Positions 1-64,000 of a stretch of 64,000 bases of DNA are shown piece by piece. The number at the start of each line of letters is the position of its first letter. Position 1 is the stretch's first letter. The notes below the pieces were generated by a model that was given only the letters and a program-made list of their open reading frames with translations, had not been told where the DNA came from and searched no databases. The stretch is taken from NCBI RefSeq assembly GCF_014844055.1, contig NZ_CP062167.1, positions 1,193,501 to 1,257,500 of the forward strand, written 5' to 3'. The stretch comes from Aureimonas sp. OT7 (lineage in GTDB: Bacteria > Pseudomonadota > Alphaproteobacteria > Rhizobiales > Rhizobiaceae). A program made the position numbers and the translations under genes.

Positions 1-874
1 CGCGAAGCGCGGCGACGAGGTCGCGGGCGCGGATGGCGGCGACGTCGATGCCGGTTGCCTGTTCCATCCCGGTCCAGGCCGGCATGGAATTGACTTCGAT
101 CACCTGCGCCGCGCCATCGGCGTCCCGTATCAGGTCGACGCCGCAGAACTGCGCTCCCACCGCGTCCGCCGCAGCGACGGCAAGCCGCTCCAGCTCGGGA
201 TCCGGCGCGATGCCGACGGCCTCCGCGCCCTGGGCGACATTGGTGATCCAACTGGCCGGCGAGCGACGCATCATGGCGCCTACCGCCACCCCCCGCGATA
301 CCAGGACGCGATAGTCGCACCATGCCCCTGCACGCCGATGGCCGATAAACTCCTGGAGATAGTACACGCCGCCGACATCGGCGGGCTCTGGCAGGTCGTC
401 CGGCGTTTCCACCAGCCGGATGCCCTTTCCCTGTGCGCCGAACAGCGGCTTCAGCACCAGGGGCCCCGGTGCCGCGGCCAGGATGGCCAGCGCCTGATCG
501 CGCGTCTCCACCGCATGGCTGCGCGGGGAGGGCAGCCCGGCCCGCGCCAGCAGGAAGCTCGTCATCGATTTGTCGGTACAGCGCTCCACCGTCCGCGCGT
601 CGTTGGACACCACGACGCCGAGCGCCGAAAGGGCATGCAGGATGGCGAGACGACGGGTGATCGCCTCGAAGCTGCCGCCGGCCATGGTGCGCAGGCAGAC
701 GGCGTCGGGCAACGCCTCGCCCAGCCACGGCATGACGACGCCGTGGGCAGCGCCGGTGTCGAAGCCGATCTGCGCCGTTTCGAAGCGGCGGCAGTCGCAG
801 CCGAGCGCCGAGAATGCCTTTTCCAACTGCCGCGCATGTCGGTCGGGCGCGGCGGACAGAAGCACGATGCGCAT
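1..874 (-). CDS. RimK-like ATP-grasp ligase of the H4MPT gene cluster (3' end beyond window)
   Basis: The reading frame is open from an ATG at 874 to the window edge, about 291 codons, so the C-terminus is missing. The protein starts MRIVLLSAAPD and carries ATP-grasp/RimK hallmarks: a nucleotide-binding stretch around LVLKPLFGAQGKGI and a late metal-binding motif, VIEVNSMPAW. Enzymes of this family join an amino acid, often glutamate, to a carboxylate using ATP. It lies 7 bases behind mch with a GAGG ribosome-binding site, so it is the last visible gene of the H4MPT operon. A role in adding glutamates to a cofactor (tetrahydromethanopterin or the bacterial methanofuran analogue) is inferred from family and context. 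The substrate is unknown. Confidence 0.8.
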   Translation of the reverse strand, partial: MRIVLLSAAPDRHARQLEKAFSALGCDCRRFETAQIGFDTGAAHGVVMPWLGEALPDAVCLRTMAGGSFEAITRRLAILHALSALGVVVSNDARTVERCTDKSMTSFLLARAGLPSPRSHAVETRDQALAILAAAPGPLVLKPLFGAQGKGIRLVETPDDLPEPADVGGVYYLQEFIGHRRAGAWCDYRVLVSRGVAVGAMMRRSPASWITNVAQGAEAVGIAPDPELERLAVAAADAVGAQFCGVDLIRDADGAAQVIEVNSMPAWTGMEQATGIDVAAIRARDLVAALR

Positions 875-881
875 CGTGGCC

Positions 882-1850
882 TCAACCGAAGGATTTGTCG
901 ACGAGCCGTTCGTCGAGCCCGCCGGACCGGAAGGTTTCGCCGGTTTCGAGCGCCACGACCGTCACCTCCGCAGGCGAGAAGAGCGTCGGATCGATCTTGT
1001 AGAAATCGCCGTTGAAGCGGCGGAATATCTCCGCGAAAGGTTCTCCGTAATCCTTGCACATGCTGCTGGGCAGGTCTTGTGCCAGGCGTCGCGCCTCGGC
1101 AGCCGGCCCTTTGACATGCAGACGGATACGCCCGCCATAGATGACGGCATCGTTGGTGCGCCCCATGGCGGTGATGAAGTCGGGGTGGGGCGGCGGCAGC
1201 GGGGCGGTGCCGATGCCTTCGACGATGTCGGCAAGGGCGAACCCCATCTCATGGGCCTTGTGCAGCGCCACTTCGACCACCCGCCCCACGATCTGCACCG
1301 TCCCGGCAAGGCTTTGCGTCGGGGCATAGATCAGTGTCAGGTTTGCCGGCTCAACGCCGCAATCCTCGCACAGGCGGCGCACCAGGGCCTCCGGCGGTGC
1401 ACTCGACGTCTCCAGCACCAATGTCGCGGCATCGCTGTCGTCCCGGTAGTCGATATCCTTGAACAGGGGTTCGCGGCGGGCCAATGCGCGGGCCGGGCCG
1501 GAGCCCATGGCGAAATAGCCCTCCTTACCCGTGCCATGCGTCAGTTGCCAGCCGGCATATTGGCTGGCAAGGCAGGCGAGTACGGGCCGCGAGGTGGCCA
1601 CGGTGACGCCGAAGGGGTGGTTGGGCAGCCCCGTGCCGGTATCGAGCCGCACGGTGCCGAGGCCGCCCAGGCAAATTTCCGCGATGACCCGGCCCGCCTC
1701 GATGCTGCCCTGCGTCCGGGCCCCGGCATCGATGAGGGTTTCGCCGGCTGCGCCTTGCGAGACCGCAACGCGCAGCGCGGCGGCGTGCCGCTTCAGCCTG
1801 TCGACGAGCGGCAGCGCCCCCCGGTTGACGGAAACATGGTCGCTCGTCAT
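882..1850 (-). CDS. mch: methenyltetrahydromethanopterin cyclohydrolase
   Basis: The 322-residue product matches Mch over its whole length; recognisable blocks include GTGLPNHPFGV, TGKEGYFAMGSGPARAL and IGTAPLPPPHPDF. Mch hydrolyses N5,N10-methenyl-H4MPT to N5-formyl-H4MPT in the cytoplasm. This is the middle step of H4MPT-linked formaldehyde oxidation, between MtdB and the Fhc complex, both encoded nearby. The start ATG at 1850 overlaps the stop of the upstream ATP-grasp gene (ATGA), so the two are translationally coupled. A larger frame reading through this region is a composite; MTSDHVSV is the natural N-terminus. Confidence 0.95.
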   Translation of the reverse strand: MTSDHVSVNRGALPLVDRLKRHAAALRVAVSQGAAGETLIDAGARTQGSIEAGRVIAEICLGGLGTVRLDTGTGLPNHPFGVTVATSRPVLACLASQYAGWQLTHGTGKEGYFAMGSGPARALARREPLFKDIDYRDDSDAATLVLETSSAPPEALVRRLCEDCGVEPANLTLIYAPTQSLAGTVQIVGRVVEVALHKAHEMGFALADIVEGIGTAPLPPPHPDFITAMGRTNDAVIYGGRIRLHVKGPAAEARRLAQDLPSSMCKDYGEPFAEIFRRFNGDFYKIDPTLFSPAEVTVVALETGETFRSGGLDERLVDKSFG

Positions 1851-2968
1851 GCGGCATCCCTTCTGAGACTGGAGAGAAGATGGGCGCGCCGGCTGTCGAA
1901 AAGCCGGCGGGCATCTGCCTCCCCTCCGTCGTGGGCCCCGTCTTCCACGCAGACGGTGCATAGCGGTTCCCCGGCGGCGACCTGCGCACCGTCGGCAGGC
2001 AGGTCGGCCGCCCAGCCGGGCCACGCGAAGGCCCTGTCCACGATGCCGGCTTCGCTGGCCCAGGCCAGGCCGCTGGCCCGGATGCCCGGCCGCTTCGGCC
2101 GCCACCGGCTGCCCAGGCCCTGCACGGCTGCAAGGTGATGGACCAGCAGCGGATCGTCCGGGGTATCGTGGACATCCAGCGTGGCCCCGGGGCGCGGGTT
2201 GAGTTCCAGTAGGGTCGCTACCGAGCCGTCGACCACGAAATCGGCGCTGCCGATGCCGATCAGCGGAATCCGGCCGAGCACGCCTTCGACGGCCTCGGCG
2301 AGCTGCGTCTCGACGCCGAGGTCCAGCGGCCCGACGGCCCCGCCATACCGGTAGGGGGCAGACGCCACCGGATCGCACCATTGGCGCGTGATGCCGAGGC
2401 TGGCGATATGGCTGCCGTGCGCGACGAAGCCCAGCGACAGGCGCTCGCCCGGAACGATGCGCTGGAAGTAATGGCCGGCCGGGTCCACCAGGCTTTCGGC
2501 GGGCACGACATGCCCGCCGCCGGCGCCGCCTTGCCGCTTGGCCAGCCAGCCACGCCTGTCGGCCGGCGGTGTCATGCGCGTTTCCGGGTGCGGCACGCCG
2601 GCCGCCGCGCAGGCTCCGGCAAACAGGATGGGGTCCTTGATGCGGCGCACGGTCGCGGCATCGTTGCCCAGTACCGGCCAGAACCGCGCGATCTCGCTGA
2701 GAAGGTCGGGCCGATCCTCGAATCCGGCGCCGTAGACGAAGCCGAAGGGGCGCCGCCCTTCGGCCAAACGCGTCAGCGCAGCCATCAGCGCCGGGCCTGA
2801 AAAGCCGTCCGGATAGTCGCCCGGGAGGCATTCGCTGGCAAGGCACAAGGGGGCCAGGTCCCTGTCGTTGAAGAAATCGACCGCAAGGACGTCGTAACCC
2901 GCCGCGACGGCCGAGCGGGCGATCTGGCGGGCGGAGAACGCCGCGACGAGGAGACAGGCTGTCGCCAC
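1847..2968 (-). CDS. ATP-grasp domain protein of the H4MPT cluster
   Basis: This 373-residue protein starts at a GTG (2968) two bases after the mtdB stop. An upstream in-frame ATG at 3034 lies inside mtdB and is less likely. Early sequence (VATACLLVAAFSARQIARSA) resembles a Rossmann-like pre-ATP-grasp domain, followed by ATP-grasp features such as GWLAKRQGGAGGGHV and the late ligand motif LLELNPRPGATLD. Proteins like this recur in bacterial H4MPT clusters, next to mch and mtdB. Their reaction is not settled as far as I know; cofactor assembly is the usual guess. The 3' end overlaps mch by four bases. It shares little obvious similarity with the RimK-like enzyme at the left edge. Confidence 0.85.
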   Translation of the reverse strand: MATACLLVAAFSARQIARSAVAAGYDVLAVDFFNDRDLAPLCLASECLPGDYPDGFSGPALMAALTRLAEGRRPFGFVYGAGFEDRPDLLSEIARFWPVLGNDAATVRRIKDPILFAGACAAAGVPHPETRMTPPADRRGWLAKRQGGAGGGHVVPAESLVDPAGHYFQRIVPGERLSLGFVAHGSHIASLGITRQWCDPVASAPYRYGGAVGPLDLGVETQLAEAVEGVLGRIPLIGIGSADFVVDGSVATLLELNPRPGATLDVHDTPDDPLLVHHLAAVQGLGSRWRPKRPGIRASGLAWASEAGIVDRAFAWPGWAADLPADGAQVAAGEPLCTVCVEDGAHDGGEADARRLFDSRRAHLLSSLRRDAA

Positions 2969-2969
2969 C

Positions 2970-3869
2970 CTATCCAACCTTGATCTGGCGGGCGAAGGCG
3001 AAGGCGTCGCGGAAGTCGAGGACCAGCGGCGCATCGCTTTCGATCATCCGTTTGAACAGCCCGGATTCGGTCTTGTACTTGACGTTGCCTATGGCCAGCG
3101 CACCGATGCCCACGGCATTCGTGCCTTCGATGGGCTTGCCGTCGTCGAACGGGTCGATGCCCTCGATGCCGGCGGGCGGAACCGCGTTGACATCGGCGGC
3201 GACGCGCAGGCTGTCCGAACCCTGCAGAACGCTGCGATCCAACACGCGGACGCCCGCCTTGGCAGCGGCCAGCGCCACGTCGACCCTGCCTAGTATGTCT
3301 GCCTTGGCGGTGTCGTCCGGCCCATCCACCGCATCGACGGTCACGTCGAAGCGCGCCTTCATCTCGTCGGCCCGCTTGCGCACCCTCTCTACCCCGTTGT
3401 GCCCGACAAGGGTTACGCGGGCGCCCTCGAGGGCGGCGATGACGGCGGCGCAATAGCCGACGACGCCGGTTGCGCCGAATACGGCCACCGAACTCTGCCC
3501 GAGCGTCTTGCCTTGCCCGGCCTTCAACACGGATTCGACGGATGCCACCATGGCGGCCGCGGTGGTGAAGGAGCCGGCGGGATCGGCGAAGAGGTGGACA
3601 CCGAACGGCGGCACCATCGCCTTGCGCGCCGCTTCCATCATGTCGAGGGCCAGGACCGCGTCGTCGCCGCCGAAGAAGATCGCCGTCGAGCGCCCCCATT
3701 TCGGCGGACGCGAGAATATGGCGTCCTGGACCAGATCCGCCACCTCCGACAACTCCACCGATTCATAGGGAAGCACGACGCCGAAGCCCGCATCGACAGC
3801 CATGTTCACGTCGAACGGGCTGACATGCTTGTGCGGCGTCAGCATGTGCAGAATTTTCGCTTCGCTCAT
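2970..3869 (-). CDS. mtdB: NAD(P)-dependent methylenetetrahydromethanopterin dehydrogenase
   Basis: The product is 299 residues, the normal MtdB size. It has the N-terminal block ILHMLTPHKHVSPFDVNMAVDAG and a nucleotide-binding VAVFGATGVVGYCAA. It oxidises methylene-H4MPT to methenyl-H4MPT with NAD(P)+, the first oxidation after formaldehyde condenses with H4MPT. Its start overlaps the stop of the beta-RFAP synthase gene (ATGA), and the next gene starts two bases after its stop, so it sits in a tight five-gene operon. The MtdA paralogue that also uses tetrahydrofolate cannot be excluded by eye, but the H4MPT-cluster setting favours MtdB. Confidence 0.93.
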   Translation of the reverse strand: MSEAKILHMLTPHKHVSPFDVNMAVDAGFGVVLPYESVELSEVADLVQDAIFSRPPKWGRSTAIFFGGDDAVLALDMMEAARKAMVPPFGVHLFADPAGSFTTAAAMVASVESVLKAGQGKTLGQSSVAVFGATGVVGYCAAVIAALEGARVTLVGHNGVERVRKRADEMKARFDVTVDAVDGPDDTAKADILGRVDVALAAAKAGVRVLDRSVLQGSDSLRVAADVNAVPPAGIEGIDPFDDGKPIEGTNAVGIGALAIGNVKYKTESGLFKRMIESDAPLVLDFRDAFAFARQIKVG

Positions 3870-4888
3870 CGGGCTCCCTCCATCCTGTCATGTTCCATGC
3901 CCTCCAGCCCGTGCGAGACGGTCTCGACGACCGCTCCGCCACCACGCGCCGCAACGACGCGTATGTCGAGGCCGTCGGCCAGGCCCCTGCCGACGAGACC
4001 GCGCCGGAGATTCTGCGCGGTATCCTCGCTGTCGGCGAAGGCAAATCCCGTCGGCCCCCAGGAGCTTTGCCCGGTACCGTGAGCACCCATGGCATCCAGG
4101 GCCGCCATGGCCGCGCCGACGCGCGGGCTGGTGAAGACGCCGCCCTGGGCCGGGGCGAAGTGCGCGCCGACCATGCGCTGGATTTCGTGGACGGCGGCGC
4201 CGAACCCCTCGATGTCACGTTCCGCGACGCATGGCAGCATCTGCATCAGGGTGAGGCGGCAGATGCGCGCCGCATCGCCCTCCGGGAAGGGAGGGAGCCG
4301 CTGGAAGGCCTGCGTCTCGGCCGCACCGTGGATGCCTTCATCGTTGCTGTCCATGACCAGGAGCACGCGCCAGTCGGACGGAAACTGCAGATGCGACACG
4401 ATGGGCGGAGGCGTATCCCGGCTGCCCTTGCCGCCATCCACCATCAAGCCGCCACGGCGGAACAGGCCGGCCCCCAGGCCGGAGCGCAGACCCCGGCCAA
4501 GCCGCGCCGCATCGCCCTCCGGATCCAGCGGCAGTTTCTGCAGATGGCGCACCGCCGCCGCGACGGAGAGCGCCAGTTGCGTGCCGGAGCCGAGCCCCGC
4601 ATGAGAGGGAATGGCCTGCGATACATGTAGCGAGAAGGGGCCCGGCAGCGCCAGTTGATGCGAGATCGCCTCCAGGTAGCGCGCGGCGCGCCGACCTTCC
4701 ATTCCGGTAATGCTGTGGGCTCTACCCGCGGCATGGCACAGGGTCAGGCATGTCAGGGGCTCGGCAATGCCAAGCCCGATGCCACCGAATGTGCGGCCAA
4801 GACTGCCGCTCATGTCAAGAAAGCCAAGATGTAGGCGCGCCGGAGCCAAGACGCGGACGACGTCCGTTTTCACGAATCCCCCTGCCAT
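3866..4888 (-). CDS. beta-ribofuranosylaminobenzene 5'-phosphate synthase (beta-RFAP synthase)
   Basis: This 340-residue GHMP-superfamily protein has the phosphate-binding motif SHAGLGSGTQLALS and the N-terminal VLAPARLHLGFLDM typical of beta-RFAP synthase. The enzyme condenses p-aminobenzoate or 4-hydroxybenzoate with PRPP, the first committed step of the methanopterin side chain. I chose the ATG at 4888 (MAGGFVKTD): the earlier in-frame ATG at 4990 adds 34 residues unlike the family and would run through the predicted promoter. It heads the minus-strand H4MPT operon and overlaps mtdB by four bases. Confidence 0.9.
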   Translation of the reverse strand: MAGGFVKTDVVRVLAPARLHLGFLDMSGSLGRTFGGIGLGIAEPLTCLTLCHAAGRAHSITGMEGRRAARYLEAISHQLALPGPFSLHVSQAIPSHAGLGSGTQLALSVAAAVRHLQKLPLDPEGDAARLGRGLRSGLGAGLFRRGGLMVDGGKGSRDTPPPIVSHLQFPSDWRVLLVMDSNDEGIHGAAETQAFQRLPPFPEGDAARICRLTLMQMLPCVAERDIEGFGAAVHEIQRMVGAHFAPAQGGVFTSPRVGAAMAALDAMGAHGTGQSSWGPTGFAFADSEDTAQNLRRGLVGRGLADGLDIRVVAARGGGAVVETVSHGLEGMEHDRMEGAR

Positions 4889-4903
4889 CGCGTGCCCAGG
4901 GGT

Positions 4904-4932
4904 ATTATGAGTCAAAAGATTGCAACCGCCAA
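4904..4932 (-). promoter_or_regulatory. candidate sigma-70 promoter of the minus-strand H4MPT operon
   Basis: Read on the minus strand, TTGGCG (4932-4927) and CATAAT (4909-4904) are separated by exactly 17 bases. The -10 box ends 15 bases before the ATG at 4888, implying a very short leader. The window is the divergent gap between the beta-RFAP synthase and fhcB. This is motif matching only; no start site is known. Confidence 0.4.
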
Positions 4933-5037
4933 GACAAGTCGCGCTTGCCGCCATTGCGCATTGCAGCACCTTTTTGCGCTTCACCTCCATGGCCGCCTCG
5001 ACTAGAAATCGTTTCAGGGCGCCAGAAAGCGATCAAG

Positions 5038-6126
5038 TTGGGCAGTGCATTCGTTGCGGGGGCCGAGATTGCCCTCGATCAAGCCATCGACGCCGCGGCC
5101 CTGGCCCTTGTCCAGGCGAGGCACGTCCTGGTGACCGGGCTGGATGCGGACGCCAACGTCGTGCGCTCGGCCCACCGCCTCGCCCGTGCCTGCGGCGGTG
5201 TCATCGACCACGCCGGGTCTGGCCGCATCTATCCGTTTCTGTCCGCATTCCGCGATCATGGGTTGATCCTGGGCGTGCCGTCGGAAGTGCGCCGCCGCGC
5301 CGACCGGGTGCTGGTGGTGGGCGCCGACGCCGCGGCGCCGGCGCCCGGCTTTCTGGAGGGCCTTGCAAAGGCCGGGCCGGACCTGCCGGCACCGCAGCCA
5401 GGCCCAAGGCGCCTTTTCTGGCTGGGCCCGGCAAGCCCACCCTGCGCCATTCCCGCGATGATCGAGGCGGAGTTCGCCGCCTGTCCGCCGGACCGCCTGA
5501 CGGAGGCCCTTGCCGTTCTGCGCGCCTCTCTCAAGGGACAGCGCCACGGTTCCGGCCCGCTGGCAGAGGCGGATCACGCGCGGCTTCTCGGCTTCGTGCA
5601 GGGGGGCCGGTTCGGTGTGGTCGTCTGGCCGGCGGCTGCGACCGACGCGATCGGCAACGAGATGGCGGCCGGGCTGGTGGACGATCTGAATACGGGACGT
5701 CGCTTTACCGCCATGCCGCTTTTGCCGGACGATGGCGCCTATGGCGCGGCGCTCCTCTCCACGTCCATCACCGGCTTCCCTCTGCGCGTATCCTACGCGG
5801 GCGGAGCGCCGCACCACGACCCCTATGCGTTCGACGGCAGGCGCATGATCGCGGACGGAGAATGCGACCTCGTAGTGGCCGTATCCGAAAAGGCCGACGT
5901 CATCGACGGCAGCCATATCGCCATCGGGCCGGCGTTCCGGGACGATGCCGCCGGCATCGTCATCCGTGCCGCCGTGCCCGACCGGCCCGTCTATTATCGC
6001 CCGCAACTCGGCAGTTTCGGCCAGAGCTCCACGGCCGAGCAACCGGCGAGGACCGCGATGCATCAGGTGCTGCGTGCCCTCGAGCAGGCGGTGCGACAGC
6101 AGGTTTCAGCGGAGGGGCGGCCATGA
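5038..6126 (+). CDS. fhcB: formyltransferase/hydrolase complex subunit B (formylmethanofuran dehydrogenase B-like)
   Basis: The frame encodes a FwdB/FmdB-like protein of about 362 residues, e.g. VLVTGLDADANVV, GGVIDHAGSG and GLVDDLNTGRRF. The archaeal enzyme carries tungsten/molybdenum and an iron-sulphur cluster; this protein shows no N-terminal Cys cluster, as expected for the non-redox bacterial FhcB. The Fhc complex moves formyl from H4MPT to a methanofuran-like carrier and releases formate. The start is uncertain: TTG at 5038 places AFVAGAEIALD near the N-terminus as in homologues, but no clear ribosome-binding site precedes it. The in-frame ATG at 4750 lies inside the divergent gene. 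The stop overlaps fhcA (ATGA). Confidence 0.88.
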   Translation: MGSAFVAGAEIALDQAIDAAALALVQARHVLVTGLDADANVVRSAHRLARACGGVIDHAGSGRIYPFLSAFRDHGLILGVPSEVRRRADRVLVVGADAAAPAPGFLEGLAKAGPDLPAPQPGPRRLFWLGPASPPCAIPAMIEAEFAACPPDRLTEALAVLRASLKGQRHGSGPLAEADHARLLGFVQGGRFGVVVWPAAATDAIGNEMAAGLVDDLNTGRRFTAMPLLPDDGAYGAALLSTSITGFPLRVSYAGGAPHHDPYAFDGRRMIADGECDLVVAVSEKADVIDGSHIAIGPAFRDDAAGIVIRAAVPDRPVYYRPQLGSFGQSSTAEQPARTAMHQVLRALEQAVRQQVSAEGRP

Positions 6127-7742
6127 CGATCCTGTTGAAGGGCGGCCGCGTCCTGGACCCGGCCGCAGGGCGCGACGCGGTCGGAGATGTCGTCGTCGCC
6201 GATGGCCGGATCGCGGAAGGCGCTTCCGGCACGGTCGAGGCAATCGACTGCACCGGCCTTGTCGTGATGGCCGGCGGCATCGACATCCATTCCCATATCG
6301 CCGGCGGTTTGGTGAATACGGCGCGGCTCCTGCTGCCCGAGTTTCACCCGGCCCATGCGCCGCGTCCGGCCGGAACGCCCCTTTCGCAGGTGGGGTGGAC
6401 CACCTGGGAAACCGGTACACGCTATGCCCAGATGGGCTTTACCATGGTGGTGGAACCGGCCATGGGGCCGTCGGGCGCGCTGCATACGCATCTGGAACTG
6501 GCCGATATCCCGATCATCGACCGTGCGGCGCTGGTGGTCCTGGGCAATGACGACTTCCTGCTGTCACGCTTGCGGGACGGCGCAAGCGAGGCCGAAATCG
6601 ACGATTATGTCGCCTGGCAGGTTTCCGCCGCCGGGGCTCTCGGCGTCAAATGCATCAATGCCGGCGGGTCAGCCGCCTTCAAGGCCGATGTGCGAAGCTT
6701 CGGTTTCGACGACGAGGTGCCCGGCTACGGGCTCTCGTCGCGGCGTATCGTCAAGGCCCTGCAGGACAGCGTACAGAGGCTGGGCATAGCCCATCCCCTG
6801 CACGTCCACTGCAACAATCTGGGAGTGCCGGGCGACGGAGAGGCCGCCGCGGAGGCGACGATGATTGCCGCCGAAGGCGTTCCGATGCACCTGGCTCATA
6901 TCCAGTTCTACGGCTACGGCACCGATGGCCGGCGTGGCTTCTCTTCGCTGGCACGGCGGCTCGCCGACCTCGTCAACGCCCGGCCGGAACTGACCGTGGA
7001 CATCGGCCAGGTCATGTTCGGCCAGACCGTTACCGTCTCGTCCGATGAATTGCGCCAGTTCGCCGGGCGGCCGCTGGCCCGCCCGCGCAAATCGGCCATC
7101 ATCGACGGCGATGCCAATGGCGGCGGCGCGGTCCCGATGAACTATCGTCAGACGGACTACTACAACGCCATGCAGTGGGCGATCGGGCTCGAACTGTTCC
7201 TGATGATCGACGATCCGTGGCGGGTCTTCTTTACCACCGACCACCCCAACGGGGCTCCCTTCACCACCTATCCGGATCTTTTCGCGCTGCTGATGAGCCG
7301 CGACCTGCGGGCCGAGTGGCTGAACGCCCTGCCGCCGGGCGTGCGCAGGCGCAGCGCGCTGGCGGACCTTTCGCGCGAATACACGCTGCCGGAAATCGCC
7401 ATCATGACGCGCGCCGCCCCGGCGCGGCTGCTGGGCCTGCCGGACCGGGGCACGCTGGCGCCCGGCGCACGCGCCGATATCGCCGTCTATCGCCCGGGCG
7501 CGGATGTCGCCGCGATGTTCGGCGCAGCCGAGCATGTGCTGAAGGATGGCGTCCCGGTGGTGCGCGGCGGACGGGTAACCGCCACGCCCGCCGGCCATAC
7601 GATGGCGCTGTCGCGCCCTCGCGACCGCGCGATGGTGCGTCGGCTGGAGACCTTCTACGACGAAAAATACGGCCTGCCCCTCCATTGGTTCGAGGTGGAG
7701 GACGACGCCCTCGGCGGCGACGTGCTGGAGGTCGTGCCATGA
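6123..7742 (+). CDS. fhcA: formyltransferase/hydrolase complex subunit A (amidohydrolase subunit)
   Basis: This 539-residue amidohydrolase-fold protein is the hydrolytic subunit of Fhc, releasing formate from formylmethanofuran. Visible metal-site features are HSH at residues 56-58, GVKCINAGG (candidate bridging lysine), HVHCNNLG and the late aspartate in FFTTDHPNGAPF. Its length and order match FwdA/FmdA relatives. It is coupled to fhcB upstream and fhcD downstream through ATGA overlaps, consistent with stoichiometric complex assembly. Confidence 0.95.
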   Translation: MTILLKGGRVLDPAAGRDAVGDVVVADGRIAEGASGTVEAIDCTGLVVMAGGIDIHSHIAGGLVNTARLLLPEFHPAHAPRPAGTPLSQVGWTTWETGTRYAQMGFTMVVEPAMGPSGALHTHLELADIPIIDRAALVVLGNDDFLLSRLRDGASEAEIDDYVAWQVSAAGALGVKCINAGGSAAFKADVRSFGFDDEVPGYGLSSRRIVKALQDSVQRLGIAHPLHVHCNNLGVPGDGEAAAEATMIAAEGVPMHLAHIQFYGYGTDGRRGFSSLARRLADLVNARPELTVDIGQVMFGQTVTVSSDELRQFAGRPLARPRKSAIIDGDANGGGAVPMNYRQTDYYNAMQWAIGLELFLMIDDPWRVFFTTDHPNGAPFTTYPDLFALLMSRDLRAEWLNALPPGVRRRSALADLSREYTLPEIAIMTRAAPARLLGLPDRGTLAPGARADIAVYRPGADVAAMFGAAEHVLKDGVPVVRGGRVTATPAGHTMALSRPRDRAMVRRLETFYDEKYGLPLHWFEVEDDALGGDVLEVVP

Positions 7743-8647
7743 GCGCGCGGGTCGTCAATGGCGTGACCGTGGACGACACGTTCGCCGAGGCGTTCCCGAT
7801 GCGGGGCACGGCCATCGTGATCACGGCGGTCGACGCGGCATGGGCCATGGAGGCAGCCCGCTCCTTCACCGGTTTTGCCACATCGGTCATCGCCTGTGGG
7901 TGCGAGGCCGCCATCGATGCCGTCCTGTCGCCGGGCGATACGCCGGACGGGCGGCCGGGCGTGCGCATCCTGATCTTCGCGATGGATAGCAAGGGTTTGG
8001 AGAAGCAGCTCGCCACCCGCCTTGGCCAGTGCATCCTGACCAGCCCGTCCTCGGCCTGCTACGCGGGGCTGGACGGTGCGACGCGGCTGCCGCTTGGCGA
8101 CGCGATCCGCTATTTCGCCGATGGCTGGCAGGTCTCCAAGCGTATCGGCGCACGCCATTTCTGGCGGCTGCCGGTGATGGAGGGCGAGTTCCTGTGCGAG
8201 GCCACGACCGGGTTGACGAAGGAGGCGGTCGGCGGCGGCAACCTGCTGCTGCTGGCGGCCGATGCGGCTCGCGCACTGGCGGCGGCCGAGGCCGCACGCG
8301 ATGCCATCGCCGCCCTGGACGGCTGCATCATGCCGTTTCCCGGCGGCATCGTGCGGTCCGGCTCCAAGATCGGCGGCAAGTACAAGGGCATGATGGCCTC
8401 CACCAATGACGCCTACTGCCCGACATTGAAGGGCACGGTCGACAGCGCCCTGTCGCCCGACATCGGCTCGGTGCTGGAGATCGTCATCGACGGCCTGAGC
8501 TTCGACCACGTCGCCGCAGCGATGCGCGCCGGGCTGTCCGCCGCCGTCGCGCTCGGGCCCGACAGGGGCGCCACGCGCATCTCGGCCGGCAATTACGGCG
8601 GCAAGCTCGGCCCCCATCACTTCAAACTTCTGGATCTCCTGCCATGA
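7739..8647 (+). CDS. fhcD: formylmethanofuran:tetrahydromethanopterin formyltransferase
   Basis: The 302-residue protein has the Ftr-type N-terminus (VNGVTVDDTFAEAFPMRG) and blocks FWRLPVMEGEF and FPGGIVRSGSKIGGKYKG. It transfers the formyl group from N5-formyl-H4MPT to the methanofuran analogue within the Fhc complex. The ATG at 7739 overlaps the fhcA stop; the 3' end overlaps fhcC. A longer upstream frame is only a shadow of fhcA. Confidence 0.95.
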   Translation: MSARVVNGVTVDDTFAEAFPMRGTAIVITAVDAAWAMEAARSFTGFATSVIACGCEAAIDAVLSPGDTPDGRPGVRILIFAMDSKGLEKQLATRLGQCILTSPSSACYAGLDGATRLPLGDAIRYFADGWQVSKRIGARHFWRLPVMEGEFLCEATTGLTKEAVGGGNLLLLAADAARALAAAEAARDAIAALDGCIMPFPGGIVRSGSKIGGKYKGMMASTNDAYCPTLKGTVDSALSPDIGSVLEIVIDGLSFDHVAAAMRAGLSAAVALGPDRGATRISAGNYGGKLGPHHFKLLDLLP

Positions 8648-9441
8648 CCCGGTCCATCCTTTCCTTGCGTGCATCGCCGGGCGAGCGGCTGGACCTGTCG
8701 CGACTGGACCCGGTGGCGTTCGCGGCATCGACACAGGGGGAGGTCGCCCGGTTGCCCGTCGGCATGGGTGGCGGAGGGCCGCTGCTGGGCGATCTTTTCG
8801 ATATCCGCCTCGGCGACGAGGATACGCTTGTGATCGAGGGTGGATCGCCGCGCTTCGACCGGCTCGGACAAGGGCTGGCGGCCGGCACGATCCGCGTCGT
8901 CGGCGATGTCGGGCAACTTGTCGGTCGCGGCATGACGGGAGGACACCTCGACATCGAGGGCGCGGCCGGGCCGTTGGCAGGCTCCGGCATGGCAGGGGGC
9001 AGCATCCGCATCGGCGGCGATGCCGACGATTGTCTGGGCGGGACGATGCCGGGCGAGATGGCCGGAATGCGTGGCGGGCAGATCGTCGTCGAGGGCAATG
9101 CCGGCCTGCGCGCCGGCGACAGGATGCGGCGCGGCACGATCATCGTTGCCGGAAGTGCCGGGGCCTATGCCGGATCGCGCATGATTGCCGGCACGCTGGT
9201 TGTCGGCGGTGGCTGCGGAGCAGGGGTCGGGCAGCTTATGCGGCGCGGCACGATCATCCTTGCGGCTGCGCCGGCGTCGGTTCCCGCGAGCTTCGTCGAC
9301 AACGGCGTCGCCGAACTCCTGTTCATCCGACTGCTGACCGGCCTGGATCCGCGGATGCCGGCCTTGCCCTCCAGGCTGAGACGGTTGACTGGCGACATGG
9401 CGACCATTGGTAAAGGCGAAATCCTGTTGCCTACCGAATGA
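8644..9441 (+). CDS. fhcC: formyltransferase/hydrolase complex subunit C
   Basis: The 265-residue product is a right-handed beta-helix protein of the FwdC/GltS-C type. It shows repeated Gly-rich turns such as VGRGMTGGHLDIEG, AGSGMAGGSIRIGG and AGSRMIAGTLVVGG between residues about 80 and 200. In Fhc it is a structural subunit that holds the A, B and D subunits. It is the last gene of fhcBADC; downstream lies the urea transporter promoter region. Confidence 0.93.
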   Translation: MTRSILSLRASPGERLDLSRLDPVAFAASTQGEVARLPVGMGGGGPLLGDLFDIRLGDEDTLVIEGGSPRFDRLGQGLAAGTIRVVGDVGQLVGRGMTGGHLDIEGAAGPLAGSGMAGGSIRIGGDADDCLGGTMPGEMAGMRGGQIVVEGNAGLRAGDRMRRGTIIVAGSAGAYAGSRMIAGTLVVGGGCGAGVGQLMRRGTIILAAAPASVPASFVDNGVAELLFIRLLTGLDPRMPALPSRLRRLTGDMATIGKGEILLPTE

Positions 9442-9601
9442 TCGATCGCGGCCGAGAGCACACCAGGTGGGCGCAATGCTCAAATAATGACCTGCGGTTG
9501 CGGGGCGATCCTGCCGCTTTTGATGCCGCCGCGGTCTCCTGCGAATAAAATAGGCTTTCGTTTCAGGTGCCGGGTCAGATCATGGATCGAGTATCGGGAC
9601 T

Positions 9602-9617
9602 TGGCATGAGGCTTGCA
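9602..9617 (+). promoter_or_regulatory. sigma-54 (RpoN) type -24/-12 promoter upstream of urtA
   Basis: The sequence TGGCATGAGGCTTGCA matches the sigma-54 consensus TGGCAC-N5-TTGC closely, with the invariant GG (-24) and GC (-12) correctly spaced. Transcription would start near 9628, roughly 28-40 bases before the urtA start. A loose dyad at 9457-9473 (AGCAC...GGGCG) could be a weak NtrC half-site pair. RpoN/NtrC control of urea uptake fits known nitrogen regulation in proteobacteria. Motif evidence only. Confidence 0.65.
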
Positions 9618-9667
9618 AATCCATCCGTCAGAAACCGCATGTCGCGGTCGATGGAATGGAGATGGGG

Positions 9668-10999
9668 ATGACTTCTGCTTTGCAATGGGTGCGGGGGGCG
9701 CTCGGCGCCACCGTGATTACGGCGGCAAGCCTGTCGGGAGCCTTCGCGCAGGATGCCGCCGCGCCGCAGGGCGAGCCGATCAAGGTCGGTGTTCTGCATT
9801 CCTTGTCCGGCACGATGGCCATTTCCGAAACGACGTTGAAAGACGCCATGCTCATGCTCATCGACGAGCAGAACAAGAAAGGCGGCCTCCTCGGACGGCC
9901 GCTCGAGGCAGTGGTGGTCGATCCGGCGTCCGACTGGCCGCGCTTTGCGGAACTGTCGCGCCAGCTCCTGACGCAGGACAAGGTCGCCGCCGTCTTCGGC
10001 GCCTGGACATCCGTGTCGCGCAAGTCGGCCCTGCCGGTCTTCGAAGAGTTGAACGGCATCTTGTTCTACCCCGTCCAGTACGAGGGCGAGGAATCCTCCC
10101 GCAACATCTTCTACACGGGCGCGGCCCCCAACCAGCAGGCCATTCCGGCTGTCGACTACCTGGCGCAGGAAGAAGGCGTCGAGCGCTGGGTCCTTGCGGG
10201 CACCGACTATGTCTATCCGCGCACGACGAACCGCATCCTGGAAACCTACCTGAAGGACCAGCTCGGTGTCGCCCAGGAAGACATCATGATCAACTATACG
10301 CCGTTCGGCCAGTCCGACTGGCAGTCGATCGTTTCCGAGATCAAGGCCTTCGGCAGCGCCGGCAAGCGGACCGCCGTCGTATCCACCATCAATGGCGATG
10401 CCAACGTGCCCTTCTACCGCGAGCTGGCCAACCAGGGCGTGAAGGCCGAGGACATCCCGGTCGTGGCGTTTTCCGTCGGCGAGGAAGAGCTTGCCGGTAT
10501 CGATACCGCGCCGCTGGTCGGCCATCTGGCGGCCTGGAACTACTTCATGAGCGTCGATACGCCCGAGAATGAAGAGTTCATCAAGAACTGGCACGCCTTC
10601 ATCGGCAACGAGGACCGCGTGACCAACGACCCGATGGAGGCCCACTACATCGGCTTCAACATGTGGATCAAGGCCGTCGAGAAGGCCGGCACGACCGATC
10701 CGGACGCCGTCATCGACGCCATGGTCGGCGTCTCGGTGCCGAACCTGTCGGGCGGTTACTCCAGCATGATGCCGAACCATCACATCACCAAGCCGGTGCT
10801 GATCGGCGAGATCCAGGACGACGGCCAGTTCGAGACCGTGTTCGAAACGCCCGGCCTTGTCGTGGCGCAGGAATGGTCCCCCTATCTCGAAGGCTCCAAG
10901 GACCTGATCTCCGACTGGCGCAAGCCCATGTCCTGCGGCAATTTCAATGTCGTGACCGGCAAGTGCGGCGGCCAGGGTGAACAGGCGGCCGCCCAGTAA
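9668..10999 (+). CDS. urtA: urea ABC transporter, periplasmic urea-binding protein
   Basis: The product (443 residues from the ATG at 9668) has a signal peptide ending near SGAFAQ and the UrtA body, e.g. IKVGVLHSLSGTMAISE, GAWTSVSRKSALPVFE and ILFYPVQYEGEE. It binds urea in the periplasm and delivers it to UrtBC. Three in-frame ATGs (9656, 9662, 9668) are possible; 9668 has GGAG six bases upstream. It is followed by a strong hairpin and then urtBCDE. A nearby sigma-54 motif suggests nitrogen-limitation control. Confidence 0.95.
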   Translation: MTSALQWVRGALGATVITAASLSGAFAQDAAAPQGEPIKVGVLHSLSGTMAISETTLKDAMLMLIDEQNKKGGLLGRPLEAVVVDPASDWPRFAELSRQLLTQDKVAAVFGAWTSVSRKSALPVFEELNGILFYPVQYEGEESSRNIFYTGAAPNQQAIPAVDYLAQEEGVERWVLAGTDYVYPRTTNRILETYLKDQLGVAQEDIMINYTPFGQSDWQSIVSEIKAFGSAGKRTAVVSTINGDANVPFYRELANQGVKAEDIPVVAFSVGEEELAGIDTAPLVGHLAAWNYFMSVDTPENEEFIKNWHAFIGNEDRVTNDPMEAHYIGFNMWIKAVEKAGTTDPDAVIDAMVGVSVPNLSGGYSSMMPNHHITKPVLIGEIQDDGQFETVFETPGLVVAQEWSPYLEGSKDLISDWRKPMSCGNFNVVTGKCGGQGEQAAAQ

Positions 11000-11034
11000 G
11001 GGCGCTCCCCGGTAAACCACCCATCCACCCTACG

Positions 11035-11060
11035 GCGCGCCGGGCCATGCCCCGGCGCGC
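11035..11060 (+). terminator. strong hairpin between urtA and urtB
   Basis: GCGCGCCGGG (11035-11044) and CCCGGCGCGC (11051-11060) form a perfect 10-bp stem with a 6-base loop, followed by TTCTT. It lies 36 bases after the urtA stop and 26 bases before urtB. It could act as a partial terminator or as a 3' stabiliser of urtA mRNA, raising binding protein over permease. The T-run is weak, so full termination is unlikely. Confidence 0.6.
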
Positions 11061-11085
11061 TTCTTGCCAGGGCGAACGGAACAAG

Positions 11086-12696
11086 ATGCTCCGCACCATC
11101 ATCGCAACCACGCTTCTATGGCTGGCCTGCCTATGCCTGCCGACCGCCGCGCTTGCGCAGGACGATCTTAACGCGCTCGTCGACGCGCTCGGCCAGGGCA
11201 ACTACAACCAGACCGAAGCAGCCATCGGGGCGCTCGCCGCCACCGGACGGCCGGAAGCCGCCCGCGTCCTGAACGAGCTGGAAGCGGGCAATCTCGTCGC
11301 GCGCAAGGCCGACGGCGCCGTCTTCATCGGCACGCGCGACGGCAGTGTCTACGAGCTCGAGAACCCGTTGACGGGCGCGGCCGCCGGACAGGCGCAGCGC
11401 AGTGCGGTGGAGGCGATCCGCGTCAACAACCGTATCCGGCGCGCAGTGCGCGCGGCCATGGGCTCGCTGACGCTGCAGAGTGCGGACGCCGCCCAGCGCC
11501 GCGCGGCCGCCAACGCCATCTTCGCGGGCCGCGACCCGGAGGCGATCGGGGCGCTGGATGCAGCCATCGCCGCCGAGCCGGATGCCGGCATCGCCACCGT
11601 GATGCGCCAGGCCCGGGCCAGCGCCATCCTCAACTCCGACCGGCCAGAGGCCGAAAAGATCGAGGCGGTGACCGTCATCGGCGCGCGCGGCGACCGCGAC
11701 GCGCTGGTGATCCTGACGCCGCTGGCCGAGGGCGAAGGCGCGCTTGCGCAGGCCGCCGGCAGCGCATTGGAGGCGGTGCAGGGCCGGTTGGCGCTGATCG
11801 ACATCGCGCAGAACGTCTTCTTCGGGCTGTCGCTCGGCTCCGTGCTGCTTCTGGCTGCCATCGGCCTTGCCGTCACCTTCGGCGTCATGGGCGTCATCAA
11901 CATGGCGCATGGCGAGATGGTGATGCTTGGCGCCTACACCACCTTCATGGTGCAGCAACTGCTGCGCGACCACGCGCCGGCCCTGTTCGATCTGTCGCTG
12001 CTGATCGCGCTGCCGGCAGCCTTTCTGGTGGCCGGCCTGGTCGGCGTCGCGATCGAGCGCGGCGTAATCCGCTTCCTGTACGGTCGCCCGCTGGAAACGC
12101 TGCTCGCCACATGGGGCGTCAGCCTGATCCTGCAGCAGGGCGTCCGCACGCTGTTCGGCGCGTCCAACCGCGAGGTCTCCTCGCCGTCCTGGATGTCGGG
12201 CACCATCGACGTGTTCGGCGCAAGCCTGACCGTCAATCGCCTGGTCATCATCCTGTTCGCCATGGCGGTGCTGGCCGGGCTGATGCTGCTTCTGAAGGCG
12301 ACGCGCTTTGGATTGTCCATCCGCGCCGTGACGCAGAACCGGCGTATGGCGGCGGCCATGGGCATACGGACGCCCTGGGTGGATGCGATGACTTTCGGCC
12401 TCGGCTCGGGCATTGCGGGTGTCGCCGGCGTCGCGCTCAGCCAGATCGACAATGTCAGCCCCAATCTCGGCCAGAGCTACATCATCGATTCCTTCCTGGT
12501 CGTCGTCTTCGGCGGTGTCGGATCGCTGTGGGGCACGCTGACCGCCGCGATGTCGCTGGGCGTCGTCAACAAGTTCCTCGAACCCTATGCCGGCGCGGTG
12601 CTGGCCAAGATCTTCATCCTGGTGCTCGTGATCCTGTTTATCCAGAAACGTCCGCGCGGTCTCTTCGCGCAGAAGGGAAGGGCGGTGGAAGCATGA
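11086..12696 (+). CDS. urtB: urea ABC transporter permease
   Basis: The 536-residue protein has a signal peptide, a soluble N-terminal part of about 230 residues, then a LivH-type permease domain with many membrane segments (FGVMGVINMAHGEMVMLGAY, VVFGGVGSLWGTL). The long periplasmic N-terminal extension is usual for UrtB and absent from LivH. It forms the membrane channel with UrtC. I chose the ATG at 11086 (MLRTIIATT), since the upstream in-frame ATG at 11047 lies inside the hairpin loop. Its stop overlaps urtC. Confidence 0.95.
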   Translation: MLRTIIATTLLWLACLCLPTAALAQDDLNALVDALGQGNYNQTEAAIGALAATGRPEAARVLNELEAGNLVARKADGAVFIGTRDGSVYELENPLTGAAAGQAQRSAVEAIRVNNRIRRAVRAAMGSLTLQSADAAQRRAAANAIFAGRDPEAIGALDAAIAAEPDAGIATVMRQARASAILNSDRPEAEKIEAVTVIGARGDRDALVILTPLAEGEGALAQAAGSALEAVQGRLALIDIAQNVFFGLSLGSVLLLAAIGLAVTFGVMGVINMAHGEMVMLGAYTTFMVQQLLRDHAPALFDLSLLIALPAAFLVAGLVGVAIERGVIRFLYGRPLETLLATWGVSLILQQGVRTLFGASNREVSSPSWMSGTIDVFGASLTVNRLVIILFAMAVLAGLMLLLKATRFGLSIRAVTQNRRMAAAMGIRTPWVDAMTFGLGSGIAGVAGVALSQIDNVSPNLGQSYIIDSFLVVVFGGVGSLWGTLTAAMSLGVVNKFLEPYAGAVLAKIFILVLVILFIQKRPRGLFAQKGRAVEA

Positions 12697-13838
12697 TCGC
12701 CAAGCGTCTCTTCGGCGGGCCAGGCGGCCTCGTCTTCGTTGCCGTGCTCCTGTCCATCGCGGTCTATGTGCCGCTGGCCAACATCGTCTTCGGGCCGGAT
12801 TCCCCGGCCTCGCTGCCGACTACCTGGGTGGTCCTTCTGGGTCGCTGGCTGGCCTTCGCCATGCTTGCGCTGGCGCTGGACCTCGTCTGGGGCTATTGCG
12901 GCATCCTGTCGCTCGGCCACGGCGCGTTCTTCGCACTCGGCGGTTACGCCATGGGCATGTACCTGATGCGGCAGATCGGCTCGCGCGGGGTCTATGGCAA
13001 CCCGGATCTGCCCGACTTCATGGTGTTCCTGAACTGGTCGGAGCTACCCTGGTACTGGTGGGGCATGGGCAATTTCGGATTCGCCATGCTGATGGTGGTG
13101 CTGGTGCCGGGCCTGCTCGCCTTCGGCTTCGGCTGGCTGGCCTTCCGCTCGCGCGTTACCGGCGTCTACCTGTCCATCATCACGCAGGCGCTGACATTCG
13201 CGCTGATGCTGGCCTTCTTCCGCAACGAAATGGGCTTCGGCGGCAATAACGGCCTGACCGACTTCCGCGATCTCCTCGGCTTCGACCTGCGTTCCCGCGA
13301 AACGCGCATTGCGCTGTTTTCCATCACGGCGCTGACGCTGGCCGCCGCCTTCCTGCTGGCGCGCGGCATCGTCACATCCAAACTGGGCATCGTGCTGGTT
13401 GCGATCCGTGATGCGGAAAGCCGCACGCGCTTCCTCGGCTACCGGGTGGAGCGGTTCAAACTGTTCGTCTTCACCGTTTCGGCCATGCTGGCCGGGGTGG
13501 CCGGCGCGCTCTACGTGCCGCAGACCGGCATCATCAACCCCAGCGAGTTCGCGCCGGCCAATTCCATCGAAGCGGTCATCTGGGTCGCTGTCGGCGGGCG
13601 CGGAACCCTTTGGGGCGCGGCGCTGGGCGGCCTCGTCGTCAACGCCGCGAAAAGCTGGCTGACGGGCGTCGCGCCGGGCCTGTGGCTGTTTTTCCTCGGC
13701 GGCATGTTCATCGCCGTCACCATCCTGCTGCCGCGCGGCATCGTTGGCACCGCCCAGCACGGCTGGACCGCGCTGTCGGACAGGCGCCGCGCGATGCGGG
13801 CGGAAAAAGGCGTGATCGCGGAAAGCGCGGCGGAGTAG
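12693..13838 (+). CDS. urtC: urea ABC transporter permease
   Basis: The 381-residue LivM-type membrane protein contains several hydrophobic segments and the conserved GYCGILSLGHGAFFALGGYAMG and IWVAVGGRGTLWGAALGG. It pairs with UrtB to form the urea pore. Its ATG at 12693 overlaps the urtB stop (ATGA). The next gene, urtD, starts seven bases after its stop. Confidence 0.95.
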   Translation: MIAKRLFGGPGGLVFVAVLLSIAVYVPLANIVFGPDSPASLPTTWVVLLGRWLAFAMLALALDLVWGYCGILSLGHGAFFALGGYAMGMYLMRQIGSRGVYGNPDLPDFMVFLNWSELPWYWWGMGNFGFAMLMVVLVPGLLAFGFGWLAFRSRVTGVYLSIITQALTFALMLAFFRNEMGFGGNNGLTDFRDLLGFDLRSRETRIALFSITALTLAAAFLLARGIVTSKLGIVLVAIRDAESRTRFLGYRVERFKLFVFTVSAMLAGVAGALYVPQTGIINPSEFAPANSIEAVIWVAVGGRGTLWGAALGGLVVNAAKSWLTGVAPGLWLFFLGGMFIAVTILLPRGIVGTAQHGWTALSDRRRAMRAEKGVIAESAAE

Positions 13839-13844
13839 GTGGAT

Positions 13845-14624
13845 ATGAGCACGCAGATCATCGGCATGCCGAGCCAGCCCGACAAGGGCGGCTCGCTTCT
13901 CTACCTCGACAACGTCTCCAAGAGCTTCGACGGCTTCAGGGCCATCAATGCCCTGTCGCTGGTGATCGGCAAGGGTGAGATGCGGGCCATCATCGGTCCC
14001 AATGGCGCCGGCAAGACGACGATGATGGACATCATCACCGGCAAGACCCGGCCCGATACGGGCGAAGTCTTTTTTCGAGGCTCGGTCGACCTGACGCGCC
14101 ACGACGAGGCGGAGATCGCCAATCTCGGCATCGGACGCAAATTCCAGAAGCCGACCGTCTTCGAGAACCTGACCGTCACCGACAATCTCAGCCTGGCCAT
14201 GGCAGGCACGCGCGGGGTCTTCGGAACCCTGTTCTTCAATGCCTACGCGACCCAGTCCAGGCGCATCGCCGCCATATTGGACGTGACGCGGCTGACGGCA
14301 AGGCGCACCGTCATGGCGGCGGACCTCAGCCACGGGCAGAAGCAGTGGCTGGAGATCGGCATGCTGCTGGCGCAGGACCCGGAGCTGCTGCTGATCGACG
14401 AGCCGGTGGCCGGCATGACCGACGCCGAAACGGAAGAAACCGCCCGCCTGCTGCGCGAGATCGCCGAGACGCGGTCCGTCGTGGTCGTGGAGCACGACAT
14501 GCATTTCGTGCGGGAGCTTGGCGTCAAGGTGACGTGCCTGCACGAGGGCCATGTGCTGGCGGAAGGCACGCTCGACGCGGTCTCGGCCGATCCGCGCGTC
14601 ATCGAAGTCTATCTGGGGCGCTGA
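13845..14624 (+). CDS. urtD: urea ABC transporter ATP-binding protein
   Basis: This 259-residue LivG-type ATPase shows Walker A GPNGAGKTT, the UrtD-like signature DLSHGQKQWLEIGMLL and Walker B LLLIDEPVAG. It powers urea import with UrtE. The ATG at 13845 follows AGGTGG; a GTG six bases earlier is also in frame. It lies immediately downstream of urtC. Confidence 0.95.
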   Translation: MSTQIIGMPSQPDKGGSLLYLDNVSKSFDGFRAINALSLVIGKGEMRAIIGPNGAGKTTMMDIITGKTRPDTGEVFFRGSVDLTRHDEAEIANLGIGRKFQKPTVFENLTVTDNLSLAMAGTRGVFGTLFFNAYATQSRRIAAILDVTRLTARRTVMAADLSHGQKQWLEIGMLLAQDPELLLIDEPVAGMTDAETEETARLLREIAETRSVVVVEHDMHFVRELGVKVTCLHEGHVLAEGTLDAVSADPRVIEVYLGR

Positions 14625-14628
14625 GGAC

Positions 14629-15324
14629 ATGCTGAAAGTCGACGATATCGACCTGTATTACGGCGCGGCGCAGGCGCTGCGCGGCGTCTCGCTGACGGCG
14701 GGACAGGGCCAGATCACCTGTGTCCTGGGGCGCAACGGCGTCGGCAAGACCAGCCTAATGCGCGCCATCGTGGGGCAGCAGGCCATACGGCGGGGCGCCA
14801 TCGGCTTCGACGGCGCCGACATCGCCGGCGAAGCGCCCTACCGCCGCGCCCGGCGCGGTATCGGCTTCGTGCCGCAGGGGCGCGAGATATTTCCACTGCT
14901 GACGGTGCGCGAGAACCTGATGACCGGATATGCGCCGCTGAAACGCGCCGACATGACGATTCCCGACCATGTCTTCGAACTGTTCCCCGTACTGAAGAGT
15001 ATGCTGGGCCGGCGCGGCGGCGACCTGTCGGGCGGCCAGCAGCAGCAACTGGCCATAGGGCGGGCACTCGTCGCCCGGCCGCGCCTCCTGGTGCTGGACG
15101 AGCCGACCGAGGGCATCCAGCCATCCATCATCAAGGACATCGGGCGGGCCATCCGCTTCCTGAAGGAAGAGGCGGGGCTGGCGATATTGCTGGTGGAACA
15201 GTATCTGGATTTCTGCCGCGATCTGGCAGACAAGGTCTACATCATGGATCGCGGGCAAATCGTATTCAATGGTGTGGGCGAGGATCTGGACGATCCGTCC
15301 GTGCGCAGGCACCTGACCGTCTAG
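14629..15324 (+). CDS. urtE: urea ABC transporter ATP-binding protein
   Basis: The 231-residue LivF-type ATPase has Walker A GRNGVGKTS, signature LSGGQQQQLAIGRAL and Walker B LLVLDEPTEGIQPS, the latter typical of UrtE. The ATG at 14629 follows GAGGAC and starts four bases after the urtD stop. It closes the five-gene urea transport operon. A small exported protein gene converges on it from the other strand. Confidence 0.95.
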   Translation: MLKVDDIDLYYGAAQALRGVSLTAGQGQITCVLGRNGVGKTSLMRAIVGQQAIRRGAIGFDGADIAGEAPYRRARRGIGFVPQGREIFPLLTVRENLMTGYAPLKRADMTIPDHVFELFPVLKSMLGRRGGDLSGGQQQQLAIGRALVARPRLLVLDEPTEGIQPSIIKDIGRAIRFLKEEAGLAILLVEQYLDFCRDLADKVYIMDRGQIVFNGVGEDLDDPSVRRHLTV

Positions 15325-15343
15325 GCGACCATGCGCCGCCGCG

Positions 15344-15541
15344 TCAGCGCGGTAGGTCCGCGACCATGCCTCCGTCCTTCTCGACGAAGCGGTAGCGCCC
15401 TTCAATGGCGGAATAGAAGGCAGGCCCGGTCCGGTCGCCTATGGTGACGATGCGGGTCGTGTCGGACGCGCCCGTTCCGGCCGCGCCGGACGACAAGGCT
15501 ACCAGGGTCAGCCCTCCGGCGAGGGCGATGAGGGGTTTCAT
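15344..15541 (-). CDS. small exported protein of unknown function
   Basis: A 65-residue product begins MKPLIALAGGLTLVALSSGA, a plausible signal peptide. The mature part of about 45 residues includes RIVTIGDRTGPAFYSAIEGRY. The ATG at 15541 has GGAAACGGAAACC upstream; a longer frame to 15664 has no better site. I recognise no family. It converges with urtE (19-base gap) and lies downstream of two other small exported-protein genes on the same strand. Confidence 0.5.
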   Translation of the reverse strand: MKPLIALAGGLTLVALSSGAAGTGASDTTRIVTIGDRTGPAFYSAIEGRYRFVEKDGGMVADLPR

Positions 15542-15705
15542 GGTTTCCGTTTCCACCAGTCGGTGATGCGGGGCCTGAATACGCTTGCAATGCAAACTTG
15601 TCTTCATATGTGACCGGCCCACGCACCGTTCAATACGCTTATGGTTAACGGAAACGATGGTCATTCGGTTGCGTCAGCGCGCTGGATGGCGCGAATGCGC
15701 CACCC

Positions 15706-16128
15706 TCAGGATCCGTCCGGCTTCGGTGTCGCGCTCGGCCACATGCGGAGCGCAGAGCGGATCTCTTCCAATTGCACGCCGACATGCGGGCGCGGGATGT
15801 CGTAGAGGCGGGAAGGGCCCGTCCCGGCCAGAGACTGGAAATCATCCGTGCCGCCATAGGCGCCGCCAATGCCGGTGGCCGCCCCGAAATCCCCCGTGCG
15901 GGCGGCATCGTCGACATTCAGGCTGTTGATGCTGGACGAGCCGGCAGAAGCCGCCGGGCTGGGTCCGGCGCCGACGCCGCTGGCCGTTCCGCCCACGGAA
16001 ACGCCCGCGCCGCCGAGGCTCGGCGTCGAGCCGCCGCCGGCACCCGCTCCGCCGAGGTCCTGCGCCACGGCGGGAAGGCTGAAGCCCAGGGCCGTCACGA
16101 TTGCTATGGAAAACCTGGATACGGCCAT
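15706..16128 (-). CDS. Gly/Ser-rich exported protein of unknown function
   Basis: The product has 140 residues: a signal peptide (MAVSRFSIAIVTALGFSLPA, cleavage near AVAQ), a low-complexity Gly/Ser/Ala region to about residue 70, then a short ordered tail (PRPHVGVQLEEIRSALRMWP). AGGATC lies before the ATG at 16128. Low complexity in GC-rich DNA can be artefactual, but the signal peptide and ribosome-binding site support a real gene. I know no function for it. Confidence 0.55.
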   Translation of the reverse strand: MAVSRFSIAIVTALGFSLPAVAQDLGGAGAGGGSTPSLGGAGVSVGGTASGVGAGPSPAASAGSSSINSLNVDDAARTGDFGAATGIGGAYGGTDDFQSLAGTGPSRLYDIPRPHVGVQLEEIRSALRMWPSATPKPDGS

Positions 16129-16208
16129 GGCTAAGATCCTTGTGTTGGAAGCGGAACCGTCGACTCAACTTGTGCGAGAGTGACGTGGTTCCGTCCGGTT
16201 GCAAAGCC

Positions 16209-16646
16209 CTATTCCACGATGCGGGCGCGGTCCCTGACACGGGGTGGCTTCAACTGCGGGCGGGTGACGCCGCTGCGGCTGATGACCCCCGGGTCCGACC
16301 GCGAGAAGACGCCGGAATTGATGGTGTTGAGATCGGACCGGCCCTCCGTTGCCCGCAATTCCACGGGAGGGGCGGCACGAGGCTGCACGACCTTCGGGCG
16401 CAGGTAGCTGTCGTCGTACTCGCGCCCGTAGGCACGCTCCTCCACAGTGTCGCCGAACACCTTGGCGCGCGGAATGTCGACATTGCGCCGGACGCGTGGC
16501 GCACCGTCGATCCGCATGCCGGAAACGGAAGAGCCCGGCACCCGGCCAAGGGGACCCGGCTCATAGGGCTGTGCCGCCGTTTCAGCGGCAAGCATCGTCG
16601 CAAGGGCGGTCAGCCCCGCAAGAACGAGGCCTGTTCGGGTATCCAT
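16209..16646 (-). CDS. exported protein of unknown function
   Basis: The 145-residue protein starts at the ATG at 16646 (MDTRTGLVLAGLTALATMLA), a signal peptide preceded by GGGAGACTCCC. The mature chain is rich in Arg and Pro, with VRRNVDIPRAKVFGDTVEER and a positively charged C-terminus. I recognise no domain. It is first of three exported-protein genes on the minus strand (16646 to 15344) and diverges from the MliC-like gene. Confidence 0.55.
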   Translation of the reverse strand: MDTRTGLVLAGLTALATMLAAETAAQPYEPGPLGRVPGSSVSGMRIDGAPRVRRNVDIPRAKVFGDTVEERAYGREYDDSYLRPKVVQPRAAPPVELRATEGRSDLNTINSGVFSRSDPGVISRSGVTRPQLKPPRVRDRARIVE

Positions 16647-16828
16647 GGGAGTCTCCCTTCCCTTGCCTGTGCCGCCCGATCGTCGAGATCGGGCCCGACC
16701 ATAACCATCTAGGGCGATTGCGAGAAGTTTTGCGGCCGCAGGCCGATCCGCATTGGCGCAAGCACTATTTCCTGTTCGCAATCGGACTTTATCTAAGGTG
16801 AGGAGACTATCGCAACGGAGCGCCCGCC

Positions 16829-17170
16829 ATGTACCGCCTCTTTGCCGCCGCCATGCTGCTCGCGCCGGTGGCCGCGTCCGCCGCCCCGGTCGAGCTGAAT
16901 CTGCCCGGACAGGTCCAGCGGACGAGCGTCGCCTATTCATGTTCCGACGGCGTCGACCGTACCGCGGACTATATCAATGTAGGCGAGAACAGCCTGGCGG
17001 TCGTCGACATCGACGGCGCGCCCATCGTGTTCGTCAACGTGATGTCCGGCTCGGGCGCGCGCTACGCTGCGCGCCAGTATGTGTGGTGGGGCAAGGGGGA
17101 CAGCGTGACGTTGTCCGACGAGATGAAAACCGACGATGCTCCCGTGACATGCACGCAGAAGAAGGCTTGA
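16829..17170 (+). CDS. MliC-family C-type lysozyme inhibitor-like protein
   Basis: The 113-residue product has a signal peptide (cleavage near ASAAPV) and the MliC pattern: [25 protein letters not shown], then [23 protein letters not shown] and a C-terminal Cys. MliC proteins sit in the periplasm or outer membrane and block host C-type lysozyme through the SGxxY loop, seen here as SGSGARY. No lipobox Cys follows the signal peptide, so a soluble periplasmic form (PliC-like) is more likely. ureE starts seven bases downstream. Confidence 0.8.
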
Positions 17171-17177
17171 AACCGGC

Positions 17178-17615
17178 GTGATCGAAGCTGAAACCATTAT
17201 TGCCCGCGAGGCCGGGCCAGGTCCCCTAGCCGATACCATAACCCTGGACGAAAGCCAGCGGATGAGACGCCGCATGGCCATGGTTTCGGATGGCGGCATC
17301 GCCTTCCTGCTGAACCTCGCACAGGCCGTGACGCTTCGGGCAGGCGATGCCATCGTGCTGGGTGACGGGCGGCTGGTGGAGGTGCGCCCCAAGCCGGAAG
17401 AGGTCTATGCCGTGCGCGGTCGCGACACGGCGCACCTTTTGGAACTGGCCTGGCACCTTGGCAACCGCCATCTGCCGACCGCGATTTCCGACGATCGCCT
17501 GCTGATCAGGCGCGACGATGCAATTGCCGAGATGGTACGCGGGCTTGGCGGCACGCTGGATGAGGTGGAAGCCGTCTTCGAACCGGCCGCCGGTGCGACG
17601 GCGGATGTGAGGTGA
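17178..17615 (+). CDS. ureE: urease accessory protein UreE (nickel chaperone)
   Basis: The 145-residue product has the UreE layout: an N-terminal domain with [29 protein letters not shown] and a C-terminal domain with [30 protein letters not shown], including the nickel-site His in GNRHLP. UreE delivers Ni to urease. The start is a GTG at 17178. No His-rich tail is present and no ureABC, F, G or D gene is seen in the window. It is coupled (TGATG) to a 52-codon ORF and then xdhABC, so it is transcribed with purine genes. Confidence 0.9.
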
Positions 17616-17773
17616 TGTATGCCGCAGGCATCCGCGCAATGGCCGACGATCGCGGCATGATCGTGCCGGCGGCCATCCATATGGGGCGCGGGAATGGGCT
17701 GGACGTCACCCTCGCCATCCTCGAAGATGCGGCTTGTCCGATCCGACCCGCCGCCGCTCAGGAGCGCGCATGA
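17615..17773 (+). CDS. 52-residue ORF bridging ureE and xdhA
   Basis: An ATG at 17615 overlaps the ureE stop (TGATG) and the frame ends at 17773, overlapping the xdhA start (ATGA). The encoded peptide starts [12 protein letters not shown] and ends PAAAQERA, with one Cys and no membrane segment. The double overlap is what a coupled operon gene would show, and it exactly fills the gap. I recognise no family, so it may also be a spacer that keeps ribosomes moving into xdhA. Confidence 0.4.
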   Translation: MYAAGIRAMADDRGMIVPAAIHMGRGNGLDVTLAILEDAACPIRPAAAQERA

Positions 17774-19209
17774 CCGCCATCCGTTTCCTGCTCAATGGGG
17801 AAGAGCGCCATGCCGAGGGCATCGCGCCCACCACCACGGTGCTCAATCATCTGCGCTACGGGGAGCGCCTGACAGGCACCAAGGAAGGCTGCGCCGAGGG
17901 CGACTGCGGGGCGTGCACGATCCTTGTCAGCGAGCCGGACGGCGCGGGCGGCATCCGTCGCCGCGCGATGAACAGTTGCATCCTGTTCATGCCGGCGCTG
18001 CACGGAAAGGCGGTCGAGACGGTGGAGCATCTGGCGCGTGACGGGCTGAACCCGCTGCAGGAGGCGATGGTGCGCCACCATGCGAGCCAGTGCGGTTTTT
18101 GTACGCCGGGTTTCGTGATGCAGCTACACACCGCATGGCTGAACGGCGCGCTCGGCGACCGGCAGTCGGTGAAGGACGCCGTGTCCGGCAATCTGTGCCG
18201 CTGCACCGGTTACGGGCCCATCGTCGATGCGGGCGCGGAGCTGGCAAGCCTGACACCGCCCGATACGGCGCAGGGCGACGCGGCGCTGGCGACCCGGCTG
18301 GACGCGCTGCGCGGGCCTGGAGTGCAGGCCTATTGCGCGGCTGGCGGCGTCTGGTACGGACCGCGCGACAGCGACGACCTCGCCGATCTCTATGCAGCCA
18401 ATCCGGACGCCATCCTGGTGGCCGGCGCAACGGATGTCGGCCTTTGGGTGACCAAGCAGCATCGCCATCTGCCGGTGCTGATCGATGTTTCCAGGGTGTG
18501 GGATCTGGCGATGATCGAGGAGGCGGCCGGCCGCGTCTATCTCGGCGCGGCGGTGACGCATGGGCAGGCGCTGGCAACGCTGGCCGACATCCACCCGGCG
18601 CTCGGCGCGATGATGCGCCGCTTCGCCGGCTATCAGGTGCGCAGCGCCGGAACGATCGGCGGCAATATCGCCAACGGCTCTCCAATCGGCGACCTGCCGC
18701 CCGCCCTGATCGCCCTGGGCGCACGGCTGCACCTGCGCAGGGGCGACGACGCGCGCAGCATCGCTTTGGAGGATTTCTTCATCGATTACGGGCGGCAGGA
18801 CCGTCAGGAGGGCGAATTCGTCGCCGCCGTGGAAGTGCCGCGCCCGGCGGACGACGAGGATATCGCCGTCTACAAGATTTCCAAGCGGATGGACTCCGAC
18901 ATATCGGCCGTGCTTGCCGCCTTCCTCCTGAAGCGCGGGGCCGATGGCCGCGTCGTGGAGGCGCGGCTTGCCTATGGCGGAATGGCGGGCACGCCGAAGC
19001 GGGCGCGTGCGGCGGAGGCCGCGTTGCTGGGCCGGCCTTTCGATGCGGCGGCGGTCGCCGGCGCGCGGCTTGCCCTGGCCGAGGATTTTTCGCCGCTCAC
19101 CGACATGCGGGCCAGCGCGGCCTACCGTCTGGAGGTGGCCGGAGCCTGCCTCGAACGATTCCGGCTCGAACTCGAAGGCGCGCCGACGCGCCTGTCGGAG
19201 CTGACATGA
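17770..19209 (+). CDS. xdhA: xanthine dehydrogenase small subunit (2Fe-2S and FAD)
   Basis: The 479-residue protein carries two [2Fe-2S] clusters (C41, C46, C49, C70 and C108, C111, C143, C145) and a C-terminal FAD domain with VAGATDVGLWVTKQ and SAGTIGGNIANGSPIGD. It passes electrons from the molybdenum subunit to NAD+ as hypoxanthine and xanthine are oxidised to urate. I chose the ATG at 17770 (MTAIRFLLNG), in ATGA overlap with the preceding short ORF. The stop overlaps xdhB. Confidence 0.95.
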   Translation: MTAIRFLLNGEERHAEGIAPTTTVLNHLRYGERLTGTKEGCAEGDCGACTILVSEPDGAGGIRRRAMNSCILFMPALHGKAVETVEHLARDGLNPLQEAMVRHHASQCGFCTPGFVMQLHTAWLNGALGDRQSVKDAVSGNLCRCTGYGPIVDAGAELASLTPPDTAQGDAALATRLDALRGPGVQAYCAAGGVWYGPRDSDDLADLYAANPDAILVAGATDVGLWVTKQHRHLPVLIDVSRVWDLAMIEEAAGRVYLGAAVTHGQALATLADIHPALGAMMRRFAGYQVRSAGTIGGNIANGSPIGDLPPALIALGARLHLRRGDDARSIALEDFFIDYGRQDRQEGEFVAAVEVPRPADDEDIAVYKISKRMDSDISAVLAAFLLKRGADGRVVEARLAYGGMAGTPKRARAAEAALLGRPFDAAAVAGARLALAEDFSPLTDMRASAAYRLEVAGACLERFRLELEGAPTRLSELT

Positions 19210-21602
19210 TGGACGAGACCCGCATCCAGGACAGGGGCGAGGCCGGCACCGTGCCGCCGGAGGCCTTGCACGAGAAACCGCCCGAGCCGCGCGCGCATCT
19301 CAAGGGCGGCGTCGGACAGGCGATCCCGCACGATAGCGGGCCCCTGCATGTCAGCGGGGCGGCGCGCTACACCGACGACGACCCGGAACTGCCCGGCACG
19401 CTGCAGGTGCACATCGCCATGTCGGGGCGCGCCCATGCGCGCATCGCCGCGATGGACCTGTCGGCGGTGCGCTCGCATGCCGGCGTGGCCGTCGTGCTGG
19501 CGGCGGCGGATGTGCCCGGCAGGAACGACTATTCCCCCGTCTTCGGCGACGATCCGATCTTTGCGGAAGGGTATGTCTTCTATGTCGGCCAGCCGCTGTT
19601 CGCGGTGGCGGCGAGGGATCTGGCCACCGCACGCGCGGCGGCCGCGCTGGCAATCGTGGACTACGAGAATCTGCCGGCGGCCAACACCATCGACGAGGCC
19701 ATCGCGCTCGCCGATGCCGAGGGAGAAGACCTTCTGCCCCCGCATGAGATGCTGCTCGGCGACGTGGCCGCCGCCATGGCTGCCGCGCCGCGCCGGGTGG
19801 AAGGGCAGGTCGAGACCGGCGGTCAGGATCATTTCTACCTGGAGGGGCAGGTGGCCTATGCCCTGCCCCAGGAAAACGGCGACATCGTCGTGCGGTCGTC
19901 GACGCAGCACCCTTCGGAAGTGCAGCACAATGTGGCCAAGGCGCTGGGCCTGGCGGACCATGCCGTGACGGTGGACGTGCGCCGCATGGGTGGAGGCTTC
20001 GGGGGCAAGGAAAGCCAGCCGGCGCTGATGGCCAGCGTTGCGGCGCTTGTGGCGGCGCGCACGGGCCGGCCCGCCAAATGCCGTCTCGACCGCGACGACG
20101 ACATGGAGATGACCGGCAAGCGACACGAGATGCGCACGGTCTACGCCGTGGGCTTCGACGAGGCCGGCCGGGTGCTGGCCGCCGACTTCGCCCATGCCGT
20201 GCGATGCGGCTATTCCCGCGATCTTTCCGCGGCCATCGCCGACCGCGCGATGTTTCATGCGGACAACGCCTATTGGCTGCCGGCCGCGCGCATCCACTCG
20301 CGCAGGTTGAAGACGCATACCGTCTCCAATACCGCCTTCCGCGGATTTGGCGGGCCGCAGGGCATGGTGGCCATCGAACGCGCCATGGATCGCATCGCCT
20401 TCGAGCTGGGCGTCGATCCACTCGATGTGCGGCGGCGCAATTTCTACCCGGCGGGTGGCGATGCGGTGACGCCCTACCACATGCCCGTCACGGACAGCAT
20501 CATCGGCGAGATCGTCGACGAGCTGGAGAAAACATCGGATTATCGCGCGCGGCGCGCCGCCGTCCGCGCGTTCAACGCCGACAGCCCCGTGTTGAAGAAG
20601 GGCATTGCGCTGACGCCGGTCAAATTCGGCATCTCGTTCACGACCTCGCATCTGAACCAGGCCGGCGCGCTGGTGCATGTCTACAAGGATGGATCGGTGC
20701 AGCTGAACCATGGCGGCACCGAGATGGGGCAGGGCCTGTTCACCAAGGTCGCGCAGGTGGTCGCCGAGGAATTCCAGATCGACGTGGAGCGCATCCGCAT
20801 CACCGGCACCAGCACGGGCAAGGTGCCGAACACATCGGCTACGGCGGCCTCCTCGGGCACGGACCTGAACGGCATGGCGGCGCAGGCCGCGGCCCGCACC
20901 ATCCGCGACCGGCTGGTCGCCTATGCGGTGTCGCGCTACGCGGTTTCCGCCGGGCAGGTGGCGTTCCTGCCGGGTCGCGTGCGCATCGGCGACAAGGAAT
21001 TGCGCTTCGAGGATCTGGTCGGGGAGGCCTATCTTGCGCGGGTTTCCCTGTCTGCCACCGGGTTCTACGCCACGCCCGGCATCCACTACGACCGGGAGAG
21101 CGCCAGCGGCGTGCCCTTCTATTACTTCGTCTATGGGGCGGCCGTTTCCGAGGTCGCCATCGATACGCTGACGGGCGAGAACCGGTTGCTGCGCGCCGAT
21201 ATCATCCACGATGTCGGCACGTCGCTCAATCCTGCCATCGACCTCGGGCAGGTGGAGGGCGGTTTCATCCAGGGTATGGGATGGCTGACGACCGAGGAGT
21301 TGTGGTGGGATGCGAAGGGCCGCCTGCGCACGCATGCGCCCTCGACCTACAAGATCCCCACCGCCAACGACCGCCCCGACGACCTGCGCATCCGACTGTG
21401 GGACAAGGGGCGCAATCCGGCCGCCACCATCTACCGCTCCAAGGCCGTCGGCGAGCCGCCCTTCATGCTGGCCCTATCGGTCTTTTCGGCCCTGTCCGAT
21501 GCCGTGCTGGCCGCCGGTGACTACCGGACGTTTCCGGCGCTCGACGCGCCGGCGACGCCGGAACGCGTCCTGGCCGCCGTCAACGCGGTGCGCGCCCGAT
21601 GA
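19206..21602 (+). CDS. xdhB: xanthine dehydrogenase molybdopterin-binding subunit
   Basis: The 798-residue large subunit has the molybdenum-domain motifs GQDHFYLEGQ, RRMGGGFGGKES, AFRGFGGPQG and SSGTDLNGMAA. The catalytic glutamate lies in SKAVGEPPF, near residue 750. It hydroxylates hypoxanthine and xanthine at the Mo centre. The ATG at 19206 overlaps the xdhA stop, and the 3' end overlaps xdhC. The domain order matches two-subunit bacterial XDH rather than an aldehyde oxidase. Confidence 0.95.
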   Translation: MMDETRIQDRGEAGTVPPEALHEKPPEPRAHLKGGVGQAIPHDSGPLHVSGAARYTDDDPELPGTLQVHIAMSGRAHARIAAMDLSAVRSHAGVAVVLAAADVPGRNDYSPVFGDDPIFAEGYVFYVGQPLFAVAARDLATARAAAALAIVDYENLPAANTIDEAIALADAEGEDLLPPHEMLLGDVAAAMAAAPRRVEGQVETGGQDHFYLEGQVAYALPQENGDIVVRSSTQHPSEVQHNVAKALGLADHAVTVDVRRMGGGFGGKESQPALMASVAALVAARTGRPAKCRLDRDDDMEMTGKRHEMRTVYAVGFDEAGRVLAADFAHAVRCGYSRDLSAAIADRAMFHADNAYWLPAARIHSRRLKTHTVSNTAFRGFGGPQGMVAIERAMDRIAFELGVDPLDVRRRNFYPAGGDAVTPYHMPVTDSIIGEIVDELEKTSDYRARRAAVRAFNADSPVLKKGIALTPVKFGISFTTSHLNQAGALVHVYKDGSVQLNHGGTEMGQGLFTKVAQVVAEEFQIDVERIRITGTSTGKVPNTSATAASSGTDLNGMAAQAAARTIRDRLVAYAVSRYAVSAGQVAFLPGRVRIGDKELRFEDLVGEAYLARVSLSATGFYATPGIHYDRESASGVPFYYFVYGAAVSEVAIDTLTGENRLLRADIIHDVGTSLNPAIDLGQVEGGFIQGMGWLTTEELWWDAKGRLRTHAPSTYKIPTANDRPDDLRIRLWDKGRNPAATIYRSKAVGEPPFMLALSVFSALSDAVLAAGDYRTFPALDAPATPERVLAAVNAVRAR

Positions 21603-22438
21603 AGCTGTCGGTCGCCCTGGCGGATCGGCTCGCGGCGGGGGAGCCTGCCGTATTGGTTCGTATCCTGGCCGCGCACGGCTCCACCCCGCGCGAGGCGGGT
21701 GCGGCGATGATGGTGACGCCGGACGGCTCCAAGGGCACGATCGGCGGCGGCGCGCTGGAAATGGAGGCCATCCGCAAGGCCCGGTCGATGATCGCCTCCG
21801 GCACGGCGGATGGCTTCATGGACGTGCCGCTCGGCCCCGCCATCGGGCAGTGCTGCGGTGGACGGGTCGAGCTTTCGCTCGAACGCCTGGATGCGGGGGT
21901 GCTGGACGGCGTCCGCCGGGCGGAGGCGGCGGCAAGCGGCAGCGCCATACCGGTTCTTGTCTTCGGTGCCGGCCATACCGGCCGCGCCATCGCCCTCGCG
22001 CTGCAGCCGCTGCCCTTCCACGTCACCGTGGTCGACACCCGGCCGCAGCTTCTGGCCGAACTGCCCTCCGACATCGATTCGCGCGCGATGCCGCTGCCGG
22101 AGCAGGCAGTGGCCGCGGCGCCCGCGCAGGCCGCCTTCCTTGTGGTCACGCATGACCATGCCCTGGATTTCCATATTGCCGCGTCGGCGCTGGCGCGCGC
22201 GGATGCCGCCTATGTCGGCATGATCGGCTCCGCCACCAAGCGGGTCCGGTTCAACCGGCATCTGGAGGAAGCGGGGCTGGGCGGTCAGGCGATGCGCCTG
22301 CATCTTCCGATCGGCGGTCGCCAGGTGCGCGACAAGCGCCCCGAAGTCATTGCCGCCATGGTTGCATCCGAGCTTCTCGTTCACTTCATGGGTACAGACG
22401 TGGAAAACCCGATGCACAGGCTTTGCACATGCCCATAG
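21599..22438 (+). CDS. xdhC: xanthine dehydrogenase accessory protein XdhC
   Basis: The 279-residue protein has the XdhC/CoxF pattern: STPREAGAAMMVTPDG, GTIGGGALEMEAI, QCCGGRVEL (Cys pair) and a Rossmann part VLVFGAGHTGRAIALAL. XdhC binds and protects molybdopterin cofactor while it is sulphurated and inserts it into XdhB. It is coupled to xdhB by an ATGA overlap. A 61-base gap separates it from the purine transporter genes. Confidence 0.93.
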   Translation: MKLSVALADRLAAGEPAVLVRILAAHGSTPREAGAAMMVTPDGSKGTIGGGALEMEAIRKARSMIASGTADGFMDVPLGPAIGQCCGGRVELSLERLDAGVLDGVRRAEAAASGSAIPVLVFGAGHTGRAIALALQPLPFHVTVVDTRPQLLAELPSDIDSRAMPLPEQAVAAAPAQAAFLVVTHDHALDFHIAASALARADAAYVGMIGSATKRVRFNRHLEEAGLGGQAMRLHLPIGGRQVRDKRPEVIAAMVASELLVHFMGTDVENPMHRLCTCP

Positions 22439-22499
22439 GCCGTGCATAAAACAAACATTCCAGCCTTCGCGCGGGATGTCGATCGATAACGGGAGTACC

Positions 22500-24062
22500 A
22501 TGCCGCCACGGCTCGAGCTCAGCCATGTGACGAAGCGCTATCCAGGTGTGGTGGCCAACAGCGACGTCTCCTTCGCCGTCGAGCCGGGGCGCATCCATGC
22601 GCTGCTGGGCGAAAACGGCGCCGGCAAGTCGACCCTGGTGAAGATCATCTACGGCGTCCAGAAGGCCGACGAAGGCAGCGTATCCATCGACGGCACGATG
22701 GTGGACATCGCCTCCCCACGGGAAGCGCGGGCCCATGGCATCGGCATGGTGTTCCAGCACTTCTGCCTGTTCGAGGCGATGACCGTGCTGGAAAACATCG
22801 CCCTCGGCATGGACGAGCCGCCGCCCCGCCGCGAACTGGAGGGACGGATCGCCGAAGTGATGCTGGCCTATGGGCTGGAACTCGATCCGCATCGCGACGT
22901 CCACACCTTGTCCGTCGGCGAGCGCCAGCGCATCGAGATCGTCCGGGCGCTGCTGGGGCGGCCGCGCATCCTCATCATGGACGAGCCGACCTCCGTGCTG
23001 ACGCCGCAGGAGGTGGAGGTGCTGTTCTCCACGCTGCGCAAGCTGCGCCAGGAGGGTTGCTCCATCCTCTACATCTCACACAAGCTCGACGAGATCCGCA
23101 CCCTGTGCGACAGCGCCACCATCCTGCGCGGCGGCAAGGTGGTCGCCACCTGCGACCCTGCCCGGGAAACGGCGCGCTCCATGGCCGAGATGATGATCGG
23201 CGCGACGCTCTCCGACGTCTCCCGGCACGGCGGCACGACCGATGGGCCGGTGAAACTGCTGGTCGAGCGCCTGGGCCTGCCGGGCGAGCCGCCATTCGGC
23301 ACCACGCTTGCCGATATCTCCTTTGCCGTGCGGGCCGGCGAGGTGCTGGGCATTGCAGGCGTTGCGGGCAATGGCCAGAACGAGCTGGTCGCCGCCCTCG
23401 CGGGTGAATCGCGCGACGGGCTGACGGGGCGTGTCACCCTGAACGGCGTCGATATCACGGCGCGGGGCGTGTCGGGCCGGCGCGCCGCGGGCCTTGCCAC
23501 GGTGCCGGAAGAGCGCAACGGCCATGCAGCGGTGCCGGCCATGAGCCTTGCCGAAAACGCCATCCTGTCCGCGCGCCAGCGCCGGGGACTGGCATCCGGC
23601 GGGCTCTTGAAGCTCGGCAAGGCGTCCGCCTATGCCGCCGAGATCATCCGCGCCTTCTCCGTGCGGGCGACGGGGCCACAGGCCGCCGCGGCCAGCCTTT
23701 CGGGCGGAAACCTGCAGAAATACATCATGGGACGCGAAATCATGCAGGAGCCGGCCGTGCTGGTGGTCGCCCAGCCGACATGGGGTGTCGATGCCGGGGC
23801 GGCAGGCTTCATCCGGCAATCCATGCTGGACCTCGCGGCGCGCGGGTCCGCCGTCGTCGTCGTCAGCCAGGACCTGGACGAGCTTCTGGACATCTGCGAC
23901 CGGATCGCGGTCATCAACGGCGGCCGCCTGTCGGAGCCGCATCCAGTGGGTGCCATCACGCTGGACGAGATCGGCCTTCTCATGGGCGGCGTCCATGGCG
24001 ACGGCGCAGGCGAGACACACGCCGTGGAAGGCTCCGGGACGGAGGCGGGCCCCCATGCGTAA
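22500..24062 (+). CDS. BMP-family nucleoside/purine ABC transporter ATP-binding protein
   Basis: This 520-residue tandem ATPase has a full first domain (GENGAGKST, LSVGERQRIEIVRALL, ILIMDEPTSVL) and a second with a degenerate Walker A (GVAGNGQNE) plus LSGGNLQKYIMGREI, the NupA/RbsA-like layout. It drives import through the two permeases downstream. The ATG at 22500 follows GGGAG; an ATG at 22476 is less well placed. Neighbours xdhABC and guaD suggest a purine base or nucleoside as substrate. Its end overlaps the next gene by eight bases. Confidence 0.9.
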   Translation: MPPRLELSHVTKRYPGVVANSDVSFAVEPGRIHALLGENGAGKSTLVKIIYGVQKADEGSVSIDGTMVDIASPREARAHGIGMVFQHFCLFEAMTVLENIALGMDEPPPRRELEGRIAEVMLAYGLELDPHRDVHTLSVGERQRIEIVRALLGRPRILIMDEPTSVLTPQEVEVLFSTLRKLRQEGCSILYISHKLDEIRTLCDSATILRGGKVVATCDPARETARSMAEMMIGATLSDVSRHGGTTDGPVKLLVERLGLPGEPPFGTTLADISFAVRAGEVLGIAGVAGNGQNELVAALAGESRDGLTGRVTLNGVDITARGVSGRRAAGLATVPEERNGHAAVPAMSLAENAILSARQRRGLASGGLLKLGKASAYAAEIIRAFSVRATGPQAAAASLSGGNLQKYIMGREIMQEPAVLVVAQPTWGVDAGAAGFIRQSMLDLAARGSAVVVVSQDLDELLDICDRIAVINGGRLSEPHPVGAITLDEIGLLMGGVHGDGAGETHAVEGSGTEAGPHA

Positions 24063-25143
24063 CGCCGGCCCTTTCCTGCGCTTCCAGCCCCGGCTGCAGC
24101 CCTCGCGCACCATGCTCTATCTGTCCCCGGCGCTGGCCGTGGTGGCGACGTTGCTTGTCGGTGCGCTGCTGTTCACCCTGCTCGGCTATGACGGGGTGGG
24201 GGCCGTACGCGAAATCTTCGTGACGCCGCTGTTCAACCCCTATCGCTGGCAGGATCTCCTGGTGAAGGCGGCACCGCTGGCGCTTATCGCCCTGGGGTTG
24301 TCCATCGGCTTCCGCGCCAATGTCTGGAATATCGGGGCCGAAGGGCAGTATGTCGTCGGCGGGCTCGCCGGCACCGGCATCGCCCTCCTGACGCTCGACA
24401 TGGACGGACCCTGGATTTTGCCGGCCATGGTCGTGGCAGGCATTGCCGGGGGCGCGCTCTATGCCGCCATCCCGGCCTTTCTGCGAGTGCGGCTCGGCGT
24501 CAGCGAAATCCTGTCCAGCCTCATGCTCAACTATACCGCCATCCAGCTACTGTACTATCTGATGCGCGGCCCCTGGAAGGATCCGATGGGGTTCAACTTC
24601 CCGCAGACGGCCATGTTCTCTTCCGTCCAGACGCTGCCGATCGTGGTTCCTGGCACGCTGATCCATCTCGGCATTCCGCTGGCGCTGGTCGCCGCGCTGA
24701 CGGTCTGGTTCGTCATGGCGCGCACCATCGCAGGCTTCGAGGTGCGTGTGGCCGGCCTGGCGCCCAATGCCGCGCGCTATGGCGGCTTCCGCGAAGGGCG
24801 CATCGTCTGGTTGTGCCTTCTGGCCGGCGGCAGTTTCGCGGGGTTGGCCGGCATATTCGAGGCGTCAGGACCGTTCGGGCAGATGGTGCCCTCGTTTCCC
24901 ACCGGCTACGGCTTCACCGCGATCATCGTCGCCTTCCTCGGCCGGCTTCACCCGCTTGGCATCATCGTCTCCGCGCTGGTGCTGGCTCTGACCTATGTGG
25001 GGGGTGAAAGCGCCCAGACGGGTATCGGCCTTCCGGCCGCTGCCATCGGCGTGTTCCAGGCGATGCTGCTGTTCTTCCTGCTGGCGTCGGATATCTTCGT
25101 GCGCTACCGGCTGGCCTTCGGCCGCGAGGGGGCAAAGGCATGA
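24055..25143 (+). CDS. BMP-family nucleoside/purine ABC transporter permease 1
   Basis: The 362-residue membrane protein has about ten hydrophobic segments and the hallmark FRANVWNIGAEGQYVVGGLAG of NupB/YufP-type permeases. The ATG at 24055 lies within the 3' end of the ATPase gene (8-base overlap), and the stop overlaps the second permease (ATGA), so the three are coupled. It should form a heterodimeric pore with the next product. The substrate is inferred from context. Confidence 0.9.
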   Translation: MRNAGPFLRFQPRLQPSRTMLYLSPALAVVATLLVGALLFTLLGYDGVGAVREIFVTPLFNPYRWQDLLVKAAPLALIALGLSIGFRANVWNIGAEGQYVVGGLAGTGIALLTLDMDGPWILPAMVVAGIAGGALYAAIPAFLRVRLGVSEILSSLMLNYTAIQLLYYLMRGPWKDPMGFNFPQTAMFSSVQTLPIVVPGTLIHLGIPLALVAALTVWFVMARTIAGFEVRVAGLAPNAARYGGFREGRIVWLCLLAGGSFAGLAGIFEASGPFGQMVPSFPTGYGFTAIIVAFLGRLHPLGIIVSALVLALTYVGGESAQTGIGLPAAAIGVFQAMLLFFLLASDIFVRYRLAFGREGAKA

Positions 25144-26066
25144 CGCCCGAATTCGCCGTCGCCATCTTCGTCGCCGTCGTCGCCGCCGCGACCCCGATCC
25201 TGATCGCCGCGCTCGGCGAGCTGGTGGTCGAGCGGTCCGGCGTGCTGAACCTCGGCGTCGAGGGCATGATGCTCATCGGCGCCGTGACCGCCTTCATCGT
25301 GTCCGTCAGCACCGGGGTTCCGGCGCTCGGCGCGCTGGCCGCGATGGCCGCCGCTGCCGCATCCTCGCTGATCTTCGGCTATCTCACGCTGACGCTGGCT
25401 GCAAACCAGGTCGCCACGGGCCTCGCCCTGACCATTTTCGGCACCGGGGTCTCGGCGCTCGTGGGGGCCAACTATGTCGGCATGACGACGCCGGCCTTCG
25501 GCAGCATCTTCCCGGTTGCCATGGCGCAGGACCCGATCTGGCGGGTCGTCTTCGGCTATTCGCCGCTGGTCTATGCCTCGCTGCTGCTGACCCTGGCCGT
25601 CTGGTGGTTCCTCAAATACAGCCGCGCGGGGCTGATCCTGCGGGCCGTCGGCGAGTCCGATACCTCGGCCCATTCCATCGGCTATCCCGTCCTGAAGGTG
25701 CGCTATCTCGCGGTGCTTTTCGGCGGGGCGATGGCCGGTCTTGGCGGCTCCTTCTTCTCGCTGGTGCTGACGCCCATGTGGGCCGAGCGGCTGACCTCAG
25801 GGCGCGGCTGGATCGCCATCGCCCTGGTCGTCTTCGCGTCATGGCGGCCCGGCCGGCTGCTGCTGGGCGCATACCTGTTCGGCGCGGTCATCACGCTGGA
25901 GCTGCAGGCCAAGGCCGCCGGATGGTCGGGGCTTGCGCCGGAGTTCCTGACCAGCCTTCCCTACATCGCGACGATCGTCGTGCTGGCTTTGATCTCGGCG
26001 CGCAAGGCAAGCGCCAGGAATACCGCGCCGGCTTGCCTGGGCAAGCCGTTCCGCCCCACTGCCTGA
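25140..26066 (+). CDS. BMP-family nucleoside/purine ABC transporter permease 2
   Basis: The 308-residue membrane protein shows the partner-permease motif LVVERSGVLNLGVEGMML and SRAGLILRAVGES. It pairs with the upstream permease. The start overlaps that gene by four bases, and the binding-protein gene follows after 30 bases with GAGGAG before its ATG. Confidence 0.9.
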   Translation: MTPEFAVAIFVAVVAAATPILIAALGELVVERSGVLNLGVEGMMLIGAVTAFIVSVSTGVPALGALAAMAAAAASSLIFGYLTLTLAANQVATGLALTIFGTGVSALVGANYVGMTTPAFGSIFPVAMAQDPIWRVVFGYSPLVYASLLLTLAVWWFLKYSRAGLILRAVGESDTSAHSIGYPVLKVRYLAVLFGGAMAGLGGSFFSLVLTPMWAERLTSGRGWIAIALVVFASWRPGRLLLGAYLFGAVITLELQAKAAGWSGLAPEFLTSLPYIATIVVLALISARKASARNTAPACLGKPFRPTA

Positions 26067-26096
26067 CTGATTAGAACCGACAGAGGAGTACAGTCC

Positions 26097-27179
26097 ATGT
26101 TCGCCACCACCCGCCGCAAGCTCATGCTGGGCGCCGCCGCGCTCCTGTCCTTCGCCGTGGCCGGCACGGCCTCGGCCCAGCCGCACGACGGCCCCGTCAA
26201 GGCTGCCTTCGTCTATGTCGGCCCGGTGGGCGATTTCGGCTATTCCTTCGCGCACGACCAGGGACGAAAGTTCCTGGAGGAGAGGCTCGGCGACAAGGTC
26301 GAGACGACCTATGTCGAAAACGTCGCGGAAGGGCCCGACGCCGAGCGCGTCATCCGCCAGCTTGCGCAGGATGGCAACGACATCATCTTCGCCACCTCGT
26401 TCGGCTTCATGAACCCGACGCTGAAGGTGGCCAAGCAGTTTCCGGACGTGAAGTTCGAACATGCGACCGGCTACCAGACCGCCGAGAACATGGCCGCCTA
26501 CAATGCCAAGTTCTACGAGGGCCGCGCCGTATTGGGCACCATCGCCGGCATGATGTCGAAATCCGGCAAGGCGGGCTATGTCGCCTCGTTCCCGATCCCC
26601 GAAGTGGTCATGGGCATCAACGCCTTCACGCAGGCAGCCCGCAAGGTGAACCCGGATTTCGAGACGCAGGTCGTGTGGGTGAACTCCTGGTACGACCCGG
26701 CCAAGGAGTCGCAGGCCGCCAGCGCGCTGCTGGACCAGGGCGCCGACGTCATCACCCAGCATACCGATTCCCCCGGGCCCCTGCAGGAAGCCGAGAAGCG
26801 CGGCGCCATCGCCTTCGGTCAGGCGTGGGACATGCAGAGCTTTGCGCCGAATGCCCACATGACGGCCATCGTGGACCAGTGGGGGCCCTATTACGTGCAG
26901 CGCGTGCAGGCGGTGCTGGACGGCACCTGGGAGACGCAGAACGTGTGGCTGGGCATGAAGGAGGGCGAGGTCGTGATGTCGCCCTTCAACGACAAGATGC
27001 CCGACGACGTGAAGGCCGCCGCCCAGAAGATCGTGGATGGCACGATCGACGGCAGCTACCATGTCTTCGCCGGCCCCATCAACGACCAGAGCGGTGCCGA
27101 AAAGGTGCCGGCGGGCCAGACCGTTTCGGACGAGGATCTCCTCAAGATGGACTGGTACGTCGAGGGCGTGCGTAACTGA
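26097..27179 (+). CDS. BMP-family (Med-type) periplasmic nucleoside/purine-binding protein
   Basis: The 360-residue protein has a signal peptide (RRKLMLGAAALLSFAVAGTASA) and the BMP fold: AAFVYVGPVGDFGYSFAHDQGR, DIIFATSFGFMNP and DVITQHTDSPGPLQ. It is the ligand receptor of the transporter encoded just upstream. Similar proteins beside guaD and xdh genes are associated with purine uptake, but the ligand cannot be read from sequence. A strong hairpin follows the stop. Confidence 0.92.
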   Translation: MFATTRRKLMLGAAALLSFAVAGTASAQPHDGPVKAAFVYVGPVGDFGYSFAHDQGRKFLEERLGDKVETTYVENVAEGPDAERVIRQLAQDGNDIIFATSFGFMNPTLKVAKQFPDVKFEHATGYQTAENMAAYNAKFYEGRAVLGTIAGMMSKSGKAGYVASFPIPEVVMGINAFTQAARKVNPDFETQVVWVNSWYDPAKESQAASALLDQGADVITQHTDSPGPLQEAEKRGAIAFGQAWDMQSFAPNAHMTAIVDQWGPYYVQRVQAVLDGTWETQNVWLGMKEGEVVMSPFNDKMPDDVKAAAQKIVDGTIDGSYHVFAGPINDQSGAEKVPAGQTVSDEDLLKMDWYVEGVRN

Positions 27180-27194
27180 GCCTAACGAACGATA

Positions 27195-27221
27195 CCGGCG
27201 CGGCCCTTGTCGCCGCGCCGG
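27195..27221 (+). terminator. strong hairpin after the BMP binding-protein gene
   Basis: CCGGCGCGGC (27195-27204) and GCCGCGCCGG (27212-27221) form a perfect 10-bp stem with a 7-base loop, 15 bases after the stop. No T-run follows, so it may stabilise the upstream mRNA or attenuate reading into guaD rather than terminate fully. Confidence 0.5.
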
Positions 27222-27244
27222 CATACACGACAGGAGCCATCGGC

Positions 27245-28627
27245 ATGAACCACGAGATCGCGGCCGAAGGCATAACCGCGCTCCGCGCCCGGATATTCAC
27301 CTTCGGTGCCGACGCGGGGCAGCCGATCCACCATGCCGATGGCCTCGTCGTCATGCGTGGCGGGCTGATCGAGCGGGTGGGCGACTATGCCGATATTGCG
27401 CCGCTGCTGCCCCCCGGCACCCGGATAACGGACCACCGGCCCAATATCGTGATGGCCGGTTTCATCGATCCGCATCTGCATATGCCGCAGACGCAGGTGA
27501 TCGCCTCTTACGGAACCGAACTTCTGGACTGGCTGTCGAAATACACCTTCCCGGAAGAGAGCCGTTATCACGACCGCGCCGTCTGCGACGCGGCCTCGCG
27601 CTTTCTTCTGGATACGCTGCTGCGCAATGGCACGACGACGGCCGCCGCCTATTGCACCTCGCATCCGCAATCGGTCGAAAGCCTGTTCGAGGAGGCTGCC
27701 CGGCGTAACATGCGCATCACCGCCGGCAAGGTGATGATGGACCGCAACGCCCCGGAAACGCTGACGGACACGCCCGAGCGCGCCTATGAGGAGTCGCGGG
27801 CGCTCATCCAGCGTTTCGACGGTGTCGGCCGCCTGTCCTATGCCATCACCCCCCGCTTCGCGCCGACCTCGACGGAGGCTCAATTGGAAGTTGCTGGCGC
27901 GCTGGCGGCCGAAAACCCCGGCATGGCCATCCAGACGCATCTGTCGGAAAACCATGCGGAGATCGCCTTCGTCGCGGAGCTGTTCCCGTGGGCGCGGGAC
28001 TATCTGGACGTCTATGAGCGTTTCGGGTTGGTGCGGCGCGGCGCCCTGTTCGGCCATTGCATCCATCTGACGGAGCGTGAGCGCACATCCATGGCCGAGC
28101 GGCAGGGCAGTGCGATCTTCTGCCCGACTTCTAATCTCTTTCTGGGGTCCGGCCTGTTCGACAGGCAGGGCCTGCAGGCCGCGGGCGTCATCACCGGCAT
28201 TGCAACGGATATCGGCGGCGGCACCTCCTACTCGATGCTGGTAACGGCGGCCGAGGGCTACAAGGTGCTGGCGCTGCGGGGCGAGCGGATGACGGCCGTC
28301 GAGGCCTTCTACTGGATGTCCGCGGGCAATGCCGAGGCGATGAACCTTGGCGACAGGATCGGCCGGATTGCGGAAGGGATGGAGGCCGACCTCGTCGTCC
28401 TGGACCCGTATGCCACGCCGGAGATGCGACACAGGATGCAGCGCGCCGACAGCCTCCACGACGAGCTGTTCGCGCTCCTGATGATGGGCGACGACCGGGC
28501 CATAGCGGCAACTTATGTCGGCGGTCACCCGGCCTATCTGCGCAGCGGGAAGGGGTTGCCGGCAAGGCAGGACGGCGAAACCCATTCGGGCGATCCCCGG
28601 GAGGGTGCGGCGCAGGCTCAGCAATAG
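27245..28627 (+). CDS. guaD: guanine deaminase
   Basis: The 460-residue amidohydrolase has the zinc motif GFIDPHLHMPQTQVIASYG, the later HLSEN, GHCIHLTERE and TDIGGGTSYSML, all as in GuaD. It deaminates guanine to xanthine, the substrate of the upstream xdhAB product. The ATG at 27245 follows CAGGAG. It is the last gene of the purine block; a hairpin between it and the binding-protein gene may lower its expression. Confidence 0.95.
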   Translation: MNHEIAAEGITALRARIFTFGADAGQPIHHADGLVVMRGGLIERVGDYADIAPLLPPGTRITDHRPNIVMAGFIDPHLHMPQTQVIASYGTELLDWLSKYTFPEESRYHDRAVCDAASRFLLDTLLRNGTTTAAAYCTSHPQSVESLFEEAARRNMRITAGKVMMDRNAPETLTDTPERAYEESRALIQRFDGVGRLSYAITPRFAPTSTEAQLEVAGALAAENPGMAIQTHLSENHAEIAFVAELFPWARDYLDVYERFGLVRRGALFGHCIHLTERERTSMAERQGSAIFCPTSNLFLGSGLFDRQGLQAAGVITGIATDIGGGTSYSMLVTAAEGYKVLALRGERMTAVEAFYWMSAGNAEAMNLGDRIGRIAEGMEADLVVLDPYATPEMRHRMQRADSLHDELFALLMMGDDRAIAATYVGGHPAYLRSGKGLPARQDGETHSGDPREGAAQAQQ

Positions 28628-28710
28628 CTGCCTCAAAATTTGTGCGAAGTTTCTGGACATCGAATAAAAAACATTTTCTAATCGAGAAAAGACGGTCTCG
28701 GGAGGAAAAG

Positions 28711-29580
28711 TTGAAGCTCGTCACTTATCAATCCGTACGCGGGCCGGTTGTCGGCGTCGTGGTGGACGGCCAGGTCCATTCCGTAGTGGACCTCGTTCCG
28801 GGCTCTCCCGATACGATGATCGGCGTGATCGGCGGCGGCGCCGTGCTGCTGTCGGACATCCGTGCGGCTCTGGCGGCCGCCACCACGCCCGGCCTGCCGC
28901 TTTCGCAGACGGAACTGCTCGAACCGGTGCCGGGCCATGGGAAGTTCCTCTGCATGGGGCTCAATTATCTGGAGCACATCCGCGAGGGCGGGCGCGACCG
29001 CCCGGTGCCGGAGTTCCCGACGCTGTTCCTGCGCACGCGCACCAGCCTGTTGCCGCCGGGCGGCGCGATCGTCGCGCCACAAGCCTCGGAGCGGCTCGAC
29101 TACGAGGCGGAGCTCGTCGTGGTGATCGGCAAGCGCGTGCGGAACGTGGATGAGGCGACGGCGCTCGAGGCCGTCTTCGGATACACGGCCTTCAACGATG
29201 GTTCGCTGCGCGATTTCCAGAAGCATACGACGCAATGGACGGCCGGCAAGAACTTCGATGCGACGGGCCCTTACGGCCCCGCCATCGTCACGGCGGACGA
29301 ACTGCCCTCGGGGGGCGCGGGCCTCTGGATTCGTTCGCGCCTCAACGGTGCGATCATGCAGGACGGCAATACCGACGACATGATCTTTTCCGTGGCCCGG
29401 ATCATCGCCTATGCCTCGCAGGCGATGACGCTGGAGCCGGGAGACCTGATTGCCACCGGCACGCCCTCGGGTGTCGGACAGGCGCGTACACCGCCGGTCT
29501 TCATGAAGCCGGGGGATGTCGTCGAGATCGAGATCGAGGGTATCCCCGCGCTCCGAAACCCGGTGGTAGCCGCGGCCTGA
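28711..29580 (+). CDS. fumarylacetoacetate hydrolase family protein
   Basis: The 289-residue protein has the FAH fold signature: KFLCMGLNYLEHI, FLRTRTSLLPPGG, the metal-site DYEAELVVVIGK, GYTAFNDGSLRDFQ and TGTPSGVG. Members cleave or hydrate acylpyruvates and oxo-acids of aromatic catabolism with Mg2+. The exact substrate is unclear. I chose a TTG start at 28711, with GGAGGAAAAG directly upstream; an ATG at 28642 lacks a ribosome-binding site. It converges on a GntR regulator through a shared terminator. Confidence 0.85.
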   Translation: MKLVTYQSVRGPVVGVVVDGQVHSVVDLVPGSPDTMIGVIGGGAVLLSDIRAALAAATTPGLPLSQTELLEPVPGHGKFLCMGLNYLEHIREGGRDRPVPEFPTLFLRTRTSLLPPGGAIVAPQASERLDYEAELVVVIGKRVRNVDEATALEAVFGYTAFNDGSLRDFQKHTTQWTAGKNFDATGPYGPAIVTADELPSGGAGLWIRSRLNGAIMQDGNTDDMIFSVARIIAYASQAMTLEPGDLIATGTPSGVGQARTPPVFMKPGDVVEIEIEGIPALRNPVVAAA

Positions 29581-29595
29581 CCGGCGTCAGGCCGC
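29572..29595. terminator. bidirectional hairpin between convergent FAH and GntR genes
   Basis: GCGGCCTGAC (29572-29581) and GTCAGGCCGC (29586-29595) form a perfect 10-bp stem with a CGGC loop. The stem contains the FAH stop codon and overlaps the end of the GntR gene. With genes facing each other across six bases, it is well placed to end both transcripts. Confidence 0.6.
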
Positions 29596-30285
29596 CGGCA
29601 TGCGGCCGAAATAGCGCTCGATGACGGCGAATGTCGTCATGTAGTGTTGCGTCAGCCGGGCAACGGCCAGTTCCGTATCGCCGGCCATCGCCGCATCGGC
29701 GATGGCTCGATGCTCGTCCAGCGAGTCGCGCCGCTTGAAGTTGGTGGAAGCGATGTGCCGGTATCGATCGGCCCGCTCCCGAAGTTCCCGGCAATAGGCC
29801 AGCATGATCTGCGAACCGCAGGCGGAAAGGAGGGCGTCGTGAAACGCGTTGTGCCGGGGGCCCCATTCAGGGTTGGCGGTCTTTTCGTCGGCGCTCCAAT
29901 GCTGGGTGCGCGACAGCCAGTGCAGGGCCACGACCACGCGCTCTTCCCACGCCTCGTCGCGACGGCGGATCGCCTCGCCCAGGGCGCAGCCCTCCATCAG
30001 GCAACGCGCGCGGACCACGTCGCGCCAATCCTCCAGCGAGATCGGCGCCACGGAGAAGCCGCGCTGGTCTTCCTGGGTGACGAGGCCCTCGGAGGTCAGG
30101 CGGTTCAGCGCCTCCCGCAGGGGGTTGATCGTCGCGCCATAGGCCTTGCACAGACCGTCGATCCGCAATTTGCGCCCCGGTGCCAGCACGCCGCTCAGTA
30201 TATCGCGCCGGATGGCGGCGAAGGCCGTGCTGGCCGCCGTCGACCTGGCGGGGGGAGCGTGTTCCGGAATGGTCGTTTCGAGCAT
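29587..30285 (-). CDS. GntR-family transcriptional regulator with FCD domain
   Basis: The 232-residue protein has an N-terminal winged helix (IRRDILSGVLAPGRKLRIDGL..., PLREALNRLTSEGLV) and a C-terminal all-helical FCD ligand domain with metal-type His residues (NAFHDALLSACGS, DEHRAIADAAMAGD). It likely senses an organic acid and controls itself, the divergent binding-protein gene and perhaps the FAH gene. The divergent gap holds a 12-bp palindrome over the -10 region. Confidence 0.9.
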   Translation of the reverse strand: MLETTIPEHAPPARSTAASTAFAAIRRDILSGVLAPGRKLRIDGLCKAYGATINPLREALNRLTSEGLVTQEDQRGFSVAPISLEDWRDVVRARCLMEGCALGEAIRRRDEAWEERVVVALHWLSRTQHWSADEKTANPEWGPRHNAFHDALLSACGSQIMLAYCRELRERADRYRHIASTNFKRRDSLDEHRAIADAAMAGDTELAVARLTQHYMTTFAVIERYFGRMPAA

Positions 30286-30323
30286 GAGGATGTCGCAGGC
30301 CGGATGTCGTCGATAGAAGCGAC

Positions 30324-30338
30324 ATTATAATGCATTAT
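30324..30338. promoter_or_regulatory. overlapping divergent -10 boxes with palindromic operator candidate
   Basis: TATAAT at 30326-30331 on the plus strand overlaps ATTATA at 30324-30329, which reads TATAAT on the minus strand. The perfect palindrome ATAATGCATTAT spans 30327-30338. A regulator bound here, most simply the adjacent GntR protein, would block both divergent promoters. The -35 regions are weak. Confidence 0.5.
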
Positions 30339-30400
30339 TTTTCTAGGGAGGATAAAAAATGTAAAAACACAGGAAGATCCTGGTCTCGCTTGTCGCAGCG

Positions 30401-31363
30401 GTGCTGGTGGCAGCCACCGGGGCGCGGGCGGAGGACATCATCATCGCGACCCCCAACCCAAGCTACGTGCCGCTGCTGCCGATCACGGTGGCGCTGGGCG
30501 AGGGCTATTTCGAGGATGAAGGGCTCAACGTCCGCGTGGAGGCGCTGAACGGTTCGGGCGCGGTCCTGCAATCGCTGGCATCGGGCCAGGCGCAGATCGG
30601 CAATCCGGGCGCCGGCCCATTCCTGTCGGCACGGGCGCGCAATCTGGATGTGACGTTTCTCTACCGCCTCAATCCCAACAGCTCCTATGGCCTGGTCGTG
30701 CCCGAGGCGTCCGATGCCGATACGCCGGAGAAGCTCAGGGGCAAAGTCATCGGCATCGGCACGGCGGACGGCGCGGAGGCCGCCTTTACACGCTCGATCT
30801 TCAACGATTCCGGCATGACGGAAGGCGCCGACTACTCCTTCCTGGTGGTGGGCGATGGCGGACTGGCCATCGCGGCATTCTCGCGCGGCGATATCGACGC
30901 CTATGCGGCGGCGACCGGCGATGCCGCCATCCTGAACAGTCGCGGCATCCCGGTACGGAACATCACCCCCGACCGGTTCCGCAAGTTCTTCGGCAACGGG
31001 CTTGCGGCGATGACCGCCTATATCGAGGAGAACCCCGATGTGGTGGAGCGGTTCGGGCGGGCCGTCGTGAAGGGAGCCCGCTTCGCCGAGAAGCCGGAAA
31101 ACATCGATGCGGTGGTGGATCACATCGCCACGATCAATCCGCAGGAGGCCGAGGACCGCGACTTCGTCAAGGCGCTGGTTGAGCAGATCATCGTCCGTCA
31201 GGCGCCTTTCGAACCGGCAAAGGGGTTCGGCTACCAGGACCACGAAGCCTGGGTTGCATGGCAGGACAGCCTCGGCCAGTCGGGCGACCTCGAGAAGCCC
31301 GTCGCCGACCTGAATGCCGTCTACACGAACAAGTTCGTGGAGCGCTGGAACGCCGTCGACTGA
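30401..31363 (+). CDS. NMT1/THI5-like ABC substrate-binding protein with a stop at its second codon
   Basis: The frame encodes a SsuA/NMT1-type binding protein (NPSYVPLLPITVALGEGYFEDEGLNV, SGQAQIGNPGAGP, AFSRGDIDAYAAA). The natural start looks like the ATG at 30359, six bases after GGGAGGA, but the next codon is TAA, after which the frame reads KHRKILVSLVAAVLVAATGARAED, a textbook signal peptide. A single A-to-T change from AAA would explain this. The first usable in-frame start after it is GTG at 30401, which cuts off most of the signal peptide. No permease or ATPase gene is adjacent. It is either a very recent pseudogene, a sequencing error, or expressed from a weak start. Confidence 0.75.
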   Translation: MLVAATGARAEDIIIATPNPSYVPLLPITVALGEGYFEDEGLNVRVEALNGSGAVLQSLASGQAQIGNPGAGPFLSARARNLDVTFLYRLNPNSSYGLVVPEASDADTPEKLRGKVIGIGTADGAEAAFTRSIFNDSGMTEGADYSFLVVGDGGLAIAAFSRGDIDAYAAATGDAAILNSRGIPVRNITPDRFRKFFGNGLAAMTAYIEENPDVVERFGRAVVKGARFAEKPENIDAVVDHIATINPQEAEDRDFVKALVEQIIVRQAPFEPAKGFGYQDHEAWVAWQDSLGQSGDLEKPVADLNAVYTNKFVERWNAVD

Positions 31364-31373
31364 GAAATGTCAT

Positions 31374-31400
31374 CCGCCCGGGTCTTTTTCGCCCGGGCGG
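31374..31400 (+). terminator. hairpin downstream of the NMT1-like gene
   Basis: CCGCCCGGG (31374-31382) and CCCGGGCGG (31392-31400) form a perfect 9-bp stem with a T-rich 9-base loop, 11 bases after the stop. No T-run follows. It separates this gene from glgE. Confidence 0.55.
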
Positions 31401-31465
31401 AACTGGATATGTCCTGAAGGATTCCTATCCCTTTAGTGCACCGCACGGGGCAGGGGACCGACGAC

Positions 31466-33499
31466 ATGGATGCCAAATCGTCTAAAGAGAAGTCGCGCAG
31501 CCCGAAGCGGGCGGACATGCCGCCGGCTCCGGATGGGCTGCGCATGCTCGCGCGCAACCGCGTGGCGATCGAAGGCGTGACGCCGCTTGTCGATGGCGGC
31601 CGCTTTGCCATCAAGCGGCTCGAGGGCGAGCCGCTGCGAATCGAGGCCGACGTTTTCTGCGACGGGCACGAGAAAATCGGCGCCGCCATTCTGACGCGGC
31701 CGGCCGGCGAGGCCGGCTGGACGGAGACTCCCCTGGTCTTCGTCGAAAACGACCGCTGGGCCGGCGAAGTCGTGTTCGACCGGCCGGGGCCCTGGCGCTT
31801 TACCATCATCGGCTGGCGCGATGCCTTCGGTACCTGGGCCAGCGATACGAGAAAGAAGCGCGATGCCGGGCAGGTCATCGCGCTGGAGTTGAAGGAGGGG
31901 CGCGCCCTTCTGGACCGCGCCGTTGCCGGCAAGCGTGGCACCAAGGCCGAATGGGCGGCGTTGGCCGCGCTGATCTCGCGGTTCGACGCACTGCCGGAAG
32001 CCGATAGCGAAGCCCGCTACGCGCTGTTGGAGGAAGACGAGACCGTGGCCTTGCTGGGCCGGACGGGCCCGCGTGACGAGTTGTCGACCTTCGAGGTCGA
32101 GGTGCCTGTCTGGGTCGACCGCGAGCGGGCCGGCTTTTCCGCCTGGTACGAGTTGATGCCGCGCTCGCAGAGCGGCGACGTGAACCGGCATGGCACGTTC
32201 GACGATGTCGTGAAGCGGCTTCCGGACATCCAGGAAATGGGCTTCGACGTCCTCTACTTCCCACCCATCCACCCGATCGGCAAGACCAACCGCAAGGGGC
32301 GCAACAACGCCTTGAACGCCGCCCCGGGCGAGCCGGGTTCGCCTTACGCCATCGGCTCGGAAGAAGGCGGTCATCGCGATATCCACCCGGAACTCGGCAC
32401 CTTCGACGATTTCGCGCGCCTGATCGACGAGGCCAGGGCGCACGGGCTGGAAATCGCGCTGGACTTCGCCATCCAGTGCTCGCCCGACCATCCCTGGATC
32501 AAGCAGCATCCGGACTGGTTCGACTGGCGGCCCGACGGTACGATCAAATATGCCGAGAACCCGCCCAAGAAATACCAGGACATCGTCAATGTGGACTTCT
32601 ACCGCGAGGGGGCCATCCCGTCGCTGTGGTACGAATTGCGCAACACGGTGCTGTTCTGGCTGGACAAGGGCGTGCGCATCTTCCGCGTGGACAATCCGCA
32701 CACCAAGCCCTTTCCCTTCTGGGAATGGCTGATCGCGGAAGTGCGCGCGGCCGACCCCGGGGTGATCTTCCTGGCGGAAGCCTTCACCCGGCCCAAGCTG
32801 ATGAAACGGCTTGCCAAGGTCGGCTATAACCAGTCCTACTCGTACTTCACGTGGCGGAACGAAAAGTGGGAGCTGGAGGAGTACCTGACCGAGCTGACGC
32901 AGGAGGAGTGCGCCGAATACATGCGGCCGAACTTCTTCGTCAACACGCCGGACATCAACCCGCTCTACCTGCAGACAAGCGGGCGCGCCGGCTTCCGCAT
33001 CCGGCTGGCGCTGGCCGCGTCCCTGGCTGGCAACTACGGTGTCTATTCGGGCTTCGAGCTGTGCGAGTACGAGCCGGTACCGGGCAAGGAAGAATATCTG
33101 AACTCGGAAAAATACGAGATCCGGGCCTTCGACTGGCATGCGCCCGGCAACATCCGCGACGATATCGCCTTCTTCAACCGGTTGCGGGCCGAAGAGCCGG
33201 CGATGAAGGACTTCCGCAACCTCGCCTTCTATAATTTCTACAACGAGAACATCCTTTATTACGGCAAGCGGACGCAGGACAGGTCGTCCTTCCTGCTGTT
33301 CATCGTCAGTCTCGACCCGCACAACCCGCAGGGTGGCCATTTCGAGGTGCCGCTGTGGGAGTTCGGCCTGCCGGACAACGGGTCCTTGAAGGTGGAAGAT
33401 CTGACGGACGGGCGGCAGTTCGTCTGGCAGGGCAAGGTGCAGCATTGGTGGATCGCCCCATCTCAGCGCCCCTATGCCGTATTGCGTATTTCAGCCTGA
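31466..33499 (+). CDS. glgE: alpha-1,4-glucan:maltose-1-phosphate maltosyltransferase
   Basis: The 677-residue GH13 protein has an N-terminal beta domain and the GlgE catalytic blocks: FDVLYFPPIHPIGKTNRKG, FRVDNPHTKPFPFW (nucleophile Asp) and IFLAEAFTRPKLM (acid/base Glu). It adds maltose from maltose 1-phosphate onto alpha-glucan chains. The ATG at 31466 follows AGGGGA; an upstream GTG at 31436 is also in frame. Together with the following treS/maltokinase and glgB it forms the complete trehalose-to-glucan route. Confidence 0.95.
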   Translation: MDAKSSKEKSRSPKRADMPPAPDGLRMLARNRVAIEGVTPLVDGGRFAIKRLEGEPLRIEADVFCDGHEKIGAAILTRPAGEAGWTETPLVFVENDRWAGEVVFDRPGPWRFTIIGWRDAFGTWASDTRKKRDAGQVIALELKEGRALLDRAVAGKRGTKAEWAALAALISRFDALPEADSEARYALLEEDETVALLGRTGPRDELSTFEVEVPVWVDRERAGFSAWYELMPRSQSGDVNRHGTFDDVVKRLPDIQEMGFDVLYFPPIHPIGKTNRKGRNNALNAAPGEPGSPYAIGSEEGGHRDIHPELGTFDDFARLIDEARAHGLEIALDFAIQCSPDHPWIKQHPDWFDWRPDGTIKYAENPPKKYQDIVNVDFYREGAIPSLWYELRNTVLFWLDKGVRIFRVDNPHTKPFPFWEWLIAEVRAADPGVIFLAEAFTRPKLMKRLAKVGYNQSYSYFTWRNEKWELEEYLTELTQEECAEYMRPNFFVNTPDINPLYLQTSGRAGFRIRLALAASLAGNYGVYSGFELCEYEPVPGKEEYLNSEKYEIRAFDWHAPGNIRDDIAFFNRLRAEEPAMKDFRNLAFYNFYNENILYYGKRTQDRSSFLLFIVSLDPHNPQGGHFEVPLWEFGLPDNGSLKVEDLTDGRQFVWQGKVQHWWIAPSQRPYAVLRISA

Positions 33500-33511
33500 G
33501 GCCAAGGAACC

Positions 33512-33532
33512 GCCCCACCATGTGGGGCTTTT
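33512..33532 (+). terminator. intrinsic terminator/attenuator between glgE and treS
   Basis: GCCCCAC (33512-33518), loop CAT, GTGGGGC (33522-33528), then TTTTCC. The stem is perfect and the T-run short. It starts 12 bases after the glgE stop and ends 28 bases before treS, so it may set the ratio of GlgE to the downstream enzymes. Confidence 0.6.
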
Positions 33533-33559
33533 CCTCTGACGACGATTTGGGGAGCCAAG

Positions 33560-36883
<3,324 letters not shown>

Positions 36884-39103
36884 ATGGCAAAGGCACAATC
36901 GAAGGCAGCCGTCGCTCCGTCACTGGAGCATCGGCTGGACGAGGGCGCCGTGTCCGCCTTGGAGAACGGCTCCCATGGCGACCTCTTCTCCATCCTGGGT
37001 GCACATGGCGGCGGCGCGATGCGCGTCATGCGCTGTTTCCGCCCGGGCGCGGAGGCCGCAAGTGTCGTTGACCGTGACGGCTCCGTCGTCGCCGAACTGG
37101 AGCCCCAGGGCGCTTCCGGTCTTTTCACCGGGACCATTCCCGGCACTTTGGAAGACTACCGCTTTCGCTTTCGCCATGGCTCGGTGGAATGGGAAGAGGT
37201 GGATCCATATCGCTTCGGCCTCATCCTCAGCGACCTCGATGCCTATCTTCTGGCCGAGGGGCGCCACTACCGGCTGTACGAAAAGCTCGGCGCGCACCCG
37301 ACGCATATGGATGGTGTCGCCGGAACGCGTTTCGCCGTCTGGGCGCCGAACGCGCGCCGGGTCTCGGTGGTCGGCAACTTCAACGCCTGGGACGGGCGCC
37401 GGCATGTGATGCGCCACCGCTACGAGACCGGCATCTTCGAGATGTTCATCCCTGGCATTGCGCCGGGCGAGATATACAAGTTCGAGGTCGTCGGCCCGCA
37501 CGGCGAGGTGCTGCCCCTGAAGGCGGATCCGGTGGGCTTCCTGCAGGAGTCCGCGCCATCGACGGCCTCCGTCGTTGCCGGCCTCGTCGAGCATGAGTGG
37601 GCCGACGGCGATTTCAGGGCCAAGGATCAGGGTTGGCAGGGCCGCGACAAGCCCGTCACCATCTATGAGGTGCATCTGGGCTCATGGCGCCGTGGAGAGG
37701 ACAACAGCTTCCTCGACTACGACGCGCTGGCGCGCGAGCTGGTGCCCTACGTGCAGGAGATGGGCTTTACCCATGTCGAGTTCCTGCCGGTGTCGGAGCA
37801 CCCGTTCTACGGGTCCTGGGGCTATCAGCCCATCGGCCTTTATGCGCCGACCGCGCGCTACGGCGACCCTGCCGGCTTCGCGCGGCTGGTGGATGCCCTG
37901 CACAAGGCCGATATCGGCGTGCTTCTGGACTGGGTGCCCGGCCATTTCCCGACCGACGTACACGGGCTTGGCCGATTCGACGGCACGCCCCTCTACGAGC
38001 ATCCCGATCCGCGCCGCGGGTTCCACAAGGATTGGAACACGCTGATCTACGATTACGGACGGACGGAGGTGAAGAACTTCCTCGTCGCCAACGGGCTCTA
38101 CTGGCTGGACCGCTTCCATGTGGACGGCCTGCGCGTCGATGCCGTCGCCTCGATGCTGTATCTGGACTACTCGCGCAACCATGGCGAGTGGGAGCCCAAT
38201 ATCCATGGCGGCCGCGAGAACCTGGAGGCCATGGCCTTCCTGAAGGAAACCAACGAGCGCGTGGGAGAGTATTTCCCCGCGACGGCGACCCATGCGGAAG
38301 AGTCCACCGCCTTTCCGAACGTGTCGCGGCCGACTTATGAAGGCGGGCTCGGTTTCCATTTCAAATGGAACATGGGCTGGATGCACGACACGCTGGATTA
38401 CATGGAGAGGGATCCGATCCACCGGCGTTACCATCAGCACCAGATGACGTTCGGCCTTGTCTACGCCTACTCGGAGAACTTCATCCTGCCGCTCAGCCAC
38501 GACGAGGTCGTTTACGGCAAGGGCTCGCTTCTCGGCAAGATGCCGGGCGACCAGTGGCAGAAATTCGCGAACCTTCGCGCCTATTTCGGATTCATGTGGA
38601 CGCATCCCGGCAAGAAGCTTCTGTTCATGGGCGGCGAGTTCGGGCAGTCGGCCGAATGGAACCACGACCAGTCGCTGGACTGGCATCTGCTGCAATATCG
38701 CGAGCATGCCGGCGTCCAGCGCCTCGTCCGGGACCTGAACACATTGTATCGGGGCGTGCCGGCGCTCTACGAGATGGACTGCGACCCGGCCGGCTTCGAA
38801 TGGGTGGACACGTCCAACGAGGCGGACAGCATCATCACCTTCCTGCGCAAGGACAAGCATGGCGGGCCGGTGCTGGTGGTCTGCAACTTCACACCGAAAC
38901 CGCATCATGGCTATCGCGTCGGCGTACCCAGGGACGGCTTCTGGCGCGAGGCGATGAACACCGACGCGGATATCTATGGCGGGTCCAATGTCGGCAATAT
39001 GGGCGGCAGGCAGGCCGACGCGTTCGGCGTCAACGGCCGGCCCTTCTCGCTCGAATTGTCCATCCCGCCACTGGCGACGATGGTCTTCGTTCCGGAGGAG
39101 TGA
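36884..39103 (+). CDS. glgB: 1,4-alpha-glucan branching enzyme
   Basis: The 739-residue GH13 protein has a CBM48 region ([20 protein letters not shown]), the catalytic block [18 protein letters not shown] (nucleophile Asp), HAEESTAFP (acid/base Glu) and [15 protein letters not shown]. It makes alpha-1,6 branches on the chains built by GlgE. The start follows the treS stop with no gap, so the two are probably coupled. The Ala-Thr-His preceding the catalytic Glu differs slightly from the more usual IAEEST, with the Glu kept. Confidence 0.95.
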
Positions 39104-39138
39104 GCCGCCCGCTGCCGATGCGGACGGCTTGCTGCAGC

Positions 39139-39420
39139 TTACCGGTCGGCCGGCAGCGCTTCGCGGCGACCCAGCCGGCCGCCGCGGCGCTGGATCGCTC
39201 CGATCGCCAGTTGCTGCGAAATAGGCTTGGACAGGACCGGCAGGACGCGGGCTTCCCAAATGCCGCGTTCTTCCGCCGACAGGTGGCCCTGGCCCTTATC
39301 GGCGACGATGGAGGCAACGCGCGCATCTTCGGAGCGGGGCTTCAACAGGCCCGCATCGAGGGCTTCGACGATGAGGTTCCGCAATTCCGGATCCACCGCG
39401 CGATTGTGTATGGCTGACAT
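39139..39420 (-). CDS. small protein of unknown function
   Basis: The 93-residue product is mostly helical and charged, with PELRNLIVEALDAGLLKP and a basic C-terminus. The ATG at 39420 has GTGGGGAAA 9-16 bases upstream. It converges with glgB and lies 77 bases downstream of the M20 hydrolase gene. I see no signal peptide, membrane segment or known domain. Confidence 0.5.
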   Translation of the reverse strand: MSAIHNRAVDPELRNLIVEALDAGLLKPRSEDARVASIVADKGQGHLSAEERGIWEARVLPVLSKPISQQLAIGAIQRRGGRLGRREALPADR

Positions 39421-39497
39421 TTCGACTGTTTCCCCACCTGATGCGAGCGGAACTTAAGCGCGGAAAATGAGATGTCCATGACACAATCACGGATTTC

Positions 39498-40679
39498 TCA
39501 TGATGCTTCGTCAGACCCGGACAAGCTCCGCTGCACGAGGGCGATCCAGTAGGACGCGCCATAGGCGATGGCCTCGTCGGCAAAATCGTAGGCGGCATTA
39601 TGCAGGCCGGCGCTCGGCCCGTTGCCGATGAAGATGAACGCACCCGGCCGCTCTTCCAGCATGTAGGAAAAGTCCTCCGCCGCCATCAGCGGCGGACAGG
39701 ATAGGTCGACGGCGTCGTGCCCGGCAACCGACGCAGCAGCCTTGGCGGCCTCTGCCACCTCGGCCGCGTGATTGCGCGTCACGGGATAGTTGCGGCGATA
39801 GGTCAGCGTCACGGACAGGCCATGGACGGTCGCGATGCCTTCGGCGATCGCACCCATGCGCGCCTCGACATGGTCGCGCGTCTGCGCCGAGAGGCTGCGC
39901 ACCGTGCCCGATACCCGTGCCGTGTCGGGGATGACATTGTGGGCGAAGCCGGAATGGAACTCCGTCACCGACACGACCAGGCTGTCCAGCGGATCGGCAT
40001 TGCGCGAGACGATCTGCTGCAGGGCGCTCACCAGCGCCGTGCCGGCCAGGATGGGGTCCGCCGTCTTCTGCGGGATCGCCGCATGGCCGCCCCGGCCCGT
40101 GATGGCGAAGGCGAATTCGTCGGTGGCGGCCATGATGGGCCCATCCCGCATGGCGAAGCGCCCCACGGCCAGCCCCGGCAGATTGTGCATTCCGTAAACG
40201 CGGCCGATGGGGAACCGCGTAAACAGGCCATCCTCGATCATCGCTTTCGCGCCGGCGCCGCCTTCCTCGGCCGGCTGGAAGATCAGCGCGACGCTGCCGT
40301 TGAAATCGCGCGTCCGGGCCAGCGCCCGGGCCGCGCCGAGCAGCATCGCCATGTGTCCGTCATGGCCGCAGGCATGCATCGAACCAGGGCGTGCCGACGC
40401 GTAGGCAACGCCGCTGGCCTCGTCGATCGGCAGCGCGTCCATGTCGGCGCGCAGGCCGATCATCGGGCCGCCAGGGCCGGATCGCCCGTGCACGATGCCG
40501 ACGACGCCTGTCCGCCCGATGCCCGTCTCCACGACGTCGCAGCCGAATTCGACGAGTTTTCCGGCAATGAAGGCGGCCGTATCGACCGTGTCGTACAGGA
40601 GCTCCGGAATGGTATGGAGGTGCCGGCGCCAGGCGGTGATTTCCGGGCTCTCGTCGGCGATGCGGTTGTGAATCGGCAT
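39498..40679 (-). CDS. M20-family amidohydrolase (hippurate hydrolase / IAA-amino acid hydrolase type)
   Basis: The 393-residue protein has the M20D metal-site blocks ACGHDGHMAMLLGAA, QPAEEGGAGAKAMIEDGL, VYGMHNLPGLAVG and, near the end, LMAAEDFSYML. The family hydrolyses N-acylated amino acids using two metal ions. The particular acyl substrate is not readable. The ATG at 40679 lacks a strong ribosome-binding site. It diverges from the D,D-carboxypeptidase gene. Confidence 0.9.
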   Translation of the reverse strand: MPIHNRIADESPEITAWRRHLHTIPELLYDTVDTAAFIAGKLVEFGCDVVETGIGRTGVVGIVHGRSGPGGPMIGLRADMDALPIDEASGVAYASARPGSMHACGHDGHMAMLLGAARALARTRDFNGSVALIFQPAEEGGAGAKAMIEDGLFTRFPIGRVYGMHNLPGLAVGRFAMRDGPIMAATDEFAFAITGRGGHAAIPQKTADPILAGTALVSALQQIVSRNADPLDSLVVSVTEFHSGFAHNVIPDTARVSGTVRSLSAQTRDHVEARMGAIAEGIATVHGLSVTLTYRRNYPVTRNHAAEVAEAAKAAASVAGHDAVDLSCPPLMAAEDFSYMLEERPGAFIFIGNGPSAGLHNAAYDFADEAIAYGASYWIALVQRSLSGSDEAS

Positions 40680-40810
40680 GGAGTTCGCGGTCCGATTTCG
40701 TTATTTCCGGGGCAAAGGCTACAATCTTCGCCTCACCCATGCCACGTGACGGGCGCAAGGGTTAAGCCTGGCTCAAGGTTCGCGCATGGCGGGCCGACGA
40801 CGCAAGCTTG

Positions 40811-42010
40811 ATGAAAGGGTTCGATCGAATGGCTGGGGCAGGCGGACGACGAGTTTGCGCGGCTTTGGCGCTGCTGATGGCGCTGTCCGTGTTTCCCGCA
40901 CAGGCCGGGCCGTCCATCGCCGTCGACGTGGCAACGGGAAAGGTGCTGTCGCAGGACAATGCCAGCCAGCGCTGGTATCCGGCCTCGACCACCAAGCTGA
41001 TGACCGCCTATCTGGTGCTGCGCGAGGTGCAGGCCGGCCGTGCCTCGCTGGATACGCCCATCGTGATCACGCGCCTCGCCGCTGCGCAGGCGCCCAGCAA
41101 GATGGGGTATCCCGCCGGTTCCGTCATCCGGCTGGACAAGGCGTTGCGGATGCTGCTCGTCAAATCGGCCAACGACGTCGCCGTCGCGCTGGCCGAGTCC
41201 ATCGGAGGTTCTCACGAGGGCTTCGTGGCCCGCATGAATGCCGAGGCGGCGCGCCTGGGCATGCGCGATACCCACTTCATCAACCCCAACGGCCTGCCCG
41301 GACCGGGCCAGTATTCCAGCGCCAAGGACCTTGCCATCCTGGCGGTGGCCATCCGCCACGAATTTCCGGCCTTTACCGATTACTTCTCCACCGAGGCCAT
41401 CCGAGCCGGCGACGCGACCATGGTCAACGGCAACGGACTGCTGGGCCGCCTGCGCGGCGCGGACGGGATGAAGACGGGCTATATCTGCGCATCGGGCTTC
41501 AACCTCGTGTCCAGCGCCACGCGCGATGGGCGCACGATCGTCGCCGTCGTCCTCGGGGCGCAGGGACCGATCTCCCGCGAGCGGGAATCCGCCCGCCTCC
41601 TGGAAGACGGGTTCAAGGTCGATCCCGCAAAGGCCGAATTTACGGTGACGCAACTGCCATCCTCGAGCGGGCCGCCCTTCGACGTGTCCGACACGGTCTG
41701 CTCGCCCGAGGCGCGCACCGCGCGCGCCAACGAGCGCAAGCTGGAGGACGAGCGGGAACAGCCCTTCGGCTCGCCCTTCCTGACGGCGCTGGACCGCGAC
41801 CCGGTCGTCTACCCGGTCGAACTCGGCGGTGCGGCAGGGGGCCACGGCGCGGCGCCAGGCGTGTCCGTCATCGCCGGCTACGGCATCCCGGTGCCGACAT
41901 GGCGGCCGGAGCCGCCCCAGCTCGTCGAGACGGGCGATGCCGCCACCGATGCCGGGCGCGCCGCGCGCGTTCTGTCATCGCCGCCTGAAAACCGGGAAGC
42001 ATCGCAATGA
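40811..42010 (+). CDS. D-alanyl-D-alanine carboxypeptidase (S11, penicillin-binding protein 5/6 type)
   Basis: The 399-residue protein has a signal peptide (cleavage near AQAGPS) and the S11 triad motifs: STTK at residues 59-62, SAN in VKSANDVAV, and KTG in [13 protein letters not shown]. It trims the terminal D-Ala of peptidoglycan stem peptides in the periplasm. ATGs at 40811 and 40829 both fit; AAAGGG favours 40829. The C-terminal 100 residues are Pro- and Ala-rich, without a clear membrane helix. Its stop overlaps the COG0523 GTPase gene (ATGA). Confidence 0.92.
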
Positions 42011-43128
42011 ACCTTCCTTTGCGCGTAACGGTGTTGACGGGGTTTCTCGGCGCCGGCAAGACCACGCTTCTCAACGCACTGCTGAAGCATCCCGACATGG
42101 CGCGCAGCGCCGTGATCGTGAACGAGTTCGGAGAGGCGGGCCTGGATCATCTGCTGGTCGAGACCGCCAGTGAGGAGGTCGTCGAGCTTTCCAATGGCTG
42201 CATCTGCTGCTCCGTACGCGGCGAGCTGGTGGACCGCCTGGCCGATATCGTGGACCGCCTGCAGACCGGCCGCCTGCCGCCGATCGAGCGCGTTTTGATC
42301 GAAACCACCGGAATGGCTGACCCGACGCCGGTCCTTACCTCCATGATGGGGCATCCGGTGCTGGCGCAGGCTTATGCGCTGGACGGGGTCGTGACGCTGG
42401 TCGACGCCCATGCCGGCCTTGCCGGCATCGGCGGCCGGGTCGAGGCCGAACGGCAGGTTGCCGTGGCGGACCGGATCGTGCTGACCAAGACCGATCTGTC
42501 GGAGCCGGGCGCCGACCTTCTGGCGTGGATCGCGCGGCTGAACCCGCGCGCGCGGCTTCTGGATGCCGCCAGGGGCGAGGCCGCGCCCGCCGCGCTCATG
42601 GAGGCCGGCGTGATCAACTCCCACACGCGGGAAGCGCAGCTGGCCGCGTGGCTGGGCGATGGCGGCTGCGACTGCGGTGATCCGGAACACCACGATCATC
42701 ATCACCACGATCATCACCATCACGACCATCATCATCACGATCATGCGGGGCACCGGCACGGTACGGTGAACACCGTATCGATACTGTCGGACGCCCCTTT
42801 GCCCATCGGTCAGATGGAGGAATTCATAAACCTCGTCCTGTCGATGCACGGCGACAGGCTGCTGCGCATGAAGGCCATGCTGCTGACGCGGGAAAACCCG
42901 ACCCGTCCGCTGGTCGTGCATGCGGTGCGCCGGTTTCTGCATCCGCCGGTCTTCCTGCGCGAATGGCCGGCGTCCATCCGCCCGCACAGCCGCTTCGTGC
43001 TGATCGGCGAGCGGCTGGACGAGGGCAAGCTGCGCGACCTGTTTGCCGCATTCGCCGGCGGCCTGCGCAGCGACGCGCCCGACAGGGCCGCTTTGATGGA
43101 CAATCCCCTCGCTATCCGCGGCGGATGA
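42007..43128 (+). CDS. COG0523/CobW-family metal-chaperone GTPase with His-rich stretch
   Basis: The 373-residue GTPase has Walker [10 protein letters not shown] (12-20), the family's GCICC motif (C65, C67, C68), TKTD for guanine binding and a CobW C-terminal domain. Residues 228-251 are almost all His and Asp. COG0523 proteins deliver zinc, cobalt or iron to client enzymes; the His stretch suggests metal storage or sensing. The client is unknown. It is coupled to the upstream D,D-carboxypeptidase gene, and its 3' end overlaps the convergent TusA-like gene by 17 bases. Confidence 0.9.
42688..42759 (+). repeat. tandem His/Asp codon repeat inside the COG0523 GTPase
   Basis: Repeating 15-base units encode HHDHH-type pentads, giving 19 His and 4 Asp among 24 residues. 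The units use both CAT and CAC codons, so the repeat is partly diverged and under selection at protein level. Length may vary between strains. Confidence 0.8.
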
Positions 43129-43333
43129 CGAATCGCCAGCCGCCGCCGGACAGCGGCGTGGCCGACACAAGGGCGTGCCCCCCCTGGTTGCAGAGGTGCG
43201 TCATATCCAGCGGGGCCAGCGGGTCGTCCGCGAGGATGCTCAGGCGGCTGCCCGCCGGCAGGGCGGCCAGCGCCTTTTCCGTGCGCAAGGCCGGCAGCGG
43301 ACATTTGAGGCCCATGAGGTCCAGTTCCTGCAT
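43112..43333 (-). CDS. TusA/SirA-family sulfurtransferase-like protein
   Basis: The 73-residue protein has the CPxP motif (C11 in [17 protein letters not shown]) and the TusA fold ([14 protein letters not shown]). TusA proteins carry persulphide sulphur for tRNA thiolation or molybdenum-cofactor metabolism. The position with a metal-chaperone GTPase on the other strand may be chance. The gene diverges from DUF924. Confidence 0.9.
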
Positions 43334-43431
43334 GCAGCCGTTTCCCTGCCCATGAATTTATCCAAGACGCGCACTATCTTGGGGTGAAAGGCGGATGCAA
43401 GCCGCAAGATAGCGAAAGGCTCGAAACTGGA

Positions 43432-43983
43432 ATGAGTGAGACGATCCTCGATCCGCAGGTCATCGTGGATTTCTGGCGCGAGGCCGGGCCGGAAAAATGG
43501 TTCGAGAAGGACGAAGCCTTCGACGAGACGATCAGGCAGCGCTTCGGCGATCTGTACGAACGTGCGGCGCTCGGCGATCTGGATTCCTGGGCGGATGAGC
43601 CGAATGGCGCGCTGGCGCTGATCCTCCTGCTGGACCAGTTTCCGCGCAACATGTTTCGCGGCAGCCCACGCATGTACGCGACAGATGCGAAGGCGGCGGA
43701 AATTGCCCGGGCCTCCCTGGATGCCGGCGATGCCGAACACCTGCCCGACGACGTGAACCAGTTTCTGGTCCTTCCGCTGATGCATTCGGAATCCAGGGCC
43801 GATCACGATGCCTGCGTAGCCTGGATGGACCGCATCGGCACCGACGAGAACCGCAAGTTCGCGCGGCATCACCGCGAAATCATCGAGCAGTTCGGGCGTT
43901 TTCCCCATCGCAACGCCATACTTGGGCGGGAAACCACTGCGGAAGAACGCAAATTCATTGCGGATGGTGGCTTCACCGGGTGA
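43432..43983 (+). CDS. DUF924 family protein
   Basis: The 183-residue product matches the DUF924 pattern: VIDFW-like start (VIVDFWREAGPEKWFEKDEAFDE), GALALILLLDQFPRNMFRGS and FGRFPHRNAILGR. The family is all-helical with no known reaction. I start it at the ATG at 43432 (MSETILDPQ) rather than an upstream in-frame codon at 43384. It diverges from the TusA-like gene; the SMP-30 gene follows on the same strand. Confidence 0.85.
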   Translation: MSETILDPQVIVDFWREAGPEKWFEKDEAFDETIRQRFGDLYERAALGDLDSWADEPNGALALILLLDQFPRNMFRGSPRMYATDAKAAEIARASLDAGDAEHLPDDVNQFLVLPLMHSESRADHDACVAWMDRIGTDENRKFARHHREIIEQFGRFPHRNAILGRETTAEERKFIADGGFTG

Positions 43984-44059
43984 GCGGGCGGCCTTGCGAA
44001 CGAGACCGGCGCCGTGTCGAAATCGATCAAACACGAAAACGCCCTGGGAGCCATTCGCC

Positions 44060-45001
44060 ATGTCCGAAACACTGATCGCCGCGACCTCGGAGTTTTCCAC
44101 GCTGTTTCCTGCCGGGGCGGCTCTGGAGCGCGTCGCGACAGGGTTCGTCTGGGCCGAGGGCGGCGTCTGGGTTCCCGGAGCGAACGAGTTGCGCTTCTCC
44201 GACATCCCGAACAACCGGATCATGGCCTGGTCGCCGGAGACGGGGCTTCGGACCTTCCGCCAGCCTTCCCAGCGCACCAACGGGCATACGCTGGACCTTT
44301 CCGGGGCGATGGTGAGCTGCGAGCATGGCGGACGCTGCGTCAGCCGCACGACGGCGGATGGAACCTATGAGGTGCTTGCCACCCATTGGCAGGGCAAGCG
44401 GCTGAATTCTCCCAACGACGTCGTGGTCAAGAGCGATGGCAGCATCTGGTTCACCGACCCGCCCTACGGCATCATCTCGGACCACGAAGGCATCCGCGCC
44501 GACAGCGCCATCGGGTTGAACCAGGTCTACCGGCTGGACCCTCTGTCCGGAGCGGTGGAAGCGGTCAGCGATGCCTTCGACAGGCCCAATGGGCTGGCCT
44601 TCTCGCCGGATGAGAGCGTTCTCTATGTCGCGGATTCGGGCCGGGCCCGTGGACACGGCTTCGGCTTCGACGACAGCCGACCGCATGACGTGCGCGCCAT
44701 GGAGGTGGTGGACGGTCGCAGGCTCGGCGCCTCGCGCCGGGTGGCCGAGGTCGACGTGGTTCCCGATGGGCTGCGGGTGGACCGCGAAGGAACCCTGTGG
44801 GTGTCCGCCGCCGACGGGGTCCACTGCTTCACGCCCGAAGGCCTGCACCTTGGCCATATCGCCGTGCCGGAAACCGTCGCAAATCTCTGCTTCGGCGGGC
44901 CGGATGGGCGGCGGCTCTTCATCAGCGCCAGCAGCTCGATCTACGCAATCGATACGACGCGGCAGGATGCCGCCGCGGCCGCGCGGAAGGTTTATGGCTG
45001 A
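44060..45001 (+). CDS. SMP-30/gluconolactonase-family lactonase
   Basis: The 313-residue beta-propeller protein has EGGVWVPGANELRFSDIPNNRIM, LNSPNDVVVKSDGSIWFTDPPYGI and FDRPNGLAFSPDESVLYVADSG, the conserved metal-site segments of SMP-30 lactonases. It opens sugar lactones such as gluconolactone; the actual substrate is unknown. The ATG at 44060 has GGGAG ten bases upstream; the frame is open further back but overlaps DUF924. Confidence 0.88.
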   Translation: MSETLIAATSEFSTLFPAGAALERVATGFVWAEGGVWVPGANELRFSDIPNNRIMAWSPETGLRTFRQPSQRTNGHTLDLSGAMVSCEHGGRCVSRTTADGTYEVLATHWQGKRLNSPNDVVVKSDGSIWFTDPPYGIISDHEGIRADSAIGLNQVYRLDPLSGAVEAVSDAFDRPNGLAFSPDESVLYVADSGRARGHGFGFDDSRPHDVRAMEVVDGRRLGASRRVAEVDVVPDGLRVDREGTLWVSAADGVHCFTPEGLHLGHIAVPETVANLCFGGPDGRRLFISASSSIYAIDTTRQDAAAAARKVYG

Positions 45002-45060
45002 GCGCGGCTGCGTTGCGCTCAAGCGCTGTCGCGTGCTGAGCCGGCAGATTCAAGCCGTCA

Positions 45061-45693
45061 TCAACCTCCCGACACCTCCCGCGCCATCAGCACCTCGGTC
45101 AGGAACGCGCCGCCCAGCCCGGCCCCTTCGGGCGAGATCGTATGGCCGAGCCTCGGCAGGATGCGCAGGGCCGTATCCACGCCGGCAGCGCGCAGGCGCG
45201 GCGCGGCGACCTCGCTTTCTTCCGGCGGCACCGCCGTATCGGCGGAACCATGGATCAACAGCACGCGGGACGCCGTGCGAGGCCGCAACGGATCGCGCGT
45301 CGCCAGCCGGCCTGAATAACCGAGCACTGCGGCAACCGGCCATCGCCCGCTGGCAAAGGCGTCGAGCGCCATGATCGTGCCCTGCGAGAATCCCACGAAG
45401 ACGACCCTGTCCAGGCGGTCGGCCATGCCGTGCCAGTCGAGTATGCCCTGCACGACCCGGTCGAAGGCCGGCCGCGCCGCCGCGACCCTGTCCGGCCGGT
45501 TGTCGGGCGTTATACCGGTCAGGCTGAACCATTGGTGCAGCAGGCCCCCGCCATCGAAGGGAAAGGGCGCGTCGGGCGCGGAGAAATCCGTGTCGGGGAG
45601 GCTGCGCCCCCAGACGCGGCCCAGCGGGGACAGGTCCGCGCCACGGGCCCCGACCCCATGGAACAGGATGACGAGATTACGATACGTCGCCAT
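45061..45693 (-). CDS. alpha/beta-hydrolase, phospholipase/carboxylesterase family
   Basis: The 210-residue protein has LVILFHGVGARGADL, the nucleophile elbow GFSQG (S103), a late Asp in LIHGSADTAVPP and His in LGHTISPEG, as in bacterial carboxylesterases. It hydrolyses short acyl esters in the cytoplasm. Its start overlaps the end of the upstream oxidoreductase gene by 17 bases. Confidence 0.88.
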   Translation of the reverse strand: MATYRNLVILFHGVGARGADLSPLGRVWGRSLPDTDFSAPDAPFPFDGGGLLHQWFSLTGITPDNRPDRVAAARPAFDRVVQGILDWHGMADRLDRVVFVGFSQGTIMALDAFASGRWPVAAVLGYSGRLATRDPLRPRTASRVLLIHGSADTAVPPEESEVAAPRLRAAGVDTALRILPRLGHTISPEGAGLGGAFLTEVLMAREVSGG

Positions 45694-46687
45694 CTGCGAG
45701 CCTCACCACGACACGCCCGCGAACCTTGCCGGCAAGGATTTCCTCGGCAATGCGCGGCACCTCTGAAAGGCCGACCGTCTGTGTCATCGAAGCGAGCTTG
45801 TCCCTGTCGAGGCTTTCGTCCAGCAACGCCCAGGCGGCCTCGCGGCGGGCGTGCGTCTCGGTAACGGAGTTGACGCCGATCAGGGCGTCGCCCCGCAGGA
45901 TGTAGGGCATGACAGTGCCGGGCAGGTCGGCGCCACCGGCCAGCCCGCAGGCGGCGACGGCGCTATCGCGCCGCAACTCGGCCAGGACGCTGACCAGAGT
46001 GGTGGAGCCGACACTGTCGACCGCGCCGCTCCACCGTTCCTTTCGCAGCGGCGGCCCGGCTGCCGACAACTCCTCCCGCGAGACGAAGGACGACGCGCCG
46101 AGTGCGGCAAGATAGTCGTGCGTCCCGGGCCGCCCCGTCGACGCCGCGACGGTGTGGCCGCGCGCCGCCAGCAGGGCCACGGCAACCGAGCCGACGCCCC
46201 CGGCGGCCCCTGTGACGAGCACGGGCAGTCCCTCGCGTCCGAGAGTACCCCAATCCTCCAGCCGGTTGACGCAGAGCGCCGCCGTGTACCCGGCGGTGCC
46301 GATGGCCATGGCTTCGTCCAGGCCGAACCCGTCCGGAACGCGGGTCAGCCATTCCGGCTTGAGCCGCTGGAAGCGCGTGTAGCCGCCCCACTCCGTCTCC
46401 GAAAGGCCCCAGCCGTTCACCAGGACCCGGTCTCCCGGCTGCCAGTGCGGATCGCGGGACTCGACGACGGTTCCGGCGAGGTCTATGCCGGCCACCATGG
46501 GCAGGCGGCGCGCGATCCGCCCCTTGCCGGTGACGGCGAGCCCGTCCTTGTAGTTCACGGTGGAATAGGCGACCTCCACTGTCACGTCGTGATCCGGCAG
46601 GTCGGCCAGCGTCAGCGTGCGGAAGGCGGCTTTCTGGCCTCCTTCGGCTTCGTCGATCACCAGTGCCTCGAAGCCCGTGTCGCTCAT
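45677..46687 (-). CDS. AcuI/YhdH-type MDR oxidoreductase (acrylyl-CoA reductase family)
   Basis: The 336-residue zinc-free medium-chain reductase has VAYSTVNYKDGLAVTGKG, GWGLSETEWGGYTRFQRLKPEWL and the NADPH-binding TGAAGGVGSVAVALLAARG, all characteristic of AcuI/YhdH. AcuI reduces the toxic acrylyl-CoA to propionyl-CoA. Its stop overlaps the esterase start, and its ATG overlaps the AhpD-like gene's stop, so all three form one operon. Confidence 0.9.
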   Translation of the reverse strand: MSDTGFEALVIDEAEGGQKAAFRTLTLADLPDHDVTVEVAYSTVNYKDGLAVTGKGRIARRLPMVAGIDLAGTVVESRDPHWQPGDRVLVNGWGLSETEWGGYTRFQRLKPEWLTRVPDGFGLDEAMAIGTAGYTAALCVNRLEDWGTLGREGLPVLVTGAAGGVGSVAVALLAARGHTVAASTGRPGTHDYLAALGASSFVSREELSAAGPPLRKERWSGAVDSVGSTTLVSVLAELRRDSAVAACGLAGGADLPGTVMPYILRGDALIGVNSVTETHARREAAWALLDESLDRDKLASMTQTVGLSEVPRIAEEILAGKVRGRVVVRLADGDVS

Positions 46688-47268
46688 GCGTTCTTCTCCT
46701 GTCGCCCGAGTGCGTAGAATTCGGCATTGGGCCGCATGGAGAAGGCATTAGCGAGGCGGTTCGACATGCCGAAGAAGGCCGCGATGGCGGCGATGTCCCA
46801 GCCGTCCTCTTCGGGGAAGCCATGTTCGGCCAGCCGCTCGTAATCGTCCTCGTCCACCGTTTCGGCAGCCAGCGCCACCTGCATCGCAAAGTCCAGCATC
46901 GCCATCTGGCGCGGGGTGATGTCGGCCTTGCGATAGTTGACGGCCACCTGATCGGCGATCAGCGGGTTCCGCGCCCGGACGCGCAGAATGGCGCCGTGGG
47001 CGATCACGCAGTACTGGCACTGGTTGGCGGCGCTGGTGGCCACCACGATCATCTCGCGCTCGGCAGGCGTCAACCCGCCCGGTTTTTCCATCAGCGCGTC
47101 GTGATAGGCGAAGAAGGCACGAAACTCGGCCGGCCGCGCGGCCAGGACCAGAAAGACGTTCGGCACGAAGCCGGCCTTTTCCTGCACCGTCCTGATTCGC
47201 TCCCGGATGTCCGGGGGCAAGGTGTCGAGTTCCGGCGGCGTGAAGCGGCTGATCTTCCGGTCCTGCAT
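46684..47268 (-). CDS. carboxymuconolactone decarboxylase family protein (AhpD-like, peroxidase-related)
   Basis: The 194-residue protein has an AhpD-type active site CQYCVIAHGA (C84, C87, H91) and the N-terminal region FVPNVFLVLAARPAEFRAFFAYHDAL of the peroxidase-related subfamily. It probably reduces peroxide or protein disulphides. The ATG at 47268 follows GGAGGAAACC, which settles the start against longer frames. It heads the esterase/MDR operon and diverges from the enoyl-CoA hydratase gene. Confidence 0.9.
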   Translation of the reverse strand: MQDRKISRFTPPELDTLPPDIRERIRTVQEKAGFVPNVFLVLAARPAEFRAFFAYHDALMEKPGGLTPAEREMIVVATSAANQCQYCVIAHGAILRVRARNPLIADQVAVNYRKADITPRQMAMLDFAMQVALAAETVDEDDYERLAEHGFPEEDGWDIAAIAAFFGMSNRLANAFSMRPNAEFYALGRQEKNA

Positions 47269-47372
47269 GCGGTTTCCTCCCTCATGTCGTGTCGTTCGAA
47301 GCCGGATTGCCCGATCGCCCGCGCTCGACCTATGCTCGCCCGACGTCATCGACCCGGGGAGGAGACTGGAAG

Positions 47373-48167
47373 ATGCGGGATGATGCAATGGGGGAGGGAG
47401 CGCCCGTCCGCGTCCGGCGCGACGGTGGCGTCGCATACCTGATCCTGGATCGGCCGGCGCAGCTGAATGCGCTTTCGCAAGAGCTTCTGCTCAGGCTGCG
47501 CGAAGAGCTTGGGCGGCTGGCGGAAGATGAGGGCCTGCGCGCCGTCGTCGTGTCCGGCAACGGCCGCGCCTTCTGCGCCGGCCACGATTTGAAGGAGATG
47601 CTGGCTGCGGACGACATTCGCGCTCATCGCGCGCTGTTCCATCTGTGCAGTCAGGTCATGCAGGCCATCGTGGACCTGCCGGTGCCGGTGATCGCCAAGG
47701 TGCACGGTATCGCCACCGCAGCCGGTTGCCAGCTCGTCGCCACCTGCGACCTCGCCATTGCCGGGCAGAGCGCACGTTTCGCCACATCGGGCATCAATAC
47801 CGGGTTGTTCTGCTCTACCCCTGCCGTGGCCCTGTCACGCAACGTCGCCGCCAAGCGCGCCTTCGAGATGCTGGTGACGGGCGCGTTCATCGATGCCGAG
47901 AAGGCCGCCGACTGGGGCCTCATCAACGCCGCCGTGCCGGATGACGCGCTGGACGCCGCGGTGAACGGGCTTCTGGCTTCCATCCTGGCCAAGAGCCCGG
48001 CCGCCATCCGCCACGGCAAGGCGCTGTTTCACCGCCAGCGGGGCCTTCCCCTGGCGGACGCCTATGGGCAAGCCAGCGAAGTGATGGCCTGCAACATGAT
48101 GGAAGCCGATGCCCGCGAAGGCATTTCCGCCTTCGTCGAAAAGCGCCAGCCGATCTGGCAGTCATGA
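47373..48167 (+). CDS. enoyl-CoA hydratase/isomerase family protein
   Basis: The 264-residue crotonase-fold protein has RAFCAGHDLKEML and GIATAAGCQLVATCDLAIAG forming the oxyanion hole, and resembles the ECHDC3-type subgroup. The usual two catalytic glutamates are not obvious by eye (C and T occupy the middle of the ATCD segment), so hydratase activity is not certain. The ATG at 47373 follows GGGGAGGAG. It overlaps the acyl-CoA ligase start (ATGA). Confidence 0.87.
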   Translation: MRDDAMGEGAPVRVRRDGGVAYLILDRPAQLNALSQELLLRLREELGRLAEDEGLRAVVVSGNGRAFCAGHDLKEMLAADDIRAHRALFHLCSQVMQAIVDLPVPVIAKVHGIATAAGCQLVATCDLAIAGQSARFATSGINTGLFCSTPAVALSRNVAAKRAFEMLVTGAFIDAEKAADWGLINAAVPDDALDAAVNGLLASILAKSPAAIRHGKALFHRQRGLPLADAYGQASEVMACNMMEADAREGISAFVEKRQPIWQS

Positions 48168-49816
48168 AAGAGGATCGCATGGATACCGTCAGCGGCAACA
48201 TCTACCGGCAGGGCCTCGATCGGCGTCCGGCCAACTTCACACAGCTTTCGCCTGTCAGCTTCATCACCCGCACCGCGGATGTGTACCCGGACCGCGACGC
48301 GGTCATCTACGGGGAGCGGCGCGACAGTTGGGCCACCACCTATGCACGGTCGCGGCAACTGGCGGGCGCCCTGGCCGCACGGGGCATCGGACCCGGCGAT
48401 ACCGTATCGCTGATGCTGCCCAACGTCCCGGCGATGGTGGAGGCGCATTTCGGCGTGCCCTTCACCGGCGCCGTCATCAATGCCCTCAACATTCGTCTCG
48501 ACGCGCCCACCATCGCATTCATGCTGGACCACAGCGAAGCGAAGGTGGTCCTGACCGATCCGGAATTTGCGCCCGTCATAGCACAGGCGCTCGCCGTCAT
48601 GAAGGGTGCGCGCCCTCTGGTGATCGACGTGCCGGACCCGGTGGCCGGCGTGACCGGGCCGGCCATCGGCGACATGGAGTACGACGCCTTCCTGGCCACG
48701 GGGGATCCAGACTTCGTTCCTCGCCTGCCGGAGGACGAATGGGACGCCATCGCCCTCGGCTACACGTCGGGTACGACCGGCGACCCGAAGGGCGTCGTGA
48801 CGCATCATCGCGGCGCGTATCTCAACGCGGTCAGCAACGTCCTGGTGTGGAGCATGCCGCAGCACCCCGTCTACCTCTGGACGCTGCCGCTGTTCCATTG
48901 CAACGGGTGGTGCTTCCCCTGGGTCATCGCAGCCGTCGCGGGCACCAATGTCTGCCTGCGCCGCGTCGATACCGCCCGCATCTTCGAGGCCATCCGCAGC
49001 CATGGCGTGACGCATTACTGCGGCGCGCCCATCGTGCATGCCATGATGGCCGACGCGCCGGCCGAACAGCGCGCCGGGATCACGCACCGCGTGTTCGGGA
49101 TGGTCGCGGGCGCGCCGCCACCACCCAGCGTCTTCAAGCGCATCGAGGCCATCGGGATCGACCTTCTTCATGTCTACGGCCTGACGGAAACCTACGGTCC
49201 CGCCGTCGTCTGTGCCCCGCAGCCTTCATGGGAAGCGCTGGATGTGGATGCGCGTGTCGGCCTGAAGGCGCGGCAGGGCGTACGCTACACGCTGGAAGAG
49301 GCGGTCGAGGTGTTGAACCCGGATACGATGGAGCCCGTGGCGCGCGATGGCGAGACCGTGGGCGAGATCATGTTTCGCGGCAACGCAGTGATGAAGGGCT
49401 ACCTGAAGAACGAGGCGGCGACGGAAAAGGCGCTCGCCGGTGGCTGGTTCCACTCGGGCGATCTCGCGGTCGTCTATCCGGATGGCTACATCCGCATCAA
49501 GGACCGGTCCAAGGATGTCATCATCTCGGGCGGCGAGAACATCTCCTCCATCGAGGTGGAGGACGTGCTGCATGCCCACCCGGACGTGCAGGCGGCGGCG
49601 GTGGTGGCCATGCCCGACGAGAAATGGGGCGAAGTGCCGGCCGCCTTCGTGGAACTGCGGTCCGGCGCACGGCTGGAGGAGGCGGAGCTGATCGCCTTCG
49701 CGCGGGAGCGGCTGGCCGGGTTCAAGACGCCCAAGAAGGTGATCTTCTCGGAGCTTCCGCGCACGTCGACCGGCAAGATCCAGAAATTCGCCCTGCGTGC
49801 GATGCTCAACGCGTAA
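48164..49816 (+). CDS. acyl-CoA synthetase (AMP-forming; medium-chain/DmdB-like)
   Basis: The 550-residue ligase has the ANL motifs GYTSGTTGDPKGVV, YGLTETYGP, GGENISSIEVED and the C-terminal TGKIQKFALR with the adenylation lysine. It activates a carboxylic acid to its CoA thioester. The pattern FHCNGWCFPWVIAAVAGTNVCLR is typical of medium-chain and 3-methylmercaptopropionyl-CoA ligases. It is coupled to the enoyl-CoA hydratase gene; its 3' end overlaps the convergent chaC gene by 11 bases. Confidence 0.9.
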   Translation: MKEDRMDTVSGNIYRQGLDRRPANFTQLSPVSFITRTADVYPDRDAVIYGERRDSWATTYARSRQLAGALAARGIGPGDTVSLMLPNVPAMVEAHFGVPFTGAVINALNIRLDAPTIAFMLDHSEAKVVLTDPEFAPVIAQALAVMKGARPLVIDVPDPVAGVTGPAIGDMEYDAFLATGDPDFVPRLPEDEWDAIALGYTSGTTGDPKGVVTHHRGAYLNAVSNVLVWSMPQHPVYLWTLPLFHCNGWCFPWVIAAVAGTNVCLRRVDTARIFEAIRSHGVTHYCGAPIVHAMMADAPAEQRAGITHRVFGMVAGAPPPPSVFKRIEAIGIDLLHVYGLTETYGPAVVCAPQPSWEALDVDARVGLKARQGVRYTLEEAVEVLNPDTMEPVARDGETVGEIMFRGNAVMKGYLKNEAATEKALAGGWFHSGDLAVVYPDGYIRIKDRSKDVIISGGENISSIEVEDVLHAHPDVQAAAVVAMPDEKWGEVPAAFVELRSGARLEEAELIAFARERLAGFKTPKKVIFSELPRTSTGKIQKFALRAMLNA

Positions 49817-50324
49817 GCCGGGAGACGACGTCGGCCAGCCATGCATCCCTGAGGCCGAGCGCGGCGATCTCCCGGTGCGCCGAGAGGACATAGTCGATAT
49901 TGGCGCCCGATTGGCCGTGCGACCGGGCAACGATATGGGCTGCCGCTTCCGGCGTCAGCCGCCCGGCATACTGGGCGTGGCCCCTGTCGGCGACATAGGT
50001 GACGGCATGGATGCTCCGCCCGTCGGCGAGGCGGATGGCCTGCACGGTTTCGCGATAGACGTTGGTCACCAGTTCCCGCCCGCGCAGATAGGCGATGGTC
50101 TCGTCGCGACGGTCGGCGGCCACGCGAAAGGCCATGCCGACGCAGGAGCCGCCCTTGTCCAGGCCGAAGACAAGGCCGGGCCTTTCGGGTGTGCCGCGAT
50201 GGACATGACTGAGGATGCAGAGCGCCCGGTGGTAGCCCGACAGGCGGGCCTTGGCCCGTTCCTCGAAGGCGAAGCCTGGCCGCCAGATCAACGAGCCATA
50301 GCCAAAAACCCATAAATCGGTCAT
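49806..50324 (-). CDS. ChaC-type gamma-glutamylcyclotransferase
   Basis: The 172-residue protein has the N-terminal VFGYGSLIWRPGF and GYHRALCILSHVHRGT of ChaC. The family cleaves glutathione to 5-oxoproline and Cys-Gly. The ATG at 50324 overlaps the divergent upstream region of the DUF2125 gene; a longer frame to 50462 is not supported by homology. Confidence 0.9.
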   Translation of the reverse strand: MTDLWVFGYGSLIWRPGFAFEERAKARLSGYHRALCILSHVHRGTPERPGLVFGLDKGGSCVGMAFRVAADRRDETIAYLRGRELVTNVYRETVQAIRLADGRSIHAVTYVADRGHAQYAGRLTPEAAAHIVARSHGQSGANIDYVLSAHREIAALGLRDAWLADVVSRLTR

Positions 50325-50370
50325 GTCCAAACGCCAAGTTGCAGCGAACGCCGGTCGAAAGGAAAGCCTT

Positions 50371-51384
50371 ATGAACAAACCGCGCCAAAGAAGAAAGAGC
50401 GGGGCGATGCGCGCCATGGTGGGCGTCGTGGTGGTGGCGTTGCTTCTTGCCGGGGCTCTCACCGGCGCATGGTTCTATCTTGCGGGCCAGCTCGACCGGA
50501 AGATCGTCGAGGTGGTGGACCGCGCGGCCGGCGGCGGCACGACGATCGTATGCGACGGGCGGCGCGTCTTCGGCTATCCGTTCCGCATGGGCCTGGCTTG
50601 CGATGGCGTCGCGGTGCAGGCGCCGGCCAGCGGCGTCGACGCGTCTGCCGGGGCGTTCCGCGCGGTGGCTCAGATCTACGACCCGAACCTGATTGTCTCG
50701 GAGTTGACCGGCCCGGTGCGCATCGCCGCCCCGAACGTGCCGGCCGTGGAGCTGGCCTATGCGCTGGCGCAATCCTCGACCCATCTGTCGGATGGGCGGC
50801 TGCAGCGCTTTTCGCTGGCTGTGGACCAACCGGTCCTGACACTGGGCGGTGGCGGGCAGCCGCTCGCCAATTCCGCCCGGTTGGAGGTGCATGCGCGGCA
50901 GAACGGCGATGACCTCGACCTGGCCCTCAGCGATGCCGGCGTCATCGTGACGCCGCCGGGCCTTGGCCCTCTGCCGCCCTTTGATTTCGGGCTGGACATG
51001 GCGGTGACGGGCGGCGCGGAGTGGCTGCGCGGAGTGCTGCCGGGCGGGCGCCTGGAAACGGCCTTGCGCGGGCGCTCCGGCCAGTTGCGCGCGATCCGCG
51101 TCAATCTGGACGGCGGCGGCGCCGCCGAGATCGCCGGGCCTTTCAGCTTTTCGCCGGAAGGATTGCTGAGCGGCGACTTTCATATCGCGCTGGAAGATCC
51201 CCGGGCCATCGCCGATCTCGTGGGGCGGATCGCGCCGGCGGCCGGTGGCGTTGCCAACGCTATTGCCGGCGGCATCGGCTTTGCCGGACGCCAGGAAAAC
51301 GGCCGCTCGGTAATCGACGTGCAGGTTCGAAACGGGCGGGCCCAGTTGGGCTTCATTCCGCTCGGCGAAATCCCGCCCCTTTAA
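50371..51384 (+). CDS. DUF2125 domain-containing protein
   Basis: The 337-residue product has one N-terminal membrane anchor (about residues 12-36, MVGVVVVALLLAGALTGAWFYL) and a long beta-rich periplasmic part starting VCDGRRVFGYPFRMGLACDGV, the DUF2125 hallmark. The role is unknown; the family is largely alphaproteobacterial. The ATG at 50371 follows AAGGAAAG; the upstream GTG/ATG at 50323 overlaps chaC. Confidence 0.85.
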   Translation: MNKPRQRRKSGAMRAMVGVVVVALLLAGALTGAWFYLAGQLDRKIVEVVDRAAGGGTTIVCDGRRVFGYPFRMGLACDGVAVQAPASGVDASAGAFRAVAQIYDPNLIVSELTGPVRIAAPNVPAVELAYALAQSSTHLSDGRLQRFSLAVDQPVLTLGGGGQPLANSARLEVHARQNGDDLDLALSDAGVIVTPPGLGPLPPFDFGLDMAVTGGAEWLRGVLPGGRLETALRGRSGQLRAIRVNLDGGGAAEIAGPFSFSPEGLLSGDFHIALEDPRAIADLVGRIAPAAGGVANAIAGGIGFAGRQENGRSVIDVQVRNGRAQLGFIPLGEIPPL

Positions 51385-51419
51385 GGGCGGGATCGCAGAC
51401 CGCAGGGGGATGCCGGGGC

Positions 51420-52169
51420 TTATTGCTGCCCCGCGTCTTCCAGTTCGAAGACGATGCGCACGCGGGCGGTGGTGGTGTTCTCGCCAGCTTCCACGGGCAC
51501 GCTCGAATCTTCGGCGGCCATGCGCATGGCGGCTCCCATGGGCATCGGCATGGGCGGACGCCCGCCATAGCTTTCATCGCTGATGGCGATGATGTCGCCG
51601 AGGCCGAGCTCGGCGGCCTGCGCCATGACTTCGGCCGTGGCGCGCGCCTTGGCGATCGCGTCGCGGCGGGCCGCATCGGCAAGCGGGGCAGGGTCGTCGA
51701 GCGTGAAATTGATGTCTCCACCCTGGTTCACGCCCAGCGAGATGGCCTTGTCGAGCACCTCGCCGACCTTGGCGATGTCGCGCACGCGCACGGACAGGGA
51801 GTTGCGGACCTCATAGCCGACGATCTTCGGTGGATTGGCCGGCTGCCCGTCCTGACGATTGTCGTACTGGTACTGCGGGTTGACGGAAAAACCGACGGTC
51901 TGCAGGTCGCGGCCCTCGATGCCAAGTTCCCGCATGGCGGCGGTGACGGCGGACACGGCCTCGTTGGCCTGCCGTGTGGCGTCGGCGGCGGTCTCCGCGT
52001 TGCGCAGCACCGTCAGCGTCGTCGTCGCGATATCGGGAGCGGCGCTGGCGCGGCCTTCGCCGACGATGGTGAGGGTGCGTGTCTCGCTGTCGGGCGCCTG
52101 CGCGGAGGCGGCCATCGGGACGGCTGCCAGCAGCACGGCGAGCGGCAATGCCAGGGTCTTCGAAAACAT
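51420..52169 (-). CDS. SIMPL domain (DUF541) periplasmic protein
   Basis: The 249-residue protein has a signal peptide (cleavage near ASAQAP) and the SIMPL core: LTIVGEGRASAAPDIATTTLTV, VGFSVNPQYQYDNRQDG, VGYEVRNSLSVRVRDIAKVGEVLD. Related proteins have been linked to oxidative-stress tolerance; the molecular function is unknown. The ATG at 52169 follows GGAGGTATACTC, favouring it over a longer frame from 52217. Confidence 0.88.
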   Translation of the reverse strand: MFSKTLALPLAVLLAAVPMAASAQAPDSETRTLTIVGEGRASAAPDIATTTLTVLRNAETAADATRQANEAVSAVTAAMRELGIEGRDLQTVGFSVNPQYQYDNRQDGQPANPPKIVGYEVRNSLSVRVRDIAKVGEVLDKAISLGVNQGGDINFTLDDPAPLADAARRDAIAKARATAEVMAQAAELGLGDIIAISDESYGGRPPMPMPMGAAMRMAAEDSSVPVEAGENTTTARVRIVFELEDAGQQ

Positions 52170-52310
52170 CTGCGAGTATACCTCCGGTTCATTCGATTCG
52201 GCGAATGTGCCAGACAATTGAGGCGTGAACCGGCCGTGGGAAGGGGCCGGGAATTTCGCGTGGCCGTCGCTTGTGGTTGACCGGCCTTTCGGCTAGAGCC
52301 TTGGCGCGTA

Positions 52311-52386
52311 GGGTCCGTAGCTCAATGGTTAGAGCCGGCGGCTCATAACCGCTTGGTTGGGGGTTCGAGTCCCTCCGGACCTACCA
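52311..52386 (+). tRNA. tRNA with CAU anticodon (tRNA-Ile2 with lysidine, or tRNA-Met)
   Basis: The 76-base cloverleaf folds fully: acceptor GGGTCCG/CGGACCT, D-arm GCTC/GAGC, anticodon stem GGCGG/CCGCT around loop CTCATAA, T-arm GGGGG-TTCGAGT-CCCTC, and an encoded ACCA end. The anticodon is CAT. The GGCTCATAACCGCTTGGTT segment looks more like tRNA-Ile2 (read AUA after TilS modification) than elongator tRNA-Met, but this is not certain. It is not an initiator, since a GGG/CCC anticodon stem is absent. Confidence 0.95.
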
Positions 52387-52473
52387 CGCACAGTTTGTAC
52401 AGCCCGAAGACGTCAGCCAAACGCCATCGTCAAGCTCGTTCAATCCGGGCCTCCGACCTTGCGGCGTCGTTCG

Positions 52474-53103
52474 TCAGGTGAGGTCGGCGACCAGATCGGA
52501 GGCCACCCACAGCACGGTGGCGTTTCCCGGCCCCTCCGATACCAGCACATGCGCCATGGCTGAATCGAAATAACAGCTATCGCCGACGTCGAGCGTGAGC
52601 GGCTCGTACAGTTCGGTCAGGATGCGCACCCTGCCGGACAGGACATAGACGAACTCTTCGCCGGCATGGCGTACGTAATCCCGCGAGGAGATGCTCTCTC
52701 CCATGCCGATGGTGGCGACGATGGGGTGGAACCGCTTGTTGGACACATCGGCCGACAGCATCTCGTAATCGTAATGCTGCGCCTCGATGCGCGCGCCGCC
52801 GCCGGCACGCGTGACGGAGCGCCGGCCAGATCGCATGCTCGTCGCCTCGTCGACGAAGAGCGTCTCCATCTCGGCCCCGAGGCCGAGGGCGAGACGCAGG
52901 ATGATGTCGTAGGTCGGCGACATCCGCGCATTCTCCACCTTGGAAATGGTGGATGCGGCCACGCCGCAGCGCGCCGCAAGATCCCTGACGGTCAGCCCGC
53001 GATCCTTGCGCAGGCTTTTGATCCGCTGGCCGAAGCGATCGATTCGCGTCTGCACGAGTTGCGCCGATACGACGGGCCGGGGCGGTTCGAACGTATGTGT
53101 CAC
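52474..53103 (-). CDS. XRE-family regulator with C-terminal cupin domain
   Basis: The 209-residue protein has an N-terminal helix-turn-helix (GQRIKSLRKDRGLTVRDLAARCGVAASTISKVENARMSPT) and a C-terminal cupin (HAGEEFVYVLSGRVRIL, LDVGDSCYFDSAMAHVLV). Such proteins sense small metabolites and often repress adjacent catabolic genes. I start it at the GTG at 53103; the longer frame from 53274 adds residues unlike the family and covers the candidate operator. It diverges from the Ldh-family and MHS transporter genes, its likely targets. Confidence 0.88.
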   Translation of the reverse strand: MTHTFEPPRPVVSAQLVQTRIDRFGQRIKSLRKDRGLTVRDLAARCGVAASTISKVENARMSPTYDIILRLALGLGAEMETLFVDEATSMRSGRRSVTRAGGGARIEAQHYDYEMLSADVSNKRFHPIVATIGMGESISSRDYVRHAGEEFVYVLSGRVRILTELYEPLTLDVGDSCYFDSAMAHVLVSEGPGNATVLWVASDLVADLT

Positions 53104-53252
53104 CGATGATGCCTTTCGATGCCTGCGGCCGGACGCACCCCTCGTCGAGGAGGGTCCGGGCACGACGACAACCCGCTTTTTGCACAGGATTTCCAGCTTT
53201 TTGCCGAAAGTTGGGGCAGCGCCCCGGATTGACCTGCACAATCCTGCTGTGT

Positions 53253-53285
53253 TCATTATAGGAAACAAGATCATTATCGGACACA
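53253..53285. promoter_or_regulatory. direct-repeat operator candidate between XRE regulator and Ldh-family gene
   Basis: TCATTATAGGAAACA (53253-53267) recurs as TCATTATCGGACACA (53271-53285), 13 of 15 bases identical and 18 bases apart, about 1.7 helical turns. The first copy contains ATTATA, which is TATAAT on the minus strand, a -10 box for the regulator gene. The pair lies 32 bases before the plus-strand ATG. The adjacent XRE-cupin protein is the natural candidate ligand. Confidence 0.5.
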
Positions 53286-53316
53286 GGCTTCGGCTTGTCG
53301 ACAGGCTGGAGGGGCC

Positions 53317-54339
53317 ATGACGGAACTATCATTGTCCTACGACGCGTTGACAGCGGCGCTTCGGGATATTTTTGTTGCCTACGGCTGCTCGCGCACCGTA
53401 GCGGACGCCCTGGCCGCCAATTGCGCGTCGGCGACGCGTGACGGCAGCGAGAGCCATGGCCTTTTCCGTATGGCTGGATACGTCTCGACACTGCGCAGCG
53501 GCTGGGTGGATGGGCGTGCCGAGCCGGTGGTGGAGGATGTCGCTCCCGGCTTCGTCAGGGTGGATGCCCGCAACGGATTCACGCTTCCGGCCCATGCGGC
53601 TGCGCGGCCTTTGCTCGAAGAGAAGGCGCGGCAGAACGGCATCGCGATCCTCGCCATCCGCGATTCGCACCATCTCGGCGCGCTGTACCTGGATATAGAA
53701 CCTTACGCGCAGGCGGGCTTCGTCGCCCTTTCCGTCATCAACTCGATGGCGGTCGTGGTGCATCCCGGCGGAACGAGGCCCGTCTACGGCACGAACCCGG
53801 TCGCCTTCGCCGCCCCGCGCGCGGAGGGCGCTCCGCTGGTGTTCGACATGGCGACATCCACCATGGCGCATGGCGACGTGCGCGTCGCCGCGCGGGAAGG
53901 GCGGTCCGTGCCGGAGGGTGTCGGCGTCGATGCCAGGGGCGATCCGACCACCGATCCCGCCGCCATCCTGGAGGGCGGCGCCCTGCTGGCCTTCGGTGGC
54001 CACAAGGGCACCGCCATCGCCCTGATGGTGGAACTTCTGTGCGCCGCGCTGGTCGGTGGGCAATTCTCGTTCGAGGTGGACTGGAGCGCCTATCCCGGCG
54101 CACAGACGCCGCGCACCGGCCAGACCGTCATCCTGATCGATCCCGCCCGGGCATCGGCGCCGCTGGCGCCTTTCGCCGACCGCGTCGAGCTGCTTCTGCA
54201 GACCATTCTCGCGTCCGGCGACGTCCGGCTGCCGGGCGAAAAGCGGCTCGCCCGCCGCCGCGCGGCCGAAGCCGGCATCGTCGTGGACGCCGCGCAATGG
54301 CAATCCATTCTAGACCTGAAGGACAAGACATCCGCATGA
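53317..54339 (+). CDS. Ldh-family (malate/L-lactate/ureidoglycolate dehydrogenase type) NAD(P)H oxidoreductase
   Basis: The 340-residue protein belongs to the LDH2/MDH2 fold, unrelated to classical lactate dehydrogenase: RDGSESHGLFRMAGY, AIRDSHHLGALYLDIEPYAQAGF, YGTNPVAFAAPR and FGGHKGTAIALMVELL. Members include ureidoglycolate dehydrogenase and delta1-piperideine-2-carboxylate reductase; I cannot tell which. The MHS transporter gene overlaps its stop, and the upstream XRE regulator probably controls both. Confidence 0.88.
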   Translation: MTELSLSYDALTAALRDIFVAYGCSRTVADALAANCASATRDGSESHGLFRMAGYVSTLRSGWVDGRAEPVVEDVAPGFVRVDARNGFTLPAHAAARPLLEEKARQNGIAILAIRDSHHLGALYLDIEPYAQAGFVALSVINSMAVVVHPGGTRPVYGTNPVAFAAPRAEGAPLVFDMATSTMAHGDVRVAAREGRSVPEGVGVDARGDPTTDPAAILEGGALLAFGGHKGTAIALMVELLCAALVGGQFSFEVDWSAYPGAQTPRTGQTVILIDPARASAPLAPFADRVELLLQTILASGDVRLPGEKRLARRRAAEAGIVVDAAQWQSILDLKDKTSA

Positions 54340-55637
54340 CGACAGACACAATGGCCGCGCCCAGCGCGGCGCATCGGCGCAAGGCACTGGTTGCCAGCCT
54401 GATCGGAAGCTCGATCGAGTGGTTCGACTATTTCCTCTATGGCACGGCGGCGGCACTGGTGTTCAACCGGCTGTTCTTTCCCAGCGCCGACCCGGCCATC
54501 GCGCTGCTCCTGTCCTATCTGTCCTTCTCTCTCACTTTCTTCATCCGCCCGTTCGGCGGCATCATCTTCGCCCATATCGGCGACCGGATCGGCCGCAAGA
54601 AAACGCTGGTCATAACCCTTTCGCTTATGGGGGCGGCAACGGTCGGCATCGGCCTGCTGCCCACCTACGAGACCATTGGGATCTGGGCTCCGATCATCCT
54701 GATCCTGCTGCGCGTGGTGCAGGGGCTCGGCATCGGCGGCGAGTGGGGCGGCGCGCTGCTGCTGGCGTACGAGTATGCCCCCAATAACCGCAAGGGCTTC
54801 TTCGGATCGGTGCCGCAGACCGGCGTCACCATCGGCATGCTGCTCGCCACCCTGTCCATCACGGCGATGCTGCTGATCCTCCCAGAGGACGCTTTCCTGT
54901 CCTGGGGATGGCGCATTCCGTTCCTGTTATCGGCGAGCCTCGTCTTCCTGGGCCTGTGGATCCGCTCCGGCATCGACGAGACACCCGACTTCAAGAAGAC
55001 GCAGGCGGAAGGCAGGGTCGTGCGCATGCCCGTGGTGGAGACGCTGCAGACGCAGTGGCGCGAGGTGCTGATCGCCGCCGGGTTGAAGGTCGCGGAGACC
55101 GCACCCTTCTATATCTTCACCACTTTCATCGTCAGCTATGCCGTGACCAATGTGGGCTATGCGCGCGAAAGCATCCTGACGGCGGTGATGATCGGGGCGG
55201 CGATCTCGACCGTGATGATCCCGCTGATGGGCCTTCTGTCCGATTATGTCGGGCGCAAGATCGTCTACACCCTGGGCTGCGCGGCCATGGGGCTGTTCGT
55301 GTTTCCCTATTTCATGATGGTGAACACCAACGACATCGTGCTCCTGACGGTCGCCACCGTCATCATCTTCGGCTTCATCTGGTCGCCGGTGACGGCGGTC
55401 CTGGGCACACTGTTCTCGGAAATCTTCCCGAGCCGGGTGCGCTATACCGGCGTTACGCTCGGCTACCAGATTGGCGCGGCGCTGGCCGGCGGCACCGCGC
55501 CGCTGATCGCCACGTGGCTGCTGACGCGTTTCGACAACGACTGGCGCACCGTTGCGGCCTACGTGCTTGCCACGGTCGTGCTGTCGCTGACGGCGGCGTT
55601 CATGATCCGCAAGCGGCCGGTGAACATAGGCGGTTGA
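54336..55637 (+). CDS. MFS transporter, metabolite:H+ symporter (MHS) family
   Basis: The 433-residue protein has 12 predicted membrane segments and the MHS signatures SSIEWFDYFLYGTAAALVF, RPFGGIIFAHIGDRIGRKKTL and GLGIGGEWGGALLLAYEY. The family imports organic acids, shikimate, proline or betaine with protons. It is coupled to the Ldh-family gene, so it likely brings in that enzyme's substrate. Its 3' end overlaps the convergent FAD monooxygenase gene by 38 bases. Confidence 0.92.
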   Translation: MTTDTMAAPSAAHRRKALVASLIGSSIEWFDYFLYGTAAALVFNRLFFPSADPAIALLLSYLSFSLTFFIRPFGGIIFAHIGDRIGRKKTLVITLSLMGAATVGIGLLPTYETIGIWAPIILILLRVVQGLGIGGEWGGALLLAYEYAPNNRKGFFGSVPQTGVTIGMLLATLSITAMLLILPEDAFLSWGWRIPFLLSASLVFLGLWIRSGIDETPDFKKTQAEGRVVRMPVVETLQTQWREVLIAAGLKVAETAPFYIFTTFIVSYAVTNVGYARESILTAVMIGAAISTVMIPLMGLLSDYVGRKIVYTLGCAAMGLFVFPYFMMVNTNDIVLLTVATVIIFGFIWSPVTAVLGTLFSEIFPSRVRYTGVTLGYQIGAALAGGTAPLIATWLLTRFDNDWRTVAAYVLATVVLSLTAAFMIRKRPVNIGG

Positions 55638-57198
55638 GCTGGCGGGCAAGCCCGGGCTGGTCGAGGCTTGTGCCTCGCCAGCCGATGTGCCCGTCCGGCC
55701 GCACCAGCCAGAAGCGTGCGCTGTGCCCGTAGGCGCCGACGAAGCCATCCGCTGCGTCCGCCAGGAGCACGATGCCGGGCAAGTCCGGCCAGGGCGCGGC
55801 ATCGCCCGTATTTATGACGACGATGCCGAGTTGCCCCGCGCGACGCTTCGGCTGCCGTTCGAGCCACGCCTGCACCTCCCCGGCGTCGGCCGCCGCCACC
55901 AGCGTCGGCCGGCCGCTGCGCAGCGTATCGAACAGGCGGAGCGGAAAGCCGAAGCCACGTCGCAGCAGACCGTTGACGTCCGGCGCGCGATCCCCCGCGG
56001 CGGGTTCGTCCGGGCCGGCCACCGGCGCGTCCTCGTCCACGAAGGCCGTGCCCCTGTAGGAAATCCTGATCTGCGTGTCGGCGTAAGGGTCGGGCTTGCC
56101 GTGCTCCCGCCCATAGCCGAGGCTCGCCTGCCGGGTCCGTTCGAGGACTGCGGCGCCGACAGGGCGCCGCTCGGCCTCATAGCTGTCGAGCAGGCCGGCA
56201 TCGACGCCCTGACGCAACACGGCCGCCAGCTTCCAACCCAGGTTCCATGCATCCTGTATGCCGGTATTCATGCCCTGGCCGCCCGTGGGCGGGTGGATAT
56301 GCGCGGCATCGCCTGCCAGGAAGACGCGCCCGACGCGGTAGCTGTCCGCAAGCCTGAGGCTGATCCGGAAGAGGGAAGACCACCTAAGATCCGATAGCGG
56401 GGGTTTTCCCGGCAGAAGGTCGTCCGCGATGGCTTGCAGATCGGGCAGCGTCGGGCCGGGCATATCCGCCTGTATGCCGTGGTCCGTTCCGCCCGGCGGG
56501 ACGATCGTCGATGGTGCGGGCATGGAGACGCGGTAGCGCCCCGGCTCCGGCAGGGGAATCGCAATAAACATGTCGGGTGGCCCGTCCTCATGCAGGCGCA
56601 GCGCGCGAAGGGCCATCCCGTAGGGCAGGTCCCACGCGATATGCACGTCGCCCAGCATGAAGGGCCAGGGGAAGGCATCGCCGGTAAAGCCGACGCCGAC
56701 CTGATGTCGCACGGTGCTGTGCGCCCCGTCGCAACCGATGACATAGGCAAAGCGCGCTTCTTCCACGCCGGCCTTGCCCGACAGGGTCACTGCCACGCCG
56801 CCCGCGTCCTGCGACAGCGCAGTCAGCGCCATGCCGCGCTCAGGCATCACGCCATGAAGCATCAACCGTCGCGTCAATATGGCTTCCGTTTCATACTGCG
56901 GAATTCCCAGTTCCGCGTAGGGGATGGGCAGTTCGGGCCTGACCGCATCCTGCGCCGGGCCACCGGCGATCACCGAACGCATACCGCGCAGCCAGAGGCC
57001 GGACCCGATCATCGCGTCGGAGAGGTCCATCGCTTCCCACACTTCGAGGGTGCGGGGCGTTACGCCGATGGCGCGGCAATAGGGCAAGGGTTCGGCAAGC
57101 CGGTCGACGATCCGGCACGGCACGCCGCGACGCGTAAGGTCCAGCGCCATCGTCAGCCCGACGGGGCCTGCGCCTACGACGAGAACATCCCGTGCCAT
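55600..57198 (-). CDS. FAD-dependent aromatic monooxygenase (PheA/TfdB family)
   Basis: The 532-residue flavoprotein has the FAD motifs VLVVGAGPVGLTMALDL, VIGCDGAHSTVRHQ and VFLAGDAAHIHPPTGGQGMNTGIQDAWNLGWKLA, and a thioredoxin-like C-terminal region. The family hydroxylates phenols, resorcinol or related rings with NAD(P)H. The substrate is not evident, and no ring-cleavage gene adjoins it. The ATG at 57198 follows GGGAGGTTG. Confidence 0.9.
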   Translation of the reverse strand: MARDVLVVGAGPVGLTMALDLTRRGVPCRIVDRLAEPLPYCRAIGVTPRTLEVWEAMDLSDAMIGSGLWLRGMRSVIAGGPAQDAVRPELPIPYAELGIPQYETEAILTRRLMLHGVMPERGMALTALSQDAGGVAVTLSGKAGVEEARFAYVIGCDGAHSTVRHQVGVGFTGDAFPWPFMLGDVHIAWDLPYGMALRALRLHEDGPPDMFIAIPLPEPGRYRVSMPAPSTIVPPGGTDHGIQADMPGPTLPDLQAIADDLLPGKPPLSDLRWSSLFRISLRLADSYRVGRVFLAGDAAHIHPPTGGQGMNTGIQDAWNLGWKLAAVLRQGVDAGLLDSYEAERRPVGAAVLERTRQASLGYGREHGKPDPYADTQIRISYRGTAFVDEDAPVAGPDEPAAGDRAPDVNGLLRRGFGFPLRLFDTLRSGRPTLVAAADAGEVQAWLERQPKRRAGQLGIVVINTGDAAPWPDLPGIVLLADAADGFVGAYGHSARFWLVRPDGHIGWRGTSLDQPGLARQLNRLCSPAACGS

Positions 57199-57281
57199 GT
57201 TCAACCTCCCGAATGGCGCGACCGGGGATAGAGTATGCTGAACCCGGGTGCGTTGGCACCCATCACGAAAGCCCGTGATCG

Positions 57282-58019
57282 TTACCTGCGAAGGCCTTGG
57301 GCGTCCCGGGTGGCATAGATGTCGCCAGACTGCGCATCGTCGGCGAGGTCGAGGATTTGCTGCCGCATGGACGCCGCGTCGCACCAACTGGTCGTGACCC
57401 AGCGGTTGCTTTCTCCGACCACGCGGTTGAACCGGTAGGGGGCAAGGGACGCAAGCCTGTCGATGGCGCCCAACGCCACCTCACGCATCGGCGGGACGTA
57501 TTCGAAGGCGACTGTCTGGATCGGATGGCTCAACCCGGCCAGGATCGCCGCCTCCGCCCCCTCGACGTCGATCTTGCAGAAGGCAGGCATGCCATGGCGC
57601 GCAATCAGCATGTCGAGCGTCTCGATGTCGACAGGCTGCCGCCCGTCCCAGCGCACCTTGCGGAAGCCCGGCGCGCGGGAGGCGCCGTCGATGAAGTCGG
57701 CCGATATCGTGGACACCGTCGGATGCCGTGACGAAACATGCAATATCGCTTGCCCCGGCTCTGCACCGAGGGCACAGCGCTCGAGCGCAACCAGCCGCCC
57801 GCCCATGCTGCGTTGCAGGAAATCGGCGTAGGGCCGCTGGGGCTCCACTGCGACCACCCGGGCTCCGAGCCGCACCATGGCGATGCTGCGGTTGCCGACA
57901 TGCGCGCCGATGTCGAAAACAAGGTCGCCGGGGCGGACGAAGCCGGCAAGGAAATGCCGGAGTGCGCGATCCTTCCAGGGACGGGCGCGATATATGGCCA
58001 GCGAGCGTGCCAGTCCCAA
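57282..58019 (-). CDS. FkbM-family SAM-dependent methyltransferase
   Basis: The 245-residue protein has SAM motif I (LVFDIGAHVGNRSIAMVRLG), the motif-II region VVAVEPQRP and FCKIDVEGAEAAILAGL, as in FkbM O-methyltransferases that often modify sugars. The start is unclear: TTG at 58019 has no good site, while a CTG at 58040 follows AGGAG. It diverges from the ADH/PTPS-like/methyltransferase operon 136 bases away. Confidence 0.82.
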   Translation of the reverse strand: MGLARSLAIYRARPWKDRALRHFLAGFVRPGDLVFDIGAHVGNRSIAMVRLGARVVAVEPQRPYADFLQRSMGGRLVALERCALGAEPGQAILHVSSRHPTVSTISADFIDGASRAPGFRKVRWDGRQPVDIETLDMLIARHGMPAFCKIDVEGAEAAILAGLSHPIQTVAFEYVPPMREVALGAIDRLASLAPYRFNRVVGESNRWVTTSWCDAASMRQQILDLADDAQSGDIYATRDAQGLRR

Positions 58020-58155
58020 CAGTGCGGAAAGCCGTGCCAGATCGCTTCTCCTCTTGCCGGATGCCCGGTTGCCGTAAAATAGGGCGCCAAGCCGCTTTGC
58101 CTTCCGTCACGGCTGCCCAATCTTAACCTGCCTGACAGGAAGGCGACTGTCGCCG

Positions 58156-59136
58156 ATGAACATGGACGTGGGACGCATGGCGCGGGCACTGTGGCTGGAA
58201 AGCGAAGGAACGGCGCGGCTGCGGCAGGAGCCGACGCCGCATGCCGGACCAGGCGACGTCGTGGTGCGTGCAGCCTATTCCGGCATAAGCCGCGGTACGG
58301 AACGGCTGGTGTTCGACGGTCGGGTTCCGCCCGGTTCGTGGCAGGACATGCGCGGGCCGCATATGCAGGGCGGCTTCGGCTTTCCGCTCAAATACGGCTA
58401 TGCCGTCGTCGGCGACATCGTCGCCGGCCAGCCGGACAGGGTGGGTGAAACCGTCTTCTGCCTGCATCCCCACCAGGATGTCTTCAGCATCCCGGCGACG
58501 GACGCCGTGCCGGTGCCCGCAAGCGTGCCGCACCGCCGCGCTGTTCTGGCCGCCAACATGGAAACGGCGCTCAACATCGTATGGGACGCCAATATCCTGC
58601 CGGGAGACCGGGTAGCCGTCTTCGGGGCGGGGGTGGTCGGCTGCCTCGTCGCCTATCTGGCGGCGCGCATTCCGGCAACAAAGGTCGTCATCATCGATCG
58701 GCAGGCCTGCCGCGCCGAAACTGCCGAGGCCCTCGGCGTCGCATTCGCCGGCTCTTCCACGGGGCAGAGCGACTGCGACGTGGTGGTCAACGTGACCGGT
58801 TCCAGTGAAGCCTTGTGCGAGGCGATCGAGATTGCCGGCATCGAGGCGCGGATCGTGGAGGCAAGCTGGTACGGCAGCCGGCCGGCAGAGTTGCACCTGG
58901 GTGGCGCCTTCCACTCCCGGCGGCTGACGATTGCGAGTTCGCAGGTTGGGGCCGTCTCTCCGTCGCGCGCCCCGCGCTGGGCGTCGAGGCGGCGGCTGGA
59001 GACCGCGCTGGCCCTGCTCGCGGATGAACGGCTCGACTGTCTCATCGTTGGTGAAAGCGCATTCGACAGCCTCGATGCAGATTATGCCGGCATCCTCGCC
59101 GACCCATCCACCCTGTGCCATTGCGTCCGCTACTGA
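58156..59136 (+). CDS. BchC-like medium-chain alcohol dehydrogenase
   Basis: The 326-residue protein has a GroES-like N-terminal domain (YSGISRGTERLVFDGRVP, FPLKYGYAVVGDIVAG) and a Rossmann domain (VAVFGAGVVGCLVAYLAAR). The segment ISRGTERLVF is typical of the BchC / zinc-binding dehydrogenase subgroup; the classic catalytic Cys-Asp-His zinc site is not evident. It starts at 58156 with GGAAGG upstream. The PTPS-like gene follows after 10 bases. A substrate is not known; context suggests a dedicated pathway with the next two genes. Confidence 0.82.
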   Translation: MNMDVGRMARALWLESEGTARLRQEPTPHAGPGDVVVRAAYSGISRGTERLVFDGRVPPGSWQDMRGPHMQGGFGFPLKYGYAVVGDIVAGQPDRVGETVFCLHPHQDVFSIPATDAVPVPASVPHRRAVLAANMETALNIVWDANILPGDRVAVFGAGVVGCLVAYLAARIPATKVVIIDRQACRAETAEALGVAFAGSSTGQSDCDVVVNVTGSSEALCEAIEIAGIEARIVEASWYGSRPAELHLGGAFHSRRLTIASSQVGAVSPSRAPRWASRRRLETALALLADERLDCLIVGESAFDSLDADYAGILADPSTLCHCVRY

Positions 59137-59146
59137 GGGAGCTTTC

Positions 59147-59545
59147 ATGTACGCCGTCGAAGTCCGTGACCATATCATGATCGCCCATAGCCTTCCCCGG
59201 CCGGTCTTCGGCCCGGCGCAGGCGATGCATGGGGCGACCTTCGTCGTCGACGCGGCCTTTTTCACGGACGATCTGGACGAGGACGGGCTTGCGGTCGATA
59301 TCGGCCGCGCCACCCAACTGCTTGCCAGCGTCCTGAAGCCCTTGAACTATGCCAACCTCGACGCGTCGCCGGCCTTTGCCGGCAAGGTGTCGACCACGGA
59401 GGCCATCGCCAGGCACATATTCGATGCGCTTGCCGGGGCGATATCGGCCGGCGGTCTGGGCGGCGCGGGCGCGCCGGTGCGCAAACTGCGGATCACCCTG
59501 CATGAATCGCATGTCGCACGGGCCTGGTACGAGGCCGCCCTGTGA
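59147..59545 (+). CDS. PTPS/QueD-fold protein lacking canonical catalytic residues
   Basis: The 132-residue protein aligns with 6-pyruvoyl-tetrahydropterin synthase/QueD: DHIMIAHSL carries the first zinc His (H14) and MHGATF the second (H28). The third ligand of the HGH motif is Ala (A30), the catalytic Cys four residues before HGH is also Ala (A24), and the Asp-His pair of the LDH motif reads Asn-Tyr (LNYANLD). The C-terminal Glu region (LHESHVARAWY) is kept. So it is a related but non-standard enzyme or a binding protein. The ATG follows GAGGGAGC; the next gene starts at an overlapping GTGA. Confidence 0.85.
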   Translation: MYAVEVRDHIMIAHSLPRPVFGPAQAMHGATFVVDAAFFTDDLDEDGLAVDIGRATQLLASVLKPLNYANLDASPAFAGKVSTTEAIARHIFDALAGAISAGGLGGAGAPVRKLRITLHESHVARAWYEAAL

Positions 59546-60411
59546 GCGGAGACTTTGCGGCGGACTGGCTGACCCTGCGCGAGCCCGCCGATCTCGAAGC
59601 GCGCGACGCAAGCCTTTTGGGTCGCCTCGGATCCCTTTGCGGCGAACTGTCGATCAACGAGGCGGTCGATCTCGGTTGTGGAACGGGTTCGACCTGGCGC
59701 GCGATGCCGCCCGCTTTGGCCGATGGCCTTCGCTGGACGCTGGTCGACCGCGACACGCGCCTGTTGGACGAGGCGCGTCATCGCCTTGGCGACAGGCCGA
59801 ATGTCCGGTTTCGTGCGATGGATCTCGGCGAAGTCCAGGCGATCCCGTTGCCAGTGCGTGGACTGGTGACGGCCTCGGCGCTTTTCGATCTGTGTTCCGC
59901 CGCCTGGATCGACACTTTCGTGGCCCGGATCGTCGAAAGCCATGGCGTTCTTTATGTCGCGCTGACGCATGACGGCGAGGTTTCGTTTGCGCCGTCTCAT
60001 GCGGGCGACCGCGACATAGGCCGCGCCTTCGATGCGCATCAGAGAACCGACAAGGGGCTGGGCGTCGCGCTGGGGCCGGATGCCGCCGCCCATCTTGCCA
60101 CCCGTCTGCGCGCTGCGGGGATGCATGTCCTGGAGGCGCGCTCCGACTGGGTCCTGACGGTGCGGGACGCCAGCCTGCAGCGCGCCTATATCGGCGGCTA
60201 TGCGGCCGCCCTCGGCGATGACCCGTCCGTGCACGGCATCCTGGACTCCTGGCTGTCGCATCGCTTTTCGGCAATCGATGCCGGCGCGGCGTCCTGCGTC
60301 GTCGGCCATCGCGACGTCCTGTCCTGGCCGCGCGGTCGAGGGCGCAGCGTCGCTCGGCCGTCGAGAAGGCCGATGTCCCGCTTTATCTCGTCCGGCAGGT
60401 CATCTTCCTGA
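59542..60411 (+). CDS. class I SAM-dependent methyltransferase
   Basis: The 289-residue protein has SAM motif I (AVDLGCGTGSTW, residues 41-52), motif II (WTLVDRDTRLLDEA) and RAMDLGEVQ. It starts at a GTG overlapping the stop of the PTPS-like gene (GTGA), so it belongs to that operon. The last 30 or so residues are Arg/Ser-rich and lie antisense to the DUF1127 gene; the true fold probably ends near DVLSWPR. The substrate is unknown. Confidence 0.8.
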   Translation: MSGDFAADWLTLREPADLEARDASLLGRLGSLCGELSINEAVDLGCGTGSTWRAMPPALADGLRWTLVDRDTRLLDEARHRLGDRPNVRFRAMDLGEVQAIPLPVRGLVTASALFDLCSAAWIDTFVARIVESHGVLYVALTHDGEVSFAPSHAGDRDIGRAFDAHQRTDKGLGVALGPDAAAHLATRLRAAGMHVLEARSDWVLTVRDASLQRAYIGGYAAALGDDPSVHGILDSWLSHRFSAIDAGAASCVVGHRDVLSWPRGRGRSVARPSRRPMSRFISSGRSSS

Positions 60412-60482
60412 ACAATGCGTGGTCCATCGAGCAGCCGCCGTATAAGTGTATTCGATATGCGACGAAGCAGGGAGGTAAGCAT
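60198..60482 (-). CDS. DUF1127 domain small protein
   Basis: The 94-residue product starts at the ATG at 60482 (AGGA upstream) and has the DUF1127 pattern LPDEIKRDIGLLDGRA after an Arg-rich amphipathic helix (LRRISNTLIRRLLDG). Such proteins are typically 45-90 residues and, in alphaproteobacteria, influence envelope stress and metabolism. The tail after residue 45 is unusual. The gene overlaps the 3' end of the convergent methyltransferase gene by 214 bases and is divergent from a LysR regulator. Confidence 0.7.
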   Translation of the reverse strand: MLTSLLRRISNTLIRRLLDGPRIVQEDDLPDEIKRDIGLLDGRATLRPRPRGQDRTSRWPTTQDAAPASIAEKRCDSQESRMPCTDGSSPRAAA

Positions 60483-60491
60483 GAGGCGATC

Positions 60492-60516
60492 CTGTCCGTT
60501 TGTGTCGAATGGACAG
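60492..60516. promoter_or_regulatory. 25-bp dyad upstream of the DUF1127 gene
   Basis: CTGTCCGTT (60492-60500) and AATGGACAG (60508-60516) are inverted repeats with eight of nine positions paired and a 7-base centre. The dyad ends ten bases before the DUF1127 start codon. A second small dyad, TGCC-TCC-GGCA, lies at 60553-60563. Either could be the LysR site, or the first may be an mRNA hairpin in the 5' leader. Confidence 0.4.
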
Positions 60517-60580
60517 TGAGCCCCTTTGCATGCGATGACCAATCGAAGTTCTTGCCTCCGGCATAAGGTATTTCGATAGG

Positions 60581-61459
60581 ATGTCGCCGCTTCCGCCGCT
60601 GTCCGCCCTGCGCGCCTTCGAGGCGGTCGCACGCAATCTCAGCTTCAGCCGCGCCGCCGAGGAGCTCGGGATGAGCCAGGCCGCCATCAGCTATCAGATC
60701 AAGGTTCTGGAAGACCGGGTAGGCAAGCTGTTTCACCGCCGTCACCGCCATATCGAGCTTACGGAGACCGGCCGCCTGCTGGCGCCGGGCGTCCGGCAGG
60801 CATTCCAGCAATTGTCGCAAGCCTTCGCCCATGCCCTTTCGGATCGAACCGAAGTGCTCTCCATGACGGTGGTGCCGACCTTCGCGTCGCAATGGCTGGC
60901 GCAACAGATCGGCACCTTCCAGATGGCTCATCCGGATATCGCCGTGCGGATCGAGGCGGGAACCGCGCTCGAGGATCTGTCCTCGGGCCGCTTCGACATG
61001 GCGATCCGGTCGGGTCCGGGCGGCTGGCCCGGCATCCGCGCGACGCGGCTGCTGCCGGTGGAGTTTACGCCGATGGTATCGTCTGCGGCGCTCGACCGCT
61101 TCGGACCGCTTTCGAGCCCGGGGGATCTGGCCGACTTTCCATTGCTCGACCCCGGCGACCCCTGGTGGGGCCAGTGGTTCGACGAGGTCGGCGTTCGCCG
61201 CGCGCCTCCAACGGGCAGGGTCTCGACGATGGGCGCCCAGCATCTGGAGGCGATGGCCGCGATGGCGGGCCATGGGGCGGCAATCCTGTCGCCTTTCTTC
61301 TACCGGGCGGAGCAGGCCGATGGCCGCCTGATCGCCCCCTTCGACCATGTGGCGCGCAATGGGCACTTCTACTGGCTTTGCGCGCCGCCCGGTCCCGTGC
61401 CGCGCAAGCTGCGCCTGTTCACAGAATGGCTGCTGCCGGCGCTTGGCGTGGACGCCTGA
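60581..61459 (+). CDS. LysR-family transcriptional regulator (GcvA-like)
   Basis: The 292-residue protein has the N-terminal helix-turn-helix (LSALRAFEAVARNLSFSRAAEELGMSQAAISYQIKVLE) of the GcvA subgroup and a periplasmic-binding-protein-like effector domain (MTVVPTFASQWLAQQIGTF). It is divergent from the DUF1127 gene, an arrangement resembling VtlR-type regulators of alphaproteobacteria that activate DUF1127 genes. It converges with the SDR gene, seven bases apart. Confidence 0.9.
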   Translation: MSPLPPLSALRAFEAVARNLSFSRAAEELGMSQAAISYQIKVLEDRVGKLFHRRHRHIELTETGRLLAPGVRQAFQQLSQAFAHALSDRTEVLSMTVVPTFASQWLAQQIGTFQMAHPDIAVRIEAGTALEDLSSGRFDMAIRSGPGGWPGIRATRLLPVEFTPMVSSAALDRFGPLSSPGDLADFPLLDPGDPWWGQWFDEVGVRRAPPTGRVSTMGAQHLEAMAAMAGHGAAILSPFFYRAEQADGRLIAPFDHVARNGHFYWLCAPPGPVPRKLRLFTEWLLPALGVDA

Positions 61460-61466
61460 GTGTCCG

Positions 61467-62195
61467 TCAGACGGCGGTAAAGCCGCCGTCGACGGGCAGG
61501 CAGATACCGTTCAGCATCGCAGCGGCGGGGCCGAGCAGAAAGGCGATCGCCTCCGCCACTTCCACCGGCTCCACGAAGCGCCCCATCGGAATGCGCTGGA
61601 GCATCGGCCGCGCCTTGTCGGCGTCGCTCCATGCCTTCACCGCCATCGGGGTCAGCGTCACGACCGGGTTGACCGCATTGGCGCGAATGCCGTGCGGCCC
61701 GTATTCCAGCGCCATCACGCGCGTCGCCGCGTCGAGCGCGCCCTTGGAGGCGCAGTAGACGAGGTGGTCGCGGATGCCGACGGTGGAGGCGATGCTGGAT
61801 ACGTTGACGATGCTGCCGCCGCCGCCCCGCTCGATCGCCTGTCGTGCGAAGTCGCGCGACAAGGCCATGGGCGCGCGCACGTTGACGGCCATGATCTCCT
61901 CGAAGGTCTGCCGGCTGAACTCCGACGCCGGCTCAAGGGTCGTCGTGCCGGCACAGTTGACCACATCCTCCACACGGCCGGCGCGGGCGATGAGGCCGTC
62001 GACGGCGTCCGCGTCGGCAAGATCGGCCTCGACCGTCTCGCAGCCTGTTTCCGCGGCAAGGCTTTCGAGGTCGGCGCGTGTGCGCGCCACCGCGATGACG
62101 CGCGCCCCCTTGCCCGCCAGCAGACACACTGTCGCCCGTCCGATGCCCTTTCCCGCGCCGGTCACGAGTATGCGCCTGCCCGTCAGCTCGCTCAT
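61467..62195 (-). CDS. L-xylulose reductase-like SDR (DCXR family)
   Basis: The 242-residue short-chain dehydrogenase has [32 protein letters not shown], a catalytic Ser-Tyr-Lys set ([17 protein letters not shown]) and the C-terminal [19 protein letters not shown] that closely resembles dicarbonyl/L-xylulose reductase. It reduces a sugar or polyol ketone with NAD(P)H. The ATG at 62195 follows GGGAGGGACC. It diverges from a sugar ABC binding-protein gene, consistent with use of an imported pentose or polyol. Confidence 0.88.
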
Positions 62196-62215
62196 GGTCC
62201 CTCCCGACCGGTGAA

Positions 62216-62241
62216 ATTTTGTATTTTGATTTTTACAAAAT
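62216..62241. promoter_or_regulatory. AT-rich inverted repeat between SDR and sugar-binding-protein genes
   Basis: ATTTTGTA (62216-62223) and TACAAAAT (62234-62241) are perfect 8-bp inverted repeats 10 bases apart, and TTTGTAT recurs at 62259-62265. The segment is strikingly AT-rich for this DNA. It probably holds the divergent promoters and a repressor site; the regulator may be encoded beyond the right edge. Confidence 0.5.
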
Positions 62242-62317
62242 CTCTTCACAACCGCAAGTTTGTATCTTAACCTTTGGTTCAGATCGCCTGGGAGCGCGAT
62301 CTTACCGGGAGGAAATC

Positions 62318-63661
62318 ATGAGACAGTTCCTGTTGGCCTGCGCCAGCGTGGCGGCGCTTGCCTGCGCAGCTCCGCAAGCCATGGCGCAAGGAGAAGGCTG
62401 GAGCCTGGAGAAGGCGGCGGAGCCCTACAAGGGGTCCGAAATCAGCGTCATTTTCCTGGATCGGCCGGGCTACCGCGCGATCATAGACCTGTTGCCCCAG
62501 TTCGAGGAGGCGACGGGCATCAAGGTCAATTACGAGATCGTGCCCTACGAGAACACGCGCGAGCGCCAGGTTCTCAATTTCACGTCGATGGGAGACCTGA
62601 CCATCGCCCTGGTCGATCTGGTCTGGATCGGCGAGTTCGCCGAGAATGGCTGGATCGTCCCGGTGGAGGATTTCACCTCCGATCCCGAGATCACCGATCC
62701 GAAGCTGAACCTGCAAGGGTTCTTCCCCCTCCTGCTCGATGCGTTCGGCACCTGGGACGGCACGGTCTACGGACTTCCCTTCGACAATTATTCCGGCCTC
62801 TTGTTCTATAATCGCTGCATGCTCGAGGAGGCCGGTTTCGATGGGCCGCCCGACAGCTGGGCGCAGTTGAAGGACGAGTATGGCCCGAAGCTGACCAATG
62901 ACGGCAAGTTCGCCTTCGCGCTGCAGTCGCGCCGTGGCGAGACGCAGTCCGCCGACAGCTTCATGCGGGTTCTCTGGCCTTTCGGGGGCTCGCTCCTGAA
63001 CGACGAGTTCCGCTCGAACCTGATGAGCGAGGGCAGCCAGGCAGGCCTGAATTTCCGGCAGGAGCTGATGCAGTACATGCCGCAGGGCATCGTCAGCTAC
63101 GATCATAACGAAGCCGTCAACGCACTGGCGCAGGGCCAGGTCGCGATGATCACCGAGTGGTCGTCCTTCTACTCCACGCTTGCCGACCCCGCCACGTCGA
63201 CGCTCGGCGACTGCCTTGCCGTCGCGCCGGAGCCGGAAGGTCCGGCCGGCCGCCTGCCGGCGCTGGGCGGCTTCTCGCTTGCCGTCGCCTCGCAGGCGCC
63301 GGAAGAGCTCCAGAAGGCATCCTGGCTGTTCATCCAGTGGGCGACATCGGAAGACATCGCCCAGGCTTACGTGGATGCAGGCGGCGTCTCCGGCCGCACG
63401 GCGGTCTATGAAAACCCGGAAGTTCGGGAAAAGTACCAGTTCGTCGAGCCGATGGTGGCGTCATGGCAGAAAGGCGTGCCGGAATTCCGTCCGCGCTTCC
63501 CCGCCTGGCCGGCCATTTCGGAGATCGTCGCCGAATGGGGCACCAAGATCATGCTGGGCGAGGTGACCGTGGAGAACGGCGCCAAGGAAATCGGCCAGCG
63601 GATGGAGCAGGTGCTGGAGCAGGAAGGCTATTACGGCGGCGACAAGGCGCTGCTGCAATAG
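62318..63661 (+). CDS. sugar ABC transporter substrate-binding protein (family 1)
   Basis: The 447-residue protein has a signal peptide (cleavage near AMAQGE) and the family-1 sugar-binding pattern: [64 protein letters not shown] and [17 protein letters not shown]. It is the receptor of an importer whose permeases are not in view. The ATG at 62318 follows GGGAGGAAATC. The next gene starts at a GTG sharing the last base of its TAG stop. Confidence 0.9.
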
Positions 63662-64000
63662 TGCCGCCGAGGATCGGCCCCTACCGGGCCGCGCTGGAGG
63701 AGATCGGCGCCGCTCTGGACGCACTGGACGAAGGCGGTTTCGCCGCCTTCGTCCAGGCCATCGCCTCGGCGCGCCGCATCGCCCTTTACGGCGTCGGCCG
63801 CGAGGGGTTGGCGATCAAGGGCTTCGCCATGCGCCTGTTCCATCTGGGGCTCGACGTGTCCATGGTGGGCGACATGACGACACCGCCCATCGGGCCGGGC
63901 GACCTCCTGGTCGTTTCGGCCGGGCCCGGCGGCTTTTCGACCGTTAACGGGCTGATGGGCGTGGCGAGGGCGGCGGGTGCGCGCATCGCCCTCGTCACCG
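63661..64000 (+). CDS. SIS-domain sugar-phosphate isomerase, 6-phospho-3-hexuloisomerase-like (3' end beyond window)
   Basis: The frame is open from the GTG at 63661 to the window edge (113 codons). It has [48 protein letters not shown] and GARIALVT, the SIS-domain pattern of the HxlB family. These enzymes isomerise 3-hexulose 6-phosphate or related sugar phosphates. Coupling to a sugar-binding-protein gene suggests a role in catabolism of the imported sugar rather than the ribulose monophosphate C1 cycle, although the window also holds other C1 genes. Confidence 0.8.

Follow-up and report, generated by a model that had tools for sequence, protein, structure and literature searches.

Based on analyses of an alcohol dehydrogenase, PTPS-like and methyltransferase gene row at positions 58156-60411 of a 64,000-nucleotide stretch of the Aureimonas sp. 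OT7 genome (hereafter the window), combined with comparisons to related loci in other genomes, we propose, as an evenly poised reading, that the row represents one half of an orphan pathway in which GTP would be turned into a glycosylated and methylated heterocycle of the diaminopyrimidine or pterin type. The gene set and its conservation, the changed residues, the fold and the splitting of the set in this lineage are observed; substrates, reactions, their order and the product we infer from the enzyme families, as follows. GTP cyclohydrolase II would first open GTP, in some genomes with a creatininase-type formamidase assisting, and a RibD_C-type reductase would then reduce the ribosyl chain. 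Next, the PTPS-like protein, a member of the PTPS-IV subfamily, would hold the ring via its conserved Glu120 and act on the side chain or the ring, using chemistry for which the Cys and the Asp-His pair of related enzymes would both be dispensable and in which no more than two of the three zinc histidines would take part. The product would then be oxidised or reduced by the alcohol dehydrogenase (ADH), with a sugar added by a GT4 glycosyltransferase (GT) and methyl groups by the methyltransferase, sometimes also by an FkbM protein. Finally, in many species, CDP-alcohol phosphatidyltransferase, sulfatase-like and LPG-synthase-type membrane proteins may attach, modify or move the product. The genes of the row and its divergent neighbour are:

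57282..58019, minus strand: FkbM-family methyltransferase (TIGR01444 76.7 bits, cut-off 37.7; Pfam Methyltransf_21 46.9 bits, cut-off 22.7)
58156..59136, plus strand: zinc-type alcohol dehydrogenase family protein (ADH, MDR), set core; best NCBIfam match BchC
59147..59545, plus strand: PTPS-IV subfamily protein with FGPAQ, and HGA instead of HGH (Pfam PF01242, signature, solved relative 3D7J)
59542..60411, plus strand: class I SAM methyltransferase, set core (Pfam Methyltransf_25 31.2 bits, cut-off 27)

The gene order described in the earlier note is borne out, as are the 10-base gap between the ADH and PTPS-like genes (59137-59146), the GTGA overlap at 59542-59545, in which the GTG start of the methyltransferase lies within the PTPS stop, and the divergent orientation of the FkbM gene. 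The ADH had been called BchC-like, which holds in a distant sense only: its score with the BchC model TIGR01202, 66.7 bits, is far short of the 291.25 required, ruling out a true BchC, and Pfam ADH_zinc_N stays below its cut-off as well (24.6 vs 31.8 bits). Reduction plus two methylations, as the note summarised the row, fits the half in the window, but the usual set also comes with a GT and often with RibD_C, GTP cyclohydrolase II and a CDP-alcohol transferase; the three-gene stretch is a tight row, yet merely part of this larger set. At the 3' end of the methyltransferase gene, a small ORF on the minus strand (60198-60632) converges on and overlaps it; its middle resembles DUF1127 proteins, and no Pfam match was found for 60333-60515. 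The window methyltransferase, with 289 residues versus 266 in A. altamirensis relatives, extends into this ORF.

The PTPS-like protein is the sole PF01242 match in the 4.18 Mb genome (73.4 bits, cut-off 22.4), and falls below both the QueD model (32.1 vs 89.25 bits) and the general PTPS model (23.8 vs 125.5 bits). In an HMM alignment with solved PTPS and QueD chains, Ala24 aligns with the Cys, Ala30 with the third HGH residue and Asn67-Tyr68 with the Asp-His pair, confirming the residue changes read earlier; we take the Cys, Asp-His and HGH positions to be catalytic residues or zinc ligands. The window protein has in common with QueD (PTPS-I) and 6-pyruvoyl tetrahydropterin synthase (PTPS-II) the fold, Glu120 and two of the three zinc histidines of the superfamily, His14 and His28, but differs from them at these substituted positions. 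As PTPS-IV lacks the Cys and one of the three zinc histidines, it is unlikely to follow canonical PTPS chemistry. Chain 4NTK also reads Ala at the Cys position, apparently an engineered change. The structure model of the window protein has a mean pLDDT of 95.8, and a fold search with it returned 33 PDB chains at E <=0.001, the named ones being of PTPS or QueD type. The solved relative 3D7J (SCO6650 of Streptomyces coelicolor), although from a different phylum, shares the FGPAQ...HGA stretch and matches at 2e-59 by sequence and with TM 0.93, rmsd 1.5 and 55% identity by fold.

Residues 21-25 of the window protein read FGPAQ, which PMC5445326 gives as the signature of PTPS-IV, a named subfamily of COG0720. 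The subfamily was already named, and new here are one further member and the split form of the gene set. PMC5445326 also places PF00925 (termed FolE2 there; the Pfam name is GTP cyclohydrolase II) and PF01872 (RibD_C) near 561 PTPS-IV sequences; these neighbours recur in relatives of the window genome, whereas in the window genome itself neither is found next to PTPS-IV. No published function for PTPS-IV was found in the open-licence literature searched. Among the matches listed, the sources name PTPS-IV homologues mostly 6-carboxytetrahydropterin or 6-pyruvoyl tetrahydropterin synthase, labels that the PTPS-IV residues contradict.

Could the protein nevertheless be an ordinary queuosine, folate, biopterin or F420 enzyme with unusual residues? 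Its fold and family would agree with this, and section 7 of PMC5041015 states as unpublished work that PTPS-IV serves archaeal F420. PMC5041015 also lists CxxxHGH as the motif of PTPS-I and CxxxxxHGH or ExxHGH as those of PTPS-II and PTPS-III, and none of the three is present in the window protein, which has A24...HGA instead. Together with the low QueD score, the genome itself argues against such an enzyme: no CofD match was found in it by a search that was positive in 10 of 14 control genomes, and QueC gave just a 31-residue match at 23 bits (control positive in 12 of 14). Hence, F420, for want of a CofD match, and de novo queuosine, with QueD below its cut-off and QueC partial, were rejected as candidates for the window genome, where both roles are unlikely, and the ordinary-enzyme explanation as a whole is highly improbable. 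Upstream of the main GTP cyclohydrolase II gene of this genome, at 2331778-2332980, are genes resembling queA and tgt (the row spans L094 3401-6981, G000:C1:2326000-2338000); with such genes present beside only a fragmentary QueC match and no QueD, salvaged precursors are the probable source of queuosine.

That A24, A30 and Asn-Tyr mark a clade, a possibility raised by the earlier note, agrees with the homologues. The near alignment comprises 201 of them (120 listed, being the best 120 of 7999 scored candidates, 80 from loci, and the window protein), that is 190 distinct sequences and 11 duplicates. Ala24, Ala30, Tyr68, His14, His28, Asn70, Asp72 and Glu120 are each found in 190/190 distinct sequences and Asn67 in 176/190, while Q25 of FGPAQ is replaced by R in a single one. 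Farther out, positions 67 and 68 vary, with Phe and rarely Leu turning up at the latter. A DNA motif search, which presupposes both alanines, detected PTPS-IV in 37/385 alphaproteobacterial genomes, and a profile search at E <=1e-15 in 45/385, eight more. Ala24 and Ala30 occur in all 45 profile-matched genomes, 37 of which were also found by the motif, so that only the eight profile-only genomes test the two positions freely; both alanines are present in 8/8, together with FGPAR in two, Asp at Asn70 in two and Leu at 68 in one. In a 48-member alignment, 29 sequences of which were chosen by the Ala-presupposing motif, the invariant residues include His14, Ser15, FGPAQ, His28 to Thr31, Asp51, Asn70-Leu71-Asp72, Thr84-Glu85 and Glu120. 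A lone degenerate copy or pseudogene is ruled out by the invariance of the near clade and by the alanines of the profile-only genomes, and as judged from the alignments the substitutions are characteristic of the clade, whose pocket is conserved, and do not represent decay.

Alternatively, PTPS-IV may not be an enzyme at all and may instead bind, or act as a scaffold for, an intermediate of this pathway, as would be compatible with the clade-wide loss of the Cys, the third His and the Asp-His pair. The 48-member alignment speaks against this, since the invariance of His14, His28, Asp51, Asp72, Glu85 and Glu120 seems to go beyond what binding would need, and we regard a scaffold role as improbable.

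The neighbourhood of PTPS-IV is conserved as well. Among the 44 alphaproteobacterial genomes with PTPS-IV besides that of the window, an ADH lies beside it in 43, a GT4 glycosyltransferase in 42, a methyltransferase in 38, a stand-alone RibD_C in 35 (on either side and either strand), GTP cyclohydrolase II in 18 (one weak, 23%) and a CDP-alcohol phosphatidyltransferase in 15. For 80 near loci, fetched by similarity, the corresponding counts are lower bounds, because simple ORF calling lost some genes (PTPS itself is named in 75/80 though all 80 were fetched by PTPS): at least 79 have an ADH, 78 a GT4, 75 a methyltransferase, 63 a sulfatase-like gene, 56 RibD_C, 55 a CDP-alcohol phosphatidyltransferase, 52 each an LPG-synthase-type membrane protein, GTP cyclohydrolase II and cytochrome b561 (an assigned family label, backed by 'cytochrome b' annotations), and 42 FkbM. 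The 36 distant loci, chosen by the motif, contain GT4 in 36, ADH in 35, methyltransferase in 32, RibD_C in 30, GTP cyclohydrolase II in 16, CDP-alcohol transferase in 12, b561 in 9, FkbM in 6 and sulfatase-like genes in 4. In the eight profile-only loci, ADH is present in all 8, GT4 and methyltransferase in 6 each, RibD_C in 5, CDP-alcohol transferase in 3, GTP cyclohydrolase II in 2 (one weak, 23%), and sulfatase-like and FkbM genes in 1 each. At L144 and L202 the contig breaks off within or close to the set, which leaves absences there uncertain, and two of the near loci (L002, L003) very probably stem from the same genomes as G386 and G385 of the genus sample. Chance adjacency is ruled out by the counts in all three groups of loci. 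FkbM, sulfatase-like and b561 genes are common solely among near relatives, where FkbM is a frequent accessory.

With neither lone degeneracy nor a lack of conserved neighbourhood found, the dedicated small-molecule pathway suggested by the earlier note is supported by the clade-wide substitutions and the recurring partners, although the PTPS-IV subfamily was already named. The product the note had in mind, a modified pterin or sugar-linked cofactor, would be one outcome of such a pathway.

The same partners may also be viewed differently, namely as making or decorating an envelope glycolipid, with PTPS-IV having been recruited to act on something other than a pterin or a pyrimidine, and with the GTP cyclohydrolase II and RibD_C genes as mere riboflavin neighbours. 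This would account for the frequent GT4, for the sulfatase-like, CDP-alcohol transferase and LPG-type genes of the near loci, for the many loci without GTP cyclohydrolase II, and for an MdoH-like glucosyltransferase gene in 9/36 distant loci (one representative identified). It is at odds with the invariance of Glu120, and with the finding that, in the 44 diverse loci, the deaminase-less RibD_C (35) outnumbers CDP-alcohol transferase (15) and sulfatase-like genes (5; four distant and one profile-only). We consider the glycolipid explanation credible but unlikely. MdoH-type glucans glucosyltransferase genes lie beside the set at L158 10212-11969 and L199 6079-7881, in distant Alphaproteobacteria and in Methylosinus.

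For the proposed pathway from GTP, one of the close known systems is the entry into riboflavin synthesis. The Tyr of the YxxQEGR stretch in GTP cyclohydrolase II is needed for full deformylation, and the cluster enzymes keep the Tyr of this YxxQEGR/YxxHEGR stretch in 52/52 near and 14/16 distant loci. The stretch is absent from two distant cluster proteins (L158 4704-5822; L159 12106-13317), which possibly form altered products. According to PMC9478397, BrbF of S. meliloti, which belongs to the creatininase family, removes the formyl group from the product of GTP cyclohydrolase, and a creatininase-like gene is present in 6/36 distant PTPS-IV loci (one representative identified). The families of the riboflavin entry (GTP cyclohydrolase II, BrbF formamidase, RibD reductase) occur in the PTPS-IV set, but RibD_C of the set lacks the deaminase and stands beside GT4, methyltransferase and PTPS-IV. 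In favour of the GTP pathway, the core is conserved in diverse Alphaproteobacteria, Thiodictyon, Streptomyces fungicidicus and Microbacterium, Glu120 is invariant, PTPS-IV and the GT co-occur in the genus, and three split genomes retain both halves. Against it, GTP cyclohydrolase II is absent from 26/44 loci and could serve riboflavin, two of the 16 distant enzymes lack YxxQEGR, and FkbM, sulfatase-like and b561 genes are restricted as described above. In addition, a stand-alone RibD_C is lacking in the window genome, where GTP cyclohydrolase II is encoded at a distance from either half, one genome of the genus (G389) has the GT half without PTPS-IV, and two Streptomyces regions have PTPS-IV without partners.

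In the window genome the two halves of the set are separated: 1.14 Mb lie between the PTPS-IV row and the genes for the GT, the CDP-alcohol transferase and the sulfatase-like protein. The GT orthologue at 2393834-2394889 (46% to the reference, 269.6 bits; next GT 71.1 bits) is directly behind the sulfatase-like and CDP-alcohol transferase genes, with TGATG overlaps, and a divergent b561-like gene adjoins. GTP cyclohydrolase II of the set is encoded at 2331778-2332980 (NCBI RibA model 501.3 bits, cut-off 464), and a second, weaker PF00925 domain at 1790.6 kb (88.5 bits) belongs to a 597-residue frame that is likely RibBA. The PF01872 search of this genome returned a single match, inside RibD with its deaminase part.

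Across 21 genomes of the genus, the GT is present in 14 and PTPS-IV in 12, all 12 of which also have the GT (one-sided Fisher p 3e-4). Nine of these have the two genes side by side, and three, the window genome, G385 and G386, keep both halves at separate places. Two genomes have the GT only: in G402 the contig ends just past the GT, so that its PTPS may be unassembled, and in G389 no match to PTPS-IV was found. Between the sulfatase-like gene and the GT gene of G389 (L214, G389:C2:39550-58000, 5484-8969) lies an NMT1/THI5-type ABC importer, made up of a binding protein, an ATPase and a permease, which perhaps brings in the missing intermediate. The importer is ruled out as a regular part of the set, as a similar binding protein occurs in 1/140 loci over 9 kb, overlapping loci included, the one being that of G389.

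Twenty plasmid records also match PTPS-IV, and of seven examined five carry the set. Three of these take it beyond the class, one into the Gammaproteobacteria (Candidatus Thiodictyon) and two into the Actinobacteria (Microbacterium, and Streptomyces fungicidicus with creatininase and ribA); the others are from Methylosinus (M. trichosporium OB3b) and Agrobacterium. In the two others, regions of Streptomyces linear plasmids (L196 and L201, near 9001-9426), no partners of PTPS-IV, neither ADH nor GT, were found within 9 kb; PTPS-IV of L196 reads FGSAQ in place of FGPAQ.

In its boldest form, which we hold to be doubtful, our proposal would define a new class of natural products in Alphaproteobacteria, some Gammaproteobacteria and Actinobacteria, namely a GTP-derived pterin or pyrimidine glycoside on a phospholipid or phospho-alcohol anchor, in which PTPS-IV would carry out a so far undescribed tunnel-fold reaction that dispenses with the catalytic Cys and with a three-His zinc site, and the biosynthetic half in G389 may have been replaced by the importer. 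The set occurs in 45 of the 385 sampled alphaproteobacterial genomes and in other phyla, and such frequency indicates that an actual metabolite without a name lies behind it. Given a solved PTPS-IV structure and a core of four genes, its chemistry is directly testable.
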